This document shows positions 1-64,000 of a stretch of 64,000 nt of DNA, piece after piece (within the stretch, counting starts at the first letter, position 1; each line of letters starts with the position of its first letter). The position numbers and the translations under genes are program-made. The notes below the pieces were generated by a model. The model ran no database searches and was not told where the DNA came from. It was given only the letters and a program-made list of their open reading frames with translations. Origin of the DNA: Candidatus Krumholzibacteriota bacterium (GTDB taxonomy: Bacteria > Krumholzibacteriota > Krumholzibacteriia > LZORAL124-64-63); the NCBI GenBank assembly GCA_024275485.1, contig JAJRZA010000017.1:1-64000 (forward strand), written 5' to 3'.

Positions 1-3
1 AAG

Positions 4-525
4 TTGTGCCCCCGAAAATGTTCCTGGCCCCAGATCTGCCAGTCCTTGAGTATGAAATACTCAAAAACAATACCCAAGGGCTGGCAACCACCACACTGCC
101 CATCTCCCAAGTGCATTCATCACAAACCCTTATCTGAGGGCATTACCTTCAAAAAATCTCAACCCAGGTACTGTCGATCGAATTTTGTTTACGCCAAAGA
201 TACGGGTGGTGGATTCGTACGGCAGTCTGACAGCGCGGAAATATTTGCTGCCATCAACACCGATGATCTGGAATATGCTGCGTGCATCTCCCGGGATGGA
301 CTGGAATTTTTCTTTACCAGACTAAAAATTGAAACGCTTGAATTTGGAATTTACAGAGCGGTGCGGACAGATCTCTCTGCACCATTTGGCCAGGTTCAGA
401 GGCTTGATGCTATCAATGGTTTTGTCGAGGCTCCAGCTCTTTCTCCCGACGAAAAGGTGCTCTATTACCATCGCCGCAACCCGGAAGAAAATACTTTTGA
501 ACTCTACCGCGTGACTCGTCCATAG
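4..525 (+). CDS. C-terminal part of a PD40 (WD40-like) beta-propeller protein, cut by window edge
   Basis: Only the end of this gene is present. Roughly the last 110 residues read as PD40 propeller blades of the TolB type: a blade with SRDGLEFFFTR, then ALSPDEKVLYYHRR and the terminal ELYRVTRP, a usual ending for such secreted propellers. The first 135 bases look coding in a different frame (frame 3, ending in TGA at 135-137, containing FLAPDLPVLEYEI). The propeller frame takes over from about base 140, so a one-base shift probably lies near 130-180. The intact protein would be a periplasmic or surface propeller; its partner is unknown. Family call fairly sure, exact gene structure not. Confidence 0.55.
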   Translation: MCPRKCSWPQICQSLSMKYSKTIPKGWQPPHCPSPKCIHHKPLSEGITFKKSQPRYCRSNFVYAKDTGGGFVRQSDSAEIFAAINTDDLEYAACISRDGLEFFFTRLKIETLEFGIYRAVRTDLSAPFGQVQRLDAINGFVEAPALSPDEKVLYYHRRNPEENTFELYRVTRP

Positions 526-876
526 AGGGCTGGGACCGATTGGAATGATTGTCAATCCGTTTGAAAATACGGTTTTGCAGGGGTATGAACTGGAATTCAG
601 TGTGGTTGCAGCTTCGGATAGGGCAGTGAAAAGGACTTATCCACTGTTCCAGGCTCCCTGTAGGTAAACACTGGATAAACCAACAAATGATGGTGGGCTG
701 GAAGATCTGGACAGTTGTGAATTGAAGGTTTTCCCGAGATAGTGTAGAATTGGGTCCAAAAGTAGGTTTGGAAAAGAATCAACGGAAAGGTTGGGGTCAT
801 GCGGGTGCTTTTGCTCTCTACTCCAGGAGGACCCTCGGGAAGGGTGGTGAGAAAATCCGGGCGAGGGAATATTGCG
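526..876. other. Intergenic stretch with an imperfect inverted repeat
   Basis: No convincing gene is seen. A 12-base inverted repeat (TTATCCACTGTT at 637-648 against AACACTGGATAA at 667-678, one mismatch, 18-base loop) could form an RNA hairpin downstream of the propeller gene, but has no T-run. A 40-codon reading frame at 545-667 (starting MIVNPFENT) is protein-like but has no clear ribosome site or family. Confidence 0.3.
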
Positions 877-1992
877 ATGGTTGTACTGCATATTCTCGTC
901 TTTTGTCAGTTCGGATTACTTTGCTCCGGCTGCAGCAGCGATTCAGACTCTCCAACAGAGCCTGCTACTCAAACGGGTGCGCTTTCGGTGATCATCGACG
1001 GGTTGCCCGCGGGGACAGACGGTGACGTGAATATCACGGGCCCGGATTCCTTCAACCAAAGTCTCACGACCAGCGCCGTGATCGATGGCCTGGCCACCGG
1101 CTCCTACACTATCACGGCCAACTCCGTGGCAACTTTGCTGAGCAGCACCTTTGACCCAGCCCCGGTGACACAGTCGGCGACCGTGAGTGTTGGCGACACG
1201 GCGGTGGTCCAGGTATCCTACACCAATTCCCTGGCCTCTTCCGTTCGAGTGTTTCATGGCCCCGTGAAATTCGGCGAATCCCAGATGGCCCACTTCTATA
1301 ACTTGATCCAGGACTGGGGCCAACCACCTATCAGTTTGCAAGAAATAGATACAGTCGAATTTCCTTATCCTGATGAGTACATCGTGGATACCAACTGTCG
1401 GGTCATCGGCACTGATGTCACCGCTAGCGGGATCGTTATTAACTCGTCGGTTTCCTCCATGTTCGGCAGTGGTAGCTCCAATAGTTCTCTCACCGTGACC
1501 AATGACGGGCGGACAATTACGCTCACCAATACATCAATGGCATCCGCTGCCCCGGCTGCCGGCTACATAGGCAATGGTACCAACGTCGGTCTGGTGGATC
1601 TGGGTTACCCCGACGGTCAGAATCTCCACGACCTGGCCCTTGCTGTGGAAAACCCAGGTGGCGGCTCTTTTGAACTGCAGTTCACCTGGTCCTACCAGGG
1701 CTCTGAAACAAACGGCGATTTTGCCGGTTGGAAGCAATGTTTCACTTATCAGGTGGATGCCCTGGCTTGTGTGCCGAATCCGTCCTTCGAATACCTCTTC
1801 GACGGAAAGGATTTTTTGGGCCCACAGAGCGATTCCGGTACCTTCGGAATCACCTTGAGCGGGCCTTACCACCTGGTCAGTTTCGGGCTCCACGGGGAAG
1901 CGACCGGAGTCTGGATTGAGGATGTTCACGGCCAAGGTGGTGCTGGCAGTGCGCAGTCTTCAGCCTCCGTTACCATCGAAATTGTGCAGTGA
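877..1992 (+). CDS. Predicted secreted lipoprotein, function unknown
   Basis: About 371 residues. The ATG at 877 is preferred over one at 799 because it follows a GAGG ribosome site and directly opens a signal peptide (MVVLHILVFC...) ending in LLCSGC-SS, a somewhat weak lipobox with Cys instead of Leu at -3. A Ser/Asp/Pro/Thr linker follows. Residues about 35-120 resemble a PEGA/carboxypeptidase-regulatory-like beta domain (ALSVIIDGLPAGTDGDVNITGP...GSYTITA). The C-terminal two thirds is beta-rich with few charges and no family I recognise. Probably an outer-membrane-anchored surface protein. It stands alone between intergenic gaps. Confidence 0.7.
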   Translation: MVVLHILVFCQFGLLCSGCSSDSDSPTEPATQTGALSVIIDGLPAGTDGDVNITGPDSFNQSLTTSAVIDGLATGSYTITANSVATLLSSTFDPAPVTQSATVSVGDTAVVQVSYTNSLASSVRVFHGPVKFGESQMAHFYNLIQDWGQPPISLQEIDTVEFPYPDEYIVDTNCRVIGTDVTASGIVINSSVSSMFGSGSSNSSLTVTNDGRTITLTNTSMASAAPAAGYIGNGTNVGLVDLGYPDGQNLHDLALAVENPGGGSFELQFTWSYQGSETNGDFAGWKQCFTYQVDALACVPNPSFEYLFDGKDFLGPQSDSGTFGITLSGPYHLVSFGLHGEATGVWIEDVHGQGGAGSAQSSASVTIEIVQ

Positions 1993-2156
1993 ATGGGATT
2001 ATTTATCAAAGATCCCTCACTTTAGATCGGTATTTGTTGCGAAGACATTCTGATTTTAGGTGAGTAGATTCGGAATCGGGGGCCGGACCCCAGAATTTGT
2101 CTGCCAGCTGTAAAATTTGATTGATTTTCATTGGAAAAAACAGTATCATACATGAC

Positions 2157-2504
2157 ATGGATACAAAAAATATCACCGTTGTTATTACTTTTTGGGCAGT
2201 CCTGCTGATCCCTCTTTTTTGTGCTCTGGATGTGATTTTGCACCCTTGTTTTGACCACCAAACGGCCGATTGCCGTCCTCAAGATGAATGTGACAAGGGC
2301 TTATGCCTTTGCCAGGTTGTGGCCACTTCCCAGCGAAACGACGAGCTCGTTGATACCGACGACCAGTCCGATCTCATGGAGTTGCCCCTTTTGACCGGAG
2401 CAAACACGGTTTGGTTTTCTATGCACCCCTCTCGATTTTTTACCGCCGATGCTGCACTTTCCGGGCAAATAGACCGGCAAAGATCTCTTCCGCTGATCTG
2501 CTGA
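2157..2504 (+). CDS. Small Cys-rich exported protein upstream of metal-efflux operon
   Basis: About 115 residues from the ATG at 2157; an earlier ATG at 2121 would add 12 residues before the hydrophobic stretch. The N-terminus is a signal peptide or anchor (ITVVITFWAVLLIPLFC), followed by a Cys/Asp/His cluster (HPCFDHQTADCRPQDECDKG, then LCLCQVV) that could bind metal. I do not recognise the family. It lies about 230 bp before the CzcC-like gene on the same strand, so a link with metal export is plausible from position and composition only. Confidence 0.45.
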   Translation: MDTKNITVVITFWAVLLIPLFCALDVILHPCFDHQTADCRPQDECDKGLCLCQVVATSQRNDELVDTDDQSDLMELPLLTGANTVWFSMHPSRFFTADAALSGQIDRQRSLPLIC

Positions 2505-2668
2505 TTCATTCCTCTCGAGAATTACTTTTGTCTGTCATGATTTAAAGACCAGTGAAAGCCCCCTGGGTCCGGTCCGTCCATCAGGCAACAGCGCGCCCTG
2601 TTTCCCAACAGGCGTGGAATTCTGAATCATCACTGATCGCTCTCAAGGAGTGGCTGTCTGAGGTAGGA

Positions 2669-2689
2669 ATTACCCTCCTTCGGGGTAAT
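2669..2689. promoter_or_regulatory. Inverted repeat ATTACCC-N7-GGGTAAT ahead of metal-efflux operon
   Basis: Perfect 7-bp arms at 2669-2675 and 2683-2689 lie about 45 bp before the GTG start of the CzcC-like gene. The site could be an operator for a metal-responsive regulator or a small RNA hairpin. No T-run follows, so a terminator is unlikely. No regulator gene is present nearby to test this. Confidence 0.35.
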
Positions 2690-2734
2690 CAATACCCAAG
2701 ACAGTGCCACCTCCCACAATACAGGAGTAAGGCT

Positions 2735-3946
2735 GTGAAATTTTTATTGGTATTATTCGTGGTGCTTCTTTGCCCTCTGGTCGGGCGAGGTGAAACAGGC
2801 CATCTGACCTCTGAACAGGCACTGGAGCTGGCCTTGTCGTACTCGCCGGAGCTGCGCGCCGCCAGGCTAAAGGCCCAATCAGCGCGTAAAAACGTAGCTG
2901 CTGCCGGAATGCGCAAAAATCCGGATTTGAACCTCGAATCCGAAGGGCTCGGCTGGGATAACGATTTGTTTGGCTAGGGTGAATACACAGTTGGATTTTC
3001 CCAGGAATTCCAGCTAGGCGGAAAGCAGCAGAAAGGCAGGGAGATCGCCTTTAAAGCCGTGGAGGTTGCCGAGCAGGCCTTGCTTGAAAGGGAAATCCAT
3101 TTGACCGAAAAGGTGCGCCAGGTATTCATCGACGTCCTGGTTCAGCAGGAAATCGCCACCGTCCGTTCGGAGCAGGTTCAACTCGCCCGGGAATTCACGA
3201 AGGTGGCCAAGCGTCGGTTCAAGGCGGGCAGCAACTCCGAACTCGACGTTGTTCAGGCGGAGCTGGCCCACGCCGAAACCCTTCTCCTGCAAACCTGCTG
3301 TTTCGGAGACCTGGCCGCTTCAAGGGAGGCCCTCGCTGCGCTTCTGGGAATGGCGGCCACTGAGCTTCCCGAGCTGACCGGCCCATTCTACCAGCTCGAA
3401 AAAATGGAGGATCTCGCCGTACCTGCTGACTATCCCGGTTTGAGGCGACTTGAGGCCAAAGTTGACCGGGTCCTGGCGGCCGCCCAACTGGCCAAGGCCA
3501 TGGACACTCCTGATGTGGCCCTGGGCGCCGGCTACCGTTACGAAGCTCGGAATAACATCAATTCTTTTGTTTTTTCCATTTCAATGCCCCTGAACCTCGT
3601 CAAAAAGGGCAAGGCCGAACACGCCGCAAGGATACTGCAGGCAGACGCGATCCAGGCTGATTATGCTGAACTGCGTCGACAGCTTGAACAGGAGTTGGCC
3701 AGCCGGCTTGCCCTCTACAACGGTGCCAAAATGAAAGTGGACTTGAGCAGAGACAGCCTGATACCCAAGGCCAAACAAGTCTACGAAGTCAGCCTCAAAG
3801 GATATCAAAAAGGGCTATTTTCCTGGTTGGAACTGATTGCCGCCCAGCAGAACCTTGCCCAAATCAGGGTGAACTACATTGAGTTTCTGCACGATGCCCA
3901 TTTGACCCGCAATCAACTCGACAAATTCGTGAAGGAAGGAAAATAG
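2735..3946 (+). pseudogene. CzcC/CusC-type outer-membrane efflux protein (TolC family) with in-frame TAG
   Basis: The reading frame runs through 403 codons but is broken by TAG at 2975-2977 (codon 81), with clear homology on both sides in the same frame. The GTG start at 2735 has AGGAG seven bases upstream and opens a signal peptide (VKFLLVLFVVLLC...). Family marks are the N-terminal LTSEQALELALSYSPEL, the SQEFQLGGK segment just after the stop, and two long coiled-coil OEP repeats. The stop sits after DLFG, where relatives read through, so it is a nonsense mutation or a base error. TAG coding an amino acid is unlikely because TAG also ends neighbouring genes. An intact product would be the outer-membrane channel of the pump encoded next. 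Confidence 0.85.
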
Positions 3947-3948
3947 AC

Positions 3949-4890
3949 ATGAAGTTCTTCATCACCATCAGTTTCCTGCTGGTGGCCCTTGCCGCCGCCG
4001 CCCAAAACGAAGATACGCCTCGGGGCTCCCATGACGACCACTCCGGACATGACCACGATGATGGAAATGAGATTAGTATTTCTCCTGATATAGCCAAAAA
4101 AATCGGCCTGGAAGTTGCCGAGGCCGCCGGAGGAACCATCTCCACTTCGGTGATCTTCCCGGCGGAGATCAAGTTGAACCGTGACCAGGCCGCAGCCGTA
4201 TCCTCCCGCTATTCGAGCATCGTCCAGAAGGTATTTGTTGAAATTGGCGACCCGGTGAAAAAGGGTGACATCCTGGCCACCCTGGAAAACCACGCCACCC
4301 TGGCGATTTACACCATTGCCGCTCCGTTGGACGGAGTGGTGGTCGCCAAGGCCACTTCCGAGGGCGAGGCCGCCGGCGAGGACAAGGTCCTTTTCGAGAT
4401 TGCCGACCTTTCCACAGTCTGGGCCGACATCAGCATCTTCCCGCGATTCCAGCACTCGATTCGCAAGAATATGCCGGTGGAATTCATTGCCCACGATGGC
4501 CATCTGGCCCAGGGCAAGGTGAAATACCTCAGTCCGTTGATCTCGCCCGAGACCCGCACCTTCACTGCCCGTTGCGTCTTGACGGGCCACGACGAAGACT
4601 TCACGCCGGGGGCGTTCGTGCGGGCCAGCATCACCACCCATTCCACCGAGGTGGCCGTCCGCATCGAGCGTGAGGCTGTACAACTGGTCGAGGGCGAATA
4701 CCTGGTTTTTGTTCCCAGTGAACACGGCTACGCCAGCAGGACCGTGCAGATCGGTGCCGGGGAAGAGCATTTTGTCGAGATAACCAGCGGTCTTGAACCG
4801 GGTGAGTCGTACGTCGCCAAAGGCGCTTTCTCCATCAAGGCCGAAATGATTACCAGCGGCATGGACCCCCACGCCGGACACGGACACTGA
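3949..4890 (+). CDS. CzcB/CusB-like RND periplasmic adaptor for metal efflux
   Basis: 313 residues with a signal peptide (MKFFITISFLLVALAAAAQ). A His/Asp-rich segment follows (SHDDHSGHDHDDG, about residues 27-39), and the protein ends in GMDPHAGHGH; both are likely metal-binding tails. The middle has the adaptor pattern: a lipoyl/barrel-sandwich half (VFVEIGDPVKKGDILATLEN), its second half (APLDGVVVAKATSEGE), then beta-barrel and membrane-proximal domains. It starts 3 bases after the czcC-like stop and 92 bp before the pump gene, so the three form an operon. It would pass metal ions or couple pump and channel in the periplasm. The metal cannot be named from sequence. Confidence 0.9.
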   Translation: MKFFITISFLLVALAAAAQNEDTPRGSHDDHSGHDHDDGNEISISPDIAKKIGLEVAEAAGGTISTSVIFPAEIKLNRDQAAAVSSRYSSIVQKVFVEIGDPVKKGDILATLENHATLAIYTIAAPLDGVVVAKATSEGEAAGEDKVLFEIADLSTVWADISIFPRFQHSIRKNMPVEFIAHDGHLAQGKVKYLSPLISPETRTFTARCVLTGHDEDFTPGAFVRASITTHSTEVAVRIEREAVQLVEGEYLVFVPSEHGYASRTVQIGAGEEHFVEITSGLEPGESYVAKGAFSIKAEMITSGMDPHAGHGH

Positions 4891-4982
4891 TGCTTGAAAG
4901 GTGCCCCAATCGAACGGGTGGTCGCAAGCCCGGTAATCAATATTGCTATTCCAGTAATCCGTAAAAAAAGGCAGGAAGAAAA

Positions 4983-7900
4983 ATGATAGATCGATTGATA
5001 GAGGTAGCCTTGAGAAACCGGGGGCTGGTGCTACTGGCCCTGCTCGGGGTGATCGGCCTCGGTGCCTACGAGTATCGACAGCTCGATGTGGAAGCCTTTC
5101 CGGATATATCCCCCATCATGGTGCCCATCTTCGCCGAAGCGGACGGCATGGCCCCGGAAGAGCTTGAACAGCTGATCACCTACCCCATTGAGACGGCCAT
5201 GAACGGCCTGCCCAACATAACGCTGATCAAGTCGACATCGGCGTTCGGCATGGCGGTGGTCTATATCTATTTCACCGACGACACCGACATCTATTTTGCC
5301 CGGCAGCTGGTCTCCGAAAGGCTGACCGCGGCCATGGCGGATTTGCCAGCCGGGCTGGAGCCCCCGGCCTTGGGACCGATCTCCACCGGGTTAGGGCAGA
5401 TTTTCCTCTACTACCTGGAGCTGGAAGAGGGTGCCGATACCCACGAAATGGACAAACTCACCTACCTGCGCGATGTCAACGACTGGGTGGTAAAGCGCCA
5501 GTTGCAAACAGTGCAGGGTGTGACCGACATCCTGAGCGCCGGCGGGTTCGTGCTCCAGTACCAGATCCAGCCCGACCCCTTCCTTCTGCATCAGTATGAC
5601 TTGTCCGTGGAAGATATCGCCACCGCCGTCCAGGCCAATAACCGCAATGTCGGCGGACAATACCTGCAGCTCAATTCCGAGGAACACCTGGTGCGCGGAA
5701 TCGGTCTGCTGCGCAACCTGGATGAAATTAGGAACATCACCCTGAAGACCCACAAGGGAACCCCGGTCTCCATTGCCGACGTTGCCGAAGTGGTCTACGG
5801 GCCGGAGTTGCGGCGAGGCGTGGTGACCATCGGCGCCGGTGAGGAAGTGGTCTCCGGCATCGTGATGAAACTTTTCGGGGCCAATTCTTCCACAGTGATC
5901 GGCGACCTCTATGAAAAGGTGGAGCAGGTCAAGGCCGGTTTGCCCGAGGGAGTCAAGCTCGTTCCCTACTACGAGCAGGCCGACCTGGTGAACAATTCCA
6001 CCCGCACGGTGAAGATCGCGCTGTTGCAGGGCATGGCCCTGGTTTTGATCGTGCTGTTCGCCTTCCTGGGCTGTTTTCGCGCCGCACTCATCGTATCGAT
6101 GGCCATGCCCTTTTGCGCGTTGATCGCGGTCATCGGCATGAACCATTTCGGTATCTCGGCCAACCTCATGTCGTTGGGCGGCATTGCCATTGCCCTGGGA
6201 CTGCTTGTGGACGGTTCCATCGTCGTGACGGAAAACATCCACCGTTTTCTGGGGATGAAGTCGGGAAATAAGAAAGACCGCCTGGATTTGATATTCGAAG
6301 CGGTCAAGGAGGTTGCGCGACCTATCGTCTTTGCCATTTTGATCGTCATCGTGGTGTTTTTCCCGATCCTGTCGTTTGATTCGGTGGAAGGGAAGATGTT
6401 TAAACCCCTGGCCTACACCGTAATGCTAGCCCTTGCCGGATCAATCTTTTTCGCCCTGGTGGTAGGGCCCGTTCTTGCCAGTTTCCTGCTCAAGGAAAAA
6501 CCCTATAAGGAAGCTGCCTTCTTTCGTATTCTGAAGGAAGGCTACCGGTTGGCTCTGACCGCGGCGCTCAAGGCCAAGATAGTCGTCTTCGTGATGGTCG
6601 TCCTCATGGTGGTCTTTGCCAGCACCACCCTCCGAAAAATCGGAACGGAGTTTATTCCCGTTCTGGAAGAGGGATCCATCATGATCGCCACCGGCATGAC
6701 ACCTTCCATTTCGCTGGACGCGGCGGAAAAAACCGTCAAACAGCTTACCACCGAGATCATGGAGGTCGAGGGTGTGGATGAAGTTGTGGCCCGCATCGGC
6801 CGGCCGGAAGCCGGTAGCCACCCTCATCCGGTCAACTTTGCCGAGTTGCACATCGAGTTGGAACCCGGTGCGGACAAGGCTGGTATTGTCGACGACCTGC
6901 GTCGGCGCCTGGAGGCGTTTCCCGGCGTGCAGATCAATTTTTCCCAGCCCATACAGAACCAGTTCGACGAGTTGCTATCCGGGGTGCGGGCCCAACTCGC
7001 TATCAAGGTGTACGGAGAAGACCTCGACCAGATCCGCCGTTCCGCTGAAGAGATGCGCGACGCCATCGCAGGGGTCGAAGGACTGGTCGACCTGTCGGTT
7101 GAACAAAGCTTTGGCCAGCCTCAGTTTCTGGTCCTTCTGGACCACGAAGCCCTGGCCCGCTATGGTGTTTCCGGAGATGAGGTTCTGGAGTTGGTTGAAA
7201 TGGCAATCGGCGGTCAGGTGGTCAGCACGCTCTACAAGAATACCCGGCGTTACGGGATTCATATCCGCCTAGCTCCCGAGTTCCGCTCCTCGCCCGAGCA
7301 CCTGCGCGAGCTGTTCATCCGCTCGGCCGACGGAGCCCTGCTGCGCCTAGACCAGCTGGCTAAAATCGAGATGTCCGAAGGGCCGTTGCAGATCAACCGG
7401 GAGAAAAACCAGCGGCGCTGGATCGTTCAGGGAAATATTCGGGACCGGGCCCTCAGTCAGGTGCTGAGCGATATCCAGACCGCCATCGCCGAAAAAGTGG
7501 ATCTCCCTCCCGGCGTTTTCATCGAATACGGTGGTCAATTCGAGCAGCAGCGCCGGGCCATGAAACGATTGGCCGTCATCGTGCCCATCGTGATCGCCTC
7601 GATCTTCATACTCCTGTGGATCACTTTCCAGTCCATGCGATACGCGGCCATGATCCTGTTCAACGTACCGCTGGCCTTGATCGGCGGGGTGTTGGGCTTG
7701 TGGGCGACCGGGCAGTATCTATCGGTTCCGGCTTCCATCGGCTTCATCGCCCTCTTTGGCATCGCCATGCTGGACGCCATGGTCCTGCTGACGGACTTCA
7801 ACGATTTGCGTCGCACCGGGCAAGGTGTTCGCCAAGCGGTTGTCAACGGGGGCCTGATACGTTTTCGCCCCGTCATCATGACCACGCTCACAACCTTGTT

Positions 7901-8057
7901 CGGTCTTGTCCCCCTGCTGTTATCACAGGGAGCGGGCGCCGAAGTGCAACGACCCCTGGCCGCCGTGGTGGTTTTCGGTTTGGCCACCTCCACTTTCCTC
8001 ACCCTCTTTGTGTTGCCCTCCATCTACGAACTGGTCGAACGCCGCCGGGAAGGATAG
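4983..8057 (+). CDS. Heavy-metal efflux RND pump, CzcA/CusA family
   Basis: 1024 residues, full length for the HME-RND family. It has the usual start (MIDRLIEVALRNRGLVLL), the DVEAFPDISP motif near residue 35, large periplasmic loops after TM1 and TM7, and about 12 membrane segments. The TM4 proton-relay region reads IALGLLVDGSIVVTEN: the Asp and Glu matching CzcA D408 and E415 are kept, but the position of D402 is Ala, as in CusA-like pumps. The residue matching CusA Met573 appears to be Ala (EGSIMIA), so this is not a standard Cu/Ag pump either. AGGAAG seven bases before the ATG serves as ribosome site. Substrate unresolved; a heavy-metal cation is likely. Confidence 0.92.
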   Translation: MIDRLIEVALRNRGLVLLALLGVIGLGAYEYRQLDVEAFPDISPIMVPIFAEADGMAPEELEQLITYPIETAMNGLPNITLIKSTSAFGMAVVYIYFTDDTDIYFARQLVSERLTAAMADLPAGLEPPALGPISTGLGQIFLYYLELEEGADTHEMDKLTYLRDVNDWVVKRQLQTVQGVTDILSAGGFVLQYQIQPDPFLLHQYDLSVEDIATAVQANNRNVGGQYLQLNSEEHLVRGIGLLRNLDEIRNITLKTHKGTPVSIADVAEVVYGPELRRGVVTIGAGEEVVSGIVMKLFGANSSTVIGDLYEKVEQVKAGLPEGVKLVPYYEQADLVNNSTRTVKIALLQGMALVLIVLFAFLGCFRAALIVSMAMPFCALIAVIGMNHFGISANLMSLGGIAIALGLLVDGSIVVTENIHRFLGMKSGNKKDRLDLIFEAVKEVARPIVFAILIVIVVFFPILSFDSVEGKMFKPLAYTVMLALAGSIFFALVVGPVLASFLLKEKPYKEAAFFRILKEGYRLALTAALKAKIVVFVMVVLMVVFASTTLRKIGTEFIPVLEEGSIMIATGMTPSISLDAAEKTVKQLTTEIMEVEGVDEVVARIGRPEAGSHPHPVNFAELHIELEPGADKAGIVDDLRRRLEAFPGVQINFSQPIQNQFDELLSGVRAQLAIKVYGEDLDQIRRSAEEMRDAIAGVEGLVDLSVEQSFGQPQFLVLLDHEALARYGVSGDEVLELVEMAIGGQVVSTLYKNTRRYGIHIRLAPEFRSSPEHLRELFIRSADGALLRLDQLAKIEMSEGPLQINREKNQRRWIVQGNIRDRALSQVLSDIQTAIAEKVDLPPGVFIEYGGQFEQQRRAMKRLAVIVPIVIASIFILLWITFQSMRYAAMILFNVPLALIGGVLGLWATGQYLSVPASIGFIALFGIAMLDAMVLLTDFNDLRRTGQGVRQAVVNGGLIRFRPVIMTTLTTLFGLVPLLLSQGAGAEVQRPLAAVVVFGLATSTFLTLFVLPSIYELVERRREG

Positions 8058-8194
8058 GGAATCGAGCTCCAGGGAGCTGCAGTCGAAATTATCCAGGGGG
8101 AAGGAAAATTCTTCATGGACGTTGCCCACTATACACCGAAAGGCCAGGACACTTTCGCGCCTGGTGCCGTGGAGGACGGATACTTCGCCGTCGA

Positions 8195-8563
8195 TTATTG
8201 TTCGGCTGTGGGGTTCCAGTATTCCACGGTCGTATTCCCGATGTGCTTGTCTTCGGTGAAGACATCGTAACCAAGGTTCTGGCCGAAGGCCGGAGTGGGG
8301 TCGAGGCGGAGGCAAATACCCCCAGTCCGTGGGTTGGGGCCCCAAAAGTTGGTATATTGGTCAAAGACCTGATTGAATGCTCCCACAATTGGAGAAACGA
8401 GACCCTGGTCTATCCCTGGCACATGTTGACCGCCGGTCATGTTATTTGTACGGATGACGAAGGTGGCGGGAACGCGGTGAACGACTGGGCCCAGATGTTG
8501 AGAATTGTTTCGACCTAGCCCAATGGAGTTAACAAAGGCTTGGTTGAGGTCGGCACTAAAACC
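8195..8563 (-). pseudogene. Decayed remnant of an exported-protein gene
   Basis: The minus strand is open for about 123 codons and reads like real protein (for example VFDQYTNFWGPNPRTGG and FGQNLGYDVFTEDK), but it has no start codon with a ribosome site. After the TAA at 8195 the same frame still looks coding, with another stop within about 25 codons. This fits an eroded gene fragment between two plus-strand genes. No family is recognised. The rest of 8058-8618 holds only the promoter listed next. Confidence 0.3.
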
Positions 8564-8573
8564 ATGCTATACT
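8544..8573 (+). promoter_or_regulatory. Predicted sigma-70-type promoter
   Basis: TTGAGG at 8544-8549 and TATACT at 8568-8573 are separated by 18 bp, about 45 bp ahead of the secreted-protein start at 8619, which has AAGGGG as ribosome site. Pattern match only. Confidence 0.4.
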
Positions 8574-8618
8574 ACCTAATTGTTACTTCAAATTACTGTT
8601 TTTAAGGGGTAGATTGGC

Positions 8619-10799
8619 ATGCGATATGTATTGGCTTTGATTTGTTTTTTCCTCATGCCAGGCATGATTGCGGCCAAAACTCCATCGTTTAAATCCACTC
8701 TCCCAGCCAAAGACAATTCTCTTTTTCTTCAGACGGATTCTGTTGCTGAAATTGATGGTGACACACTGGAAAACCCCGTGGATATTCCATCGATCCCCAC
8801 TCTATTTGAAGGCTCCACAGTTGGTTACAATGATGACTATGATGCCAGCTGCCCAGGTGATAATTCAGTCGCCCCAGATTTTGTCTTTCGCTTGAATTTG
8901 ACTCAGAACATGAGTTTGATTTTGGATCTATGTGGCTCTTCATTCGACACCAAAATTTACATTATGAACAAATCCCGAGAAGTTCTCCACTGTAATGATG
9001 ATTTCTATTTCGATGATGAGTGTGGCTTTTACACTTCAAAATTGACCACGGACCTTTTATTTGCCGACCAAACTTATTTTGTCATTGTAGATGGTCATGG
9101 TAATCAGTCAGGAAATTTTGTCCTCGATATTTCGGCCCAGGCTCCTTTTCTCAATGTTGATTGTGCTTTTGATGATACATGGTGGGCATTTGATGAAGGA
9201 GAGCCTCCTTTAAACCCGGACTATGTTGATGACTTCAATGGTAGCTGTAGCACTGCGGTCTATTTTGATGGCCAGCAATACAATGCAATGTCATTTCACG
9301 GGCAAACAGGCTGGATGGAAGAGGGCCGCCGAGACACCGATTGGTTTTACCTGGATACCACCGGAACAGAGGAGACTGAACTTACCTTCAGGGCAACTTA
9401 CCCAACAAACCTATTTCTAATGGAGATGGATGCTGATTGTGACGATCTGTATGTCGAACAAATACACTTTTCCCAAAGCTGTGAGCCAGTCACCATTATT
9501 CTGGAAAATGAAAGCTATTTCCAGCACTGGATGTTTGTTGTCGCCCCCTACTCCTTCTCACCTTTTGACCAAAGTATTTGGGGCTACGATTATCTCCTTG
9601 AAACTTCCGGAACAATCAGGCGTAGTTTGGATACCAGCGCCGACAAAGGAAGGGGGTGTCCTTTGTTTCCTGCAGGTAGCTGGTCTTTGTCAGCTAACCT
9701 TGATCTCATGTCAAACGACTATCAGGCGGATCAACTTGGTTGTCTGGAAAATATTGCCACGAATGGTGAGGATGCCGTCGTTGAAATTTACCTGGAAGCG
9801 GGGCATGAAGTATGGGGCTTTTTTCGTCCTCGGTGGTATAACTTCCCAAATCAGTCAATGCCAGTTGTTGATGTTGATGACTTGACTTCCCTCTACCTCG
9901 TGGATGATCTCCGCCTTGGGGCTGAAAACTGCATCCTGAGCGCATCAAGCTTTGATGAATATTTTTCAGCTACCGTAGAGGAATCCGGCTTCTATTATTT
10001 TGTTCTCGATTCGGGCAACAATGCAACGACTGGATCTTATTTCAGGTTCGTAAACGAATCAGAAATTCCAATGCCACCACCTGACAGTATCTGCGATGGC
10101 GCCGAAAACATTGGTCCAGGAAATCACGCGATTCTTGGTGATTTAACTTATTCCCAAAACTCCTATGACCCGGATTACCTTTGTGGAGGTGGTACACCCC
10201 GTAACCACGCCATTGGTGACACCGGACGCGATATTGCCTATCGCCTGGATTTCATGGCAGGCCAGGTGTTGGATTTTCATATGTAAGGTGTGGAAGATTG
10301 GAACGAAGCCCTCTATCTGATTGGTGATTGTGAAGATCCCGCAGGCTCATGTCTTGCAGTAAGCTGGCCCGAAGGAGACGGTGTTCGACTGCATTACCAA
10401 GCTCCCAAGGCTCACTCGGCCTGGTTGATTTGCGATAGCTGGGGAGTGGGGGATCGTGAATTTAATTTGACCGGATCCCTTGAATCTTCAACTGAAGAAT
10501 CTCTCCTCCAGAAAAAGAGTTTGTCTTCAAATACCCTGTCATGCAGTCCCAACCCATTCAATCCGCGCACTCGGATATCCTTCGCCCTGGACCAGCCAAA
10601 AACAACCAGACTGGAAATATTCGGTATTGACGGCCGACGGGTCAAGGTTCTCTATGAAGGATCTCTTGGTGTGGGGAAACACACCTATGAGTGGGATGGG
10701 ACCGATCAAACTGGTCGAGAATCTGCAGCTGGAACTTACATTTGTCAACTTACAGCCTCAGGGGACTTATCTCAGATCAGGGTTGTTTTATTAAAGTAA
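8619..10799 (+). pseudogene. Secreted multidomain protein with PPC-like and FlgD-like C-terminal domains, interrupted by TAA
   Basis: The frame spans 726 residues but has TAA at 10284-10286 (codon 556); both sides read as one protein (...QVLDFHM, stop, GVEDWNEALYL...). A signal peptide opens it (MRYVLALICFFLMPGMIAA). Two or three beta-sandwich repeats with Asp-rich loops (YNDDYDASCPGDNS, CNDDFYFDDECG, YFVIVDG) resemble the bacterial pre-peptidase C-terminal domain. The last 85 residues are a FlgD-like/T9SS-type sorting domain: CSPNPFNPRTRISFAL, an IFGIDGRRVKVL strand, EWDGTDQTGR, and a hydrophobic tail. The full protein would be exported to the surface. The stop would remove the sorting domain. 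A TAA cannot be selenocysteine, so mutation or sequencing error is likely. Confidence 0.75.
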
Positions 10800-10971
10800 A
10801 TAGCCGCCTGGGTTCTCAAACAGAAACTACACCACCCTCAGGAAACCCTTTACCGTTGATTGGTTTTTTTGGTGGAAGTAAACCCCCGGAGTGTTAAACG
10901 AGGTGAAAATTGCATGTCGATGGGCGGTTTGTTCCGCAGGATTCGAAGTTGACTGGAATTTAGCAGTTCGG

Positions 10972-13900
10972 ATGTTCCTGCCCGCTGCTTTCGTGTCAGT
11001 TCTGTTCTGGGGAGCCGGATGTTCCGACCTGAAATTTCCAGGTGATTCCGATTCCCTAAATCTTGAACGTATCAGCCTTTCGGCGGAAATGATCGACCCG
11101 TTGACCGGGGCCGAGAAGCGCCTGTCCCGGTCAGACAAAGAGTTTTTTCCACAAGCTGAAATCCTGGAACAATACAGCTATTTTTCACACGCCATCAATG
11201 ACCTGCATTCCTCTGCCCCCATGGACAGCTTTCTTTCCATCTGGAGCCATGACCCCCAAAACCTCCTGTGGATCGATCTGGCTCTGCGCAACCGAAGAAC
11301 CCTGAAGAAGAACCCCATTTTCGATGAAATAATTTCCCGGCCCTCGATCAGCGATACCACCACTGCCGTAGGTTGTTTTTTCATGGGCTATAAAAACTAT
11401 CGGCGCCAATCCGGTGGCTGGTGGTGGCAAAAGGCCGAACAGAAGAGAGCTGAACTGGCTCCTTTTCAACAAATCTGGCTGGACCGGTGGCTGGCCATTA
11501 TCGATCGTGCAGAGCTGCGACCCGATGATGGGGTTCGTCGGTTGATACCCTTGCTGGAGTCGGCCCACACCATGGGGGGCCCCAGGCTGGAATTCGTTTT
11601 GTGGGTTTCCATCACCAATTGCCTGATGGGAGGGGATCATCTGGATGATGCCCTGCACACCGTGGAGATAGCCCGAAAACTGGCTCGTCAATTGGGTGGT
11701 CCATACCTGGAAACTCTGGCAGAATTCTGGTTGGGCCGGGTTTTCCTGGCCAGAGAAAACCTGGAAGATGCAGGGAATCAATTTCGCAAAGCGGCCCTAC
11801 TGTCCGAACAAAATGGTTACAACTGGATGCACAAGGTCAGTCGCAACCAGTTGGCCAAGGTCTACGACATGCTGGGCAACTACTCTGGAGTATTGGAACT
11901 GGACAGGGCCAACCTGGCGCTGGCTGTGGCCACAGAGGATTCCCTGAATATTCCAATCATCCTCATGAATATCGCCCATGCCCACCGGGCCCTGGGGCAG
12001 CTCGATTCTTGTCGAATAGTTCAAGATGAAGCTATCCGTTGTGTGCGGCGATATCCCAACCCCACCATTGTGGCCCGGCTTCCCATGATGCTGGCGGAGT
12101 ATTATGCCCAGGTGGGCCAGTACGCCCAGATGGATTCCCTGTTGAATGTTGCCCTGGACAACCCAACCAATATGCTGGTGGCCGAAGAAACGGTGAAACT
12201 GCATATGGAGTTGATCCAGGGTGGCTTGCGTCAGGGAAGGCCTGACCTGGTGCACCGCTCCATTGTCCAGGTCGATTCCCTGCGGAACCTGGCTTTGGCC
12301 AAGGGCGAACAGATTGCTGTTAACTACCAGGATGATTTGTTGTTTGCAGATTTCTACACCCAGCAAAATGAATACCAAATGGCCCAGACCCATTGGCAGA
12401 GGGCAAAGGAAACCCTGGCCGATTCCGACTCTCCTGAGGCTCGATGGAAGCTATTGCGCAGCAAAGGGTTATTAGCTCGCCAACGTGGTGACTCAGCATC
12501 GGCACTGGCTGCCTTCAAAGCGGGATTGCAGGCCATTGAAGGAATTGAGAACCCCGAATTGCAGGCGGAAGGTTCGTATCTGCTGGGTTCCGCCCTGCTG
12601 GATGAAGGTAAATTTGAAGAGGCCCTTGATTTGTTTCCGGCCAGAGGCCAACAGTCCGAGTTTGGTGGGAATTTCCGAACCAGACTGGCCTCACAGATTT
12701 TCCGCGGGGTGACCTATTTGCGAGCTCAGGAGTTTTCCACTGCGGCTGTGGAGTTGGAAAAAGCCCTGGCCATGTGTTCGGAATGGTCACCAATGGATCT
12801 GGTGGTTCGAACCCATCTGGAATTGGGCCGGGCTCAGTTTTTCCTCGGCCAGTTTCCTGATGCATCTGAACACTTGCACCTGGCCTGGAAAATATTATTG
12901 AACTCCAGGGAAACAATTGAGAGTTCTCCTGGGGAGAGGTTTCACGGAAATCTCTACCGGGAAACAGCCGAAGCAATCATCCATCTTTATTTGGCCCGAC
13001 CCGAAACAGCCCCTGACCGAAACACCGCCCGGGCGACACTGGATCTTTACTGTCATTTGTTTGAATCCGGGCAACCGGGCTTTGGAAGCCGGTCGGGGAA
13101 AAATTGGACCGCCGGGCAACTGGTGTTTTTTATGGGTGAAAATGAAAGTTACCGCTGGGCAATTTCCGAAAACAAGATCCAGGTTTCGATTTTACCCTCA
13201 GCCGAGGATCTGCAAAAACTGATTTCACCGGTCCTATCTGATTTATCCCATGCGGGGCGAAAGGTGTCCGGGGACTCCGCAGCCAGATTGGGCGAAACCC
13301 TTCTGGCCGGAACCGAAACGGCATGGTCTCCTGATCAAACTCTGTTTCTGGTATGCGATGGTTTGCTGGGAAGTGTTCCCTGGGCCGCTTTGCCTTTACC
13401 GGCTTCTTACGGACCCGGCCAGGGGAACCTGGCCCTGGATTTCGGGACCATCGTTTACAAAATGAGACCTTCAAACGACCATGATCCGGCTCCAGAGTTG
13501 AACCGGAGTGCTCCGCCTGGACAACTGCTTGCCGTTGGGGCCAACGCAGGGTCAAACACAAGAATGCGAAAACTGACCCATGCCGAAGAAGAGGCCGAGG
13601 CAATCTGTTCCCTTTGGCAGGCAGACTCCTGCACTGTTTTAGTCGGCGAACAGGCATCCTGGGCGACTTTGAAGAACATGAATTTGAATTCTTTTTCGGT
13701 CATCCACCTGGCCAGCCATGCCCGGGTTTTCAAGGGATTGCCCAAGCAATCCTATTTGGTCCTGTCGGGAGCAAGAGGGCAGGAGCATTTCACCGCCGGG
13801 GCCGTGGCTGATTTGAGTTTGCGGGCCGATCTGGTTTACCTTTCCAGTTGCGAGGCGGCCACTTCCGCTGGTGGCTCGGTCGTTGGTGGATTTGTGCAGG

Positions 13901-14112
13901 CTTTTCTGGATGCCGGTGCCGGTTCGGTCATTGCTTCAAGTCTGGAGGTGGACGACCAGGCCTCGCGTTTCCTGGCCGAAAGGGTTTACCATTATTGGCT
14001 CACCGGAAATCCAATAGCGGATGCGTTGCGGCTGGGACAGAAGGATTTGGTCCAGGAATCACGTTCCTGGAGCCATCCTTTTTACTGGGCATTTTATCGG
14101 ATTTATCAATAG
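10972..14112 (+). CDS. TPR-CHAT protease lipoprotein
   Basis: About 1046 residues from the ATG at 10972; GTG codons at 10891 and 10903 in the same frame are alternatives. The N-terminus has a hydrophobic stretch ending in FWGAGC-SD, a lipobox-like site, so the protein is probably exported and lipid-anchored. The middle (about 200-650) is a run of TPR helices. The last 250 residues are a CHAT (caspase-like, clan CD) domain with both catalytic residues: His916 in VIHLASHARV and Cys960 in VYLSSCEAATS, followed by the usual SVIASSLEVDD and NPIADALRLGQ segments. It should therefore be an active cysteine protease. The sigma factor and anti-sigma genes follow on the same strand, which suggests a signalling role. 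Confidence 0.88.
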   Translation: MFLPAAFVSVLFWGAGCSDLKFPGDSDSLNLERISLSAEMIDPLTGAEKRLSRSDKEFFPQAEILEQYSYFSHAINDLHSSAPMDSFLSIWSHDPQNLLWIDLALRNRRTLKKNPIFDEIISRPSISDTTTAVGCFFMGYKNYRRQSGGWWWQKAEQKRAELAPFQQIWLDRWLAIIDRAELRPDDGVRRLIPLLESAHTMGGPRLEFVLWVSITNCLMGGDHLDDALHTVEIARKLARQLGGPYLETLAEFWLGRVFLARENLEDAGNQFRKAALLSEQNGYNWMHKVSRNQLAKVYDMLGNYSGVLELDRANLALAVATEDSLNIPIILMNIAHAHRALGQLDSCRIVQDEAIRCVRRYPNPTIVARLPMMLAEYYAQVGQYAQMDSLLNVALDNPTNMLVAEETVKLHMELIQGGLRQGRPDLVHRSIVQVDSLRNLALAKGEQIAVNYQDDLLFADFYTQQNEYQMAQTHWQRAKETLADSDSPEARWKLLRSKGLLARQRGDSASALAAFKAGLQAIEGIENPELQAEGSYLLGSALLDEGKFEEALDLFPARGQQSEFGGNFRTRLASQIFRGVTYLRAQEFSTAAVELEKALAMCSEWSPMDLVVRTHLELGRAQFFLGQFPDASEHLHLAWKILLNSRETIESSPGERFHGNLYRETAEAIIHLYLARPETAPDRNTARATLDLYCHLFESGQPGFGSRSGKNWTAGQLVFFMGENESYRWAISENKIQVSILPSAEDLQKLISPVLSDLSHAGRKVSGDSAARLGETLLAGTETAWSPDQTLFLVCDGLLGSVPWAALPLPASYGPGQGNLALDFGTIVYKMRPSNDHDPAPELNRSAPPGQLLAVGANAGSNTRMRKLTHAEEEAEAICSLWQADSCTVLVGEQASWATLKNMNLNSFSVIHLASHARVFKGLPKQSYLVLSGARGQEHFTAGAVADLSLRADLVYLSSCEAATSAGGSVVGGFVQAFLDAGAGSVIASSLEVDDQASRFLAERVYHYWLTGNPIADALRLGQKDLVQESRSWSHPFYWAFYRIYQ

Positions 14113-14145
14113 CAGAATTACGATTTTCCATTCCAAAATATGTAT

Positions 14146-14173
14146 TTGAGAACAATCAATAAAACTGTAATAT
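14146..14173 (+). promoter_or_regulatory. Predicted promoter for the sigma/anti-sigma pair
   Basis: TTGAGA at 14146-14151 and TAATAT at 14168-14173 with a 16-bp spacer, 48 bp before the sigma-factor ATG. It would let the pair be transcribed apart from the CHAT gene. Pattern match only; an ECF-type promoter recognised by its own sigma was not identified. Confidence 0.4.
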
Positions 14174-14220
14174 CATTTCAAGAATGGTACCACACCCAAA
14201 CACCAACGCACTTGAAAGTC

Positions 14221-14871
14221 ATGTCCGAAAACACCAAAAATCCAAAAACCGCCCATCTGGTCCAACTGATGCAGCAATACGGAAATGGCAATGACCAGGC
14301 CGGCGAAGAACTGTGCGATATTTTGATGCCTGGTTTGCGCCGCACCATCATTGGTTTTCTGGGACACGATGATGCTAATATTGACGATTTGATGCAGGAT
14401 TCTTTCATAGCCCTGCTGCACTATCTGCGCATCGGGGGCAATGTCCCCGATGATCCGGTGCCTTTTGTTTCCACCATTATTAGAAACCGTTGTCGAAACC
14501 TGTGCCGGTGGCGCAAAGTTAGGCCTCACCTTAACCTGGATGATATTCAGCAATGGTATGCTGCTCCTGATCACAGCCCTTTGGACCTTCTGGTCGAGGG
14601 AGAACTATTGAGCATTCTTCAAGAAGGTCTCAACAGCCTGGGTCCTTCCTGTTCCCGTCTATTGAATGATATTTATCTGAAAAAACGCAGCATGAATCAG
14701 TTGCGCCAGGAATTAGGACTGTCCACTGTCCAGGCGGTTTATTATCGACGAAACCAATGTCTCGACCGGTTAAAAAAGTTTTTTAAAATAACCGAGCTGA
14801 GTTGTCCAGATCATGGGAAAACCAAGTCTCGCCGAAAATCGGGCATTAAAGGGGCAAAAAATGCCAAATAA
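14221..14871 (+). CDS. ECF-type RNA polymerase sigma factor
   Basis: About 216 residues from the ATG at 14221 (MSENTKNPK). Region 2 shows the ECF pattern: a helix with DDANIDDLMQDSFIALLHYL, then PFVSTIIRNRCRNLCRWRK. A linker leads to region 4, with LNSLGPSCSRLLNDIYLKKRS and a helix-turn-helix (MNQLRQELGLSTVQAVYYRR), and a basic tail. An in-frame ATG at 14140 would overlap the promoter and is less likely. The gene follows the CHAT protease by about 108 bp and overlaps the anti-sigma gene by 11 bp, so the two are translationally linked. The regulon is unknown. Confidence 0.88.
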   Translation: MSENTKNPKTAHLVQLMQQYGNGNDQAGEELCDILMPGLRRTIIGFLGHDDANIDDLMQDSFIALLHYLRIGGNVPDDPVPFVSTIIRNRCRNLCRWRKVRPHLNLDDIQQWYAAPDHSPLDLLVEGELLSILQEGLNSLGPSCSRLLNDIYLKKRSMNQLRQELGLSTVQAVYYRRNQCLDRLKKFFKITELSCPDHGKTKSRRKSGIKGAKNAK

Positions 14872-15643
14872 GCCAAGGAAACCAATTGCCGATGGAACCT
14901 GGGAATGCATTGACCCTTCTGTAGGTCAAAATGTCTGGCAACTAAAACTACCCGATCTCGGTGCGGAACAAATCCACATCCTGCAGGCCCATTTGGGTTT
15001 GTGCGATGCGTGTCGATTTGACCAGGCTCTGGAAAAAACAGTCGAATCCGGATTGAACAAGGGAGACCTGACTCTTCCGGAAATCAGCATTGTCCACCGA
15101 AGAGATCAGCAGTGGTGGCAAAATCCGGCCTGGGCTGGTTTCGCGGGAGCGGGGCTGGTCGCTGCCTGCATAACTCTTCTGATGGTCTTGCCTCCCCGGG
15201 CAGAAGGGGATTTGGTTCAGGTGCGTGGGGAATGCCTGGATACGGGCTTCAACAGACCGATGGAAGGAGAAGTGGTTTCCACTGGCGGATCCCGTTTGTC
15301 CTGGAAGCCCATTGAAGGTGCGGGAAGCTACCAGATCCAGGTCACGGAAAATGATGGTCCTTTCACCTGGATGGGCACCACAAACAGAACTGAAATTGAC
15401 CTTCCTGTTCTGGAACCCAAAGAGGGAGACCAGAAGTACAGGGCCATTCTCCAGACAATTCCCGCTGATCTGGTTACTCCCGGCAGCATCAGTGTTTCTT
15501 TCCGTGCAGGCCATCGCAGTGAAGTTCTTTGGGACCGATTGAGCAAGGCGCCTCTTTGGGTTCTCTTGTTCGGCTTGGCGGGATTACCCCTGCTGGGTTT
15601 CAGTGCCCGACGGATTCTGATACGAAAGGCCCCGAGCATCTGA
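14861..15643 (+). CDS. Membrane-bound zinc-finger anti-sigma factor
   Basis: About 260 residues from the ATG at 14861, preceded by AAGGGG. The cytoplasmic N-terminus carries H-x3-C-x2-C (HLGLCDAC), the zinc anti-sigma motif. One membrane segment follows near residues 88-112 (AGFAGAGLVAACITLLMVL). Next comes a fibronectin- or Ig-like domain (RLSWKPIEGAGSYQIQVTEND) outside the inner membrane, and a second membrane helix near the C-terminus (LWVLLFGLAGLPLLGF). It should bind the sigma factor encoded by the overlapping upstream gene and release it on a signal. The outer domain is a possible target of the neighbouring CHAT protease; that last point is inference. Confidence 0.82.
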   Translation: MPNKPRKPIADGTWECIDPSVGQNVWQLKLPDLGAEQIHILQAHLGLCDACRFDQALEKTVESGLNKGDLTLPEISIVHRRDQQWWQNPAWAGFAGAGLVAACITLLMVLPPRAEGDLVQVRGECLDTGFNRPMEGEVVSTGGSRLSWKPIEGAGSYQIQVTENDGPFTWMGTTNRTEIDLPVLEPKEGDQKYRAILQTIPADLVTPGSISVSFRAGHRSEVLWDRLSKAPLWVLLFGLAGLPLLGFSARRILIRKAPSI

Positions 15644-15658
15644 ATTCTGCCCGGGGCC
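15628..15658. terminator. GC-rich hairpin between convergent genes
   Basis: GGCCCCG at 15628-15634 pairs with CGGGGCC at 15652-15658 around a 17-base loop, spanning the anti-sigma stop codon and facing the convergent secreted-protein gene. No T-run follows on either strand, so it may be a weak bidirectional terminator or RNA-stabilising hairpin. Confidence 0.4.
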
Positions 15659-15686
15659 CATTCCGATATTCGGCTAACCAATCATA

Positions 15687-18600
15687 TCATTTGACCATCA
15701 GCAACTTTTTGATAATAACATCATCCCCTTGGCGCAACCTGTAGAAATAAACTCCCGAAGCCACCGGGCTGCCGCTCTGGTCATCTCCACTCCAGACAGC
15801 TTTTCCAGCACCAGCGAGGCGCGCTTCATCAACCAGGGTCCGCACCAGTTCGCCACGCAGGTTGTAAACCTTCAAGCTCAGATGTCCATCTTTGGGCAAC
15901 GAATAATCAATGGTAGTCGACGGATTGAAGGGATTCGGATAAGCGATGGCCGAAAGTCCCAATCGTTCGGGAACAGGACTCATGTCCACTACCGGAATGC
16001 CATATCCAATGAAGGGCCCGGCCAGATGCATCAGGACCAGACTCCGGAGGGACAAGCCGTCACCATTGAACCCGGCCGGTTGCATGATCCTCCGAAAATC
16101 GTATGGCATGGAGAAGGACAACGTCTGGTTTGGTCCGGTGAACGCGGTCAATGCTGAATAGGGATACTGTCCACCTTGACCATCAACCCCGGCGAATTCT
16201 CCTATCCTGACTGCGCCAGGCAGTGGTAAAACGGCATTGATGGGATTGGAACCGGGGCAAAAGCCGCTCACGATCCAATTTTCAATAGACCCCAGATACC
16301 CAGGTTGCATGGGATCGATCAGAACTTCAGGATATACCATATCCTGGATCAGAGGTGCCAGATCGTCGGCCTCGTGTTGCACACCCAGGTAATCATTCAG
16401 AATGGTTCTTCCCACGGATGAATAGTTCAAAGTTGAATGTACCTTGTTGCCACTGACAAACAGACCCCGATTCTCATTCTCTTCCAGCCATTGGATCAGA
16501 AGCGGGATTTCCCCAGCCAAATCGAAACCCAATATGTGCAGGTCTGTACTTCCGCTGAAGTAGAAAATGGCGTCGTATCCCGACAGGATTTCCACTGTCG
16601 AGTCCCAGGAAAGGGTGCGCTGACTTATCCGAGACGATCGCCGATACAAATCAAAGCCCTCATGAAGATTCCAGGCCTGGGCTTGATTCAAATCGTGGCG
16701 CAAAGCTTCGGTATAGTCGGCTTCACCACTGTCGTCCCATATGAGGATTTTTGGATGCTCAAAATCCGCGCCAACACTGGGCAGGGCCCGAACAATGAAA
16801 CTCTCATTGTAGTTTTCCAGGCCCGGTTGCTGGGAATTGGCACCCCAGGGGTTCTCGGAGAACCCGGTCGTATCGGCTGGGACTATGACTGCCTCCAGGG
16901 AGCCGCCTGACGTTGTTTGGGTAGCGGAAAAATAATAGTGAATGATATCGCCCGGATAGAAAAACCCGGTATCCGGCAGGTCAAAATGGAAGATATTTTC
17001 AATGTCTCCTTCAAACCCTTCCATGTAGCCGGAATTGGGCAACCCGGAAGAACGGGCGGCATCGAAAACTGGATTGGGAATCAGGCGGTAATATATTCTG
17101 GGTGTAAGGAGTTCTTCCCCCTCGCCTTGAGTAAAAATCGCCATCTTGATGGTATCGACGGCTTCAAAATCATCTCCGGAATTATTCACGCCCCGGTTTG
17201 AATCGAAGCGAACGCTGTTGGTTTCCAGGTTATCCGGGTCCAGGATACCTGATTCCGGGAAAGAATCACCTGCCAGGTCAATATTATTCAGGATGATGTC
17301 TGGTCCATATGGTTCGATGGCGGTTACGCGGACATTATCGAAATAGGGGGCGGGTGTTCCGTTTTCTCCCAACTCCCACCACCAGGCCAGCTGGATTAAC
17401 ATAAGGCGAACCTGGACATGCCTGGGGTTTTCCACCAGGTAATTATTCAAGTTCCCAACAATCCTTTTGTAATTTGGGCCTCCATAATAAACAAAGCTTT
17501 CACCTTCCCAGAACTCTTGCGAAATATCTGCCGGATCGGGACTGGATGTTGACCGCACCTGCCAAGAGTAAAACATCTGAGATGAATCCGTATTCAATTG
17601 TTCGTGGGTATAGGCACCAAATTCCAACAGGCCGCTTTGGGCAGTTTCCGGCCAAGGCATTACTGGTGAATCAACCGCATTTCGGAGGCCGCCCATGGAG
17701 CCGGGTAACGGCAGCAATCCTCCTCTTGGATTGACAATATACCCACCAGGACCATAGCACCAGTCAATGCACAAGGAGCCGCCCGTCCCGGGGACAACGA
17801 TTCCATCATCAATAAAACAGACCTGGGGTGAGTAGTTGGTTTTGCAATCATCCAGGTCATCCAAGTTGGATCGAATTTGGCTGAAATCGCCGTGCCCATG
17901 AAGGTCCACTGCAACCCAGTTCCCCAGTTCTCCGGATTGAAAATCATCAAAGGTGTAACCGCTTCCGTTGTCCACATGAACCGAAATGTCGTCAATCTGA
18001 CAAGCACCGGCCCCGCTGAAAAGACAGTCTTCATCCGACCAGGCCCCATCGGAAACCACCTGGAACCGCAACTCAATTTCGTTGGCCTCAGCTCCTGAAT
18101 AATCTCCCGCCAGTATGTGGATTTCCCAGGCAAGGTGCTGGTTGGTAAAAGTTCCGTCATATTCGGCGATCACTTCGAATTCGGGGAGCATACCTGGTTG
18201 GCGGCGAAGGACTTTCAGGAAATCATAACCAGGCTCAAGATCGATGTTGAGCCAGGCATCGATCAATACAATACTGGGTGCGGCAGGATCCTCCACTTCG
18301 AAAGTCCAAACCAGAGGATCATTATAATTGTTGCCGTAGCCGCCTTCAGGATCGATTTCCGAGCAGGCTTCATATTCCATCGAACCACACCAGACAGCCA
18401 GGTTTTCGGCACCGTGACCGGCCAACCCATCGGCTTGATAAGAGTCTACATGCCAGTGGTTGCCGCCTTCAGGGATGGTCAGGTCCCGGTGGGTCCAACC
18501 GTTCCAGTCAGGAAGACCAGCCTCGTTCTGGAATTGCCCGTTGAAGGGCGCTCCACTGTCCCAGGGTCCCATTATCAAAATGGAGTCCGGCTGGGCTTTA

Positions 18601-18737
18601 CTTGTGGAAATTGTACCAATGGAAATTGGAGGAATGGGGTTACTGGATTTTATCAGGTCTGGTTGTTTGGCAAGGCCTGGTGCTGACAGCAGAGCCAGAA
18701 CAAAATATATACCGACGAAGAAATGACATGATTTCAT
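15687..18737 (-). CDS. Large secreted protein with FlgD-like C-terminal sorting domain
   Basis: About 1016 residues. The ATG at 18737 is preferred over one at 18800 because AGGGAGA lies just upstream and a signal peptide follows (MKSCHFFVGIYFVLALLSAPGLA). The long middle is beta-rich and Trp/Gly/Asp-rich, with jelly-roll-like stretches in its first half (about 60-300); it may bind carbohydrate or be a peptidase accessory, but no catalytic motif was seen. The last 85 residues are a FlgD/T9SS-type sorting domain: IAYPNPFNPSTTIDYSLP, LKVYNLRGELVRTLVDE, SGDDQSGSPVASGVYFYRL and a KKLLMVK tail. It is likely exported to the cell surface. It is transcribed towards the anti-sigma gene and away from the kinase gene. 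Confidence 0.8.
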   Translation of the reverse strand: MKSCHFFVGIYFVLALLSAPGLAKQPDLIKSSNPIPPISIGTISTSKAQPDSILIMGPWDSGAPFNGQFQNEAGLPDWNGWTHRDLTIPEGGNHWHVDSYQADGLAGHGAENLAVWCGSMEYEACSEIDPEGGYGNNYNDPLVWTFEVEDPAAPSIVLIDAWLNIDLEPGYDFLKVLRRQPGMLPEFEVIAEYDGTFTNQHLAWEIHILAGDYSGAEANEIELRFQVVSDGAWSDEDCLFSGAGACQIDDISVHVDNGSGYTFDDFQSGELGNWVAVDLHGHGDFSQIRSNLDDLDDCKTNYSPQVCFIDDGIVVPGTGGSLCIDWCYGPGGYIVNPRGGLLPLPGSMGGLRNAVDSPVMPWPETAQSGLLEFGAYTHEQLNTDSSQMFYSWQVRSTSSPDPADISQEFWEGESFVYYGGPNYKRIVGNLNNYLVENPRHVQVRLMLIQLAWWWELGENGTPAPYFDNVRVTAIEPYGPDIILNNIDLAGDSFPESGILDPDNLETNSVRFDSNRGVNNSGDDFEAVDTIKMAIFTQGEGEELLTPRIYYRLIPNPVFDAARSSGLPNSGYMEGFEGDIENIFHFDLPDTGFFYPGDIIHYYFSATQTTSGGSLEAVIVPADTTGFSENPWGANSQQPGLENYNESFIVRALPSVGADFEHPKILIWDDSGEADYTEALRHDLNQAQAWNLHEGFDLYRRSSRISQRTLSWDSTVEILSGYDAIFYFSGSTDLHILGFDLAGEIPLLIQWLEENENRGLFVSGNKVHSTLNYSSVGRTILNDYLGVQHEADDLAPLIQDMVYPEVLIDPMQPGYLGSIENWIVSGFCPGSNPINAVLPLPGAVRIGEFAGVDGQGGQYPYSALTAFTGPNQTLSFSMPYDFRRIMQPAGFNGDGLSLRSLVLMHLAGPFIGYGIPVVDMSPVPERLGLSAIAYPNPFNPSTTIDYSLPKDGHLSLKVYNLRGELVRTLVDEARLAGAGKAVWSGDDQSGSPVASGVYFYRLRQGDDVIIKKLLMVK

Positions 18738-18932
18738 TGGTTTCTCCCTTGAAAATTTCCTAGGCGCTTGGCTTGGAGTCGCTTCCATAGAACAGGACAC
18801 CCAGGCATGAAGTGATTAAAAAAATTTATTTCATGAAATTGCAGTTGATAATTTTCCAAAAAAGGATGGTCCACACGGGCCACCCAGCCTCTGATCACAT
18901 TTCACCCTCGAAGAGCAAGATGAAAACCAGAC

Positions 18933-19097
18933 CTATTCCTCTTCAATGACAACCTCGTCATTCTTTCCGTGGAAGGATCTGAACCGGGGCAGATCCTTGC
19001 CAGGCACCAGGGTCGTGATCAGATCAAAGTCTTTAAAAACTGGTATGCTTGTGCGGACCCTGGTCAGCGATGACTTGGCTACCGGGCTTTTTTTATT
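18933..19097 (-). pseudogene. Short protein-like remnant in the gap before the kinase gene
   Basis: Between the two divergent genes (18738-19231) the minus strand is open for 54 codons ending in TAG. It reads like a genuine C-terminus (SIPVFKDFDLITTLVPGKD, then a DEVVIEEE tail), but there is no start codon or ribosome site. It may be the end of a lost gene. Nothing else in this gap is supported apart from the kinase ribosome site AAGGACGG at about 19221. Confidence 0.25.
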
Positions 19098-19231
19098 CTA
19101 TATTGACGAAAACAGGACAAAGAACATCCTAGATATACTTCTTGTCTTTAATGATGAATTGTGGTGTCTGCGGTACAAAAGATGGGCTGGGAAGGAAACA
19201 ATTTCTGAGCCCCTAAATCAAAGGACGGAAC

Positions 19232-21844
19232 ATGATTTTGGACCCGGATGACCAAACAGAATTGTCCCCAGACCCCAAGCCCCCCTTGGACCCAGAGGCA
19301 ACCATCGATGCCGATGCCACCATGGACACCCCTGCCGAGGCCGTACCATCGGGTCCGGAAGACATTCCCACCGCCATCGGCCCCTATAAGATAATCCGTC
19401 ACCTGGGCGAAGGTGGCATGGGTGAAGTCTTCCTCGCCCGGCAGACCGAGCCCATCAAGCGACTGGTTGCCCTGAAGATCATCAAGCGGGGTATGGATAC
19501 TAAAGCTGTTGTGGCCCGGTTCGAACTCGAGCGGCAAACCCTGGCCCTGATGAACCACCCTGGAATTGCACGGGTTTACGATGCGGACCAGACCGAGCAG
19601 GGACGGCCCTACTTTGTCATGGAATACGTCGAAGGCATTCCCATCAACAGTTACTGCGACGAACAGCGATTGAGGACGCGGCAGCGGCTCGAGTTGTTGA
19701 CCAAAGTCTGTGCAGGGGTTCAGCACGCCCACCAGAAGGCCATCATCCACCGCGACCTCAAGCCGGGGAACATTCTGGTCACCGAGGTGGATGGCCGGCC
19801 GGTGCCCAAGATCATTGATTTCGGCATTGCGCGGGCCACCGAGCAGCGCGAGATCGAGCACACAATGTTCACCCAGCTGGGCCAGGTGATCGGCACACCG
19901 GCCTATATGAGCCCCGAGCAGACCGACATGACCAACACCGACATCGATACTCGCACCGATATCTATTCACTGGGAGTGGTGCTCTTCGAATTGCTGGTCG
20001 GCCTGACGCCGTTCGACACCGAGTCGGTTTACTCGGCAGGCTATGAGGCGATCATGAAGTTCGTGCGCGAGCAGGAGGCCCCAAGGCCGAGCGTGCGGCT
20101 GCAAAAGAGTGCCGCCCACCTTAGTCTCATCGCTGAACGGCACCGAACCGATCCGGGCAAACTGACCCGCACCCTGAAGGGTGACCTGGATTGGATCCTG
20201 CTGAAGGCCCTGGAAAAGGATCGCGGTCGCCGTTATGAAACAGCCAATGCCCTGGCCATGGATATCCGGCGCTACCTGGACAATCAGCCGGTCCAAGCCA
20301 GCCCGCCGAGCGCAACCTACCTGGCCGGCAAATTCGTTCGGCGGCACAGGGGCGGCGTGGCAGTGGGTGTGGTAACTGCGGTGGTCCTGATCGCCTTTAC
20401 CTTGACCACGTCGATGCAGAACCGGGTGATTTCCCGTGAACGGGATCGCGCCACCTCGGAGTCGGCCAAGGCCAAAGCGGTCAACGACTTTTTGCAGGAT
20501 ATGCTCGTGGCTGTCGATCCCTGGAGCAGTGGGGAACATGATCTGACCGTGGCCCAGGCCATGGACGAAGCCCGCACCGACGTGGATTCGATCTTCACCG
20601 AACAGCCCCTGGTGGCCGCCGAAATGCACGCCACCATGGGGCAGACCTACCTGGGGCTGGGAAAGCTGACCGAGGCCGAACAGGAGGTACGAAAGGGATT
20701 GGAGATGCGCACCACGCTGTTGGGGCCGGATCATCCCGACCTGGCGAACAGCTGGATCTCACTGGCCAAAATCCAGCGATTGAATGTGAAGCTGGAGGAA
20801 GCAATTCAGTCCGGGAAGGAGGTGGTCCGCATCCGGGCGCTGCACTTTCCACCCACGCACTCCGAAATCCTGGCCGGCTACGACAATCTGGCTGAACTGT
20901 TCATTATCGACCGGAAATTTGTCGCGGCCGACTCGGTCCTCGAATTGATGAACGGCATCATGGCCGGTTCTACCAGCGACCTGCGGCCCCAGATGGCTTC
21001 GGTTTTGAACTTGAGCGGGCGCATCGCCGGGGAATTTCGGGACGACCTGGCCGCCGCGGACTCGTTGTTTCTGGAGTCTGTCAGCATGCTGCGCGAATGC
21101 ACCCCCGATTCGCCCTTGTTGCCGGTATATCTCAACAACACCGCCGTAAACCAAATGATGATGCAAGACTACGACCGAGCCAAATCTACCTACGCCGAAA
21201 CGCTGGAATTATACGAACATTTGTTTGGTATTGATCATCCCGAATACGCAGTCGCCCTGGAAAATCTGGGTGGGATCGCGTATCGGCTGGGCTACTACGA
21301 AGATTGCCTGGCCAACCTGGAGCGGGTCCGTGAAATCCGGGCCCGGAAGATGGGCGATAATCACCCGACGGTGATGCGCACGATGCTGAATATGGCAACG
21401 GTCGCCAGCTCCAATGGCGAACCAGAACGCGCCATCGAGATTTTCGAAGAGGTTCTGCCCCGAATGGTGGCCGTCAACGGCGAGGTTCACCTCGACACCG
21501 CGACGACGTTGCGGAATATGGGGTTGGCCCTGGGTAAGGCCAAGCGTTTTGCCGAAGCCGAGGCCACCATCGAGCGGGCCCGGCCCATCTACGTCGAACT
21601 GTTCGGGATTCGGCACCACCAGCTGGCCCGGCTCGAACACGATCTGGCCCGGCTCAGGATCAGCCAGGGTCACTGGTCCGAGGCCGAGGTGCTTGCTCTA
21701 GGATCGCTCCAGGTTTTTGAAGAAACCTTGGGCCGAACAGACGTGCGGACGAAAATGGCAGCCGCCTCGTTGGTGGAAATCTCTGAGGAATTGGGGCGCC
21801 CGCAGGAAGCTGCACGGTACCGGGAGTATGCCCAGGAGGAGTGA
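19232..21844 (+). CDS. Membrane Ser/Thr protein kinase with C-terminal TPR repeats
   Basis: 870 residues. An acidic, Pro-rich N-terminus leads into a Hanks-type kinase domain at about 52-340. All core motifs are present: glycine loop GEGGMGEVF (59-67), ATP-binding Lys82 in VALKII, catalytic HRDLKPGN (173-180), DFG (196-198) and the GTPAYMSPEQ activation segment. A single membrane helix follows at about 375-395 (VAVGVVTAVVLIAFTL). The remaining 450 residues are tetratricopeptide repeats of the kinesin-light-chain type (for example LGPDHPDLANSWISLAK), probably outside the membrane and sensing or binding partners. It should autophosphorylate and signal. It appears monocistronic, and no cognate phosphatase is nearby. 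Confidence 0.93.
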   Translation: MILDPDDQTELSPDPKPPLDPEATIDADATMDTPAEAVPSGPEDIPTAIGPYKIIRHLGEGGMGEVFLARQTEPIKRLVALKIIKRGMDTKAVVARFELERQTLALMNHPGIARVYDADQTEQGRPYFVMEYVEGIPINSYCDEQRLRTRQRLELLTKVCAGVQHAHQKAIIHRDLKPGNILVTEVDGRPVPKIIDFGIARATEQREIEHTMFTQLGQVIGTPAYMSPEQTDMTNTDIDTRTDIYSLGVVLFELLVGLTPFDTESVYSAGYEAIMKFVREQEAPRPSVRLQKSAAHLSLIAERHRTDPGKLTRTLKGDLDWILLKALEKDRGRRYETANALAMDIRRYLDNQPVQASPPSATYLAGKFVRRHRGGVAVGVVTAVVLIAFTLTTSMQNRVISRERDRATSESAKAKAVNDFLQDMLVAVDPWSSGEHDLTVAQAMDEARTDVDSIFTEQPLVAAEMHATMGQTYLGLGKLTEAEQEVRKGLEMRTTLLGPDHPDLANSWISLAKIQRLNVKLEEAIQSGKEVVRIRALHFPPTHSEILAGYDNLAELFIIDRKFVAADSVLELMNGIMAGSTSDLRPQMASVLNLSGRIAGEFRDDLAAADSLFLESVSMLRECTPDSPLLPVYLNNTAVNQMMMQDYDRAKSTYAETLELYEHLFGIDHPEYAVALENLGGIAYRLGYYEDCLANLERVREIRARKMGDNHPTVMRTMLNMATVASSNGEPERAIEIFEEVLPRMVAVNGEVHLDTATTLRNMGLALGKAKRFAEAEATIERARPIYVELFGIRHHQLARLEHDLARLRISQGHWSEAEVLALGSLQVFEETLGRTDVRTKMAAASLVEISEELGRPQEAARYREYAQEE

Positions 21845-21858
21845 GCGGCCGGCAACCT

Positions 21859-22050
21859 TCACCAATTCATCGCAACAGAACCAACTTGTGGATGATCTTC
21901 TGCCTCGTGTCCAGTTCCGCAAATGGTGACAATAGCGAGGTGATCAATATCTATCTTTGGTTGTGGTTCGGCTATTCTGCCTTTGCCGCCACGGAGGGCC
22001 TGCATCAGCATCACCGTCGCAAGGCGAGCAGACGTCAGGATAGTCTTCAC
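21859..22050 (-). CDS. Possible 63-residue protein overlapping the RND pump stop
   Basis: A GTG codon at 22050 overlaps the TGA of the RND pump gene (GTGA), an arrangement typical of translational coupling, and the frame is open for 63 codons. The product (starting MKTILTSARLATVMLMQ) matches no family I recognise and has no clear signal peptide. It could be a chance frame. It is the only candidate on the minus strand in the gap between the kinase and pump genes. Confidence 0.25.
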   Translation of the reverse strand: MKTILTSARLATVMLMQALRGGKGRIAEPQPKIDIDHLAIVTICGTGHEAEDHPQVGSVAMNW

Positions 22051-25000
22051 GAGGGATCCCTTTCAGTGGGGCGCGGCAGGGGATAGATGTTGGTCGAATA
22101 CGGTTGATTTTCCGGATTGTCTCTGGTAGTCCAAATAAACAGAAGCGGAATAAACAGCAGGGTCAGGAAAGTCCCGGCCAGCAGGCCACCAATAGCCACG
22201 GCACCCAGCGGCGCCAATCGCTCCAGGCCGATAGCCGAGCCGGCGGCGACCGGCAACATCCCTGCCGCCACCGCAAACGCCGTCATCAACACGGGTCGGG
22301 TCCGGATCCGGATGCTCTCCAACATGGCGTCCCGCTTGTTCATCCCCTCATCCATTTTTTCCTGGGCAAAGTGAATCAACAGGATCGCGTTGTTGACGAT
22401 GATTCCCGAGAGCAGGATGAAGCCCATCATCGCCGGCATCGAGACGTGGTAGTTGAGCACCAACAGGGTCCACGAAGCGCCGATGATCGTCAGGGGGATG
22501 GAAAGGATTATCATCAGGGAGACCTTGGCCGAATCAAACAGTGTGATCAGGGTGAAGAAAATCAGGATCACGGCAAACCCGATCGCCGAGACCATCCGTT
22601 TGGCGGAGTTGCCGAACTCCTTGATGTCACCCACCTGTTCCATGGTCACCGAGGGCGGCAGAACCGTACCTTTGAATGACTGCTCGAAGCTGGCCATGAT
22701 ATGGCTGATCGCGGCCTTCTCGCGGAAGCCGTAGACGTTGAGCGTGTAGTTCAGTCCTTCCCGGGTGATGACACCGGGTTCGAAGTCCTGGCTCACGGTG
22801 GCCAGAGCGCCGAGGGGAATCTTGTCACCCCGCGGCGTGTCGATCAGTATTGTCGACAGCAGATCCAGACGATCCCGCTGTCGGTCCGGCAGCCAGACCC
22901 GGACCCCGAAATCAATGCTGTTCTCGGCGGGAAAAGTCGCCACCATGGCCCCGCGCAGCAGGGCTTGCAACTGGCTCGTGATATCCGAATTTTTCAGGCC
23001 GTAATGTGCCGCCCGCTTCTGGTTGATGTTCAAGTTGTAGACCGACTTGTCGATATCCCAGGTGCGGGAGACCGAGACCACGCCGCGAGTTTTCTTCAGA
23101 GCCTTTTCCACCAGGTCACCGGCCTTCACGAGGTCTTCAAAGCTGGAACTCGACAGCAGGATGTCGATGTTGGCGCGAATGCTGGCCAGGGCCGTGGCGC
23201 CGTAGTCGACGACATCCAGTTGTTTGATGTTCTCGATGCCGGCGAGCTGATCCCGCAACCGGTGCTCGATATCCCAGACCGATTCATCCCGCTCGTAGCG
23301 ATTCACATATGTGGCGGTCACGGCGATATGGTCGATGCCCGAGCCGCTGCCGATGCTGAGCACGCCCGCCTCACTGCCGATGGAGGAAGACAAGCGGTCA
23401 AGCTGGCCGTTCGCCGCCACGATCCGGTTGACTTCGGTCACGATCTTGCGGCTGGCCTCGATCGGCAGATTGGGATCCGTGGTGATGTTGATCTTGACTC
23501 CGCCGGTATCCATGGGGGGCATGAGCTCCTGGCCCACGATCGGCATCACGCCCTTGACGCTGGTAAAAAACAGGGCCAGCAAGACAGCGAAATAGGCGAA
23601 GGCGATACTCTTGCGCGACAACGCCTTCCTGACCGAGCGGGCAAAGAAATGCTGGATCGCCTCGTTGGCCGTGCTGGTGATCCGATGAAAGAACGCTTCG
23701 GAGCGCAACAGCAGGGGGTGGTCAAGCTGCAGCATGCGCATGGCCAGCAGGGGCACCGCCGTAATCGAGATGATGTACGAAGCGGCCAGGGCCAGCAGCA
23801 GCGTGCTGGTTAGCGGCCGGAAAACCGTTTGCGGATAGCCACCTACGAAGAGGATCGGGGCCAGGGCGATCATGGTCGTGATCGTGCCGGATAGGTCGGC
23901 GAACATGATCTCCCGGGTACCGTTCATGACCGCCCGGTGGATGTCGGTGCCGAGGTCTTTGTAATGGCGCTCGATGTTCTCCATGACTACGACCGCGTCG
24001 TCCAGCAACAGGCCCAACGCCAGGATAATACCCGTCAGCGTAACGACGTTGAACTCGATCCCGAACAGCCACATCAGGGCCAGTGTGGTGGCGTAGACCA
24101 AGGGGATGGTCAGCAGAATGACCAACACCTGGCGGAAGCTGGCCAGGAAAATGAACACCACGAAAATCGACATGAGGATCGCGTCCCGCAGTGAGGAGAA
24201 CATGTTGTCCGTGGACTGGACGATGGTGTCTTTCTGGGTGTCGGTGATCTCGAAGTTGAGCTGCGGATACCTGGCTGAAATATCGGCGAGCTCAGTCTCG
24301 ACGGTTTTAATGGTCCGTATCACATCGGCGTCGAGTCCGCGCTGGATCGACATGGCGATGGCCGGCTTGCCGTTGCCGAAGTAGAGGGCGTTGTTCTCGT
24401 AGTGGCCGAAGTAGATTTCGCTGACATCGCCGAGGGTGAGATCAGGTGTCAGTTGCAGGGCAGCGATACCCGCGATGGTTTCTTGGCGGGCAGGTGACTT
24501 GAGCAGGTAGCGGCTCTCCTGTCCGGTGACAAAACCGATGGCGTAGTCCCGGTTGTTGGCCTGGATCAGGCCCAGGACCAGCCCGATACCCAGCCCGTGT
24601 CGATCCAGCTTCTCCTTGTCGACGATGATCTGGATCTCTTTCTTGTAGCCGCCGAAAATATCGACATTGGCCACGCCCGGCAGCTTGATGAACTGCTGCT
24701 TCAGCTCATTCTCCACGATCTGCCGTACGTCCTGCGGAGCCAGGTCGCCGACCGGGCTGACCGCAACTACGAGGATGGGAGCGGTGGCCGCGGATATCTT
24801 GTGTATCTGGGGCTCCAGGATATCCCGCGGCAGGGACGACCGGATCTTGCTGACAGCATTGTTGACGTCACTGGCGGCCATCTCCAGGTTCTTGCTGTAC
24901 TCGAACTCGGCGTGGATGACGCTGACTTCATCGATGGTTGTGGAGTAGACCCGGCGGATCTTGTCCAGCGTCTGGAGTTCTTCTTCCACCGGTACGCCCA

Positions 25001-25193
25001 CGTTGGCGGCGATCGTCTTGGCCGAGGCGCCCGGCTGGATGATGACAACCGCAATATCGGGGAAGCTGGAATCCGGAAATAACTTCCGGTCGATCCGGCT
25101 GTAGCCGATGATGCCCAGGAAAAGGAACAGGGTCAGAAACGAATATATAAAATAGGGGCGCCCCAACAGGCGCTCGATCCAGCTCTTATTCAT
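22047..25193 (-). CDS. RND efflux pump, HAE1/hydrophobe-amphiphile type
   Basis: About 1048 residues, full length for AcrB/MexB-like pumps. The ATG at 25193 (MNKSWIERLLGRPYF) overlaps the adaptor stop by 8 bases. Features are TM1, the DRKLFPDSSFPDIAVVI start of the porter domain, and a GASAKTIAANVGVPVEEEL segment. TM4 has the Asp-Asp proton relay (LGLLLDDAVVVMEN), and a matching second half ends in GMLPVAAGSAIGLERLAPL. It is the inner-membrane proton/drug antiporter of the tetR-tolC-adaptor-RND operon. Its substrates are probably lipophilic compounds, as for the family; nothing in the sequence identifies one. Confidence 0.93.
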   Translation of the reverse strand: MNKSWIERLLGRPYFIYSFLTLFLFLGIIGYSRIDRKLFPDSSFPDIAVVIIQPGASAKTIAANVGVPVEEELQTLDKIRRVYSTTIDEVSVIHAEFEYSKNLEMAASDVNNAVSKIRSSLPRDILEPQIHKISAATAPILVVAVSPVGDLAPQDVRQIVENELKQQFIKLPGVANVDIFGGYKKEIQIIVDKEKLDRHGLGIGLVLGLIQANNRDYAIGFVTGQESRYLLKSPARQETIAGIAALQLTPDLTLGDVSEIYFGHYENNALYFGNGKPAIAMSIQRGLDADVIRTIKTVETELADISARYPQLNFEITDTQKDTIVQSTDNMFSSLRDAILMSIFVVFIFLASFRQVLVILLTIPLVYATTLALMWLFGIEFNVVTLTGIILALGLLLDDAVVVMENIERHYKDLGTDIHRAVMNGTREIMFADLSGTITTMIALAPILFVGGYPQTVFRPLTSTLLLALAASYIISITAVPLLAMRMLQLDHPLLLRSEAFFHRITSTANEAIQHFFARSVRKALSRKSIAFAYFAVLLALFFTSVKGVMPIVGQELMPPMDTGGVKINITTDPNLPIEASRKIVTEVNRIVAANGQLDRLSSSIGSEAGVLSIGSGSGIDHIAVTATYVNRYERDESVWDIEHRLRDQLAGIENIKQLDVVDYGATALASIRANIDILLSSSSFEDLVKAGDLVEKALKKTRGVVSVSRTWDIDKSVYNLNINQKRAAHYGLKNSDITSQLQALLRGAMVATFPAENSIDFGVRVWLPDRQRDRLDLLSTILIDTPRGDKIPLGALATVSQDFEPGVITREGLNYTLNVYGFREKAAISHIMASFEQSFKGTVLPPSVTMEQVGDIKEFGNSAKRMVSAIGFAVILIFFTLITLFDSAKVSLMIILSIPLTIIGASWTLLVLNYHVSMPAMMGFILLSGIIVNNAILLIHFAQEKMDEGMNKRDAMLESIRIRTRPVLMTAFAVAAGMLPVAAGSAIGLERLAPLGAVAIGGLLAGTFLTLLFIPLLFIWTTRDNPENQPYSTNIYPLPRPTERDPS

Positions 25194-26259
25194 GCTGCCC
25201 CTCCGCCGAGACACGAACTTCGCCAAAGCTGGGCAGGATACTCAGTTTGGCCTCGGCAGCCACCGCTACCGGCGCAGTGATGCCCGGTTCGATTACGGCA
25301 AAATCGTGACCCTGGACCGTGACAGTCACCGGCTGCTCCACGAAATGCCCCTCCCGATAAAGCATGACGCTCAGACCCTGTTCCCGGTGCAACAAGGCCT
25401 GCACTGGCACCGTGCACCCGGTGGACCTGCCGGTAACAACCTCAATGGTCAGATAGCTGCCGTTGGCCAGATCAAGGCGCTGGTCCAGTGCCAGTTCGGC
25501 CACGGTCAGTCCGTTGCGAGCATCACCATACAGGTGAGTAATGGTACCGATCTTGGCCTGTAGCAGGAGGACGTCCTGACCCGGCTTGATCTCCGCAGCG
25601 CCAACCATGAAGCTGAAGGTGAGTTTCTGGGGCAGGGAATTGAGCGTCAGCAGCGGCCGACCCGGGGTGGCAAGGTCTCCCGGACGTAGCAGCACCGTGC
25701 CGACAATTCCGGCGAATGACGCCCGGATGTCGGAGTAGGTGAGCTGATTTTCAAGGCTCTTGATGTTCTGCTCCACTTCCATCACCGCGGCCTCGGCACC
25801 ACTGAAGGCGATCTCGGACGCCGTCAGCTGTTCCTGCGAAATCCCCCCGGCCTGGAACAGGTCACGGTTCCGTTCCAGGACGGACGTGCTGTATTGATGC
25901 TGCTTGCGGGCGGTGAGCAGCTTGGCCTGCAGAGTTGAGAGACCGGCCGTGATCTCCTGACTGTCGATGCGGATCAGGAGATCGCCGGGTTGAACCTGTT
26001 GGTTCTCGACCACCAACACCTCGGTTACCAGGCCACTGAGCTTCGAGGAAACCGTGGCGCTGTTGGCGGCTTCCAGTTTGGCCAGGAATGTGCTGGTTTG
26101 CGAGACTGTCCCGGTTTCGGGTGCTACCGTCTTGATCGTGTAGCTGAGGGGTACTGCGACCGGCGCGTTATTCATGGCGTGCCGACGCTTGCCGAGTAGC
26201 ACGACACCCAGAACAACGATGATGACCACCGGAATGAACGGCAGGATTCGCTTCTTCAT
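25186..26259 (-). CDS. RND periplasmic adaptor (membrane fusion protein)
   Basis: 357 residues with one N-terminal membrane anchor (ILPFIPVVIIVVLGVVLLG). The barrel-sandwich halves are VTEVLVVENQQVQPGDLLIRI and ASFAGIVGTVLLRPGDLATPG, separated by a coiled-coil hairpin (about 105-170), followed by beta-barrel and membrane-proximal domains. It links the inner-membrane pump to the TolC-family channel. Its start overlaps the TolC gene end by 4 bases (ATGA) and its end overlaps the pump start by 8, so the three are strictly co-translated. Confidence 0.92.
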   Translation of the reverse strand: MKKRILPFIPVVIIVVLGVVLLGKRRHAMNNAPVAVPLSYTIKTVAPETGTVSQTSTFLAKLEAANSATVSSKLSGLVTEVLVVENQQVQPGDLLIRIDSQEITAGLSTLQAKLLTARKQHQYSTSVLERNRDLFQAGGISQEQLTASEIAFSGAEAAVMEVEQNIKSLENQLTYSDIRASFAGIVGTVLLRPGDLATPGRPLLTLNSLPQKLTFSFMVGAAEIKPGQDVLLLQAKIGTITHLYGDARNGLTVAELALDQRLDLANGSYLTIEVVTGRSTGCTVPVQALLHREQGLSVMLYREGHFVEQPVTVTVQGHDFAVIEPGITAPVAVAAEAKLSILPSFGEVRVSAEGQHE

Positions 26260-27647
26260 TGGTTCTCTCCGTTTTCGAGCAGGTAGTTCAGATAGTAGCG
26301 TGCTGCGCGGTAATCGTATTTGGCGCCGATCAGGCGGCTTTCCGCCATCAGGTTGCGGGCCTGGGCGTAGAGCAGGTCGTTGATGTCGGCGGCGCCCCGA
26401 TCGAAGCGGATCTGTTCGATCGAGGCAGTTTCGCTGGTCAGGGCGAATTCGGCTTCGGCGCTGTGGTAGTCGTCAAGCACGGCGTTGATTCGGGTCGTGG
26501 CCTCGTGCAGGGACTGTTTGAGCTCGAGGGTGGTCTTGTCCTGATCATAGATGCTCTGACGCTCAAGGATCCGCGCCTGCTGGATCTTGGCTTTGCGGCT
26601 GCCAAAGTCAAAGATGTTCCACTTCAAACTCAGGCCGGCTTGCCAAACTGTTTCATCCTGCCAGGAGCCGCTGTCGATGTGACTTGAATCGTTGGGCCCG
26701 AAATTCGAGCCGTAGGCCGAGGTCAGGACCAGCTGGGGATACAACGAACCCGAGTTCTTTTGGACGAGCTTCCGGCTTCTGGCTACCGCGAGTTCGGCGT
26801 TCTGCAAACGCTGTGAACCGAGGAGCTGGTCCGAAAAATCATCGTCGACATGGACCATGGCGGCAGGTGAACAGTCAATATCCACCAATTCCGGCATCTG
26901 CTCGATTCCCAGCAGATTCGCCAGGGATCCTTTCATGAGCGAGATGCTTGACTCGATCTGGCTAAGGCCGGCGCGAGCGCTCTTGAGGTCGGCGGCCGAC
27001 TTCAATTGGTCTATCCGGGCCTTCCTGCCCAGCTCCAGCTCTTGGGTGACGTTGTCATAGAGTTTCTGTAGCGCTTCGACATAGGTCGTTTGGGCTCTTG
27101 CCTGTGCCTGCAGGGAGAGGATCTTCAGGTAAAGTGACTTGACGTTGTAGATCAGCTGCTCCCGACTCAGTTTAAGGGCGATGTCGGCCATCTCCTCCTG
27201 CAGACCGGAGATCTCGACGGCCCGCTTCTTGGTGAAACCGGTAAACAACTCCAGCTCATAGACGACGCCCGCGGTGAAGAGGTTCCGGGTGGTCGGGATG
27301 TTCAGGGGATCCGAACCGAGGGACGAGGGGGTCAGCGGCGCCAGGGTTCGGGACAGGTTGTAGTGATTGTAGGAAGAAACCAGACTGATGCGGCCGAAGC
27401 GTTGCGACTTCAGGTCCGAGGCGTCTTCCATTGCGGCCTCATGGGCCAGTGCCTGCTTCTGAAGGTCCGGGTTCCCCAGCAAGGCCATTGTGACCGCTTC
27501 TTCGAGGGTGAGCACCTGGCTCTGCGCCAGGACCGTCTCTCCGGACAGCAAAGCCGCGCCGGCGAAGAGGAAGAAAATCAGGGCGGGAATTCGTCCGCGA
27601 TTTTCACCGGCCAAGGCTGTTTTGCTTGGATTACATCTGGCTTTCAT
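26256..27647 (-). CDS. TolC-family outer-membrane efflux channel
   Basis: About 463 residues from the ATG at 27647 (MKARCNPSKTALAG), 10 bases after the TetR stop; GGGGAG near the tetR end is the likely ribosome site. A signal peptide (ALIFFLFAGAALLSGETVLAQ) precedes LTLEEAVTMALLGNPDL, the usual OEP start. Two OEP domains with long coiled-coils follow, with LFTGFTKKRAVEI as the first strand and LKWNIFDFGSRKAKIQQAR marking the second repeat. It forms the outer-membrane duct for the RND system in the same operon. Confidence 0.9.
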   Translation of the reverse strand: MKARCNPSKTALAGENRGRIPALIFFLFAGAALLSGETVLAQSQVLTLEEAVTMALLGNPDLQKQALAHEAAMEDASDLKSQRFGRISLVSSYNHYNLSRTLAPLTPSSLGSDPLNIPTTRNLFTAGVVYELELFTGFTKKRAVEISGLQEEMADIALKLSREQLIYNVKSLYLKILSLQAQARAQTTYVEALQKLYDNVTQELELGRKARIDQLKSAADLKSARAGLSQIESSISLMKGSLANLLGIEQMPELVDIDCSPAAMVHVDDDFSDQLLGSQRLQNAELAVARSRKLVQKNSGSLYPQLVLTSAYGSNFGPNDSSHIDSGSWQDETVWQAGLSLKWNIFDFGSRKAKIQQARILERQSIYDQDKTTLELKQSLHEATTRINAVLDDYHSAEAEFALTSETASIEQIRFDRGAADINDLLYAQARNLMAESRLIGAKYDYRAARYYLNYLLENGENQ

Positions 27648-27657
27648 AGGCTTGATT

Positions 27658-28356
27658 TCACTCCCCGGTGGATCCTTGTGGTGACTGAGTGGCTGCCGAA
27701 CCCGTACCGTCCATGACACCCAGGCCCTTTATCCCACCTAAAAAGAGACTTGTGATAAATGCGGTATGCTGCTGCAAATCAGGCACCCCCGGACTCTCCG
27801 ACTCGATCTTAACCACGACCGGGGAAAAGAGATAGCGAGAGGCCATCATGGATGTCAGCAGGGGGGCGATCAGGGTTGGCGGGATCTCCTGGCCCGTTTC
27901 CCGGGCCAGAGGGAGGCAGACTTCCTTCTTGATGACGGCCATTATACGGTTGCCCCAATGGGCCTTGTGCTCGGTGATCTCGGGATCATCCTGGTGCAGG
28001 TCGGTGATCGCGACGACCAGAAAATCCCGGTTTGAATCGAAGAAGTCGACGGCGTTGACAATGAATCGCTCGAATTTTGTCGGCAGGCTATCGTCACCGG
28101 ATAGTTCGGTCGTGATGACCTGCAGATAACCGGCAAAGAAGACATCCAGGATTTCGGTCAGCAGCTTCTTCTTGGAACCAAAGAAGTAGTTGATCATGGC
28201 CAGGTTGACGCAGGCCTCCCGGGCCAACTCCCGCAGGCCTGTCCGGTCAAATCCTTGTCGGGCAAAGAGAACCACTGCCGTCTGCAGGATTCGCTCGCGT
28301 GAACTTTTGTGCTTGGTGGCGGTGGTTTTCACTTGTCTTCCCGTCGTTTTGAGCAT
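27658..28356 (-). CDS. TetR/AcrR-family repressor of the efflux operon
   Basis: 232 residues. The N-terminal helix-turn-helix is typical of TetR: RERILQTAVVLFARQGF, TGLRELAREACVNLAMINYFF, GSKKKLLTEIL (about 20-67). The C-terminal ligand domain resembles the CerR/YbiH-type group (VNAVDFFDSNRDFLVVAITDL). It is the first gene of the operon with tolC, adaptor and pump. A perfect 16-bp palindrome covers the -35 region of its predicted promoter. It therefore probably represses itself and the pump until an inducer binds. Confidence 0.92.
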   Translation of the reverse strand: MLKTTGRQVKTTATKHKSSRERILQTAVVLFARQGFDRTGLRELAREACVNLAMINYFFGSKKKLLTEILDVFFAGYLQVITTELSGDDSLPTKFERFIVNAVDFFDSNRDFLVVAITDLHQDDPEITEHKAHWGNRIMAVIKKEVCLPLARETGQEIPPTLIAPLLTSMMASRYLFSPVVVKIESESPGVPDLQQHTAFITSLFLGGIKGLGVMDGTGSAATQSPQGSTGE

Positions 28357-28372
28357 TCGATATTAGGGTAAC

Positions 28373-28411
28373 AATATAGGTTGGTTGTGTAAAAAAAACA
28401 AACGTTTGTTT
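28373..28411 (-). promoter_or_regulatory. TetR operator and promoter of the efflux operon
   Basis: On the minus strand TTGTTT (28401-28396) and TATATT (28378-28373) are 17 bp apart and read towards tetR. The perfect palindrome AAACAAACGTTTGTTT at 28396-28411 covers the -35 box, the usual place for a TetR operator. Autoregulation is inferred. Confidence 0.6.
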
Positions 28412-28473
28412 AATATTTTGAGTTGAAAAGTTCATTTTGTCGATAAATTCCACACAAAGAACCCCGTACTACT

Positions 28474-28970
28474 TCATCGCCCCATCATTACCTGCAAAGA
28501 TTCAATCCGACGAATCTGATCGAGCGTCAGATTACGAATTCCTCCGGCCCGATTCAACGCCACCCGGGCAGCATCCTTTTGCCCTGATCGCCATTGAACC
28601 AACGCCAAATTGAACCAACCATTGATGTAGTTCGGAAAGTCCTCCACCAGTTGCTCAAGCAACTCCCGGGCCTCATCATACTTTTCCACCGAGGCATAGG
28701 CCGAGGCCAGGTTGGAACGAATTCGATGATTGCCGGGGCTCAGGGCGTAGGCATTTTCGAAAGCGTCGATGGCGTCATCCATTTGACCGGCCTTGCGCAG
28801 GGTCATGCCGGCCCGCGCAACCAGGGGAAAGCCCACTTAGGGTCCATGTTTGCCGCTCGTCGGAAGGAATCGAGGGCTTCGGGCAACTGACCCTAACGGT
28901 CCTTGAAACCCCCCAGCCGGTAGGGGATCTTGCTGTTATTCGAATGGCTGATAACATAATGAGATCGCGA
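28474..28970 (-). pseudogene. Broken TPR-protein gene fragment
   Basis: The last 120 codons (28474-28836) encode good TPR helices (MDDAIDAFENAYALSPGNHR, YDEARELLEQLVEDFPNY). Upstream, the reading continues in another frame with a further TPR (GQLPEALDSFRRAANMDPKW), so a one-base shift lies near 28820. An in-frame TAG precedes it at about 28893, after YRLGGFKDR. No intact start remains, and the fragment is abutted by transposase debris. It would have been a TPR scaffold protein. Confidence 0.65.
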
Positions 28971-29380
28971 TCACAAGAACCTAATGAGCAAGAGTTTACA
29001 TCTAAGTCCACTCCTGTCCTAAATAGAGTTTCTCGGACAGGTGAATTCGGCATCCGCAGCCCTATTGCACCTGTGGCAGCTTTCGAAATGCCGGTTTTCA
29101 AGTGCTTTTCGGCCTCCTCAGGCTTTTCTGTGGGTGTATGGCGTTTAGGACAGGCAAATATCCCTGGCCCCTGGTATTTCTTGCCTTCGGAAAGTGCATG
29201 TTCACGGCCTAGGCAATCCGCTTCAGAAAGATAAAATTGGATGAAAGTTCGTTCGATTCCGCTATTCAAAAGCAGCTGGTCGATCCTCTTGAGCGTTGTC
29301 CGGTATTGATGATAATCGACGTTGCCGATGACGACAGGAAGTGCTGGACTTAGCTCGGGCTGATAGGCTACAATCTGCAT
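28775..29380 (-). pseudogene. Putative transposase N-terminal fragment
   Basis: The ATG at 29380 has a strong ribosome site (AAAGGAG) and starts MQIVAYQPELSPALPVVIGN, then a helical segment (LKRIDQLLLNSGIERTFIQF). This resembles the N-terminus of some IS-encoded transposases. After about 70 codons the sequence stops looking like a coherent protein, and the frame runs into the TPR remnant, so it is truncated. The family is recalled only loosely, and an unrelated small gene is possible. Confidence 0.35.
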
Positions 29381-29426
29381 GTGTGCTCCTTTTTTTTAGT
29401 ACCTAAAAGTTATAGCACACTTATTT

Positions 29427-29460
29427 GGGGCAGAACACCGTTTTTCGGTTGTTTTGCCCC
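29427..29460. repeat. Imperfect hairpin upstream of the transposase-like start
   Basis: GGGGCA at 29427-29432 pairs with TGCCCC at 29455-29460, and further in ACCG pairs with CGGT, around a short T-rich loop. It lies about 45 bp before the minus-strand start at 29380. It may be an insertion-sequence end or a terminator protecting the element from outside transcription. Confidence 0.35.
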
Positions 29461-29523
29461 ATCTTTTTCTATTCTAACTTGTTGGGATTATTGGATTAGC
29501 TTGTACTGGGACAGGCTCTAGGT

Positions 29524-29778
29524 ATGGTGGAATCGACCAGAGAAATTGGTGAGAAAAAAAGCACAGAACGCCGTTTATTCCTTTCGTCTTTAAAGCCTGA
29601 TGCAAAGCGTTTTGCTGGAGCTGTCAGAGGTCATTGGGGAGTTGAGAATAATCAACATTCTGAAAAAAGAGGAAACGAAGGAAGTCTCAATGCGGCGAAA
29701 GAAAAATATTGCAGCACTGGTGAGGATTACTTGAAATTACTTCTCGGAATTATTTGGATGCGTAGGCCCTGCCTTTGA
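29524..29778 (+). pseudogene. ISAs1-family transposase remnant with internal deletion
   Basis: The frame begins inside a transposase: MVESTREIGEKKSTERRLF, SSLKPDAKRFAGAVRGHWGVENNQH. This is the conserved block before the third catalytic acidic residue of ISAs1 (DDE) transposases. The expected W-x-L-D-x-x-F-x-E-D segment after the His is missing. Instead the sequence jumps to a region that in another frame resembles the ISAs1 C-terminus (NILKKEETKE) and ends LLLGI. It therefore lacks the catalytic core and cannot be active. Confidence 0.7.
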
Positions 29779-29873
29779 AGGAGGCTGCTGCCATCATGGG
29801 CGTCAGCTACAGACAAGCCAAGCGGATCTATAAACGGTGGCGTTCGGCTGCCAGTTGCCGAAAAAACGCCTAA
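29766..29873 (+). pseudogene. ISNCY-type transposase helix-turn-helix remnant
   Basis: A 35-codon stretch reads LKEAAAIMGVSYRQAKRIYK then RWRS before diverging and stopping. This matches the N-terminal DNA-binding helices of ISNCY-family transposases (EAA-x-x-x-GVS-x-RQ-x-x-R-x-x-KR). It overlaps the end of the ISAs1 remnant in another frame, so the two elements are nested or fused by deletion. Confidence 0.55.
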
Positions 29874-29934
29874 CGCACCAAGGCCGAGAAAACCAGTATC
29901 AGGGCCAGGGCGGCCTCGGGTGAAAACCGTTTGC

Positions 29935-31185
29935 TCACGGCTTCAGGTCATGGTCCAGACGCAGACGAATGAATTCGCTGTCATCGGGTGTCCTGGGTGG
30001 ACGCCGACCGCTGCTCATGGGGTAGTTGTTGTCATTGACCACCAGCAGGGTGCGCTGGTCCAGAATCAGCAGGCATTCAGGTGTCACATAGGGGAATGAG
30101 AAATGTGGACCCAGGCCGATGGCGCCGTCTTCAACAGTCGTCAGGCCGACCTTGTCCCGGATGTTCATCAGATCACAAATCAGGGTTTTGTTCAGGGTGC
30201 CGTCTGGTTGCTGGTCATCCAGATCCACCAGGTAGATACGTTTGATCAGGGCGGATGTCCCTTCACCGGAGTCCCTTTCCAAAACCAAAAATACGGATGA
30301 GCTCACCGCTTCCAGGGAGGCGATCGATACATTCGGAGCATCAACTTGATACAGTCGATACTCACCGGTGAACGCACTGGTCTGGGGGTCGAACTGGAGG
30401 ATGACCCGACGGGTGCGGGAAGGATCTTCAACCATGGCCTTTTCTACAGAGGCATAGATGAAGTGCCCGTCCGGGGTGATGGCCAATCCTTCAATGCCAC
30501 CACTGCGGGGCAGATTGGCCAGTTGTTCGGCTTCGGCTTCGTGACGCAGGTTGGGATGATCCGGAGTCATGAGAATATCGAGATCCCGGCTGAACTGCAC
30601 CAACTCTGGAACAACCGGAATGTCCACCGGCGGTGCCAGGATTCGCCCCAGGGAATCCACGTGCAGCAGGGACGGCCCAAATTCTTCTCCAATCCAGAAC
30701 GAACCGTCGGCCAGCCGCACAAAAGATTCGGGATCGAGGTGAGCTCCGGTCAGGCGACCATCTGCCGGAACATAGGGCAAAAAATGATCGGGATCGGTGA
30801 TGAAGGTATGGTTCACCAGGGTGACCAGGCCCTTGGTCTTGGAATCGGCGGCCAATTCGACGGTCAGCTGAAACCACTGCAAAGGAACATCGGGGCTGTT
30901 GGCCAGGGTGCCGAAGCCATTGTCCTGCAAAACGAGATATTGATTCCCGGACAGGTGAACAATGGAGCTGAACCCCTGAACCGGCACACCGGAAAGAGGC
31001 AGTGAGCGACCATTGATTTCAGGCTCCAGGGCGCGGCCCACGGCAGGCCCCGGCATGATGGTGTCGGCGGGAAGGACGGCCCGACCGGTCAGATGGGTCG
31101 TGAGTTCCTGGTCGCCACTTCTCCCGCACCCGGCCATCAAGACCAATGCCAACCCCAGCAGGGGAACGTTGGGCCGTTGGAGCAT
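29935..31185 (-). CDS. Phytase-like (esterase-like) propeller lipoprotein
   Basis: 416 residues. The lipoprotein signal peptide ends LMAGC-GRS (a good lipobox), and GAGG lies five bases before the ATG. The body matches the 'esterase-like activity of phytase' beta-propeller family: GFSSIVHLSGNQYLVLQDNG, DPESFVRLADGSFWIGEEFG, GGIEGLAITPDGHFIYASVE and a terminal LLVVNDNNYP. The E-G-L and Asp residues fit that family. Its substrate in most bacteria is unknown; phosphoester hydrolysis is the family name rather than proven chemistry. It is the last gene of a minus-strand run after the thioredoxin-like genes, about 110 bp apart. Confidence 0.85.
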   Translation of the reverse strand: MLQRPNVPLLGLALVLMAGCGRSGDQELTTHLTGRAVLPADTIMPGPAVGRALEPEINGRSLPLSGVPVQGFSSIVHLSGNQYLVLQDNGFGTLANSPDVPLQWFQLTVELAADSKTKGLVTLVNHTFITDPDHFLPYVPADGRLTGAHLDPESFVRLADGSFWIGEEFGPSLLHVDSLGRILAPPVDIPVVPELVQFSRDLDILMTPDHPNLRHEAEAEQLANLPRSGGIEGLAITPDGHFIYASVEKAMVEDPSRTRRVILQFDPQTSAFTGEYRLYQVDAPNVSIASLEAVSSSVFLVLERDSGEGTSALIKRIYLVDLDDQQPDGTLNKTLICDLMNIRDKVGLTTVEDGAIGLGPHFSFPYVTPECLLILDQRTLLVVNDNNYPMSSGRRPPRTPDDSEFIRLRLDHDLKP

Positions 31186-31296
31186 GACAACCTCGCGGAT
31201 TGGGGATGAAGAAACTTGGGCGATTGCCTCAAGAGAATAGGCGCAGAGGCCTTACAACACCACCGAAATCAACGTGGCTGGAATCTTTGCGGACGA

Positions 31297-31848
31297 TCAG
31301 CGAAAAAGTGCCTTGATGTCTCCGAGCATCCCATGGGATGTGTCCACTGGCTGTAGGTCCAGCAACAACTCAACCATGTTCTTGATTTCGGCTTCGTCGA
31401 AGCTGTAATGGGATAATTGCAAAACCATATCCTGGTCGATGACGGCATTGTAGGGAATTCCTCCCGCACCCGGGAAACGGGTGAAAATGCTGTAATCAGG
31501 CGAAATCACTATCGGGTAGGTCAGTCCCAGGCCTTCAACCCATTGGGCTACCACCGAGGGATCCTCCAAAAGGTCCACTGCCAGCACCGTGAAACCGTAG
31601 TCCCGGTATACCTGCCAGAAGTTATTTTCAAGGATTGGTGATTCCTCGTTGCAGGGTGGGCACCAGGTGGCAAAGAAATTCAGGAGGATGACATCACCCT
31701 GAAAGTCATAAAGGCTTACCGGATTGCCGTCGAGATCCAGCAGTGTGAAATCTTCAACGGTGTCGCCAAGATCGTAGGATCCAATGGCTGATGCGGGCAG
31801 AAGAGCCAGCAGGGTGCACAGGATGGTCAGTTTTATCATTCCAAACAT
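31297..31848 (-). CDS. Exported TlpA/ResA-like thioredoxin-fold protein
   Basis: 183 residues with signal peptide (MIKLTILCTLLALLPASAIG) and GGAGG nine bases before the ATG. The AhpC/TSA-Redoxin fold is complete: DFTLLDLDGNPVSLYDFQG, NFFATWCPPCNEESP with the redox CxxC at about residues 63-66, and a cis-Pro region near GGIPYNAVID. It probably reduces or exchanges disulfides in the periplasm. The protein ends GMLGDIKALFR, a tail shared with two other exported proteins in this window. It is second-last in a four-gene minus-strand cluster. Confidence 0.88.
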   Translation of the reverse strand: MFGMIKLTILCTLLALLPASAIGSYDLGDTVEDFTLLDLDGNPVSLYDFQGDVILLNFFATWCPPCNEESPILENNFWQVYRDYGFTVLAVDLLEDPSVVAQWVEGLGLTYPIVISPDYSIFTRFPGAGGIPYNAVIDQDMVLQLSHYSFDEAEIKNMVELLLDLQPVDTSHGMLGDIKALFR

Positions 31849-31937
31849 TGATCAACGCCTCCAAAGGGCAAGAGTGAGGCTCCCTATTTCATGGCATCAT
31901 ACACCAAAACAATGTGTGATGCTGGGATATTTTTTGA

Positions 31938-32495
31938 TCAGGGACGATACAAGGCTTTAACCTTTCCCATGGTGCTTTTGGTTGCCGGCGTAACATCTTC
32001 TTCCAAAAGAACATCGATCATGGTGGTGATGGCCAGTAGATCGAATCCCATGGCCGCGTACCTGATTTCCAGATTCCCGTCCAGGATGGCGTTGTAGGGC
32101 AGGGCCTGCGCCTCGGGGAAAATTTGAAAAAGATCCCAGTCCGGAGTCAACCAGATGGGGTAGGTGACACCCATGGCCTGGGCCCACCCCTGCACCAGGG
32201 AAAGCTGCTCCTGAATATCGATGGCGATCACGGTGACGTTCTCGTCGGCGTATCCCAACCAGATATCGTTTTGCAAATGCTCGGCCTCTTCGTTGCAGCC
32301 GATACACCAGGTGGTGAAAAAATTGAGCACGATAATCTGGCCTGCTTCGTCCGATAGGCTGACCAAATTCTCGTCCAGGTCGGTCAGGGTGAAGTCTTCC
32401 ACCACATCACCGACCTCGTAGGCCGAGGCACCGGTTGCACCGAAGGCTATCATCAAGACTGTAGCAAGGATCAGTTTGAGCAATGGGGTTCTCAT
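31938..32495 (-). CDS. Exported TlpA-like thioredoxin-fold protein (WCIGC)
   Basis: About 185 residues. The ATG at 32495 is chosen because AAGGA lies six bases upstream; another ATG lies two codons earlier. A signal peptide (LILATVLMIAFGATGASA) leads into EVGDVVEDFTLTDLDENLV and the redox site FFTTWCIGCNEEAE. It is clearly paralogous to the next gene downstream, with the same domain order and length. The tail STMGKVKALYRP matches the shared C-terminal motif. Likely a periplasmic disulfide reductase or oxidant handler. Confidence 0.86.
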   Translation of the reverse strand: MRTPLLKLILATVLMIAFGATGASAYEVGDVVEDFTLTDLDENLVSLSDEAGQIIVLNFFTTWCIGCNEEAEHLQNDIWLGYADENVTVIAIDIQEQLSLVQGWAQAMGVTYPIWLTPDWDLFQIFPEAQALPYNAILDGNLEIRYAAMGFDLLAITTMIDVLLEEDVTPATKSTMGKVKALYRP

Positions 32496-32517
32496 GGGCA
32501 TTCCTTCCGGTTCTGCT

Positions 32518-34554
32518 TTATCGCACCAGGGTCAGCTTGGCGACCGCTGTATTGTTCAACGTTCGAATTCGAGCCATGTACAGGCCGGAGGGTAAATCTT
32601 GACCGTGATCATCTTTTCCATCCCAGGCCAGATGGTTGGGCCCGGTGGGGCGAACTTCACTGCTAAGCAGGGTGCACACCAGACGTCCCCTGGTGTCATG
32701 TATATCCAGGCTCACGGATTGGCTGCGCTCCAGGGTGAAGGATATCTTCGTTTGGGGGTTGAAAGGGTTGGGCGAGACCTGTAGAAACACGGACGGCGCC
32801 GGTGGTACATCGGGTTGGGCGGCTGGGTTGTCAAGCAATCCATCAATGACGGCGATCATATCTTCCGGCCGATACTCGGTGCTGAAGTAGGCCACCCGAC
32901 CATCCTGATCGATGACATAGTCCAGAGGATAGGGCGAAGTGGCCCCGCTCTGTCGGTACTGCCAGTAGGTGCTGTTGGCGTCCAGAAGAATGGGAAATGA
33001 AACCTGGAAGGCGCTCAAAAAAGCATCCAGGTCGATGGCGGAATCCTGTCCGGCATTGAGACCGAAAACCAAGACATTCTGATCATCGTATCGCTGGCGA
33101 ACTGCCGCTTCGAGGTCCGAAAACTCCGGACCACAGACAGGTCACCAATTGGCGAAAAACGCCAATACCACCACCCTTCCCAAGCCGTCGCTGAGGCTGC
33201 GAGAAACGCCATCCATGTCGAGGTGGGTGAATTCGGGAGCCGTTTCCCCAAGGTTCAGGCTGTTGGGGTTGTCGTCCGCAGACAAGGGCAGGGTGATGGT
33301 GCTCTCGTCCATGTCGTTGGAGCTTATGCGCAGGAATGTTCCGGCATATCCCGGCTCCAAATGTGTAAAGCGGACGCCAACTTCCCGCGATTGGCCGGCG
33401 GGAAGAAAAAACTGCGTTGCGGTGGTGATGGTGTAGCTGTCGGAAAATGTCTGGATTGCCGACACTGATATGTCGGCACCGCCGGTGTTGCCCAGGGTGA
33501 AAGTGGTGTCGCGGAAGGATCCCACCTCGACATTGCCGAATTCAATACCATCGATGCTCACGTCAATGTCGCCGTTGAGGCTCGGTCCGATGCTGTAATT
33601 GCGCAATTTAGACCAGTCGGCCACCACCACCAACCCGTCTCGGGCGGCCAATCCCATGGCCCTGATCGGAGTGTTTTCACCGCCCACAGGCAGCGGATCC
33701 GAAGGGTCGTCCAGATTGAAGGATTCCACATCATCCCAGGCGGCCACATACACCGTATTGCCCACGATGGCGGCGGTTATGGCCAGGCCGCTGGTGTTGG
33801 CATTGCCGGCGAATACGGGGCTGGCCGGGTTGTCCAGGGTGAAAATGTCGATGCCGGCGCTGCCACAGCAAACCACAGCCAGATTGCCGTCCACCACCAC
33901 GTCGTTGGCCGAACCGCTGGTGGGCAGGCTCAACAGATGCACCGGCGCTGCAGGGTCGGCGATGTTGATCACCGCGAGCCCACCGATACCATCAGCCACA
34001 TAGGCCATGTCTCCCTGCAAATCCACATCCCAGGAATTGACCAGGGTCAGCACTTCACTTAGGCTGACGAAGCCGGTCTTCTGGTTGAAATCGATGATCT
34101 CCAGGCCGTCACCATGACGGCAGGCGTAGCCTATTCCGTTGCGCAGTTCGACGCCCTCGAAGGATTGGCCGGGCGTGCCGTGCACGGCAATCAGCCAGGG
34201 GTTGCCGTCAGGATTCACCTGCATGACGCTCAACAGATCCTCCCTGCCGCCACCCAGGGCCAGGTTGCCTTCCACGGCGCCGCGATAGAACCGATTGTAG
34301 GGGTGTCCGGGTGGTTCATATCGCCCCAACTGTAAAGGTTCGGTGGGGTCGGTGATGTCGATGACAGCCAGGCCTCCCACGCCAAAAACATAGGCGCGGT
34401 CACCAAGCAGTTCCACGTCCTGGAGCTCGGCAAAGAATAGAGGATTGAATATTCCGATGTCTTCCATCAGGTCGTCCTGATCGGCAGGCAGGCCCAAAGC
34501 CGATCCCCCCAGAACGAAGGCCAAAAGCAACGGGGCGAATATTAATCGTGACAC
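32518..34554 (-). CDS. Secreted LVIVD-propeller/thioredoxin/FlgD-like protein, candidate selenoprotein (in-frame TGA)
   Basis: 678 codons from the GTG at 34554 (CGGAGG upstream). A signal peptide is followed by an LVIVD-type propeller (about 30-330; GLAVIDITDPTEPLQLGRY), an ASH-like 'choice-of-anchor' beta domain (about 335-430), a thioredoxin/AhpC domain (about 435-580) and a FlgD-like sorting domain (VSPNPFNPQTKISFTL to the end). TGA at 33144-33142 is codon 471, exactly where the first Cys of the redox site belongs: FFANW-TGA-PVC-GPEF. The downstream part continues in frame for 207 codons. A perfect 6-bp hairpin begins 9 bases after the TGA. Selenocysteine (UxxC) is the best reading; a TGC/TGT-to-TGA mutation or base error remains possible, since other genes here have stops. 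Automatic tools would split it into two genes. Confidence 0.7.
33114..33132 (-). promoter_or_regulatory. Candidate bacterial SECIS hairpin
   Basis: On the mRNA, GGUCCG (33132-33127) pairs perfectly with CGGACC (33119-33114) around the loop GAGUUUU. The loop starts with G, as expected for SelB-bound bacterial SECIS elements, and lies 15 bases after the UGA, at the short end of the usual spacing. It lies within the thioredoxin coding sequence. Confidence 0.5.
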
Positions 34555-34672
34555 GACATAATCCTCCGGTTTGATGGCGAGATCAAAAAAGTCTTTTCAG
34601 GTAGTTCTGTCGTGAGTATATGAAGAGGTGACAAATCTGCCAGAAGGACCCTTGAGACCCATGGAGAAAAGC

Positions 34673-35392
34673 ATGGCCGAAATCATCAACTGCGCGCACC
34701 GGGGAGCTTCGGCCCTGGCACCCGAGAACACCCTGGCGGCGTTGCATCTGGCCGTGAAGATGGGTGCCACCATGGCGGAAATCGATATTCAACAAACAAT
34801 CGATGATGAACTTGTCCTGTTCCATGACGACAATCTCCAGCGCACCAGCAACGGCAGCGGTCCCTTGTGGGAAAAAACCCTGAAAAAGCTACAGGGTCTA
34901 GATGCGGGATCATGGTTCTCCAGTGAATTCCAGGGAGAACAAATTCCCGCTTTGGATAGCGTCATCAAGGCCATGGACGGGCGGTTGAAACTGAACCTCG
35001 AGCTGAAATTGCACGGCCACGAACGCGATCTGGAACAGCTGGTGGCCAAGAAAATTGTGGAGCTGGATTGTGCCGGGTGGTGCCTGGTAACTTCTTTTGA
35101 CCATGACACCATAGATCGATTGCTGGATATCGCTCCCGGATTGAAAGCCGGTTACATTGTAGGCAGAGGGGGTTGGCATGATGCTTTGCTGGAAAGTCGG
35201 GTTGGCGTACTGAGTCTCGAAAAAAACCTGGTCACCACGGACCGGGTGAGTCGCGCCCACGCGTTCGGTAAAGAAATCCACGTCTGGACGGTGAATCAGG
35301 AAAATGAAATGAAACGACTCCAGGCGGCGGGAGTGGACGCTTTGATCAGTAATTTTCCAGACCAGGTTTCCGCTTTTCTGAACAACAAGTGA
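34673..35392 (+). CDS. Glycerophosphodiester phosphodiesterase (GDPD family)
   Basis: About 239 residues from the ATG at 34673, which has GGAG about six bases upstream; ATGs at 34661 and earlier are alternatives. Catalytic motifs are clear: AHRGASALAPENTLAAL (HRG...PENT, residues about 8-23) and a metal-binding EIDIQ with LVLFHDDNLQRTSNG (HD). LNLELKLHG supplies further ligand Glu residues, and HVWTVNQENEM is the conserved end. No signal peptide, so cytoplasmic, cleaving glycerophosphodiesters such as glycerophosphoethanolamine to glycerol-3-phosphate. The GlpX-like gene follows 72 bp downstream on the same strand. Confidence 0.92.
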   Translation: MAEIINCAHRGASALAPENTLAALHLAVKMGATMAEIDIQQTIDDELVLFHDDNLQRTSNGSGPLWEKTLKKLQGLDAGSWFSSEFQGEQIPALDSVIKAMDGRLKLNLELKLHGHERDLEQLVAKKIVELDCAGWCLVTSFDHDTIDRLLDIAPGLKAGYIVGRGGWHDALLESRVGVLSLEKNLVTTDRVSRAHAFGKEIHVWTVNQENEMKRLQAAGVDALISNFPDQVSAFLNNK

Positions 35393-35464
35393 ATTTTGAC
35401 TGACGCTGGGGCCGCCTCCCGTTAAGATGACCAAGCCAACAGGACCCCAACCGGAGAATCAGCC

Positions 35465-36460
35465 ATGAGTCAATTCCCACCGGAAATACAGGGCGACAAA
35501 CTGACCCCGCCGCATCACCCGGGTCTGGGCCTGATGCGGGTCACCGAAGCTGCAGCCCTGGCCGCCGGCCGCTGGATGGGGCTGGATGCTGCCACCGAAG
35601 CCGACCATGCCGCCCAGGATGCCATGGCGGCCGCCATCAACCTGCTGCCCCTTCAGGGCAAGGTGATCAGCGGTGAAGAAGGTCGTCTCCATGATCACTT
35701 CCCCCTGGACAGCGGGGCCTCTGTAGGCACGGGCCTGGGTCCGGTGATGGATGTGGAGTTGAACGCCATCGATGGCGCAGGCCTGGTGAGCGAAGGCATG
35801 CCCGGTGCCATCAGCGTGGCGGCTCTGTCCAATGTCGGCACCATGTGGCAACCCGGCCCGGCCATCTATCTGGAAAAACTTGTGGTGGACCGGGAGGTGG
35901 CCGAGGCACTTGGACCCGAAGCCATGGATGCGCCTCCGGCCTGGACTCTTGCCCTCATCGCCCGGCACAAAGGCAAGGATGTCCGTGACCTGGTGGTCTT
36001 TGTGCTCAAACGGAAACGTCACGAAAAATTGATCGAGGAGATTCGTCGTGCGGGCGCCCGGGTATTTCTTCGTGAAGGCGGGGATGTGGCCGGTGCCCTG
36101 ATGGCTGGTTACGAAGGTGGTGAGGTCGATGTCCTGATGGGCACCGGCGGAGCGGCCGAAGGGTTGGCCGCGGCATGTGCCGTCAAAGTCATGGGCGGCC
36201 AGATTCTGGCTCGCATAGCTCCCCAGAGCGACGATGAGAGACAAGCCTGCAAGGAGGCCGGCCTCGACACCAAAGTCATCCTCACTGCTGAAGACATGGT
36301 CCAGGGCGAGTCGGTCTATTTTTGCGCCACCGGCATCACCGACAGTGTAATTCTCGATGGGGTTCATTACCACGGTGACCTGGTGACCACCAATACTCTG
36401 GCCCTGCGTTCGGAAACCGGAACCAGGCGCATCATCAAAACGGAGCACAGGTTGAAGTGA
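35465..36460 (+). CDS. GlpX-like fructose-1,6-bisphosphatase class II homologue with altered active site
   Basis: 331 residues, normal GlpX length, with CGGAG upstream of the ATG. Family marks are RVTEAAALAAGRWMG, ADHAAQDAM, AIYLEKLVV, VFLREGGDVAGALM, MGTGGAAEG and FCATGITDSVILDGV. However, the metal/phosphate loop that reads D-P-I-E-G-T in E. coli GlpX is N-A-I-D-G-A here (residues 100-105), and the G-E-G-E-x-D-E-A-P segment is SGEEGRLHDHF. Asp85, Glu88 and Thr90 equivalents are therefore changed. It may have lost, or shifted, sugar-bisphosphatase activity. The stop overlaps the transporter start (GTGA). Confidence 0.85.
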   Translation: MSQFPPEIQGDKLTPPHHPGLGLMRVTEAAALAAGRWMGLDAATEADHAAQDAMAAAINLLPLQGKVISGEEGRLHDHFPLDSGASVGTGLGPVMDVELNAIDGAGLVSEGMPGAISVAALSNVGTMWQPGPAIYLEKLVVDREVAEALGPEAMDAPPAWTLALIARHKGKDVRDLVVFVLKRKRHEKLIEEIRRAGARVFLREGGDVAGALMAGYEGGEVDVLMGTGGAAEGLAAACAVKVMGGQILARIAPQSDDERQACKEAGLDTKVILTAEDMVQGESVYFCATGITDSVILDGVHYHGDLVTTNTLALRSETGTRRIIKTEHRLK

Positions 36461-38622
36461 CAGGCACACAGGATGGAGCCAGCAAAGTCCGCTTCTGGGC
36501 TGGGGTGAAGCTCAGGCATCAGGAAGATTCCACCTTCCTGTTGCACCCAGTTGCCATGCTCAAGGCCTACAAACTGGCCGACCTGCGACCGGATATGGTG
36601 GCCGGGCTGACCATTGCCGTGGTCCTGTTGCCCCAGGCCATTGCCTATGCCATGATTGCCGAACTGCCCCCGGAAGTGGGTTTGTACGCGGCCATTGTGG
36701 GGGCCATTGTTGGGGCGCTGTGGGGAAGCAGTCTGCATTTGCACACCGGGCCGACCAACGCCAGCAGTTTATTGGTCCTGGCCTCGCTGGTGACGGTGGC
36801 CCAGCCGGGAACTCCTGAATTCATCGCCGCCGCGGGTTACCTGGCGGTTCTGGTTGGCCTGATCAAACTGGTCATGGGTATGGCGCGTCTGGGGGTCCTG
36901 GTCAATTTTGTTGCTGACAGCGTGGTGGTGGGTTTCACCGCGGGGGCCGGTATTCTGATCAGTTTGAACCAGTTGAAACACCTGTTGAGGGTGGATCTGC
37001 CGGCCTCTCCCGAGATTCTTGAAACCATTGGATCCCTGGTTGCCAATCTTGATCGGTGGCATCAACCAAGTTTGTATTTGGGACTGGGCACCATCGTCCT
37101 GGTGGCGTTGCTGAAACAATTCATGAGCAAATTGCCGGCAGCGCTGATCGGCATGGTCGCTGCTTCGGTGGTCACGGGTGTTCTGAAACTTGATGAGCAA
37201 GGTGTGCAGGTGCTGGGGGCCATTCCCCGCACTTTGCCTCCCCTGAAAGGATTGCCCCTGCTTTCTCCGGACTTGCTGTGGAAGCTGACTGCAGGCGCCC
37301 TGGCCGTATCGGCCATTGGTCTGGTGGAAGCGATCAGCAGCGCCCGCAGCATCGCCGCCCGCAGTGGTCAGCATTTGAATAGCAATCAGGAATTTGTGGG
37401 ACAGGGATTGGCCAGCATCGCTGCTGGTTTCTTTTCCGGTTATACCGTAAGCGGATCTTTCACCCGGTCGGCCATCAACTACGAATCCGGTGGACGCACG
37501 CCTTTGGCCAATGTCTTCTCGGGACTCTTTGTGCTGGTTGCCATGATGGTTTTTGCGCCCTTGGCCGTGTATTTGCCGCGAACCGCCCTGGCGGGTGTGC
37601 TTTTGGTGATCGCCTACGGCATGGTTGATCGCCAGGAGATGAAGAAGATCCTGCACACCAGCCGAGGCGACAGTTGGGTCATGATCTCCACCATGTTGGC
37701 GACGGTTTTGCTACCCTTGGAATTTGCCGTTCTGGCCGGCATGCTGGTTTCTTTCGCCCGCTATCTTATCAAGAGTTCCACCCCGACGGTTGTATCGGTT
37801 ATACCCGACAGCAGTTTCCGTCATTTCGAGCCCGCGGTCAATTGTGCGGTGTGCCCGCAACTGGGTGTCGTTCGGGTTGAGGGGTCTCTTTATTTTGGCG
37901 CGGTGCACCATGTTGAGGAGCAGATCAGGCAAAACCAGGAGGCAAATCCCCGTCAAAAATTCCTGCTCCTGCGCTTACACATGGTGGATCATTGCGACGT
38001 CAGTGGCATTCACATGCTCGGTGGTGTGGTGGCCGGATATCGTCGTCGCGGGGGGGATGTCTTTCTTGATGGAGTGCGCCCCAAGGTTATGGAGATGATT
38101 CATCTTTATGGTTTTGACGAAATGCTCGGGTTGGACAATATTCTCAATGAAGCCGATACCATCAGCCATCTTTTCCATAAAGTTCTGCACCCGGGGTTTT
38201 GCGTGTACGATTGCCGGGAACGGGTTTTCGCCGAGTGTCAGGCAATTCCCAAGGATGATCACGCGGCGCATCTTCCAGAGGATACCGATATACCCGATCA
38301 CGATATCGACCTGGTCACGCCCACAGCCCTGAAACTCCTGCTGGACGATCCCTACGATGAAATCGTTCTGCTCGATGTGCGGGAGGCTTCGGAATTCAAA
38401 AAATGGCATATTCCCGAGTCCATCAATATGCCCCTGCGCCAGCTGGCGGACGATGTGCCCATGGTGACCACGGAGCAATCGGTGGTTTTTGTCAGTCGCA
38501 TTGGTCGCCGCAGCGCCCTCGCCGCCGTGATCATGCAGGATTCCGGGCTGTTTAGAGTGTTCAATCTCAAGGGTGGCATGTTGGCCTGGGAGGCCTCCGG
38601 CTTCCCACTGGCCGTGGAGTAG
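36457..38622 (+). CDS. SulP anion transporter with STAS and degenerate rhodanese domains
   Basis: 721 residues. The GTG at 36457 overlaps the GlpX-like stop, implying coupling; an internal ATG at 36556 lies just before the first helix. The SulP core spans about 35-460 (DMVAGLTIAVVLLPQAIAYA, LPPEVGLYAA, SAIGLVEAISSARSIAARSG, YTVSGSFTRSAINYESG). A STAS domain follows (about 490-590) with the conserved DVSGIHML loop. The last 100 residues are a rhodanese fold (VLLDVREASEFKKWHIPESI, NLKGGMLAWEASGFPL), but the active-site loop reads SRIGRRS, with Ser in place of the catalytic Cys. It probably imports sulfate or another anion. The rhodanese domain is more likely regulatory or substrate-binding than catalytic. 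Confidence 0.9.
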   Translation: MTGTQDGASKVRFWAGVKLRHQEDSTFLLHPVAMLKAYKLADLRPDMVAGLTIAVVLLPQAIAYAMIAELPPEVGLYAAIVGAIVGALWGSSLHLHTGPTNASSLLVLASLVTVAQPGTPEFIAAAGYLAVLVGLIKLVMGMARLGVLVNFVADSVVVGFTAGAGILISLNQLKHLLRVDLPASPEILETIGSLVANLDRWHQPSLYLGLGTIVLVALLKQFMSKLPAALIGMVAASVVTGVLKLDEQGVQVLGAIPRTLPPLKGLPLLSPDLLWKLTAGALAVSAIGLVEAISSARSIAARSGQHLNSNQEFVGQGLASIAAGFFSGYTVSGSFTRSAINYESGGRTPLANVFSGLFVLVAMMVFAPLAVYLPRTALAGVLLVIAYGMVDRQEMKKILHTSRGDSWVMISTMLATVLLPLEFAVLAGMLVSFARYLIKSSTPTVVSVIPDSSFRHFEPAVNCAVCPQLGVVRVEGSLYFGAVHHVEEQIRQNQEANPRQKFLLLRLHMVDHCDVSGIHMLGGVVAGYRRRGGDVFLDGVRPKVMEMIHLYGFDEMLGLDNILNEADTISHLFHKVLHPGFCVYDCRERVFAECQAIPKDDHAAHLPEDTDIPDHDIDLVTPTALKLLLDDPYDEIVLLDVREASEFKKWHIPESINMPLRQLADDVPMVTTEQSVVFVSRIGRRSALAAVIMQDSGLFRVFNLKGGMLAWEASGFPLAVE

Positions 38623-38628
38623 GGACTC

Positions 38629-39525
38629 TTGAAGGATCAACGCAAAGCCATGCTGTTTGGTTTGTTGGCCGTGTTGGCCTGGTCAACCGTGGCGACTGCG
38701 TTCAAGCTTGCCTTGCAGCGCATGGATCATTTCCAACTGCTTTTTTTGGCCAACGTTTTTTCCCTGCTGTCGCTGGGTATCGTATTGTCGGCCCAGGGTC
38801 GGCTGAAAAAAATTCTCCAGGTGACTCGTCGTCAGCTGGGGATGTGCGCGGGCTTGGGGATCCTCAATCCGTTTCTCTACTACCTGATATTGTTCAAGGC
38901 ATACGCCCTGTTGCCCGCCCAGGTGGCACAACCCCTTAACTATACCTGGGCGCTTACTCTTTCCTGGTTGGCGGTTCCCATTCTGGGGCACCGTTTGCGT
39001 TGGCGGGACGCCCTTGCCGGGGCCATTTGTTATGGCGGTGTTCTGATAATCACTACTGGCGGTGATTTTCGCACCTGGCAGATGGACAGCGTCCTGGGTG
39101 TGGTCCTTGCATTGGCCAGCACCCTGATCTGGGCATTATACTGGTTGTCCAATGCCCGACTGCGATTTGACCCGGTGGGTGGATTGTTTCTGGGGTTCCT
39201 TTTTTCGTTGCCACCGGTGGTTCTGGTCACCTGGTTGTTTTCGGATTTCAGCATTTCCGCCAGCGGCGTGGCTTTGGGGGCCTACGTTGGCGCGGTGGAA
39301 ATGGGGTTTACCTTTGTGCTTTGGTTGACGGCCATGCGTTTGACTTCGTCGACAGCCCGGTTGGCCAATTTGATTTTCCTTTCTCCATTTTTGAGCCTGG
39401 TGTTTATTCATTTTGTTTTGGGTGAGCATATCAGGGTGGCTACGATTCCCGGTTTGATCCTGATAATTGTCGGCCTCTGGTGGCAATCCGTTGGAAGGGC
39501 TGGGGAGTCCGGGTTGGAAATTTGA
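38629..39525 (+). CDS. DMT-superfamily (EamA) permease
   Basis: 298 residues forming about ten membrane helices in two EamA repeats. The first starts AMLFGLLAVLAWSTVATAFK, the second VLGVVLALASTLIWALYWL, and each ends in a 'metabolite exporter' helix pair (PLNYTWALTLSWLAVPIL; SPFLSLVFIHFVLGEHI). The TTG at 38629 is used as start because it follows the SulP stop by six bases; the ATG at 38650 is equally possible. It exports or imports a small metabolite in the inner membrane; substrate unknown. Probably co-transcribed with the transporter upstream. Confidence 0.88.
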   Translation: MKDQRKAMLFGLLAVLAWSTVATAFKLALQRMDHFQLLFLANVFSLLSLGIVLSAQGRLKKILQVTRRQLGMCAGLGILNPFLYYLILFKAYALLPAQVAQPLNYTWALTLSWLAVPILGHRLRWRDALAGAICYGGVLIITTGGDFRTWQMDSVLGVVLALASTLIWALYWLSNARLRFDPVGGLFLGFLFSLPPVVLVTWLFSDFSISASGVALGAYVGAVEMGFTFVLWLTAMRLTSSTARLANLIFLSPFLSLVFIHFVLGEHIRVATIPGLILIIVGLWWQSVGRAGESGLEI

Positions 39526-39532
39526 TTTATCA

Positions 39533-39672
39533 GTGTCCCACTGTCCCATCGGCGCCACACATTGCGACACTTTTACGGGACACTTATATATCAATTGCTC
39601 ATCCCTTGAATTGCACAAATGTCATGCCAGTTTTGTAAGTTGTTTTTTCCAAACAACATAACTTGTGTCCCA
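39533..39672 (+). promoter_or_regulatory. Repeated TGTCCC octamers, possible activator sites
   Basis: The octamer (G/C)TGTCCC(A/G) occurs at 39533-39540 and 39541-39548 (tandem), inverted at 39576-39583, and again at 39665-39672 beside the -24 box. Clustering upstream of a sigma-54 promoter is what enhancer-binding activator sites look like. The regulator is unknown. Confidence 0.4.
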
Positions 39673-39678
39673 TGTTTC

Positions 39679-39694
39679 TGGCATCTCCTTTGCA
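39679..39694 (+). promoter_or_regulatory. Predicted sigma-54 promoter
   Basis: TGGCATCTCCTTTGCA has the -24 GG and -12 GC dinucleotides exactly 10 bp apart, with only the base after TGGCA departing from the TGGCAC-N5-TTGCA consensus. It predicts a start at about 39705, directly before the three-hairpin RNA. Confidence 0.6.
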
Positions 39695-39704
39695 GTGCGT
39701 ATTA

Positions 39705-39845
39705 GTATATTCTCTCCTGAACCCGGCCATTTGAGCGAGGGGCCGGATTCAAAAAGCAGCGGGGCCGGAAGGGCGAACCCGGCTCCGCTGCCCCCCAAAA
39801 AATCCGGATGGTCTCTTGAGCGAGCGGACCATCCGGGTTTCTCTT
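39705..39845 (+). ncRNA. Candidate sigma-54-driven small RNA with three stem-loops
   Basis: Three strong hairpins stand in a row. Stem 1 is 39719-39728 with 39741-39750 (9 of 10 paired); stem 2 is 39756-39768 with 39779-39791 (13 pairs, one G-U); stem 3 is 39800-39813 with 39827-39840 (14 pairs, one G-U), followed by TTTCTCTT as a terminator-like end. Loops 1 and 3 both contain TTGAGCGAG, and loop 2 has the similar GGGCGA, so the loops may be repeated target-binding sites. No reading frame fits the structure. It lies between the DMT permease and ilvE with its own sigma-54 promoter, about 140 nt long. No known RNA family is assigned. Confidence 0.5.
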
Positions 39846-39909
39846 ATTGTGATAACACTTCCTTCACCTTCTTGATTTCAGTGGCACAATTGACGAAATT
39901 TGGAAGGAC

Positions 39910-39945
39910 GGAATCCCCTGAAACCGGGGTGTTTCCCCCCTTTTT
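39910..39945 (+). terminator. Terminator or attenuator hairpin upstream of ilvE
   Basis: GGAA-T-CCCC (39910-39918) pairs with GGGG (39926-39929) and TTCC (39933-39936), followed by CCCC and TTTTT at 39941-39945. It lies about 50 bp before the ilvE ribosome site. It could end the small-RNA transcript or attenuate ilvE. Confidence 0.4.
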
Positions 39946-39996
39946 GCACCGACCAGGGTTTTGCATCCAACGCCCACAGACCATGAGGAGATCGGG

Positions 39997-41070
39997 ATGA
40001 ACATCAAGATCACCAGAAATTCAAATCCCCAGCCCGTGCCCACCGGCGATTTCGGCTTCGGCTCCATCTTCACGCCGCATATGTTCCGCATGGATTTTTC
40101 CGACGGCGCCTGGGGTGATCCCACCATCGTACCTTATGGTCCCTTCATCCTGGATCCTGCCTGCAAGGTGCTGCACTACGGGCAGGAAATTTTTGAGGGC
40201 ATGAAGGCCTACCACAATCCTGGTGATGGTTCGGTGCACATGTTCCGGCCGGACATGAACATCAAACGTTTCACCATATCCTGTGAACGCATGTGCATGC
40301 CCAAGGTGGACGAGGACCTGTTCATGCAAGCCCTGGAAACCCTGATCGACCTGGATCGCCAATGGGTTCCCGAGAGCCCCAACGCCTTGTACATCCGGCC
40401 GACCATGATCAGCACCCAGGTGGGTTTGGGTGTCAAATCCAGCACTGACTATATCTTCTATATCATCATCGGCCCGGTGGGTTCGTATTTCGCCGGCGGC
40501 ATCACTCCCTTGCGTCTGCGCGCCGAAGAACGGTACGTGCGCTCGGCTCGCGGGGGTGTTGGTTTCGCCAAAACCGGTGGCAACTACTCCGCGGCTTTGC
40601 TGCCCATTCAGCAGGCCCAGGATGCCGGCTTCGACCAGATCATCTGGCTTGATGCCAAAGAGATGAAAACCGTTGAGGAGATGGGGGCCATGAACATCGC
40701 CTTCGTCTATGAGGACAAAATCATCACCGCTCCCACCGGCGATACGATTTTGAATGGCGTGACCCGGGATTCAGTGGGTGTATTATTGGGTGATATGGGG
40801 TACAATTGGGTCGAGGAGCATCCACCCATCGCCCAGGTTTGTGAAGACGCGCGCAGCGGCAAGTTGAAAGAAGTGCTGGCGTGCGATACCGCAGCGGTGG
40901 TGACCCCGGTGGGGTTGATCCATTACAAGGGGGCCAATCACACCATTGCCGACGGCAACGAAGGCGAATTGACCAGAAAACTGCGGGAAACCCTGACGGG
41001 AATCCACACCGGCGGCAGTGAGCTGCATCCGGAGTGGATCCACAAGGTGCCCGTGATCGAAAACGTCTGA
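39997..41070 (+). CDS. ilvE: Branched-chain amino acid aminotransferase
   Basis: About 357 residues from the ATG at 39997 (MNIKITRNSNPQPVP), with GAGGAG upstream. It is the PLP fold-type IV, long BCAT form: VLHYGQEIFEGMKAY, NALYIRPTMISTQVGLGV, GGVGFAKTGGNYSAALLP with the PLP-binding Lys in AKTGGNY, and EEMGAMNIAFVYEDKI for cofactor contacts. It performs the last step of valine, leucine and isoleucine synthesis (and the first of their breakdown) with glutamate as amino donor, in the cytoplasm. It stands alone, followed by a strong terminator; no other ilv/leu gene is present. Confidence 0.95.
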   Translation: MNIKITRNSNPQPVPTGDFGFGSIFTPHMFRMDFSDGAWGDPTIVPYGPFILDPACKVLHYGQEIFEGMKAYHNPGDGSVHMFRPDMNIKRFTISCERMCMPKVDEDLFMQALETLIDLDRQWVPESPNALYIRPTMISTQVGLGVKSSTDYIFYIIIGPVGSYFAGGITPLRLRAEERYVRSARGGVGFAKTGGNYSAALLPIQQAQDAGFDQIIWLDAKEMKTVEEMGAMNIAFVYEDKIITAPTGDTILNGVTRDSVGVLLGDMGYNWVEEHPPIAQVCEDARSGKLKEVLACDTAAVVTPVGLIHYKGANHTIADGNEGELTRKLRETLTGIHTGGSELHPEWIHKVPVIENV

Positions 41071-41094
41071 TCCGGCCAGGATCAGAGAGTTTTC

Positions 41095-41137
41095 CCAGGA
41101 GCCTGTTCCCTTTGGGGTGCAGGCTCCTGGCTTATTT
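41095..41137 (+). terminator. Rho-independent terminator after ilvE
   Basis: CCAGGAGCCTG (41095-41105) and CAGGCTCCTGG (41120-41130) form a perfect 11-bp stem, followed by a T-rich stretch (CTTATTT). Confidence 0.8.
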
Positions 41138-41161
41138 GGGATTCAGGAGCAGGGGATGAGT

Positions 41162-41368
41162 TCACCGACTATGTAAACTCTCTCCGCAAACAGTGCACTG
41201 TTCCATTCTCTTTTTCCCCCAACTCAAAACCGGAACAAAGAACAAAGTGAAACGTTGAGAGGTTTCCACCCGCCGCCACTGGGTGTGGTTGTTGCATCGA
41301 CGGCAGGTGCGAAATTCGCCGGGGCCCACATCCTTGATATGTTGGCCAAAACCAAAAAGAAAGAACAT
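41162..41368 (-). CDS. Small zinc-ribbon protein
   Basis: 68 residues, start chosen from CGGAG seven bases before the ATG. It begins MFFLFGFGQHIKDVGPGEF, typical of the small zinc-ribbon family. Two Cys pairs, C-x2-C (TCRRCNN, about 22-25) and C-x2-C (QCTVCGE, about 58-61), can bind one zinc, with FTLFFVPVLSWGKK between. The function of this family is unknown; the zinc ribbon suggests nucleic-acid or protein contact. It lies alone downstream of the LysM amidase on the same strand. Confidence 0.8.
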   Translation of the reverse strand: MFFLFGFGQHIKDVGPGEFRTCRRCNNHTQWRRVETSQRFTLFFVPVLSWGKKRMEQCTVCGESLHSR

Positions 41369-41395
41369 GATTAACTCCGGTTACCTCATGATGGA

Positions 41396-43081
41396 TTATG
41401 GATCAGCCAACCCGTTCAAAAGCGCTTGCACGACTTTTTCCGCATCACGCCGCCGCAACTGTTCGTAACGCACGGCCCAGATGTGATCATCAAAGGCCAG
41501 GTTGCGCATTTCCACCAGCAACTTGTAGGTGGCCGGGTTGTTGCGCAGCACACCCAGGCTGCGACCCCTGGCCTTGGCGCCGGCGCCCATATAAGGCAGA
41601 AGGTTCTCAGCAAGCTTGCGGCTGGTATGATCGATATTGCCCCTGCTGTGATAATAAAGAAGCGTAACCACTTCGCCCGACGGCGGATCGTTGTCGGCGT
41701 GAAAACTCAGAAACACCTGCTTCTTCTTGGGCACATCCTCCAACGCCCGGCGCGTAATTTCAACCCGTTCGTTGAGATACTTTTGCCCACCCTTGGGCCA
41801 GGTCGCCGGGTGGTTGCGACTGTTCCACTTCCGGTCGTTGAAGACTTCGTTTCTATCGTGAACAAAGGTCCTGTTGACCGGTGAGTTGCCGCGCAGCAGG
41901 TGGTTGGGACTGATAATCGTCAGGGTTGCTGCGGCCCCGTGCAGTTTCAACAATGCATACACCCGCAGGGCCATGTCGTAGGCGTATTCGTCTTCAACAA
42001 TATAGGAGATCTGACCGGCGGAATCTGTGGTGCGCACGATGGCGCCCGGATCAATTCCACCGTGTCCAGGGTCGATCACGAAATGCCAGCCTTCGAAGCG
42101 GTTGCCCAGCGGTGGCATCGCCGTGAGGGTCTGGTCGAATTTGGTCAGCAATTTTTGGGCATGGTTGAAACTGACCAGGGGGTTGATGCTGCTCTCTTCG
42201 TGGTAGGTCCGGCTGGTCTGTTGTTTGGCCCGAGGTTTCTCGTAATAGTATGGCCCGTTGCCGGGGCGCAGTCGTTGCACCTTGGCCACCTTGACTGCCA
42301 GATTATCCCAATCGATGGTGGCGGGACCAGTCGACGAAGCGTCTGGAGCCACGGCTCCGGGTATGGGGCGCACCCGCAGTTTCTGGTCGGGATGGATCAC
42401 GGAACCACGAAGATCGTTCAATCGGCGCAATTCGCTGAGGCTCATCTGGTGCAAGCGGGCGATTTCCGTGAGATTGTCCCCGCGCTGAACCGTGTAGACG
42501 GCCGTCAGCTTGGTGGCTCCATTGCTCAGTTGCAACTCCTGGCCAATGAGGATCCGGTCGCTTTTCAGGTTGTTGATTTTTTTGAGTTCTTCCACCGTCA
42601 TGCCGTAGGCCCGGGCGATTTCCCAAAGGGCGTCACCGCGCTCGACAACGTGTGTGGTGAGTTCCACATCACGCAATCGCAGCTTCTGACCCACATAAAT
42701 TCGATCGCTGCCCAGGTCGTTGATGCGCATGAGGAGTTTGACGGTTGTGCCCTTGCGCCTGGCAATGTGCGACAGATTGTCACCGCGCACCACCACATAG
42801 ACGGCATCATCGGAAGGTTTCTGTCCCACTTTCAGAACCTGTCCGATCATGATGCGATCACCGGTCAGGCCATTCCACTGGCGCAGATTCTCTATGGACG
42901 TTTTGTGTTTCCGGGCCAGGCTGGTCAGGCTTTCCCCGCGCTTTACCGTGTGGGTGATCCACTCGGCGGCAAACAGTTCGCCGGCAGTGGCCAGAAGTAG
43001 AAGCAGAAGCAGGGCCAGGATGCGAAGCAGGCGTTGACGGATACCAATCCTCCTTGATTGGCAATATGGTTCTTGCGGCAC
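41396..43081 (-). CDS. Cell-wall amidase with four LysM domains
   Basis: About 561 residues from the GTG at 43081, with CGGAG six bases upstream; an ATG at 43144 would place the start almost at the divergent gene. A basic, Leu-rich signal (RLLRILALLLLLLLATAGELF) precedes four LysM repeats (about 45-270; HTVKRGESLTSLARKHKTS, VYVVVRGDNLSHIARRKGTT, THVVERGDALWEIARAYGM, VYTVQRGDNLTEIARLHQM). An N-acetylmuramoyl-L-alanine amidase (Amidase_3) domain follows at about 325-560 with the zinc motif VIDPGHGGIDPGA and the later SFHAD. It cuts peptide stems from peptidoglycan in the periplasm. The LysM domains hold it to glycan. Confidence 0.9.
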   Translation of the reverse strand: MPQEPYCQSRRIGIRQRLLRILALLLLLLLATAGELFAAEWITHTVKRGESLTSLARKHKTSIENLRQWNGLTGDRIMIGQVLKVGQKPSDDAVYVVVRGDNLSHIARRKGTTVKLLMRINDLGSDRIYVGQKLRLRDVELTTHVVERGDALWEIARAYGMTVEELKKINNLKSDRILIGQELQLSNGATKLTAVYTVQRGDNLTEIARLHQMSLSELRRLNDLRGSVIHPDQKLRVRPIPGAVAPDASSTGPATIDWDNLAVKVAKVQRLRPGNGPYYYEKPRAKQQTSRTYHEESSINPLVSFNHAQKLLTKFDQTLTAMPPLGNRFEGWHFVIDPGHGGIDPGAIVRTTDSAGQISYIVEDEYAYDMALRVYALLKLHGAAATLTIISPNHLLRGNSPVNRTFVHDRNEVFNDRKWNSRNHPATWPKGGQKYLNERVEITRRALEDVPKKKQVFLSFHADNDPPSGEVVTLLYYHSRGNIDHTSRKLAENLLPYMGAGAKARGRSLGVLRNNPATYKLLVEMRNLAFDDHIWAVRYEQLRRRDAEKVVQALLNGLADP

Positions 43082-43164
43082 AGTCAGCTCCGATGATATT
43101 CTTTCTTTTGCATTAGCGCAATGGAAACAGCGGCAACCCAACACGTCGGCAAAAAAGGACCTGC

Positions 43165-43953
43165 ATGAAAAACCTGAAACTTGACCGTCCCCTGGCGGTG
43201 TTCGATCTCGAAACCACGGGCATCAATCCCGACAAGGACCGCATTGTGCAGATAGCCATCATCAGAATTGAGCCCGATGGTCGGCGCACCACTTTCGAAA
43301 CCATGGTCAATCCCGAGATGCCCATCCCGCCGGAGGCCAGCAAGGTGCACGGCATCAAGGACGAAGACGTGCGCGACAAGCCCACCTTCAGTCAAATTCG
43401 CCGCGAGGTGGAGGAGTATTTGCAGGATGCGGCCCTGGCCGGCTTCAATTCCATCAACTTTGATACTCCTTTGCTGATGGCCGAACTGAAGCGGGTCGAG
43501 GCGGATCTGGATTTGCGAGGCGTCAAACAACTGGATGCCATGCGCATCTTTCACACCATGGAGCGCCGCGATCTGACGTCGGCCTTCCGATTCTATTGCG
43601 ACGAAGAACTGGTGGGTGCCCACTCCGCGCTGGCCGACACCGAAGCCACCCTGGCCATCCTCGACGCCCAGATTGGTCGTTACGAAGAAGTGCCTGATGA
43701 GGTTGAAGAACTGCACCGCTTCTGCAATCCCCACGAAGGCAAATTTGTCGATCACCGTCGCAAGTTTATCTGGGACGACAACAACGAAGCCGTTTTCACC
43801 TTTGGTAAATACCAGGGCCAGAGTTTGCCCGAGGTCTGCAAGGACCAGCGGGGTCGCGGGTACCTGGAATGGATGCTGGGCAAGGACTTCAACGAAGAGG
43901 TCAAGGATATCCTCCGCTCAGCCTTGGACGGGGTTTTTCCCAAACGGCAGTGA
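43165..43953 (+). CDS. DnaQ-like 3'-5' exonuclease with C-terminal DUF3820-type domain
   Basis: 262 residues with AAGGA upstream. The N-terminal 170 residues are a DEDDh exonuclease: AVFDLETTGINPDKDRIVQIA (Exo I), GFNSINFDTPLL (Exo II), and HSALADTEATLAIL (Exo III with His and Asp). The last 80 residues carry FTFGKYQGQSLPEVCKD and GYLEWMLGKDF, the small domain known as DUF3820. It is probably a cytoplasmic proofreading, repair or RNA-trimming exonuclease. Divergent from the LysM amidase, with about 80 bp between the two starts. Confidence 0.9.
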   Translation: MKNLKLDRPLAVFDLETTGINPDKDRIVQIAIIRIEPDGRRTTFETMVNPEMPIPPEASKVHGIKDEDVRDKPTFSQIRREVEEYLQDAALAGFNSINFDTPLLMAELKRVEADLDLRGVKQLDAMRIFHTMERRDLTSAFRFYCDEELVGAHSALADTEATLAILDAQIGRYEEVPDEVEELHRFCNPHEGKFVDHRRKFIWDDNNEAVFTFGKYQGQSLPEVCKDQRGRGYLEWMLGKDFNEEVKDILRSALDGVFPKRQ

Positions 43954-44074
43954 TGGCTGGAAACTGCCCCTTTCTTGCCGTAATTGGCCACCCATAAATC
44001 AGCGATATTTTTTTATTTTCATTGTAAGTTTTTTGGTTGCTTCCATTTAGTCGTGTTTTTTTCATCTCCAGAAA

Positions 44075-44092
44075 TTGGAACAAGTGTTGCAT
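44075..44092 (+). promoter_or_regulatory. Predicted sigma-54 promoter of the pseudopilin/HDOD pair
   Basis: TTGGAACAAGTGTTGCAT matches the sigma-54 consensus, with GG and GC exactly 10 bp apart and one mismatch in the -24 element. It lies about 70 bp before the ATG at 44164. The rest of 43954-44163 is AT-rich with no gene. Confidence 0.55.
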
Positions 44093-44163
44093 ATTGACCA
44101 TCGAGATTTGTTTCAATGGCCAAACGCCATGTATCTCTCAATGGAATCGAGCATGGGAAAATC

Positions 44164-44859
44164 ATGAATTTTGTGATAAAAAGACTGGGATTTTCGCGTT
44201 TTGAAAGCTTGCTGGGTTTCGGTCTGCTCTCCGTCATTGTCCTGATGGTTTTGCCTCCCTTGCGAGGAGGAATGCGGGCTGAACGCCCCTTGCGCGCGAC
44301 CATGGAAGCGGAGATGGTGGCTCGGGCAGTGCTCGATTTTCACACCGACATGGGCCATTGGCCCGTGGGCGGGGATGGTCAAACCGACTTGGCATTGTTG
44401 GTCCCGGTGCATAGCAGGGCCCGAATTCGGGCTTTGGCAGGGACTATGAACTCCGCCACAAATGGTTCCATGATGGGCTCCATGGTGAGCACTGAAAGTT
44501 CCGAAAAATCTGCCAAGGCTGAAAAAGGGAACCAGGAAAAATCCTGGCTCAAGGAAGTTCCTGTCGATCCCTGGGATCGTCCTTTCCGGGTGGTGGTCAT
44601 GGGTGATCGCACCGGCTATCACGCAAAGTACGCCTCATCAGGTTATCCGGATGAACCACCGGCCGGCACAGCCATCGTGGTGATCAGTGCAGGACCCAAT
44701 GGGCTCTATGATACGGATTTGGCCCAGTTGTGGAACGCCGATCTTTCCGGTCGTTTGGACCGGCTGGATGGAAAGGATATTCCCGAATCCGACAATGCTT
44801 TCGGTGGAGATGACCTTGGATTTATCCTTTCACGATCGGCCATTGGAGGGAATCGATGA
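44164..44859 (+). CDS. Pseudopilin-like (GspG-type) exported protein
   Basis: About 231 residues from the ATG at 44164; an ATG at 44116 is less likely as it lies close to the sigma-54 start. A basic start and FSRFESLLGFGLLSVIVLMV form a type IV pilin-like hydrophobic helix with Glu near +5, though no clear G-F peptidase site. The C-terminal half has the major-pseudopilin pattern: VPVDPWDRPFRVVV, AIVVISAGPNGLYDTD and FGGDDLGFILS, the calcium-binding end seen in GspG. It may be a minor pilin or a stand-alone surface filament protein. The next gene starts inside its stop codon (ATGA). Confidence 0.72.
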   Translation: MNFVIKRLGFSRFESLLGFGLLSVIVLMVLPPLRGGMRAERPLRATMEAEMVARAVLDFHTDMGHWPVGGDGQTDLALLVPVHSRARIRALAGTMNSATNGSMMGSMVSTESSEKSAKAEKGNQEKSWLKEVPVDPWDRPFRVVVMGDRTGYHAKYASSGYPDEPPAGTAIVVISAGPNGLYDTDLAQLWNADLSGRLDRLDGKDIPESDNAFGGDDLGFILSRSAIGGNR

Positions 44860-45740
44860 GTTCCACCACCGTCTCGGGTGCGAAGCCGGGTTGGAAAACC
44901 GTCCGCTTTGAAGTCCTTGAAAAAACCGAATCCCTGCCCAGTCTGAGTATGGTGGTCTCGGAATTTCTGGCTCTGGCCCGTCGGGAATATTTCACCGCCA
45001 AGGATTTCGAAACCGTGATCAGCAGAGACCAGGCTTTGGTTGCCCGGTTGCTGAAGGTGGCCAACAGCGGCCTGTACGGCCGCTCCAGGAGCATCACTTC
45101 AATTCCTGAAGCGGTGGTTCTGATCGGTGTGGACAACCTCAAAAAAATTGTTTACGCAGTGAGCAGCGAAAGCCTGACCAAAAGACGCCTGGATAACTAC
45201 GACTACCATCCTGATCAGGGGTTCTGGTTGCATTCCCTGGGTGTGGGATACGCCACCAAGGTTTTTGTGGAAGCTTCGCCCGGTTGTCCCCTGCACGCAG
45301 AGGAAGGTTTTGTTGCCGGCTTGCTGCACGATGTCGGCAAGCTGGTCATCGATGAATTTCTGCCCGTCGGCCAACCCAGGCCCATCACCCGGGAAGAAGA
45401 GATCAAGGCCGTTGGGCTGGATCACGCGGAGTTGGCGGAGTACATTATGAAATTGTGGAATCTCCCGAGCAGCACTTCAGCGACTGTGCGCTTCCACCAT
45501 GATTATCGTAACGGCGGCCCCATGTCGGCAGGGGCTGCGGCTCTTGCTCTGGCCCAGGAAGTGTGTGCCGCCTGGAATCTGGGACGCACCAATGCCATGG
45601 ATCTCAGTTGTGAAGTTCCCCAGAAAAAATACAGCGAGCTGGCCGAATTTTTGGCCCTGGACCCCACCAAATGGGACCAGGTTATTTGGGATATTCGCCA
45701 AAGTCTGGTGGGGCTTGACGATATTTTTGGAGAAGACTGA
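44856..45740 (+). CDS. HDOD-domain signalling protein
   Basis: 294 residues. An HDOD domain fills about 20-220: LPSLSMVVSEFLALARREYF, VISRDQALVARLLKVANSGL, SITSIPEAVVLIGVDNLKKI. The H-D pair is present in GLLHDVGKLVIDEF, and a second His in LDHAELAEYIMKLW. HDOD proteins are output or scaffold modules in motility and second-messenger control and usually lack proven phosphodiesterase activity. The start overlaps the pseudopilin stop, so both are made from the sigma-54 transcript; a role in pilus or twitching control is a fair guess. Confidence 0.88.
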   Translation: MSSTTVSGAKPGWKTVRFEVLEKTESLPSLSMVVSEFLALARREYFTAKDFETVISRDQALVARLLKVANSGLYGRSRSITSIPEAVVLIGVDNLKKIVYAVSSESLTKRRLDNYDYHPDQGFWLHSLGVGYATKVFVEASPGCPLHAEEGFVAGLLHDVGKLVIDEFLPVGQPRPITREEEIKAVGLDHAELAEYIMKLWNLPSSTSATVRFHHDYRNGGPMSAGAAALALAQEVCAAWNLGRTNAMDLSCEVPQKKYSELAEFLALDPTKWDQVIWDIRQSLVGLDDIFGED

Positions 45741-45761
45741 CTCACCCCAATCGCCACTCCT

Positions 45762-46601
45762 CTACATTCCCAACAACTTCAAAGCCAAATTCGGGCCGGT
45801 GTTGGCCTGTGATAAAATGGAAATCGCAACCTGTTGCAGGATCTGGGCGCTGGTCAATTCGCTGGTTTCCATGGCGATATCCACGTCACGAATCCGGCTG
45901 TTGGCGGCGGAAAGATTCTCCTGGTAGTTCATGTTGACTCGAATGGTGGATTCGAGACGGTTTTGCATGGCGCCCAAGGCGGCACGGCCCTGACCGATGG
46001 CTTGCAGGGCGCTCTCCAGACGGTCGAAAACCGGTTGGGCCGCTGGTCCTACAGGTGCGTTGATGATATTCAGGGTGCTGAGGGTCAGGCCGGCAGCGGT
46101 GAAGTTGCTACTCAAGTCCAGATCGATGCTGGATTCCGGGGCGTTGCCGATGCCAACGTGCAGGGAGAGGTTTCCAGCGCTCCCGTCGAGCAATTTTATT
46201 CCGTTGAATTCGGTGTTATATCCTATGCGGGTGATCTCGTTCATGAGGGCCTGGAATTCGGCATCGAGGTAACCACGCTGTTGAGTCGTGACCGTGCCCG
46301 TGGCTGAATTCATGGCCAGCTCGCGCATCCGCACCAGGATGTTGCTGATTTCATCGAGAGAACCATCGGCAATTTGCACCACACTGATACCGTCGGCAGC
46401 GTTTCTGGTGACCACCTGGAGGGAGCGGATGTCCGATTTGAGGCCTTCGGAAATGGCCAGCCCGGCGGCATCGTCGGCGGCCCTGTTGATACGCAAACCC
46501 GAACTGAGTCTTTCCAAGGACTTGGAAACACGGAAGGTGGAGTTCATCAGGTGACGCTGTGTGCGCAGCGACGCCAGGTTGGTATTGATGCGGATACCCA
46601 A
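45762..46601 (-). CDS. Short flagellin
   Basis: 279 residues with a TTG start at 46601 and AGAAGGA about nine bases upstream; no in-frame ATG precedes the conserved MGIRINTNLASLRTQRHL. Both flagellin D0/D1 ends are complete: N-terminal SLERLSSGLRINRAADDAAG and LAISEGLKSDIRSL, C-terminal LGAMQNRLESTIRVN and ILSQANTGPNLALKLLGM. The middle variable domain is almost absent (about 50 residues), giving a filament subunit near the minimum size. No other flagellar gene lies in the window. It converges on the HDOD gene. The upstream gap (46602-46804) shows no clear promoter. Confidence 0.93.
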   Translation of the reverse strand: MGIRINTNLASLRTQRHLMNSTFRVSKSLERLSSGLRINRAADDAAGLAISEGLKSDIRSLQVVTRNAADGISVVQIADGSLDEISNILVRMRELAMNSATGTVTTQQRGYLDAEFQALMNEITRIGYNTEFNGIKLLDGSAGNLSLHVGIGNAPESSIDLDLSSNFTAAGLTLSTLNIINAPVGPAAQPVFDRLESALQAIGQGRAALGAMQNRLESTIRVNMNYQENLSAANSRIRDVDIAMETSELTSAQILQQVAISILSQANTGPNLALKLLGM

Positions 46602-46804
46602 AGGTCAGATCCTTCTGTCCCATAATGAGTTAACACATTGGTGCGTATCCACGGCGGGAGTCCTTTTCCGCCATGCTGATAATCAGGAGCCCGCTGATTG
46701 CAGGGGCCGCCATATTTGGTTTTCGGTTGGAATGGAGGGGAATTAAGCAAAAACGGCCGATTCCCTGGAACCGACCGATTCTATCATCATAAAACCCGGT
46801 TGTA

Positions 46805-47218
46805 TTATTCGCGTATCTTTTTGGGATCCACGACCAACCCGGTGGGGGCAAACATGGAATAGAGTTCTACCTTGTACACCCCGTTTTTTATGTTTGGAGC
46901 TTTTTCCACGAGTTCAAGGGCTTCATATTTATTTTTGATGTTAAAAATGATGATGAACTCAGCGTCGGTTTCATCATTGACCAGTCCGGCAGTAACGACC
47001 AGTCCGGTTTTGGCGGCGGCGCGAATATTGTTGATAATATCCATGCGAATGTCCGCACCTTCTTGGGTATTCTGGGATATCCAGTTCTCACCTTTTTTCA
47101 CCACTGCCAGATGGTACATCTGCATAGTTGGTGCCTTTTGGGCTGTTTGAGCCATGGCGGGAAGAGTGCTCCCCAATACAAAAAGGGTGGTGGCGGTGAG
47201 GATGGCGAATCGTTTCAT
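46805..47218 (-). CDS. Exported protein with YCII-like domain
   Basis: About 137 residues from the ATG at 47218, with AAGGGGA upstream; a GTG/ATG-like start further out at 47329 is unlikely. A signal peptide (MKRFAILTATTLFVLGSTLPAMA) is followed by a ferredoxin-like fold resembling YCII: MYHLAVVKKGENW, DIINNIRAAAKTGLVVTAGL, FIIIFNIKNKYEALELVEK, KVELYSMFAPTGLVV. YCII proteins are small alpha-beta barrels of uncertain enzymatic role. Transcribed towards the flagellin. Function unknown beyond the fold. Confidence 0.68.
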   Translation of the reverse strand: MKRFAILTATTLFVLGSTLPAMAQTAQKAPTMQMYHLAVVKKGENWISQNTQEGADIRMDIINNIRAAAKTGLVVTAGLVNDETDAEFIIIFNIKNKYEALELVEKAPNIKNGVYKVELYSMFAPTGLVVDPKKIRE

Positions 47219-47538
47219 GAAATTTCCCCTTGGGATTGTGGGATGCCTTTTTAACACTTTGGACTTGGAAAGCGGTTTATTGTTGGCCGAATGATACCTG
47301 AATCTAATCCACAGGGAGTCAGCAGTCAATCAACCAAGGACCTGATATCCACTTGAACAGTTGGCTTGCTGATTAATTTAATATCCTTTAGTTTATCTGC
47401 CATGATAGTTATTTCACGAAAATCTCCCCCATCCCTTGGGTCTTGATCACTTCATCGAAATAAGATACATTCAGCGCCCTTTTTGGAACGAGTCATCATC
47501 AACGCCCGGAACCAATCCGGACAGGAAAGTGAAAAAAA
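47219..47538. other. Divergent intergenic region
   Basis: 320 bp between the YCII-like and barrel-protein starts. AT-rich with several TTAAT/TAATAT stretches that could be promoters for both sides. No gene, repeat or clear operator was found. Confidence 0.4.
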
Positions 47539-48234
47539 ATGAACAGAACTCAAGGCCTTTCCCCTCTGGCTCTCGGCCTGGTCCTCTTGACCATCTTTGG
47601 TTCCAGCGATGCCCTCGCTCAACGACGTGGCGGCGGTGGCGGCGGCGGCCTGGCCAGCCCCATTGAATTCAGCGTCACCTACGGATCCATGTGGGGAGGA
47701 AACCTTGGCACCCGATTTGGAACATTGCGAACAGCCACGGCTCCCAGCCTTGGGTTTGCCCTGGACATCCCGGTGCAGCCGACCATGGCCGTCGAGCTGA
47801 GCTACACTCGGCAGGATGGTGCCGTGGACTATGATACTCGAGGCAGTCTGACCAAGCTGACGGATATGTCGGTCAACTACTGGCAAATCGGCGCCATTCG
47901 CGGACTGACTGACGGTAAAGTTCGTCCATTCATAACCACTGGACTGGGTTTGACCTACTACAGCCCCAGCGAATCCACCGTGATCATTGAAGAGGAAACT
48001 TTTAATGTTACTTCAAGTACCAGGTTCTCCCTGGTTCTTGGTTTAGGCTTCAAGGCTTATTTTGGGAAGGCTGAAAAAATCGGCCTGCGCGCTTCCATCA
48101 AAACTTTTCCAACATTATATAATACAAGTGGAGGACTCTGGATTGGTACGGGCGGTGCCAGCCTTGGTGTAACCGGCAATGCCATTTGGCAGTGGGAAGC
48201 TGCTGCGGGTCTGACTGTTAAGTTTGGCGGGTGA
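47539..48234 (+). CDS. Outer-membrane beta-barrel protein (OmpA/W-like fold)
   Basis: 231 residues with AGGAAAG upstream of the ATG. A signal peptide (LALGLVLLTIFGSSDALAQ) is followed by an Arg-Gly-rich spacer (RRGGGGGGGL) and then alternating beta strands of an eight-stranded small barrel (IEFSVTYGSMWGG, TMAVELSYTRQDG, NYWQIGAIRGL, FSLVLGLGFKAYFG, WEAAAGLTVKFGG). The C-terminal strand is typical of barrels. Probably an outer-membrane porin-like or adhesion protein. The next gene begins six bases after its stop. Confidence 0.75.
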   Translation: MNRTQGLSPLALGLVLLTIFGSSDALAQRRGGGGGGGLASPIEFSVTYGSMWGGNLGTRFGTLRTATAPSLGFALDIPVQPTMAVELSYTRQDGAVDYDTRGSLTKLTDMSVNYWQIGAIRGLTDGKVRPFITTGLGLTYYSPSESTVIIEEETFNVTSSTRFSLVLGLGFKAYFGKAEKIGLRASIKTFPTLYNTSGGLWIGTGGASLGVTGNAIWQWEAAAGLTVKFGG

Positions 48235-48239
48235 GCAGA

Positions 48240-50522
48240 ATGAGACAAGTCGGCTTGGCAGGTGCTCTTCTGTTTTTGTGCTTGATCCTGTCCGCTCCCG
48301 TCTGGGCCCAAGACGATGGCAAGATATGGCCTAAAACCCTTCGTAGCGACAAGGGCGAAATCATCATGTACCAGCCACAGATCGAATCATTCGTCGGTGA
48401 TAAATTGGAGTCTCGGGCTGCCGTTGCCGTCAAACTCGCCGGCCAGGAAGAAATAATCTTCGGTGCCATGTGGTTCGAGTCGCATTTGGCTACCGACATG
48501 GAGACGCGCACCGCAACCCTGGTTCGCACCAAAGTTACTGCGGCCAACTTTCCCGGTGCACAGAAGGAAAATGTCGACAAATTGAGCCGCTATCTGGAAA
48601 AGGAAATCCCCACCTGGGATTTCCAGGTTTCCATCGATCGACTTGTGGCCTCTCTGCCTGATGCCGAAGGAAACGATTCAGGCTTCAAAAGCGATCCGCC
48701 AACAATTTATTTCCGCAAGGTGCCCTCGGTTTTGGTTCTCATCGACGGTGACCCCATTCTGGCCGATCTGGAGGGATTCGACCTGGAATATGTCGCCAAC
48801 TCGGCCTTCTTCATCACCAAAGACAAAAAGTCCGGTTACTTCCTTCGTGGAAGCGGTATGTGGTTTGTGAGTGGTGACCTTGGCGGTCCCTGGAAACAGA
48901 CTAGCGAATTGCCTGATGAAGTGGCCAAAGTTTCCCAAAAGATCGCAGCGGATGAGGCGGCCCAGGCCGCCGAGCAAGCTGAAGACGCCACCTCGCTGGG
49001 TCTGGAAAAATCGGCGGACGAGCCTGCGCCCGAGATCGTCATCAGCACGGTCCCGGCGGAATTGATTGTCACCGATGGCGAACCCGATTTTGCTTCTGTG
49101 CAGGGCACGCAACTGCTCTATCTCAAGAACACCGAGAGCGATGTGTTGATGGACATCAACAGCCAGCAGTACTTCCTGCTGGTTTCCGGGCGCTGGTACA
49201 AGTCCAAGGATCTGGCTTCCAATAAATGGACCTTTGTTTCCTTCGAAGAGTTGCCGGATGATTTCGCCAAAATTCCAGCCAGTTCAGACATGGCAACGGT
49301 GTTGGCCAGCGTGCCTGGAACCACCGAATCCAAGGAGGCCCTGCTCGAAACCCAGATTCCCCAAACGGCAGAGGTGGATCGAAAAACAGCCACCTGCCAG
49401 GTGCAATACGATGGGGATCCGGAGTTTAAAGCTTGTGGTGATGGTATTGCCTACGCCCTGAATACCGACAAACCGGTGCTGCTGATCGATAAGAAATACT
49501 ACTGTGTCGATTCGGCGGTGTGGTTCGAATCCGGTGGACCCGAGGGCCCTTGGGCCGTGGCAACCGAGGTGCCGGCTTCTGTGCAGGACCTTCCTCCGGA
49601 CTGTCCTGTTTACAATGTCAAGTACGTCTACATCTACGACTCGACACCAGAAATTGTTTATGTGGGGTACACATCCGGCTATTATGGATCCTATGTGTAT
49701 GGTCCTTGCGTGGTTTACGGCACCGGTTGGTATTATGACCCCTGGTATCGGCACTACTATTACCCACGCCCGGTCACTTATGGCTACGGCGTGCACTACA
49801 GCCCGTATTCGGGCTGGGGTTTCTCCTTTGGAGTAAGTTATGGATGGTTGACCATTGGTGTGGGTTGGGGTCGTCCACCCTACAGTTGTTGGGGGCCTGG
49901 GGGTTATCGTTATGGTTACCGCCGAGGTTATTGGCATGGCTACAACAGGGGATATCGCCATGGTTATAACCGAGGTGCAGCGGCCGGCTATCGTGCGGGA
50001 TACAGGGCCGGTCAGCGCCAAAACCACAGCAATATATATCGCAACCGCATCAACGGGGTGAAGCGCACTGGCGATGTAAGATCACGAGATGGCAAACGTC
50101 CGAAAACCTCAGACCGCAGGAACAACGTTTACGCCGATCGAAAAGGTGATGTTTACCGCGACAAGGACGGTAGCTGGGAAAAACGTGAAGGCGGCAATTG
50201 GACTGGGGATCGCGATAAATCCAGTCGTGAGAAGGACGGTCAGCGGGACAAGCAACGCGATAGCGACCGCGATCGGAAAAAAGATGGTCCAAAAGACCGC
50301 CAAGATCAGCCTGAACAGCGGGATAGACAAGGTGGCGACCAGGACAGACAACAAAGAGACAACGAACGCGATGGAAATAGGCAATTTGACAGCAACCGTG
50401 GTGGAGGCGGCAGCCAATTGGATAGAGACCGCAGCAGCCGTGACCGGGGGAACCAACGGCAACGGCAGGCCCCCAATCGTTCGGGTGGTCAGCGCCGCGG
50501 TGGTGGTGGGCGGCGTCGGTAG
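48240..50522 (+). CDS. Large exported protein with Tyr/Gly-rich and charged disordered tail
   Basis: About 760 residues from the ATG at 48240; a GTG at 48231 overlaps the previous stop. A signal peptide (LAGALLFLCLILSAPVWAQ) precedes about 480 residues of repeated domains with VSTVPAELIVTDGEPDF and TATCQVQYDGDPEFKACGDG, each followed by WF/WY-x-S elements (SGMWFVSGDLGGPW, SGRWYKSKDL, SAVWFESGGPEGPW). Three such units resemble a repeat of the 'carbohydrate-binding family V/XII' proteins. From about 500, a Tyr/Gly/Trp-rich stretch (YVYGPCVVYGTGWYYDPWY) gives way to an Arg/Asp/Gln/Gly-rich disordered tail ending GGGGRRR. Likely surface or matrix protein; function unknown. Confidence 0.8.
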   Translation: MRQVGLAGALLFLCLILSAPVWAQDDGKIWPKTLRSDKGEIIMYQPQIESFVGDKLESRAAVAVKLAGQEEIIFGAMWFESHLATDMETRTATLVRTKVTAANFPGAQKENVDKLSRYLEKEIPTWDFQVSIDRLVASLPDAEGNDSGFKSDPPTIYFRKVPSVLVLIDGDPILADLEGFDLEYVANSAFFITKDKKSGYFLRGSGMWFVSGDLGGPWKQTSELPDEVAKVSQKIAADEAAQAAEQAEDATSLGLEKSADEPAPEIVISTVPAELIVTDGEPDFASVQGTQLLYLKNTESDVLMDINSQQYFLLVSGRWYKSKDLASNKWTFVSFEELPDDFAKIPASSDMATVLASVPGTTESKEALLETQIPQTAEVDRKTATCQVQYDGDPEFKACGDGIAYALNTDKPVLLIDKKYYCVDSAVWFESGGPEGPWAVATEVPASVQDLPPDCPVYNVKYVYIYDSTPEIVYVGYTSGYYGSYVYGPCVVYGTGWYYDPWYRHYYYPRPVTYGYGVHYSPYSGWGFSFGVSYGWLTIGVGWGRPPYSCWGPGGYRYGYRRGYWHGYNRGYRHGYNRGAAAGYRAGYRAGQRQNHSNIYRNRINGVKRTGDVRSRDGKRPKTSDRRNNVYADRKGDVYRDKDGSWEKREGGNWTGDRDKSSREKDGQRDKQRDSDRDRKKDGPKDRQDQPEQRDRQGGDQDRQQRDNERDGNRQFDSNRGGGGSQLDRDRSSRDRGNQRQRQAPNRSGGQRRGGGGRRR

Positions 50523-50542
50523 GAGCCTACTTTCTGATATGA

Positions 50543-50583
50543 GGAAACCCGGGTGTTTTGCTGATCCCGGGTTTTCCTTTATA
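50543..50583 (+). terminator. Rho-independent terminator
   Basis: GGAAACCCGGG (50543-50553) pairs with CCCGGGTTTTCC (50566-50577, one extra T), followed by TTTAT. Confidence 0.75.
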
Positions 50584-50732
50584 ATGGAACAGGGGCGATA
50601 GAGGTTGGAACAGGGACGATAGAGATTGGAACAAGGACGTTAGCCCCAGCTGGGGTGGGCATCTATAGTTCGACCTTGAAGGCGGTATTTTCACGCCGCC
50701 AAGTTTCTAACTCTATTCAAGGAGAAACCCAG

Positions 50733-51380
50733 ATGAAAACCTTTGCGCTAGTTCTCGCCACCCTGACCCTTATGGCCACCGTTGCCATGGCCGAAGTGGT
50801 CACCATCGAATTCATCGGTACCGTGGAGTACAATCAAATCAACCAAGGAGTATTTGCGGCCGTGAACAGCGGCGACGATGTCTACGCCACCTTTACGCTG
50901 GATTCCGAAACTTGGGAGCCCAGCCCCGGTGGCTATGGAGTTCGGGGTTATCCCATCGACCAGGCATCTTTCCAGCTTACTATCGGCTCCGCTGGTCCGG
51001 TGGCCTTGTTGAATCCCCAACCGGACGGGGAGATCACCTATTTCAATTTGCGCGACGCCGACCCGGTAGCTGATGGCCTTTTCATTTCCAACCAGCTGGA
51101 TTGGGACAATGTCTTGCCCAAGCTTGAAGTGCCAGGTGGAATTGATCCATACTTCGGCTTCCACTGGTCCGTTGGCTACACCGGGGATACTTTCAGTTCC
51201 CTGGATATCATGGATGCCATCGGGAGTTATGATTACACCGGTCTGACCAGCTTCTACACCGTGATTGCCGACGCCTGGGCTGATGCCATGGGCCTGGAAT
51301 TCGTGCAAACCATCATTTCGGTCAGCACTGTGGCGACCGAAGAGACCACCATGGACGCCATCAAGGCCATGTATCGCTAA
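50733..51380 (+). CDS. Small secreted protein with shared IKA-Y-R tail
   Basis: About 215 residues from the ATG at 50733, with AAGGAGA upstream. Signal peptide MKTFALVLATLTLMATVAMA, then a compact beta-rich domain (VTIEFIGTVEYNQI, VYATFTLDSETW) resembling the filament/anchor-type domains seen in exosortase-linked proteins. The C-terminus is TTMDAIKAMYR, matching the tails of two TlpA-like proteins near 31-32 kb. Transcribed alone between two strong terminators. Function unknown; the tail is discussed as a finding. Confidence 0.75.
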   Translation: MKTFALVLATLTLMATVAMAEVVTIEFIGTVEYNQINQGVFAAVNSGDDVYATFTLDSETWEPSPGGYGVRGYPIDQASFQLTIGSAGPVALLNPQPDGEITYFNLRDADPVADGLFISNQLDWDNVLPKLEVPGGIDPYFGFHWSVGYTGDTFSSLDIMDAIGSYDYTGLTSFYTVIADAWADAMGLEFVQTIISVSTVATEETTMDAIKAMYR

Positions 51381-51397
51381 TTGTTTATTTGTTTGTC

Positions 51398-51433
51398 ACC
51401 CGCACTTTGGGTTCTCCAAAGTGCGGGTTTTTT
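51398..51433 (+). terminator. Rho-independent terminator
   Basis: A perfect 13-bp stem (ACCCGCACTTTGG at 51398-51410 with its complement at 51416-51428), five-base loop and a run of six T. Confidence 0.92.
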
Positions 51434-51570
51434 GTAAATCATTCCATGTCTTAACTTTAACGGCTCGCATGGCGACAAACCAAAATTGTTTTACCTTTTC
51501 TGTCACTTGGATTGTCGCAATACTATTCGGTGGAACAAAGCCCCAAACCTTTTGAGTAGGAGTTGGTCAT

Positions 51571-51784
51571 ATGGCGCAAAACCTTACTTCTTGCCACCCT
51601 GACTCTTTGTTCTGCCACCTTGGCTCAAGCCCAGCTTGCCGGCAGTCGCAGCTTTAGCCGGGAAGGGCGATTCGAACTGACTCCGTTATTCTTTGTGCGG
51701 GTGGGTTACGAGAATGGCCAACTCAACATCGACGTAGTCGACGGTCAACATATGATGAGAATTGAACTGGGTTTCCTTAACTAA
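51571..51784 (+). pseudogene. Small exported protein, one-base shift at its start
   Basis: An ATG at 51571 has AGGAG nine bases upstream, but its frame closes after 28 codons. Dropping one G after the ATG gives MRKTLLLATLTLCSATLAQA, a perfect signal peptide, running on in the frame that ends at 51784 (REGRFELTPLFFVRVGYENG, MMRIELGFLN). The gene therefore appears to carry a one-base insertion, or the base is a sequencing error. The intact product would be about 70 residues, exported, followed at once by the barrel-like gene below. Confidence 0.55.
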
Positions 51785-51823
51785 TCAAAATGCCTGTCCG
51801 CACTCCCTGGAGGAACTGGTAAA

Positions 51824-52633
51824 GTGAAAAAGAGAACTAGTTTTATCGCCGTCCTGTTGGTTCTTGCCACGAGCATTCCAGTGGGTTCGACCATTGCGCA
51901 AACCGAAGCCGAAATCAAAACCAAGCTGGCTGCCGCCGCGCAAAACCCTCTTGCCTCCATGATCAGTCTGCCGCTCCAGAACAATACGACCTTTGGCGGA
52001 AATATGGATGGCGATGCCCTGAATGTCCTCAATATCCAGCCGGTGTACCCGGTGCGTCTTTCCGATAGCTGGAATCTAATCACACGCACGATTTTGCCTG
52101 TGATGAGCAGTCCTTTTGGGCCAGGTGACTCCAATGAGACCGGGATTGGCAATACGATCTTCACTGGCTGGTTTTCTCCTGCGGAGCCCTACAAGAATCT
52201 TATCTGGGGTGTGGGCCCAATCCTCAACCTGCCCACGGCGTCCAAGGATGTTTTTGGCAGTGACCAGTGGGGCGGCGGTCTTTCAGCGGTTGGAGTCTTG
52301 ATTGACGGGCCCTGGGTGGTCGGTGCGTTGGTCAACAACATCTGGGGCTTTGACAATACCGAAGAGCTCAACTCTTTCCTGTTCCAGTATTTTTTCAATT
52401 TCAATTTGGACCACGGGTGGTATCTGGTATCAGCGCCAATTATCACTGCCGACTGGAACGCCAGTTCCACAAACCGGTGGGTTGTCCCCTTCGGGGGTGG
52501 ATTCGGGAAAATAATATAGATTGGGAAATTGCCCGTGAATTTTAATGCCCAGTTTTATTTCAACGTGGACAAACCTGAAAGCTATGGCGATTACACGGCG
52601 CGTGTTCAGCTACAGTTCATGTTTCCCAAATAG
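51824..52633 (+). pseudogene. Outer-membrane transporter-like protein (MetA/phenol pathway fold) with in-frame TAG
   Basis: 269 codons from the GTG at 51824 (GGAGG upstream), interrupted by TAG at 52517-52519 (codon 232); the C-terminal 37 codons (FNAQFYFNVDKPESYGDY, ARVQLQFMFPK) clearly belong to the same beta-barrel and stay in frame. It has a signal peptide, then LISLPLQNNTTFGG-like DPLASMISLPLQNN pattern, NVLNIQPVYPVRLSDSWNL and TRTILPVMSSP, which match the family named after phenol-degradation meta-pathway outer-membrane proteins. The missing end contains the last barrel strands. Mutation or base error. Confidence 0.7.
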
Positions 52634-52674
52634 TGGACTCGCTGAGCCATCAACTTGGCCAACCGGAGCCGAAA

Positions 52675-52706
52675 AAACACCGGGGCTGCAAAGAGGCCCG
52701 GTGTTT
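52675..52706. terminator. Bidirectional terminator between convergent genes
   Basis: AAACACCGGG (52675-52684) and CCCGGTGTTT (52697-52706) form a perfect 10-bp stem flanked by A- and T-rich sequence on both sides, between convergent genes. Confidence 0.75.
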
Positions 52707-52726
52707 GAAAATAAACTGAACGCTTT

Positions 52727-53083
52727 TTAGAAGCGCCAGTTCACAATGGGAAAGAGCTTCAGTTTTTCCTTGTTCTTGATGATGTTTATAAGACCGATTT
52801 GCAGGCCACTGCGCATGGTCTCAGCGACATTGACAACCCCAAACATCAGACCACTGAAATCGGAAGCTGTATTATACAAACCAAACTGCACTCCAGAGGA
52901 TCCCGCACCGGACCTGGTATAGGCTCCGGTCTGTACACCCTGCATATTGCCTTCGGTAATGGCGGCCAGCCAGCCGTTTTGAAAGCCGGTAAAATTGCCA
53001 TCCACCATACCGACGCCAACTGCTGACCAACCGAGAAAATCACCGGTATTCACGCCGACGAGACTCCAGTCAACGCCAGTCAT
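52727..53083 (-). CDS. Truncated surface-repeat protein fragment
   Basis: 118 codons made of the Gly/Asn/Val pattern of LA_2272-type surface repeats (GVNTGDFLGWSAVGVGMVDG, FTGFQNGWLAAITEGNMQGV, GLMFGVVNVAETMRSGLQIG) with an ordinary end. There is no signal peptide. Just upstream in the same frame are coding-like residues after a TGA (WTNAS before the Met), so the true N-terminus is probably missing. It lies 40 bp downstream of mscS on the same strand. Likely a 5'-truncated outer-membrane or surface protein gene. Confidence 0.5.
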   Translation of the reverse strand: MTGVDWSLVGVNTGDFLGWSAVGVGMVDGNFTGFQNGWLAAITEGNMQGVQTGAYTRSGAGSSGVQFGLYNTASDFSGLMFGVVNVAETMRSGLQIGLINIIKNKEKLKLFPIVNWRF

Positions 53084-53122
53084 GCTGGCATTCGTCCATC
53101 AATACTGGCTCCAGTTGGGCGA

Positions 53123-54934
53123 CTATCCTTCGTTGCCGGCGATCTCGTCCGGATCCCGGGAAACGGTATTTGCGGAACTGGAATCTTCAGCCTCTATTTT
53201 GCAATGTTGCGCCAATTTCGTCTGAAACAGATGCACATCCCGTTGTGGGAAAGGGATGGAAATGCCCTCCTCGTCAAAGCGCATCTTCACTGCCTTGGTA
53301 ATGGCCCAATGCGTATCCCAATAGTCTGTGGTTTTCACCCAGGGACGCACAATAAAATCAACCGACGATTCGCCAAGGGTATGGAGACGCACCATGGGCT
53401 TCGGGTCTTCCAGCACCAGATCGTGGCCAGCCAGAATCTCGTTGAGGACCTGTTCGGCATGGGGAATATCGTCGCTGTAGGAAATGCCGAAAACCAGGTC
53501 CACACGACGAATCTTCTGGTCGGTCACGTTTTTGATGACATCACCCCAGATTTTACTGTTGGGAACAATCAGTTTCTGGTTGTCCAGGGTCAGGATACTG
53601 GTTGAAACCATGCTCATGTGTTCAACCACGCCGAATACTCCGCTGATTTCTACCAGATCTCCCACGTCGTAGGGACGGTTGATGAGTATCATCATGCCTG
53701 CCGCCAGGTTGGACAGGCTGTCCTGCATGGCAAAACCAAGGATGAAACCAACCACACCGAAACCGGCGAGCAATGGCCCCAGACTGATGCCCAACTGGGA
53801 CAGGGCGATGAGCACAGCCAATCCGAGGACCGTATTGTGGGCTATGTTGACGATCATTCGGCGCAGTAGTTGTGAAAGGTTGACGCTGGCCCTGCCGAGG
53901 CTTTTCTCCACTGCCTTGCGCACCAGGCGAGCCAGAAAACGGCCCGCAAAAATGATGGCCAGAAACAGCACCAGTTTAACCATCAAAGCCGGCCCTTTGT
54001 CCACCATCCAGGTTTTGGCCCCTACCCAGCCTCGTTTGATAATGGTGGCGGTGACTTTAACGTCCAGAAGTCCCGCCGCCAGGTCCTGGGTGGTGGTAAC
54101 CAATTGTGTCCGGTACATTTTCGTGGGGAGTTGGCAGGATTCCATGAGGTTGAGAACGGCTGTCTGGCTCATGGCGTTGGTTTTAAGATTTTTGCTATTC
54201 GCCGTCAAAAGTGCGGTGAGGTCGGCATCGCCCGGAATTTCATGCAGGCGGTCTTTGAGCTCACTGATACGCAAGATTGCCAATTCCAGGCGACCGGAAA
54301 GCTCGTTGGCTCTGGTGGACAGAAGATCATTGAAAATTGCCTGGTCTGTCGCAGGATCCAGTCCGAGGGTTTCCAGCTTTTGGATGTGATCCCAGCCGAA
54401 TTGATAGAAACGATCCAGACGGGTGGTGAGCCTGAGGAGTTTGTCTTCGAGCTCCGCGTGGTCGGCTGGAACAGTTTCCTGGCGTTTGGAGCGAAGGGCG
54501 TCGATCAGGGTGCGGTGTTCTGAAATCAGTCGCCAGATTATGGGGGAAACTTCGGATAATACAATCCGGGTCCGGCTTTGCAGTTGGTCAACGACCTCGC
54601 CCTCTTCGGGTTTCTGGGCAATGTCGGCAAGCTGGTGCAAGGCTTCCAGAAAACGGTCTTGTTGGGTGGCTAGCTGGAGCTGCAGGACCAGGCTGTCTTC
54701 GGAGCTGGCAGTCAAAAGCCGCTCTTTGTAGGCTTGAGTCTCGGTCAAGATTGTATCAAGCTGGTCAAGCAATTCGGCTGCCTGTTTCCCCACCTGTTCG
54801 GAGGTTGCATTGGCCAAGGCCTCGGCTGCTTCGGATTTTTGATCCTCGCCCAAGGCAGGTCCGGTAAGGATTAAAACCAATGCCGTCAACAAAACGACCT
54901 CGGCTATGGCTCGGCTCTCAAATCGAAGTATCAT
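53123..54934 (-). CDS. MscS-family mechanosensitive channel with large N-terminal domain
   Basis: 603 residues with CAGGAA upstream. Signal peptide, then a long helical periplasmic domain (about 30-310). The core has TM helices near 320-345 and 370-420 and the pore helix (GFGVVGFILGFAMQDSLSNL, TM3 with Gly/Ala packing). The MscS beta-domain follows (NRPYDVGDLVEISGVFGVVE, IVPNSKIWGDVIKNVTD), with a C-terminal alpha-beta domain ending in FPQRDVHLFQTKLA. It opens under membrane tension to release solutes in hypo-osmotic shock. It lies in a minus-strand run with AI-2E and SDF genes. Confidence 0.92.
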   Translation of the reverse strand: MILRFESRAIAEVVLLTALVLILTGPALGEDQKSEAAEALANATSEQVGKQAAELLDQLDTILTETQAYKERLLTASSEDSLVLQLQLATQQDRFLEALHQLADIAQKPEEGEVVDQLQSRTRIVLSEVSPIIWRLISEHRTLIDALRSKRQETVPADHAELEDKLLRLTTRLDRFYQFGWDHIQKLETLGLDPATDQAIFNDLLSTRANELSGRLELAILRISELKDRLHEIPGDADLTALLTANSKNLKTNAMSQTAVLNLMESCQLPTKMYRTQLVTTTQDLAAGLLDVKVTATIIKRGWVGAKTWMVDKGPALMVKLVLFLAIIFAGRFLARLVRKAVEKSLGRASVNLSQLLRRMIVNIAHNTVLGLAVLIALSQLGISLGPLLAGFGVVGFILGFAMQDSLSNLAAGMMILINRPYDVGDLVEISGVFGVVEHMSMVSTSILTLDNQKLIVPNSKIWGDVIKNVTDQKIRRVDLVFGISYSDDIPHAEQVLNEILAGHDLVLEDPKPMVRLHTLGESSVDFIVRPWVKTTDYWDTHWAITKAVKMRFDEEGISIPFPQRDVHLFQTKLAQHCKIEAEDSSSANTVSRDPDEIAGNEG

Positions 54935-55006
54935 TTCCTGGCCCTTTCATTTTATTTCACATTATCCCCGACTTCAAATCGACCTATGGTTTCAGTTTGG
55001 GATTCA

Positions 55007-55129
55007 CTAAATCTGGCCATCCTTGGCGAGGTCAAGGATGGCCTGATTCAAGGCATAAGTCCTGTCCTGGGCCCAGCTGGAATGGTTCGAAATCAATAAG
55101 GCAAAGATTGCAAAGCACAACAGCCCCAT
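55007..55129 (-). CDS. Possible very small exported protein
   Basis: Forty codons starting MGLLCFAIFALLISNHSSWA, a signal-peptide-like stretch, and ending in KDGQI, with no family match. An upstream ATG at 55213 would add 28 residues that look non-secretory. It lies in the 309-bp gap between the AI-2E and MscS genes, where nothing else is evident. Confidence 0.3.
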   Translation of the reverse strand: MGLLCFAIFALLISNHSSWAQDRTYALNQAILDLAKDGQI

Positions 55130-55243
55130 TTGTAGTAGGTCACGAGCTGCTTTTGGGTCACAGACAAAACCTTCGGTCACTGCCAGTCGGTGGCAAAATC
55201 GCTTTTTCTTCACTGGTTATAGACTATATCACCACTGGAAAAA

Positions 55244-56356
55244 TTATTCTTCCCCTGCGGTTTCTGTTGGCAATTCTTCCTCATCCCGGCTCACGCCCAG
55301 CCAGACTTCAACCAACTTGTAGCCAAGGGAGAGAATGACCGCACCGATGAACAGCCCGATGATACCGGCGGTAAGCATGCCCCCAATGGCTCCGATGAGA
55401 ATGACAAGCATGGGTACCGCAACTCCACGCCCAAGGAAAATCGGCTTGAGGAAGCCGTCGGCACCACTGACAATTAAACTCCAGATCAGAAATATCACCG
55501 CGACGGTGGTGCTGTCGTTGGCGGAAAATACATAGGCGGCGATGGGACCCAGGATCAGGATCGGCGGCAACTGAATGATCGCGACAATCATGACCAGGAG
55601 CGCCCAAAACCCGGCACCGTCAACTCCGGCGAAAACCAGGCCCGCAGCAGCCATCAACCCCTGAATCATGGCCACTAGTAATACGCCACGCACCACGCTT
55701 CGAATAGTGGCGATGGAAATGGTAACGAGTTCTCGACCTTTTTCGCCGCCAAGACGGTCAGCAAATGCGTAGGCAATACGGCCGCCACCGAGAGCGTTCA
55801 TCATCATAACCCCGGCAATTATCAGGGAAAAGATGGTTTGAATAATGGCTCCGCCCATGGCAGCGATGGAACCTGCCATGAAGGAGGCGATCGACTGGAG
55901 TTGGTCCGAATATTTTGCGGCGGCACTTTGCAGGTTTTGTGAGGCGTGAAGCCATGCCTGGTAAACCTGTTCGCCGATTCCTGGCCATTCTTTCACACTG
56001 GCGGACGGGGGCGGCACGGTAAGAGTACCTGCATCCATGCCATCTTTCATGCCGTTGGCGCCGTCGATAATGGAGTCGGTCAGCATTACCGTCGGCACCA
56101 GGATCAAAGCCAAACTGACAAAAATGAAGATCACGCCGGCAACTTTGTCACGTCAACCAACCCAGCTTTTCAGCTTTTCGTAAACTGGAAAGAGCGCTAC
56201 GGAGATAATCACCCCCCACAGAACGGGCAGAATAAAAGGGGCGATGATTTTGGTGCACCAAAATATTATGAGCCCCACGAATGCCAGTCTGATGGCCACG
56301 TCCATTGCACGATCCAAATGGCCAGGGTCTTCAATGTTTTCTTTAGGTGAATTCAA
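55244..56356 (-). pseudogene. AI-2E/PerM-family membrane protein with in-frame TGA
   Basis: 370 codons from the TTG at 56356 (GAGAGGAT upstream), interrupted by TGA at 56155-56153 (codon 68). Before the stop are IRLAFVGLIIFWCTKIIAPF and PVLWGVIISVALFPVYEKL; after it, VAGVIFIFVSLALILVPTVM and the rest. These are the usual AI-2E transporter order of eight helices with the AAAGLVFAGVDGAGFWALLV and FLGRGVAVPMLVILIGAIGG motifs. The stop falls where relatives have Gly-Gly-Arg (GGA to TGA fits a single change). Not at a Cys, so selenocysteine is not expected. Substrate of the family is varied (Na+/H+, signals). Confidence 0.8.
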
Positions 56357-56380
56357 GATTATCCTCTCTTTATCAGAACA

Positions 56381-58549
56381 TTAATGGTCCTTGATTCCCC
56401 AGCCCATAACATCCCGCACAAAGGACCAGCGGTGCTTTTTCTGGCCCGAGTCGACCCCAACAATCCAGTGGTCGAACAGCCTCTCCAAATCGCCTTCACT
56501 CTCCTTGATACTGATCCATGTCGAGACGAATTGGGCGAATTCAGTATCGCCTTGGGCAACTGGATAGGCAGTGGGGGCCTTGATGACCATGGGCATGGGC
56601 ACAGCCACAGAATAGGCCGGGTAGATCAGGCACCAGGCGGAACCCCCCTCTGCCGAATTTACGGTTGCATCAAGGTCTGGACGCTTTCCCTGTAAATAGG
56701 TCCTGGGGGAACCGATCACTTCAATCCTGGCGGTGGGCAAAAGAGTGGTCACCGCATTTTTGATGAAAGGATCATCGGGGACACCAATTTTCAGGGAATC
56801 CATTTTGGCCAGACTGGCCAGATTGTTGAAATCCTGGACTTTATGATCCTGGACCAGGAAAGCCAGTGTTTGGTCCATGTACGGACGAGTGAATTTCAAT
56901 TGCTGCAGTCGTGTTACGGTAATAACCAATCCGGACATGATCAGGTCGCAACGGCCCTCATCAAGGACCTCATAAAGGGTTCCCGGTTTGAGTTTTACGA
57001 ATTCCAGATCGATCTCCAGATCCTGGGCCAGCATATGGGCCATTTCCGCATCGTAGCCGACGATTTGTCCCTGACTGTTTTTATAGATGTATGGCAGTCG
57101 GTCAGGAAAGTAGCCAATTCTCAGGAAACCTCGGTCCATGATTGAAGCCAACCGACCATCGGGTCCCACAGGCGCCAACGGCTCCTGAGGCTCGGAATAC
57201 AGCTTGGCCGGGGCATATTCCCGCGTGAAATCCATTCCCTCAAAAATATCATCCAAAGTGTATTCGTGTGGTACTGCAGCTTCCAGCAAGAGCCGGGTAC
57301 CACCGATGGCGGCAAAGGTCAACAAAGCTGAAATCACACCATACCGGATCAGGCCTTTCCATTGAATCGGACGTCCCATGATGACGTAGGCACCCAACAC
57401 CGCCAAGACGATGATGTGCATGGCAGACATCAAAGTTCCCACTCGAACATTGACCAGATTGTTGAGCACGAGGTAGATCTGGAACATATCCGCCGGAATG
57501 CGCAGCTGTTCCAACAAGAAGGGAATGGCCACCGGGATGCTGCCAAAGAATGTGAACAGGCCTGAAACCAGGAAGGATGGCATTTGGCCCTGGGGAACCA
57601 GAAAGCCGGTGAACCAACCGGCGAAGGGTACAAAGGTCAGGGTCATCAATTTGCCGACATTTGGGAAGTTGAAGCTGGTTGGCACGATCACGTCCACCAG
57701 CTTTTTGGATTCTTCTTCATCTGCGCACTGGGACACGATTTTGTGGGCACGATCGGACAACATGGGTAGCACGATGAACAGGTTTCCCGTGGCAAAAGCA
57801 GTTACCAGAACGTCCCGCACCGGTCCTACGACCTGGCGATAACTGAGAGGAGTGACGGCGGAAATCATGCCGGGCATGACCCACAAGGCCATCACCAGCG
57901 AGGTGGCCAGATATGAAAAAATGTAGACCTGAAGCCGGCCAAGATCTTCAAAGGCGAGAGTTCCGGCAGCATGGGCGCCAATGGCGAAAACACCTATGGG
58001 AGCCAATTCTGCAATGTTGCGGGAAATGGCACTCAGTGCACTGACACCCACGTCCAACTGATCAAGAAGGCCTTCTTTCTCTTTCATGCCGATCAATGTC
58101 ACTCCGAAGATAACGCTGAACAGCACTACCGCCGGCACCATGTTGTCGGACAGGGACTTGAAAATATTCGCCGGGATATACATACCCAGGAAACTGACCT
58201 GCTCGGGAACCGTGATCAGGCTGGTGCTGAAAAACGAGGCACTTTCCCAATTGGGGAAACTCAGGGGATACAACGCGACCATGGCCAGGGAAAGCAACCA
58301 GAGGATCAGCAGCAGGGCACCGCCCTTGCGGGCCAATTGGGAGGCAACGTGATAATCCAAACGACCCAGGCTGGCAATGAGGGAAAGGGCGACATAGGGC
58401 AAAACGGGCATTTGCAACAGCAGGATGAAGCCATCGCCGACAATGCCCAGGGGACCGACCAATTCACCGATAAACAGGCCCAGTAGGATACCCAGACCCA
58501 AGCCGATCAAAACGCGGGATGATAGGCTCATTTTTTTGAGGAATGTCAT
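56381..58549 (-). CDS. SDF dicarboxylate/amino-acid symporter fused to an extracellular solute-binding domain
   Basis: 722 residues. Residues about 5-405 are a Na+/H+:dicarboxylate (SDF/DAACS) transporter (VLIGLGLGILLGLFIGELVG, a MPVLPYVALSLIASLGRLD start, the SDNMVPAVVLFSVIFGV helix and a FVPFAGWFTGFLVPQGQMP segment). From about 455 a bacterial solute-binding domain 3 follows (RGFLRIGYFPDRLPYIYKN, GYDAEMAHMLAQDLEIDLEF, GRCDLIMSGLVITVTRLQQL, GVPDDPFIKN). This puts the periplasmic receptor on the same chain as the permease. A likely substrate is an amino or dicarboxylic acid. It precedes the AI-2E gene by 24 bp. Confidence 0.9.
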   Translation of the reverse strand: MTFLKKMSLSSRVLIGLGLGILLGLFIGELVGPLGIVGDGFILLLQMPVLPYVALSLIASLGRLDYHVASQLARKGGALLLILWLLSLAMVALYPLSFPNWESASFFSTSLITVPEQVSFLGMYIPANIFKSLSDNMVPAVVLFSVIFGVTLIGMKEKEGLLDQLDVGVSALSAISRNIAELAPIGVFAIGAHAAGTLAFEDLGRLQVYIFSYLATSLVMALWVMPGMISAVTPLSYRQVVGPVRDVLVTAFATGNLFIVLPMLSDRAHKIVSQCADEEESKKLVDVIVPTSFNFPNVGKLMTLTFVPFAGWFTGFLVPQGQMPSFLVSGLFTFFGSIPVAIPFLLEQLRIPADMFQIYLVLNNLVNVRVGTLMSAMHIIVLAVLGAYVIMGRPIQWKGLIRYGVISALLTFAAIGGTRLLLEAAVPHEYTLDDIFEGMDFTREYAPAKLYSEPQEPLAPVGPDGRLASIMDRGFLRIGYFPDRLPYIYKNSQGQIVGYDAEMAHMLAQDLEIDLEFVKLKPGTLYEVLDEGRCDLIMSGLVITVTRLQQLKFTRPYMDQTLAFLVQDHKVQDFNNLASLAKMDSLKIGVPDDPFIKNAVTTLLPTARIEVIGSPRTYLQGKRPDLDATVNSAEGGSAWCLIYPAYSVAVPMPMVIKAPTAYPVAQGDTEFAQFVSTWISIKESEGDLERLFDHWIVGVDSGQKKHRWSFVRDVMGWGIKDH

Positions 58550-58816
58550 TTGTTGGAGTCTCCAAATTTAGAGTTGGTCCCAATGTAGAGTATTCCCTGG
58601 GGTTTGGAGACTGATAACCACAGGGGATTCAGGTACTTGCTGCCCGGTAGAAAATAGCTCAGGTAGGTTGGTAGGATAGCGAGCTGATCCATAACCCTGT
58701 AAAAAATCGCAAGGTCAAAAAAGCGCGGGGCCGGCGTGTCTGCTTCGGAAATTATTTCGTGCAGGCGCCCGTTGGCATGGCCTTGAGAATTCTTTTTCTG
58801 AAGCAGATACACTGTC

Positions 58817-59392
58817 CTAAGGCAACGGAGGAGGATAGTTTGCCAAAATCTGGGCCACCACATCATTGATCCTCGCCTGCATCTCTTCAGGCGACCTTGT
58901 GGATTGATCCACTACGCCTTTACCGGTCCCCCGCCAAACCAGGTTGTGGCCATTTTCTTCCACCAGATCGATAATCATCTGGCCTTCCTGGTACTGATAA
59001 ACATCCATCTGACGCCCGCCGTAGCCCCAATAATAATCGGAGTATCGGTAGCCCCAGTCAGTGACCTGGATTTTTTCCTGCGTACCAACATGGAAGACAA
59101 CCATCAGATCCGTGTCGCCATCACTCAGGGTCAGACCTTTGGTTGCCAGGACATTGTCTACCGCAATTTTGATCCGGTTGCTGAGCAAGCCACTGCGTTG
59201 GCTGGCCTGGTTTGCATTCTGGGCCATGGTGGGGCTGCTGGGATCCGGAGCCCATTTGTAAGTGCGGTATTGGGCAAAATTGGTGGTCGTATCGTAGTCA
59301 TAGTTGACGGTGATGGATGAACATCCAGCCAGAAACAGGCTCAGGGTCAATCCCAGGATCAGCGTCCTGGTGAGGCGATACTGTTTGGTCAT
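58817..59392 (-). CDS. DUF4136 lipoprotein
   Basis: About 191 residues from the ATG at 59392 (AAGGAG upstream). Signal ILGLTLSLFLAGC-SS with a clear lipobox. DUF4136 marks: VNYDYDTTTNFAQYRTYKW, RIKIAVDNVLATKGLTLS, DTDLMVVFHVGTQEKIQV, DYYWGYGGRQMDVYQYQEG, MIIDLVEENGHNLVWRGTG. Probably anchored to the outer membrane. Function of the family unknown. The 267 bp downstream to 58550 hold no convincing gene. Confidence 0.88.
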   Translation of the reverse strand: MTKQYRLTRTLILGLTLSLFLAGCSSITVNYDYDTTTNFAQYRTYKWAPDPSSPTMAQNANQASQRSGLLSNRIKIAVDNVLATKGLTLSDGDTDLMVVFHVGTQEKIQVTDWGYRYSDYYWGYGGRQMDVYQYQEGQMIIDLVEENGHNLVWRGTGKGVVDQSTRSPEEMQARINDVVAQILANYPPPLP

Positions 59393-59461
59393 TATCAAAT
59401 CTCCTTGATGAGGTTGGTTGCGTTTATGATAGGGTTTGAATTGGCTGATGGCCATGCCTTT

Positions 59462-60859
59462 TCAATCCTTTACTGTTCCAAAGGGCAAATTGAAACCAAT
59501 AAGAAATTTGAGTCTTTGAAAGATGAGTTTCTGTTCAGGAAATTCCTCAACGACCTGACCGTTGTCCCCGGTGCTGAAATATTGGTACCGATCAGTGGTT
59601 GCACTGCCAAAGGTATAACCCAGACCGGAGGTGAATTCGATGTTCAGGAATTCAAATGATGCGCCGAGGTTGGTGTGCCACAAGTTCCACAGAGCCATCA
59701 TTGTGGAGGGGTTTGCGTTGTTGTCGATAATGCTTCGGTCGGCCCAGAAACTGCCGTAGAGAGTGAATGTTTTGGTGAATTGGTGTTTCCCGGCCAGTCC
59801 CCAGTTCAGGACGGATTGGGAGGCATAACTGACGTTGTAACTAATGGTTAGGTCGGGGTTGGATTGTGACTGGAATGAATCGGGGGATAAGATGTCAAAA
59901 GCACTCACCCCATTGAACCATTCAGCAGTAAAATAGAGGGCCGAATTCCCGAAGTGGTAGGCGGCGCCGGCAGCAATCGAAAGAGGTGAGCGAAAGGTCG
60001 GTGAGAGTCCCTCCTGGTAATTGGCTGCCAGGAATGGTTCCTGTGCACCGTTGGGGGAGGTATTAATACCGGAAAAGGACAGATACCTATGAACGGTGCC
60101 GTCACCGAACAAACCCAGGCTGGGTGTGGTGAGGGTAAAGCCAAAAGTTACCGGAGAATAATTGAAAGCAATACCCGCTTTCACCAAAAACCTTGTGTGC
60201 CAGTAGGTGGAGTAGGTCAGGTCATTTAAATGGGAAAAATTTTGTTCACTATCCATACCTTTGACTATCAAATGGTCACGCTGACTTTGTTTGCGCAAAA
60301 CTCCGAAGGGAGTGATACCGCCATATATGTTGTCCCCGATTCGTTTGGCAAGAGATACACCGGCCCAATATTCATTCAGGGAATCCAGCCTGTAGGCTTC
60401 GCCGCTGAACCAAATGTTCCCATCGGGAGGGGGCGCAGGGTTTTCATCCACCCGGATGCCGGAAGCGTCATAATTATATTGAATGCGCTGCATGTAGGAA
60501 TAGGCGATGGCCACTTCGTCGTCTTGGATGTTGGTTGTGAATTTGCCACCGAAATACCCGGGACTGGGGGTGACTTCCTTGCTGGTGGGTTTGAAACCTG
60601 GTCCCAGGCCTTCAGAAGATTTAATGCTATAGGCCTCGAAGGCCTTGGTGGTCAACAGGAGACCAGGTTGTTTTTCCAAGGCCAGCCAGGCGGGATTGTA
60701 GAAGGTGGAGCTCAGATCACTGGGTGCGCCCACCACCAGGCCACCCAGCAATTGGGCCCTGGTGCCATACTGGCTGTCCCACATTTGCGCGTCCTGGGCC
60801 AGGGAGAAATCGGTCAAAAAAATCAGGAAGACCAGGAGAAACCCAGGATTGTATCTCAT
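59462..60859 (-). CDS. Outer-membrane barrel protein, FadL/OMPP1-like
   Basis: 465 residues; its ATG overlaps the stop of the Gly-rich gene (ATGA). Signal peptide MRYNPGFLLVFLIFLTDFSLA; then the OMPP1/FadL-like start GTRAQLLGGLVVGAPSDLSS with a TFYNPAWLAL element, and about 14 beta strands (for example GYFGGKFTTNIQDDEVAIAY, GIAFNYSPVTFGFTLTTP, GLGYTFGSATTDRYQY) to a terminal IGFNLPFGTVKD. It may carry hydrophobic compounds across the outer membrane. DUF4136 gene follows about 70 bp downstream. Confidence 0.8.
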   Translation of the reverse strand: MRYNPGFLLVFLIFLTDFSLAQDAQMWDSQYGTRAQLLGGLVVGAPSDLSSTFYNPAWLALEKQPGLLLTTKAFEAYSIKSSEGLGPGFKPTSKEVTPSPGYFGGKFTTNIQDDEVAIAYSYMQRIQYNYDASGIRVDENPAPPPDGNIWFSGEAYRLDSLNEYWAGVSLAKRIGDNIYGGITPFGVLRKQSQRDHLIVKGMDSEQNFSHLNDLTYSTYWHTRFLVKAGIAFNYSPVTFGFTLTTPSLGLFGDGTVHRYLSFSGINTSPNGAQEPFLAANYQEGLSPTFRSPLSIAAGAAYHFGNSALYFTAEWFNGVSAFDILSPDSFQSQSNPDLTISYNVSYASQSVLNWGLAGKHQFTKTFTLYGSFWADRSIIDNNANPSTMMALWNLWHTNLGASFEFLNIEFTSGLGYTFGSATTDRYQYFSTGDNGQVVEEFPEQKLIFQRLKFLIGFNLPFGTVKD

Positions 60860-62268
60860 TGAGAACCGCTTTCCACAAGAATACCCGCAGCCCGACCATC
60901 CAGCCCTGATGGTGCGCGGGACTGGCCGTTGCCATGAAGCCCGCCGGGTCCACCTGGACCAGCTGGGCCAATTTCAAACAAACAATCATCAGCCACAACC
61001 GGCATCAAAACGCCCAGGACCCACACGCCGATGCTGTCACCACCATACCCACCGCCGCCACCGCCGCCATCACCGCCCTGGCCCCCATGTCCGCCATTGC
61101 CCCCGGCGCCAACTTCCGGGCTGCATTCAATGCCTCCGAGACCGCCGGGCAAACCCAAACTGCCCAACCCCCCGTCGCCTCCGTTGCCCCCGGTGCCGCC
61201 ATTTCCTGTCAGGAATTGGCAACCAGAAAATCGGGCCAGGGTATTGTTGCAAATGACGGCAATGCTGGGATAGCCGTTATTACCTCCCCCGCCGGACCAA
61301 CCACCTTGTCCACCGGGGCCTCCGGCACCTCCTCCGTTTCCGGTGCCTTCGGAACTTCCGCCACCGCCACCGCCGCCCCCTCCCAGAAAACCTGAGCTCC
61401 CCGAGCTTCCCGAAAGAGGGCGCGGAGTGCGCAGGTTGGTGCCCTGGAAATAGACCCTGACCGACGTCAGGGTGCCGTGGTCGCCATCTGGACCGTCAGC
61501 ACCGGGCGAACCGTCTTGCCCTGGTTGGCCGGGCAATCCGCCTGCTCCGCCCAAACCCGACTCAGGTTGATTTTCGTCATGGGAGGGGGCATCCAAGCCG
61601 CTGGACCCTGATTCACCCGGGGAGCCGCCGTGTCCTCCGGAGCTGAATGGCCCATAATGGTACGAGCCCCCGGGCGCTTCGATATCTTCAAGACAGGCTC
61701 CTGGTCCACCATCGAGTTCCGGCCGATCAGCTTCCAGTGGGGGTCGATCGTTTCCGGAACTACCGGGTTGGCCGTCCCGGCTATCGGTGGCAACAAAGAT
61801 GCAATCAACAAAATGCAGGTCAGGCCCACAACCAAACAGGGTTATGGCTGGAATTGAGCCATGGGGATGAAACTCAAGGGAGGAAATGATGGTTGGCTTC
61901 TGGATATCCAGCCCAAGGATTAAAGAGTTCTGGGCTAGAAAAGAGGAATATCCACCCTGGACCTTTTCCCAGCTGTGTGGGTCGAGCCCTCCGACCAGGT
62001 CGATGCCACCCACCAGTTGGAAGCCACCAAAATATTCTCCCTGACCAATTCTTATTTCCCCGGCGCCGGAAGCAATGGCCAGCTCCAGGCCTTTGTTGAG
62101 GGAGAAAACCGGACGATCGGCAGTCCCGGGAGCAGAATCGTAACCATGCTCGGACAGATGAATGATGCCGGCAGATGTATTGGGAACGACGAGATCCGAC
62201 TTGTCGGCACAACCGACCAGATGAACCAGGATGAAAACCGTCAAAGTGAAGCCGACAGGGAAACGCAA
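60856..62268 (-). CDS. Gly-rich secreted lipoprotein
   Basis: About 470 residues from a TTG at 62268 (MRFPVGFTLTVFILVHLVGC), which gives a typical lipoprotein signal ending in LVGC; in-frame starts further up at 62538 would overlap the divergent M48 gene, so are unlikely. A beta-helix-like part (about 40-180; FNKGLELAIASGAGEIRIGQ-style DUF1565 pattern) leads into Gly-rich repeats (GGxGG, GPGG) with several 5-9 Gly runs and Pro-Gly collagen-like stretches. Likely a surface-anchored protein. The end overlaps the FadL-like gene start by four bases. Confidence 0.7.
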   Translation of the reverse strand: MRFPVGFTLTVFILVHLVGCADKSDLVVPNTSAGIIHLSEHGYDSAPGTADRPVFSLNKGLELAIASGAGEIRIGQGEYFGGFQLVGGIDLVGGLDPHSWEKVQGGYSSFLAQNSLILGLDIQKPTIISSLEFHPHGSIPAITLFGCGPDLHFVDCIFVATDSRDGQPGSSGNDRPPLEADRPELDGGPGACLEDIEAPGGSYHYGPFSSGGHGGSPGESGSSGLDAPSHDENQPESGLGGAGGLPGQPGQDGSPGADGPDGDHGTLTSVRVYFQGTNLRTPRPLSGSSGSSGFLGGGGGGGGGSSEGTGNGGGAGGPGGQGGWSGGGGNNGYPSIAVICNNTLARFSGCQFLTGNGGTGGNGGDGGLGSLGLPGGLGGIECSPEVGAGGNGGHGGQGGDGGGGGGGYGGDSIGVWVLGVLMPVVADDCLFEIGPAGPGGPGGLHGNGQSRAPSGLDGRAAGILVESGSQ

Positions 62269-62404
62269 AGGCGATACCGTCCATTGATTATCAAGGTGAG
62301 ATCTCCATCCTGCGAAATTATTACAGATGGCAAAGGATTGCAACAATTCCGCATAGAGGTTAAGGTTGGTCCATGGAAAAATTACCTTTCCCCGGAGGAT
62401 AAGA

Positions 62405-63217
62405 TTGAATCGCCATTCCCTGTTTCGCCCCACCCTGGCACTGGTGGCCATGATCCTGTTGATTGCCGCCTGTGCCACCGTGCCTCTCACTGGCCGCCAC
62501 CAGCTGAGTTTGATCCCCGACAGCCAAATTAACGCCATGAGTTTTCAGCAATACGATCAGGTGTTGGCCGAGAGTCAACTCAGCACCAATACCCAGCAAA
62601 CGGCCATGATCAAACGCGTGGGTGCCCGCATCCAGACAGCGGTGGAGGATTATCTGGCCCAGCACGGCCAATCGTCCCACATCGACGGCTATGCCTGGGA
62701 CTTCAATCTCCTAGAAAGTGACCAGATCAATGCCTGGTGCATGCCCGGTGGCAAGGTTGCTTTCTACACGGGCATCCTGCCCATTTGTGAAGATGAAGCC
62801 GGTGTGGCCGTGGTCATGGGTCATGAAATCGCCCACGCCATCGCCGAACACGGAGCCGAGCGCATGAGCCACAGCATGATGGTTCAGATGGGCAACGTGG
62901 CCTTGAGCGAGGCCGTCAAAAACAAACCCGAAGAGACCCAGGCTCTGTACAACCAGGCTTTTGCCGTGGGCAGCCAGTACGGAGCCATGCTTCCGTTCAG
63001 TCGCCAACACGAGAGTGAGGCCGACCACATGGGACTTATCTTTATGGCCATGGCCGGATATGATCCGCGGGAGGCACCGGTGTTCTGGCAGCGCATGGCA
63101 TCCATGGGTGGGGGAAAGCCCCCCGAGTTCATGAGCACTCACCCTTCGGACGATACCCGGGTGCGCCAACTCAACGAATGGCTGCCCGAGGCTCTGACCT
63201 ATTATCAGCAGAAGTGA
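62405..63217 (+). CDS. M48-family metalloprotease lipoprotein (LoiP/YcaL-like)
   Basis: About 270 residues from a TTG at 62405 with GGAGG seven bases upstream. Signal peptide ALVAMILLIAAC-ATV with lipobox. The zinc-protease motif HEIAH (His140-Glu141-His144) is in VVMGHEIAHAIAEHG, and the third ligand Glu205 in HESEADHMG. The usual N-terminal TGRHQLSLIPDSQINAMS and QINAWCMPGGKVAFYTGIL are present. It should be a periplasmic quality-control protease tethered to a membrane. Divergent from the Gly-rich gene. Confidence 0.93.
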   Translation: MNRHSLFRPTLALVAMILLIAACATVPLTGRHQLSLIPDSQINAMSFQQYDQVLAESQLSTNTQQTAMIKRVGARIQTAVEDYLAQHGQSSHIDGYAWDFNLLESDQINAWCMPGGKVAFYTGILPICEDEAGVAVVMGHEIAHAIAEHGAERMSHSMMVQMGNVALSEAVKNKPEETQALYNQAFAVGSQYGAMLPFSRQHESEADHMGLIFMAMAGYDPREAPVFWQRMASMGGGKPPEFMSTHPSDDTRVRQLNEWLPEALTYYQQK

Positions 63218-63335
63218 CCGCTTAATCCTGAGCCCACTCGAAAAAGCGTTTTTTACTTTGAGGTCATGGCTTATTATGAAATCAGTATTCGATGCGACGG
63301 ATCCAACTGCTGGCAAGGATTGCTGAGGCACGTTC

Positions 63336-64000
63336 ATGAAGTACCTGATGACAGGCGGGGGCACCGGGGGACATCTGTACCCGGCTCTGGCTGTGGCGCG
63401 GGAGCTGGCAAAAGACCCGGACAACGAGTTGTTGTATGTGGGCATTCGCGGCCGCGCAGAAGAAAAAATACTTGGTGGCGAGCACAAGGATCCCCGCATT
63501 CCCCTGGTGTATGCGGCATCGGCCGGTTTTCCCGGCCGCAACCCTCGCCTTCTTTTCGGCTTTGTCTTCAAACTTGGTTTGGGCTGCCTTCAGGCGACCG
63601 GTCATTTGTTGCGCTTCAAGCCCGACCTGGTTTTTGCCACCGGCGGTTATGCCAGCGCTCCGGCGGTGTTTGCGGCCTGGTGTTTGCGGCTGCTGGGTTT
63701 GCTGAACACGCGCATCCTTATCCAGGAGCAAAACGCCCAACCCGGTCTGATGAACCGGCAGGCAGCCAAGCTGGCAGATCTGGTGGCCCTCACTTATCCA
63801 GCTTCGGTGGATTTTCTTCCCACCCACAAGGTACAACTGGTGGGTTATCCGGTGCGACGGGATCTGCTGGACCGTCCTTCCCGTGAAGATGCCTGTGACC
63901 TCTTTGATCTGGATCCCGCCAAACCCGTTCTACTGGTTTTTGGCGGTAGCCAGGGAGCCCGTTGCATCAACCGCACTCTATACGGTATCCTGCCTGATCT
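63336..64000 (+). CDS. murG: MurG, UDP-GlcNAc:undecaprenyl-PP-MurNAc-pentapeptide transferase, partial
   Basis: 221 codons to the window edge, from the ATG at 63336. The N-terminal GT28 fold is complete: MKYLMTGGGTGGHLYPALAV with the substrate-binding GGGTGGH loop, FATGGYASAPAVFAAW, IQEQNAQPGLMNRQAAKLAD (E-Q-N acceptor loop), QLVGYPVRRDLLDRP and the start of the donor domain, LVFGGSQGARCINRT. It transfers GlcNAc to lipid I to make lipid II on the inner face of the cytoplasmic membrane. It is about 120 bp downstream of the M48 gene; no other mur gene is visible here, but the sequence ends within the gene. Confidence 0.94.
   Translation, partial: MKYLMTGGGTGGHLYPALAVARELAKDPDNELLYVGIRGRAEEKILGGEHKDPRIPLVYAASAGFPGRNPRLLFGFVFKLGLGCLQATGHLLRFKPDLVFATGGYASAPAVFAAWCLRLLGLLNTRILIQEQNAQPGLMNRQAAKLADLVALTYPASVDFLPTHKVQLVGYPVRRDLLDRPSREDACDLFDLDPAKPVLLVFGGSQGARCINRTLYGILPD

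Follow-up and report, generated by a model that had tools for sequence, protein, structure and literature searches.

ResA and TlpA are small proteins with a single domain and a membrane anchor, and in SOQ1 and NHLRC2 a thioredoxin-like domain containing Cys, not Sec, is fused to an NHL propeller. In total, 119 prokaryotic selenoprotein families and subfamilies are listed in a 2026 review (PMC13188914), and several of them are thioredoxin-like proteins with a UxxC motif, i.e. a Prx-like thiol:disulfide oxidoreductase (PF00578), Redoxin (PF08534), and a thiol-disulfide isomerase-like protein (cd02966) (PMC13188914 Table 1). The gene described here shares with these proteins the AhpC-TSA/Redoxin-type fold, Sec as the first residue of the CxxC motif, and a SECIS just past the UGA, but its thioredoxin domain is embedded in a 678-residue secreted protein with propeller, Ig, and FlgD-T9SS-like domains. 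ResA, TlpA, and StoA are the nearest solved structures by sequence and fold and have the CxxC motif at the same position, whereas Sec stands here for the first Cys. A DUF1573/ASH-type Ig-like domain is also present in the DUF1573 selenoprotein (UGC motif; PMC13188914 Table 1); Sec is listed there for the DUF1573 protein itself, whereas in our protein it is located in the thioredoxin domain and none is found in the Ig domain. SOQ1 and NHLRC2 likewise combine a thioredoxin-like domain with a beta-propeller, and SOQ1 structures were among the PDB profile and structure matches, but the propeller family, the domain order, and the presence of Sec are different here.

The order propeller, Ig, thioredoxin (U), and FlgD-T9SS-like tail is absent from the 119 families, and Krumholzibacteriota are not mentioned in that review (PMC13188914). 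None of the NCBIfam selenoprotein models matches the protein above its curated cut-off, and a literature search yielded nothing relevant that joins selenocysteine or selenoproteins with Krumholzibacteria, LVIVD, FlgD, or type IX secretion. The original prediction had regarded a secreted selenoprotein of such a domain order as new, which agrees with its absence from both the 119-family list and the NCBIfam models. The novelty lies in the architecture; the UxxC thioredoxin site at its centre is a known one.

The gene is located in a 64,000-nucleotide stretch of DNA (hereafter the window), whose source assembly is 3.98 Mb in size, consists of 106 contigs, and is 96% complete. The features identified are as follows.

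32518..34554, minus strand: selenoprotein gene, 678 residues with Sec at 471, GTG start and TAA stop (frame translation and relatives)
34489..34554, minus strand: signal-peptide-like N-terminal segment, residues 1-22, hydrophobic LIFAPLLLAFVLGG, SALG (pLDDT <50)
33580..34467, minus strand: LVIVD-repeat beta-propeller, residues ~30-325 (Pfam LVIVD, 60.5 bits; all-beta model, propeller matches)
33280..33576, minus strand: Ig-like ASH/HYDIN, choice-of-anchor-D-like domain, residues 327-425 (Pfam PF22544, NCBIfam choice_anch_D)
32830..33273, minus strand: ResA/TlpA-like thioredoxin domain, residues 428-575 (Pfam AhpC-TSA, 66.3 bits; PDB profile, AF2, Foldseek)
33142..33144, minus strand: selenocysteine codon UGA, residue 471 (frame translation, codons of relatives)
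33114..33132, minus strand: SECIS-like hairpin GGUCCG-GAGUUUU-CGGACC, 9 nt after the UGA (folding and codon conservation in the family)
32521..32793, minus strand: FlgD_ig / T9SS-sorting-like C-terminal domain, residues 588-678 (Pfam FlgD_ig, 34.1 bits; NCBIfam Por_Secre_tail)
31938..32501, minus strand: TlpA-like paralogue with WCIGC, 16 nt downstream (Pfam; adjoins the gene in many relatives)
31297..31848, minus strand: second TlpA-like paralogue, with WCPPC (Pfam; relatives)

The 678-residue minus-strand frame contains a single internal stop, the TGA at 33144-33142 (codon 471), beyond which 207 codons remain in frame up to the TAA. As had been predicted, this TGA occupies the first catalytic position of the ResA/TlpA-like thioredoxin domain (FFANW-U-PVC), and the Pfam domains continue uninterrupted across it in the joined frame (AhpC-TSA at 436-556, then FlgD_ig at 601-663); the redox-active position thus holds an in-frame UGA with conserved sequence on both sides. 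When the window gene was compared with its closest relative (82%), the dN/dS ratios before and after the TGA were 0.17 and 0.24, respectively. In other copies with finite dS, the ratio after the TGA was 0.11-0.42, values that are rough because many dS estimates are near saturation. These ratios indicate that the region 3' of the TGA is coding and is under purifying selection, in line with the original claim of thioredoxin and FlgD sequence in frame beyond the TGA.

TGA is otherwise a normal stop codon in the window, where it ends 14 of the 25 long open frames (selenoprotein gene counted). A code change that makes TGA a sense codon was rejected, as most long ORFs terminate at TGA; an ordinary TGA stop and Sec machinery in the same genome point to the standard code with a Sec system. 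The original prediction had also noted nearby genes with stops at non-Cys positions, a concern not borne out by a composition-based read-through scan of the whole window, which gave no other convincing sense-strand candidate. At 28474-29380, an open frame is overlapped and then followed by a TPR-like ORF in a different frame, a possible frameshift.

The full-length structural model (pLDDT 83.7) shows a beta-propeller at the N-terminus, followed by the Ig and thioredoxin domains and, at the C-terminus, a beta domain. The Ig-like domain scores below the cut-offs of both models (PF22544, 24.8 bits vs 25.5; choice_anch_D, 39.3 bits vs 45). In the PDB, the thioredoxin-domain profile matches thiol-disulfide oxidoreductases, ResA and TlpA among them, and the AF2 model of this domain (pLDDT 86.8) matches ResA in Foldseek with an E-value of ~1e-12 and, against ResA chains, TM-scores of 0.71-0.78 by query length. 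U471 and C474 align with the ResA motif and Pro543 aligns with the ResA proline at the cis-Pro position; U471 replaces the first catalytic Cys, and C474 is invariant in the family. As for the C-terminal domain, FlgD_ig (34.1 bits) is above its cut-off, NCBIfam TIGR04183 scores 23 bits against a cut-off of 23, and the Pfam sorting domain scores 23.8 against 27. SprA was detected above its cut-off in the genome, and type IX export of the protein is a possibility suggested by these matches.

Relatives were sought in 58 related genomes and then in 80 genomes of the phylum, and one internal TGA was reported in every family match spanning the site. The propeller-Ig-thioredoxin gene was found in 11 of the 80 Krumholzibacteriota genomes, several of which contain two or three copies, although these carrier counts are based on fragmented MAGs. 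For 18 copies, the window gene among them, the codons were read individually; the remaining copies share 43-82% identity with the window gene. All 18 have TGA at column 471 and none has Cys, with FFANW, FFANL, YFANW, FFSNW, or FFADW before the TGA and PVCGPE after it. Scanning 84,980 species genomes with a pattern open at the third codon base, which also accepted TGC and TGT, yielded 15 contigs, all with TGA; those with a named taxon belong to Candidatus Krumholzibacteriia or Krumholzibacteriota. Neither these 18 copies nor the scan provided a Cys homologue of the full architecture; the Cys/Sec swap is seen solely in the paralogues and the sister family. The alignment of homologues that the original prediction proposed gives U or Cys at column 471 and nothing else, with U in the 18 family copies and Cys in the TlpA-like paralogues except for two in L081, which have U. 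Plasmid sequences gave partial matches only, none covering 80% of the protein, and a search with the short genome-wide pattern TGG-TGA-xx-TGY returned noise only. The C-terminal part is longer in the gene variant L072, which has a second Ig domain, and, judged by length, also in L071 and L081. A second family copy in the same genome (L044, G000:C20:10500-12731) is frameshifted and located at a contig end, representing either a pseudogene or an assembly fault.

The perfect GGUCCG/CGGACC hairpin that had been predicted nine bases after the UGA was found at 33132-33114. The UGA is followed by 9 nt (CCU GUC UGU) and then by GGUCCGGAGUUUUCGGACC, which folds as an 8-bp stem with a GUU loop beginning 17 nt after the UGA; the folding energy is -17.1 kcal/mol for the stretch and -10.5 for the hairpin alone. 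Across the family, the energy ranges from -8.6 to -20.6, and some relatives have a shorter stem and a 5-nt loop. The bacterial SECIS model of PMC13188914 specifies a loop of 3-9 nt with G in its first two positions, an upper stem of 4-16 bp, a distance of 16-37 nt from the UGA, and an MFE of at most -7.5. Our hairpin conforms to this model, as the original prediction expected of the bases after the TGA. No Rfam model matches the hairpin.

In the window, a perfect 6-bp hairpin at such a position has a chance probability of ~3.5%; the hairpin of the window gene is by itself weak evidence, and it is its conservation that makes it strong. Because conservation of protein and RNA overlaps at the hairpin, the test was made on synonymous sites. 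The codons GGT, CCG, GAG, TCG, and GAC at +4, +5, +6, +8, and +9 are each invariant in all 18 copies, and GGT and TCG are minority codons elsewhere in these genes (20 and 26% of usage, respectively). Among the 95 columns with an unchanging degenerate amino acid, only eight have a single codon, and five of these are all five hairpin columns, leaving 3 of 90 invariant-residue columns outside the hairpin (hypergeometric P ~1e-6). The Pro, Val, and Cys codons directly 5' of the hairpin vary freely among synonyms, and the same is true within the hairpin of the third base of the Phe/Leu codon, on the loop side. The SECIS reading is supported by these invariant synonymous codons.

All four components of the Sec machinery, which the original prediction had proposed to look for, were identified in the same assembly: tRNA-Sec (69.5 bits, anticodon tca by ARAGORN), selA (449.5 bits), selB (330.6 bits, 666-residue frame, with the C-terminal end of the model also matched), and selD (366.5 bits). 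The selD gene (L064, G000:C1:20138-21055) is itself a selenoprotein gene, with an in-frame TGA at a known Sec site (AKSAG-U-AAKL); the Sec motif of SelD is UxxK (PMC13188914). In the phylum, tRNA-Sec was found above the Rfam cut-off in 72 of the 80 genomes. Two of the 11 carrier genomes have no tRNA-Sec above the limit, and those assemblies are 75 and 82% complete.

Both TlpA-like paralogues located downstream have Cys at the corresponding position (WCIGC and WCPPC), as originally noted, and the WCIGC paralogue (31938..32501) is probably in the same operon as the selenoprotein gene. Most relatives whose sequence extends in that direction also have at least one such paralogue 3' of the gene. 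In L081 (contig JACNKJ010000309.1, NIOZ-UU57), three clustered thioredoxin-like genes have TGA at the CxxC position (followed by PVC, PTC, and PSC), and two of them, FFATW-U-PTC and FFTTW-U-PSC, are TlpA paralogues of the kind that is Cys-type elsewhere. The TGA in these two neighbours represents the swap between Cys and Sec that a genuine selenoprotein site should show. A sister family of secreted proteins of ~270 residues, comprising a thioredoxin domain and a FlgD tail with the motif GYG-U-xx-C, is spread through the phylum (G000:C57:41993-42796 in the same genome as the window, L104-L128, L131, and L132). Among the genes of this family examined at the codon level, 30 have TGA and one has TGT (G039, L133). 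Its post-UGA hairpin keeps 167 of 210 pairs, compared with 69-122 for slid partners, and one pair shows covariation (C-G in 18 genes and U-A in six genes).

Taken jointly, we estimate a probability of about 0.95 that the gene at 32518-34554 encodes an extracytoplasmic selenoprotein, i.e. a secreted oxidoreductase with SelB- and hairpin-directed Sec471. The selenoprotein interpretation of the original prediction appears well supported: the three findings it had named as contrary to it were missing Sec machinery, TGC or TGT at the site, and unrelated stops scattered through homologues, and what was found is a complete machinery, TGA in 18 copies, and homologues free of such stops except in the one frameshifted second copy. 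A genuine stop at the TGA, or an error of sequencing or assembly, with a gene truncated at 470 residues or broken, would accord with TGA being the commonest stop among the long ORFs of the window and with a fragmented assembly that includes the frameshifted copy at a contig end. We consider this extremely unlikely, given the purifying selection downstream, the Pfam domains across the TGA, and the invariant hairpin codons. Since 18 copies, which come mostly from independent assemblies, share this TGA, a single-assembly base error (the TGC/TGT-to-TGA change raised as a caveat in the original prediction) is excluded.

Programmed read-through of the UGA by a near-cognate tRNA for Trp or Cys, which might yield the full protein alongside a short propeller-Ig product, would also explain the conserved TGA; the conserved hairpin could promote read-through as well, and the propeller and Ig domains alone would make up a complete secreted protein. 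It is nevertheless very unlikely, as the Sec machinery is complete, the codon coincides precisely with the catalytic Cys position in a UxxC site, the hairpin conforms to the SECIS model given for bacteria in PMC13188914, and insertion of Trp should inactivate this site. The division into two genes that mechanical ORF calling produces, with a propeller-Ig protein that stops at the TGA and a second ORF that begins downstream at TTG 33072, would sever the thioredoxin fold at the active site. The codons between the TGA and this TTG are conserved and specify the invariant core (PVCGPE) of that site, so that the probability of two separate genes is close to negligible. Cross-assembly conservation and the selection tests led us to reject the assembly-error, pseudogene, and split-gene readings.

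For the selenoprotein reading, we infer from a machinery and a signal recognized in the sequence that SelB carrying Sec-tRNA(Sec) would recognize the hairpin 9 nt after UGA 471 and insert selenocysteine. By analogy with the thioredoxin superfamily, the product would be a secreted thiol-disulfide oxidoreductase in which Sec471 acts as the nucleophile and Cys474 as the resolving residue. Binding or presentation of a partner is the probable role of the N-terminal LVIVD propeller and the Ig domain, and the FlgD-type tail probably directs the protein to the cell surface or holds it there, possibly via type IX secretion. The selenoprotein probably receives electrons from the CxxC TlpA-like proteins encoded in the same operon.

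Ordinary gene calling divides the gene into two ORFs and misses the active site, and for this reason both the family and its sister family are probably misannotated in public assemblies; the family also supplies an alignment with an invariant SECIS. With this gene, selenocysteine use now includes a large secreted protein of several domains, and our literature search found no selenoprotein study of the phylum concerned. A tentative, rather doubtful extension is that Krumholzibacteriota run an outward-facing, surface-anchored selenothiol system, in which several secreted FlgD-tailed thioredoxin families, the propeller fusion and the shorter GYG-UxxC family among them, would regularly use selenocysteine and would receive electrons from CxxC proteins encoded in their own operons. 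The data suggest that a phylum with nearly universal tRNA-Sec keeps this trait partly for extracytoplasmic redox chemistry.
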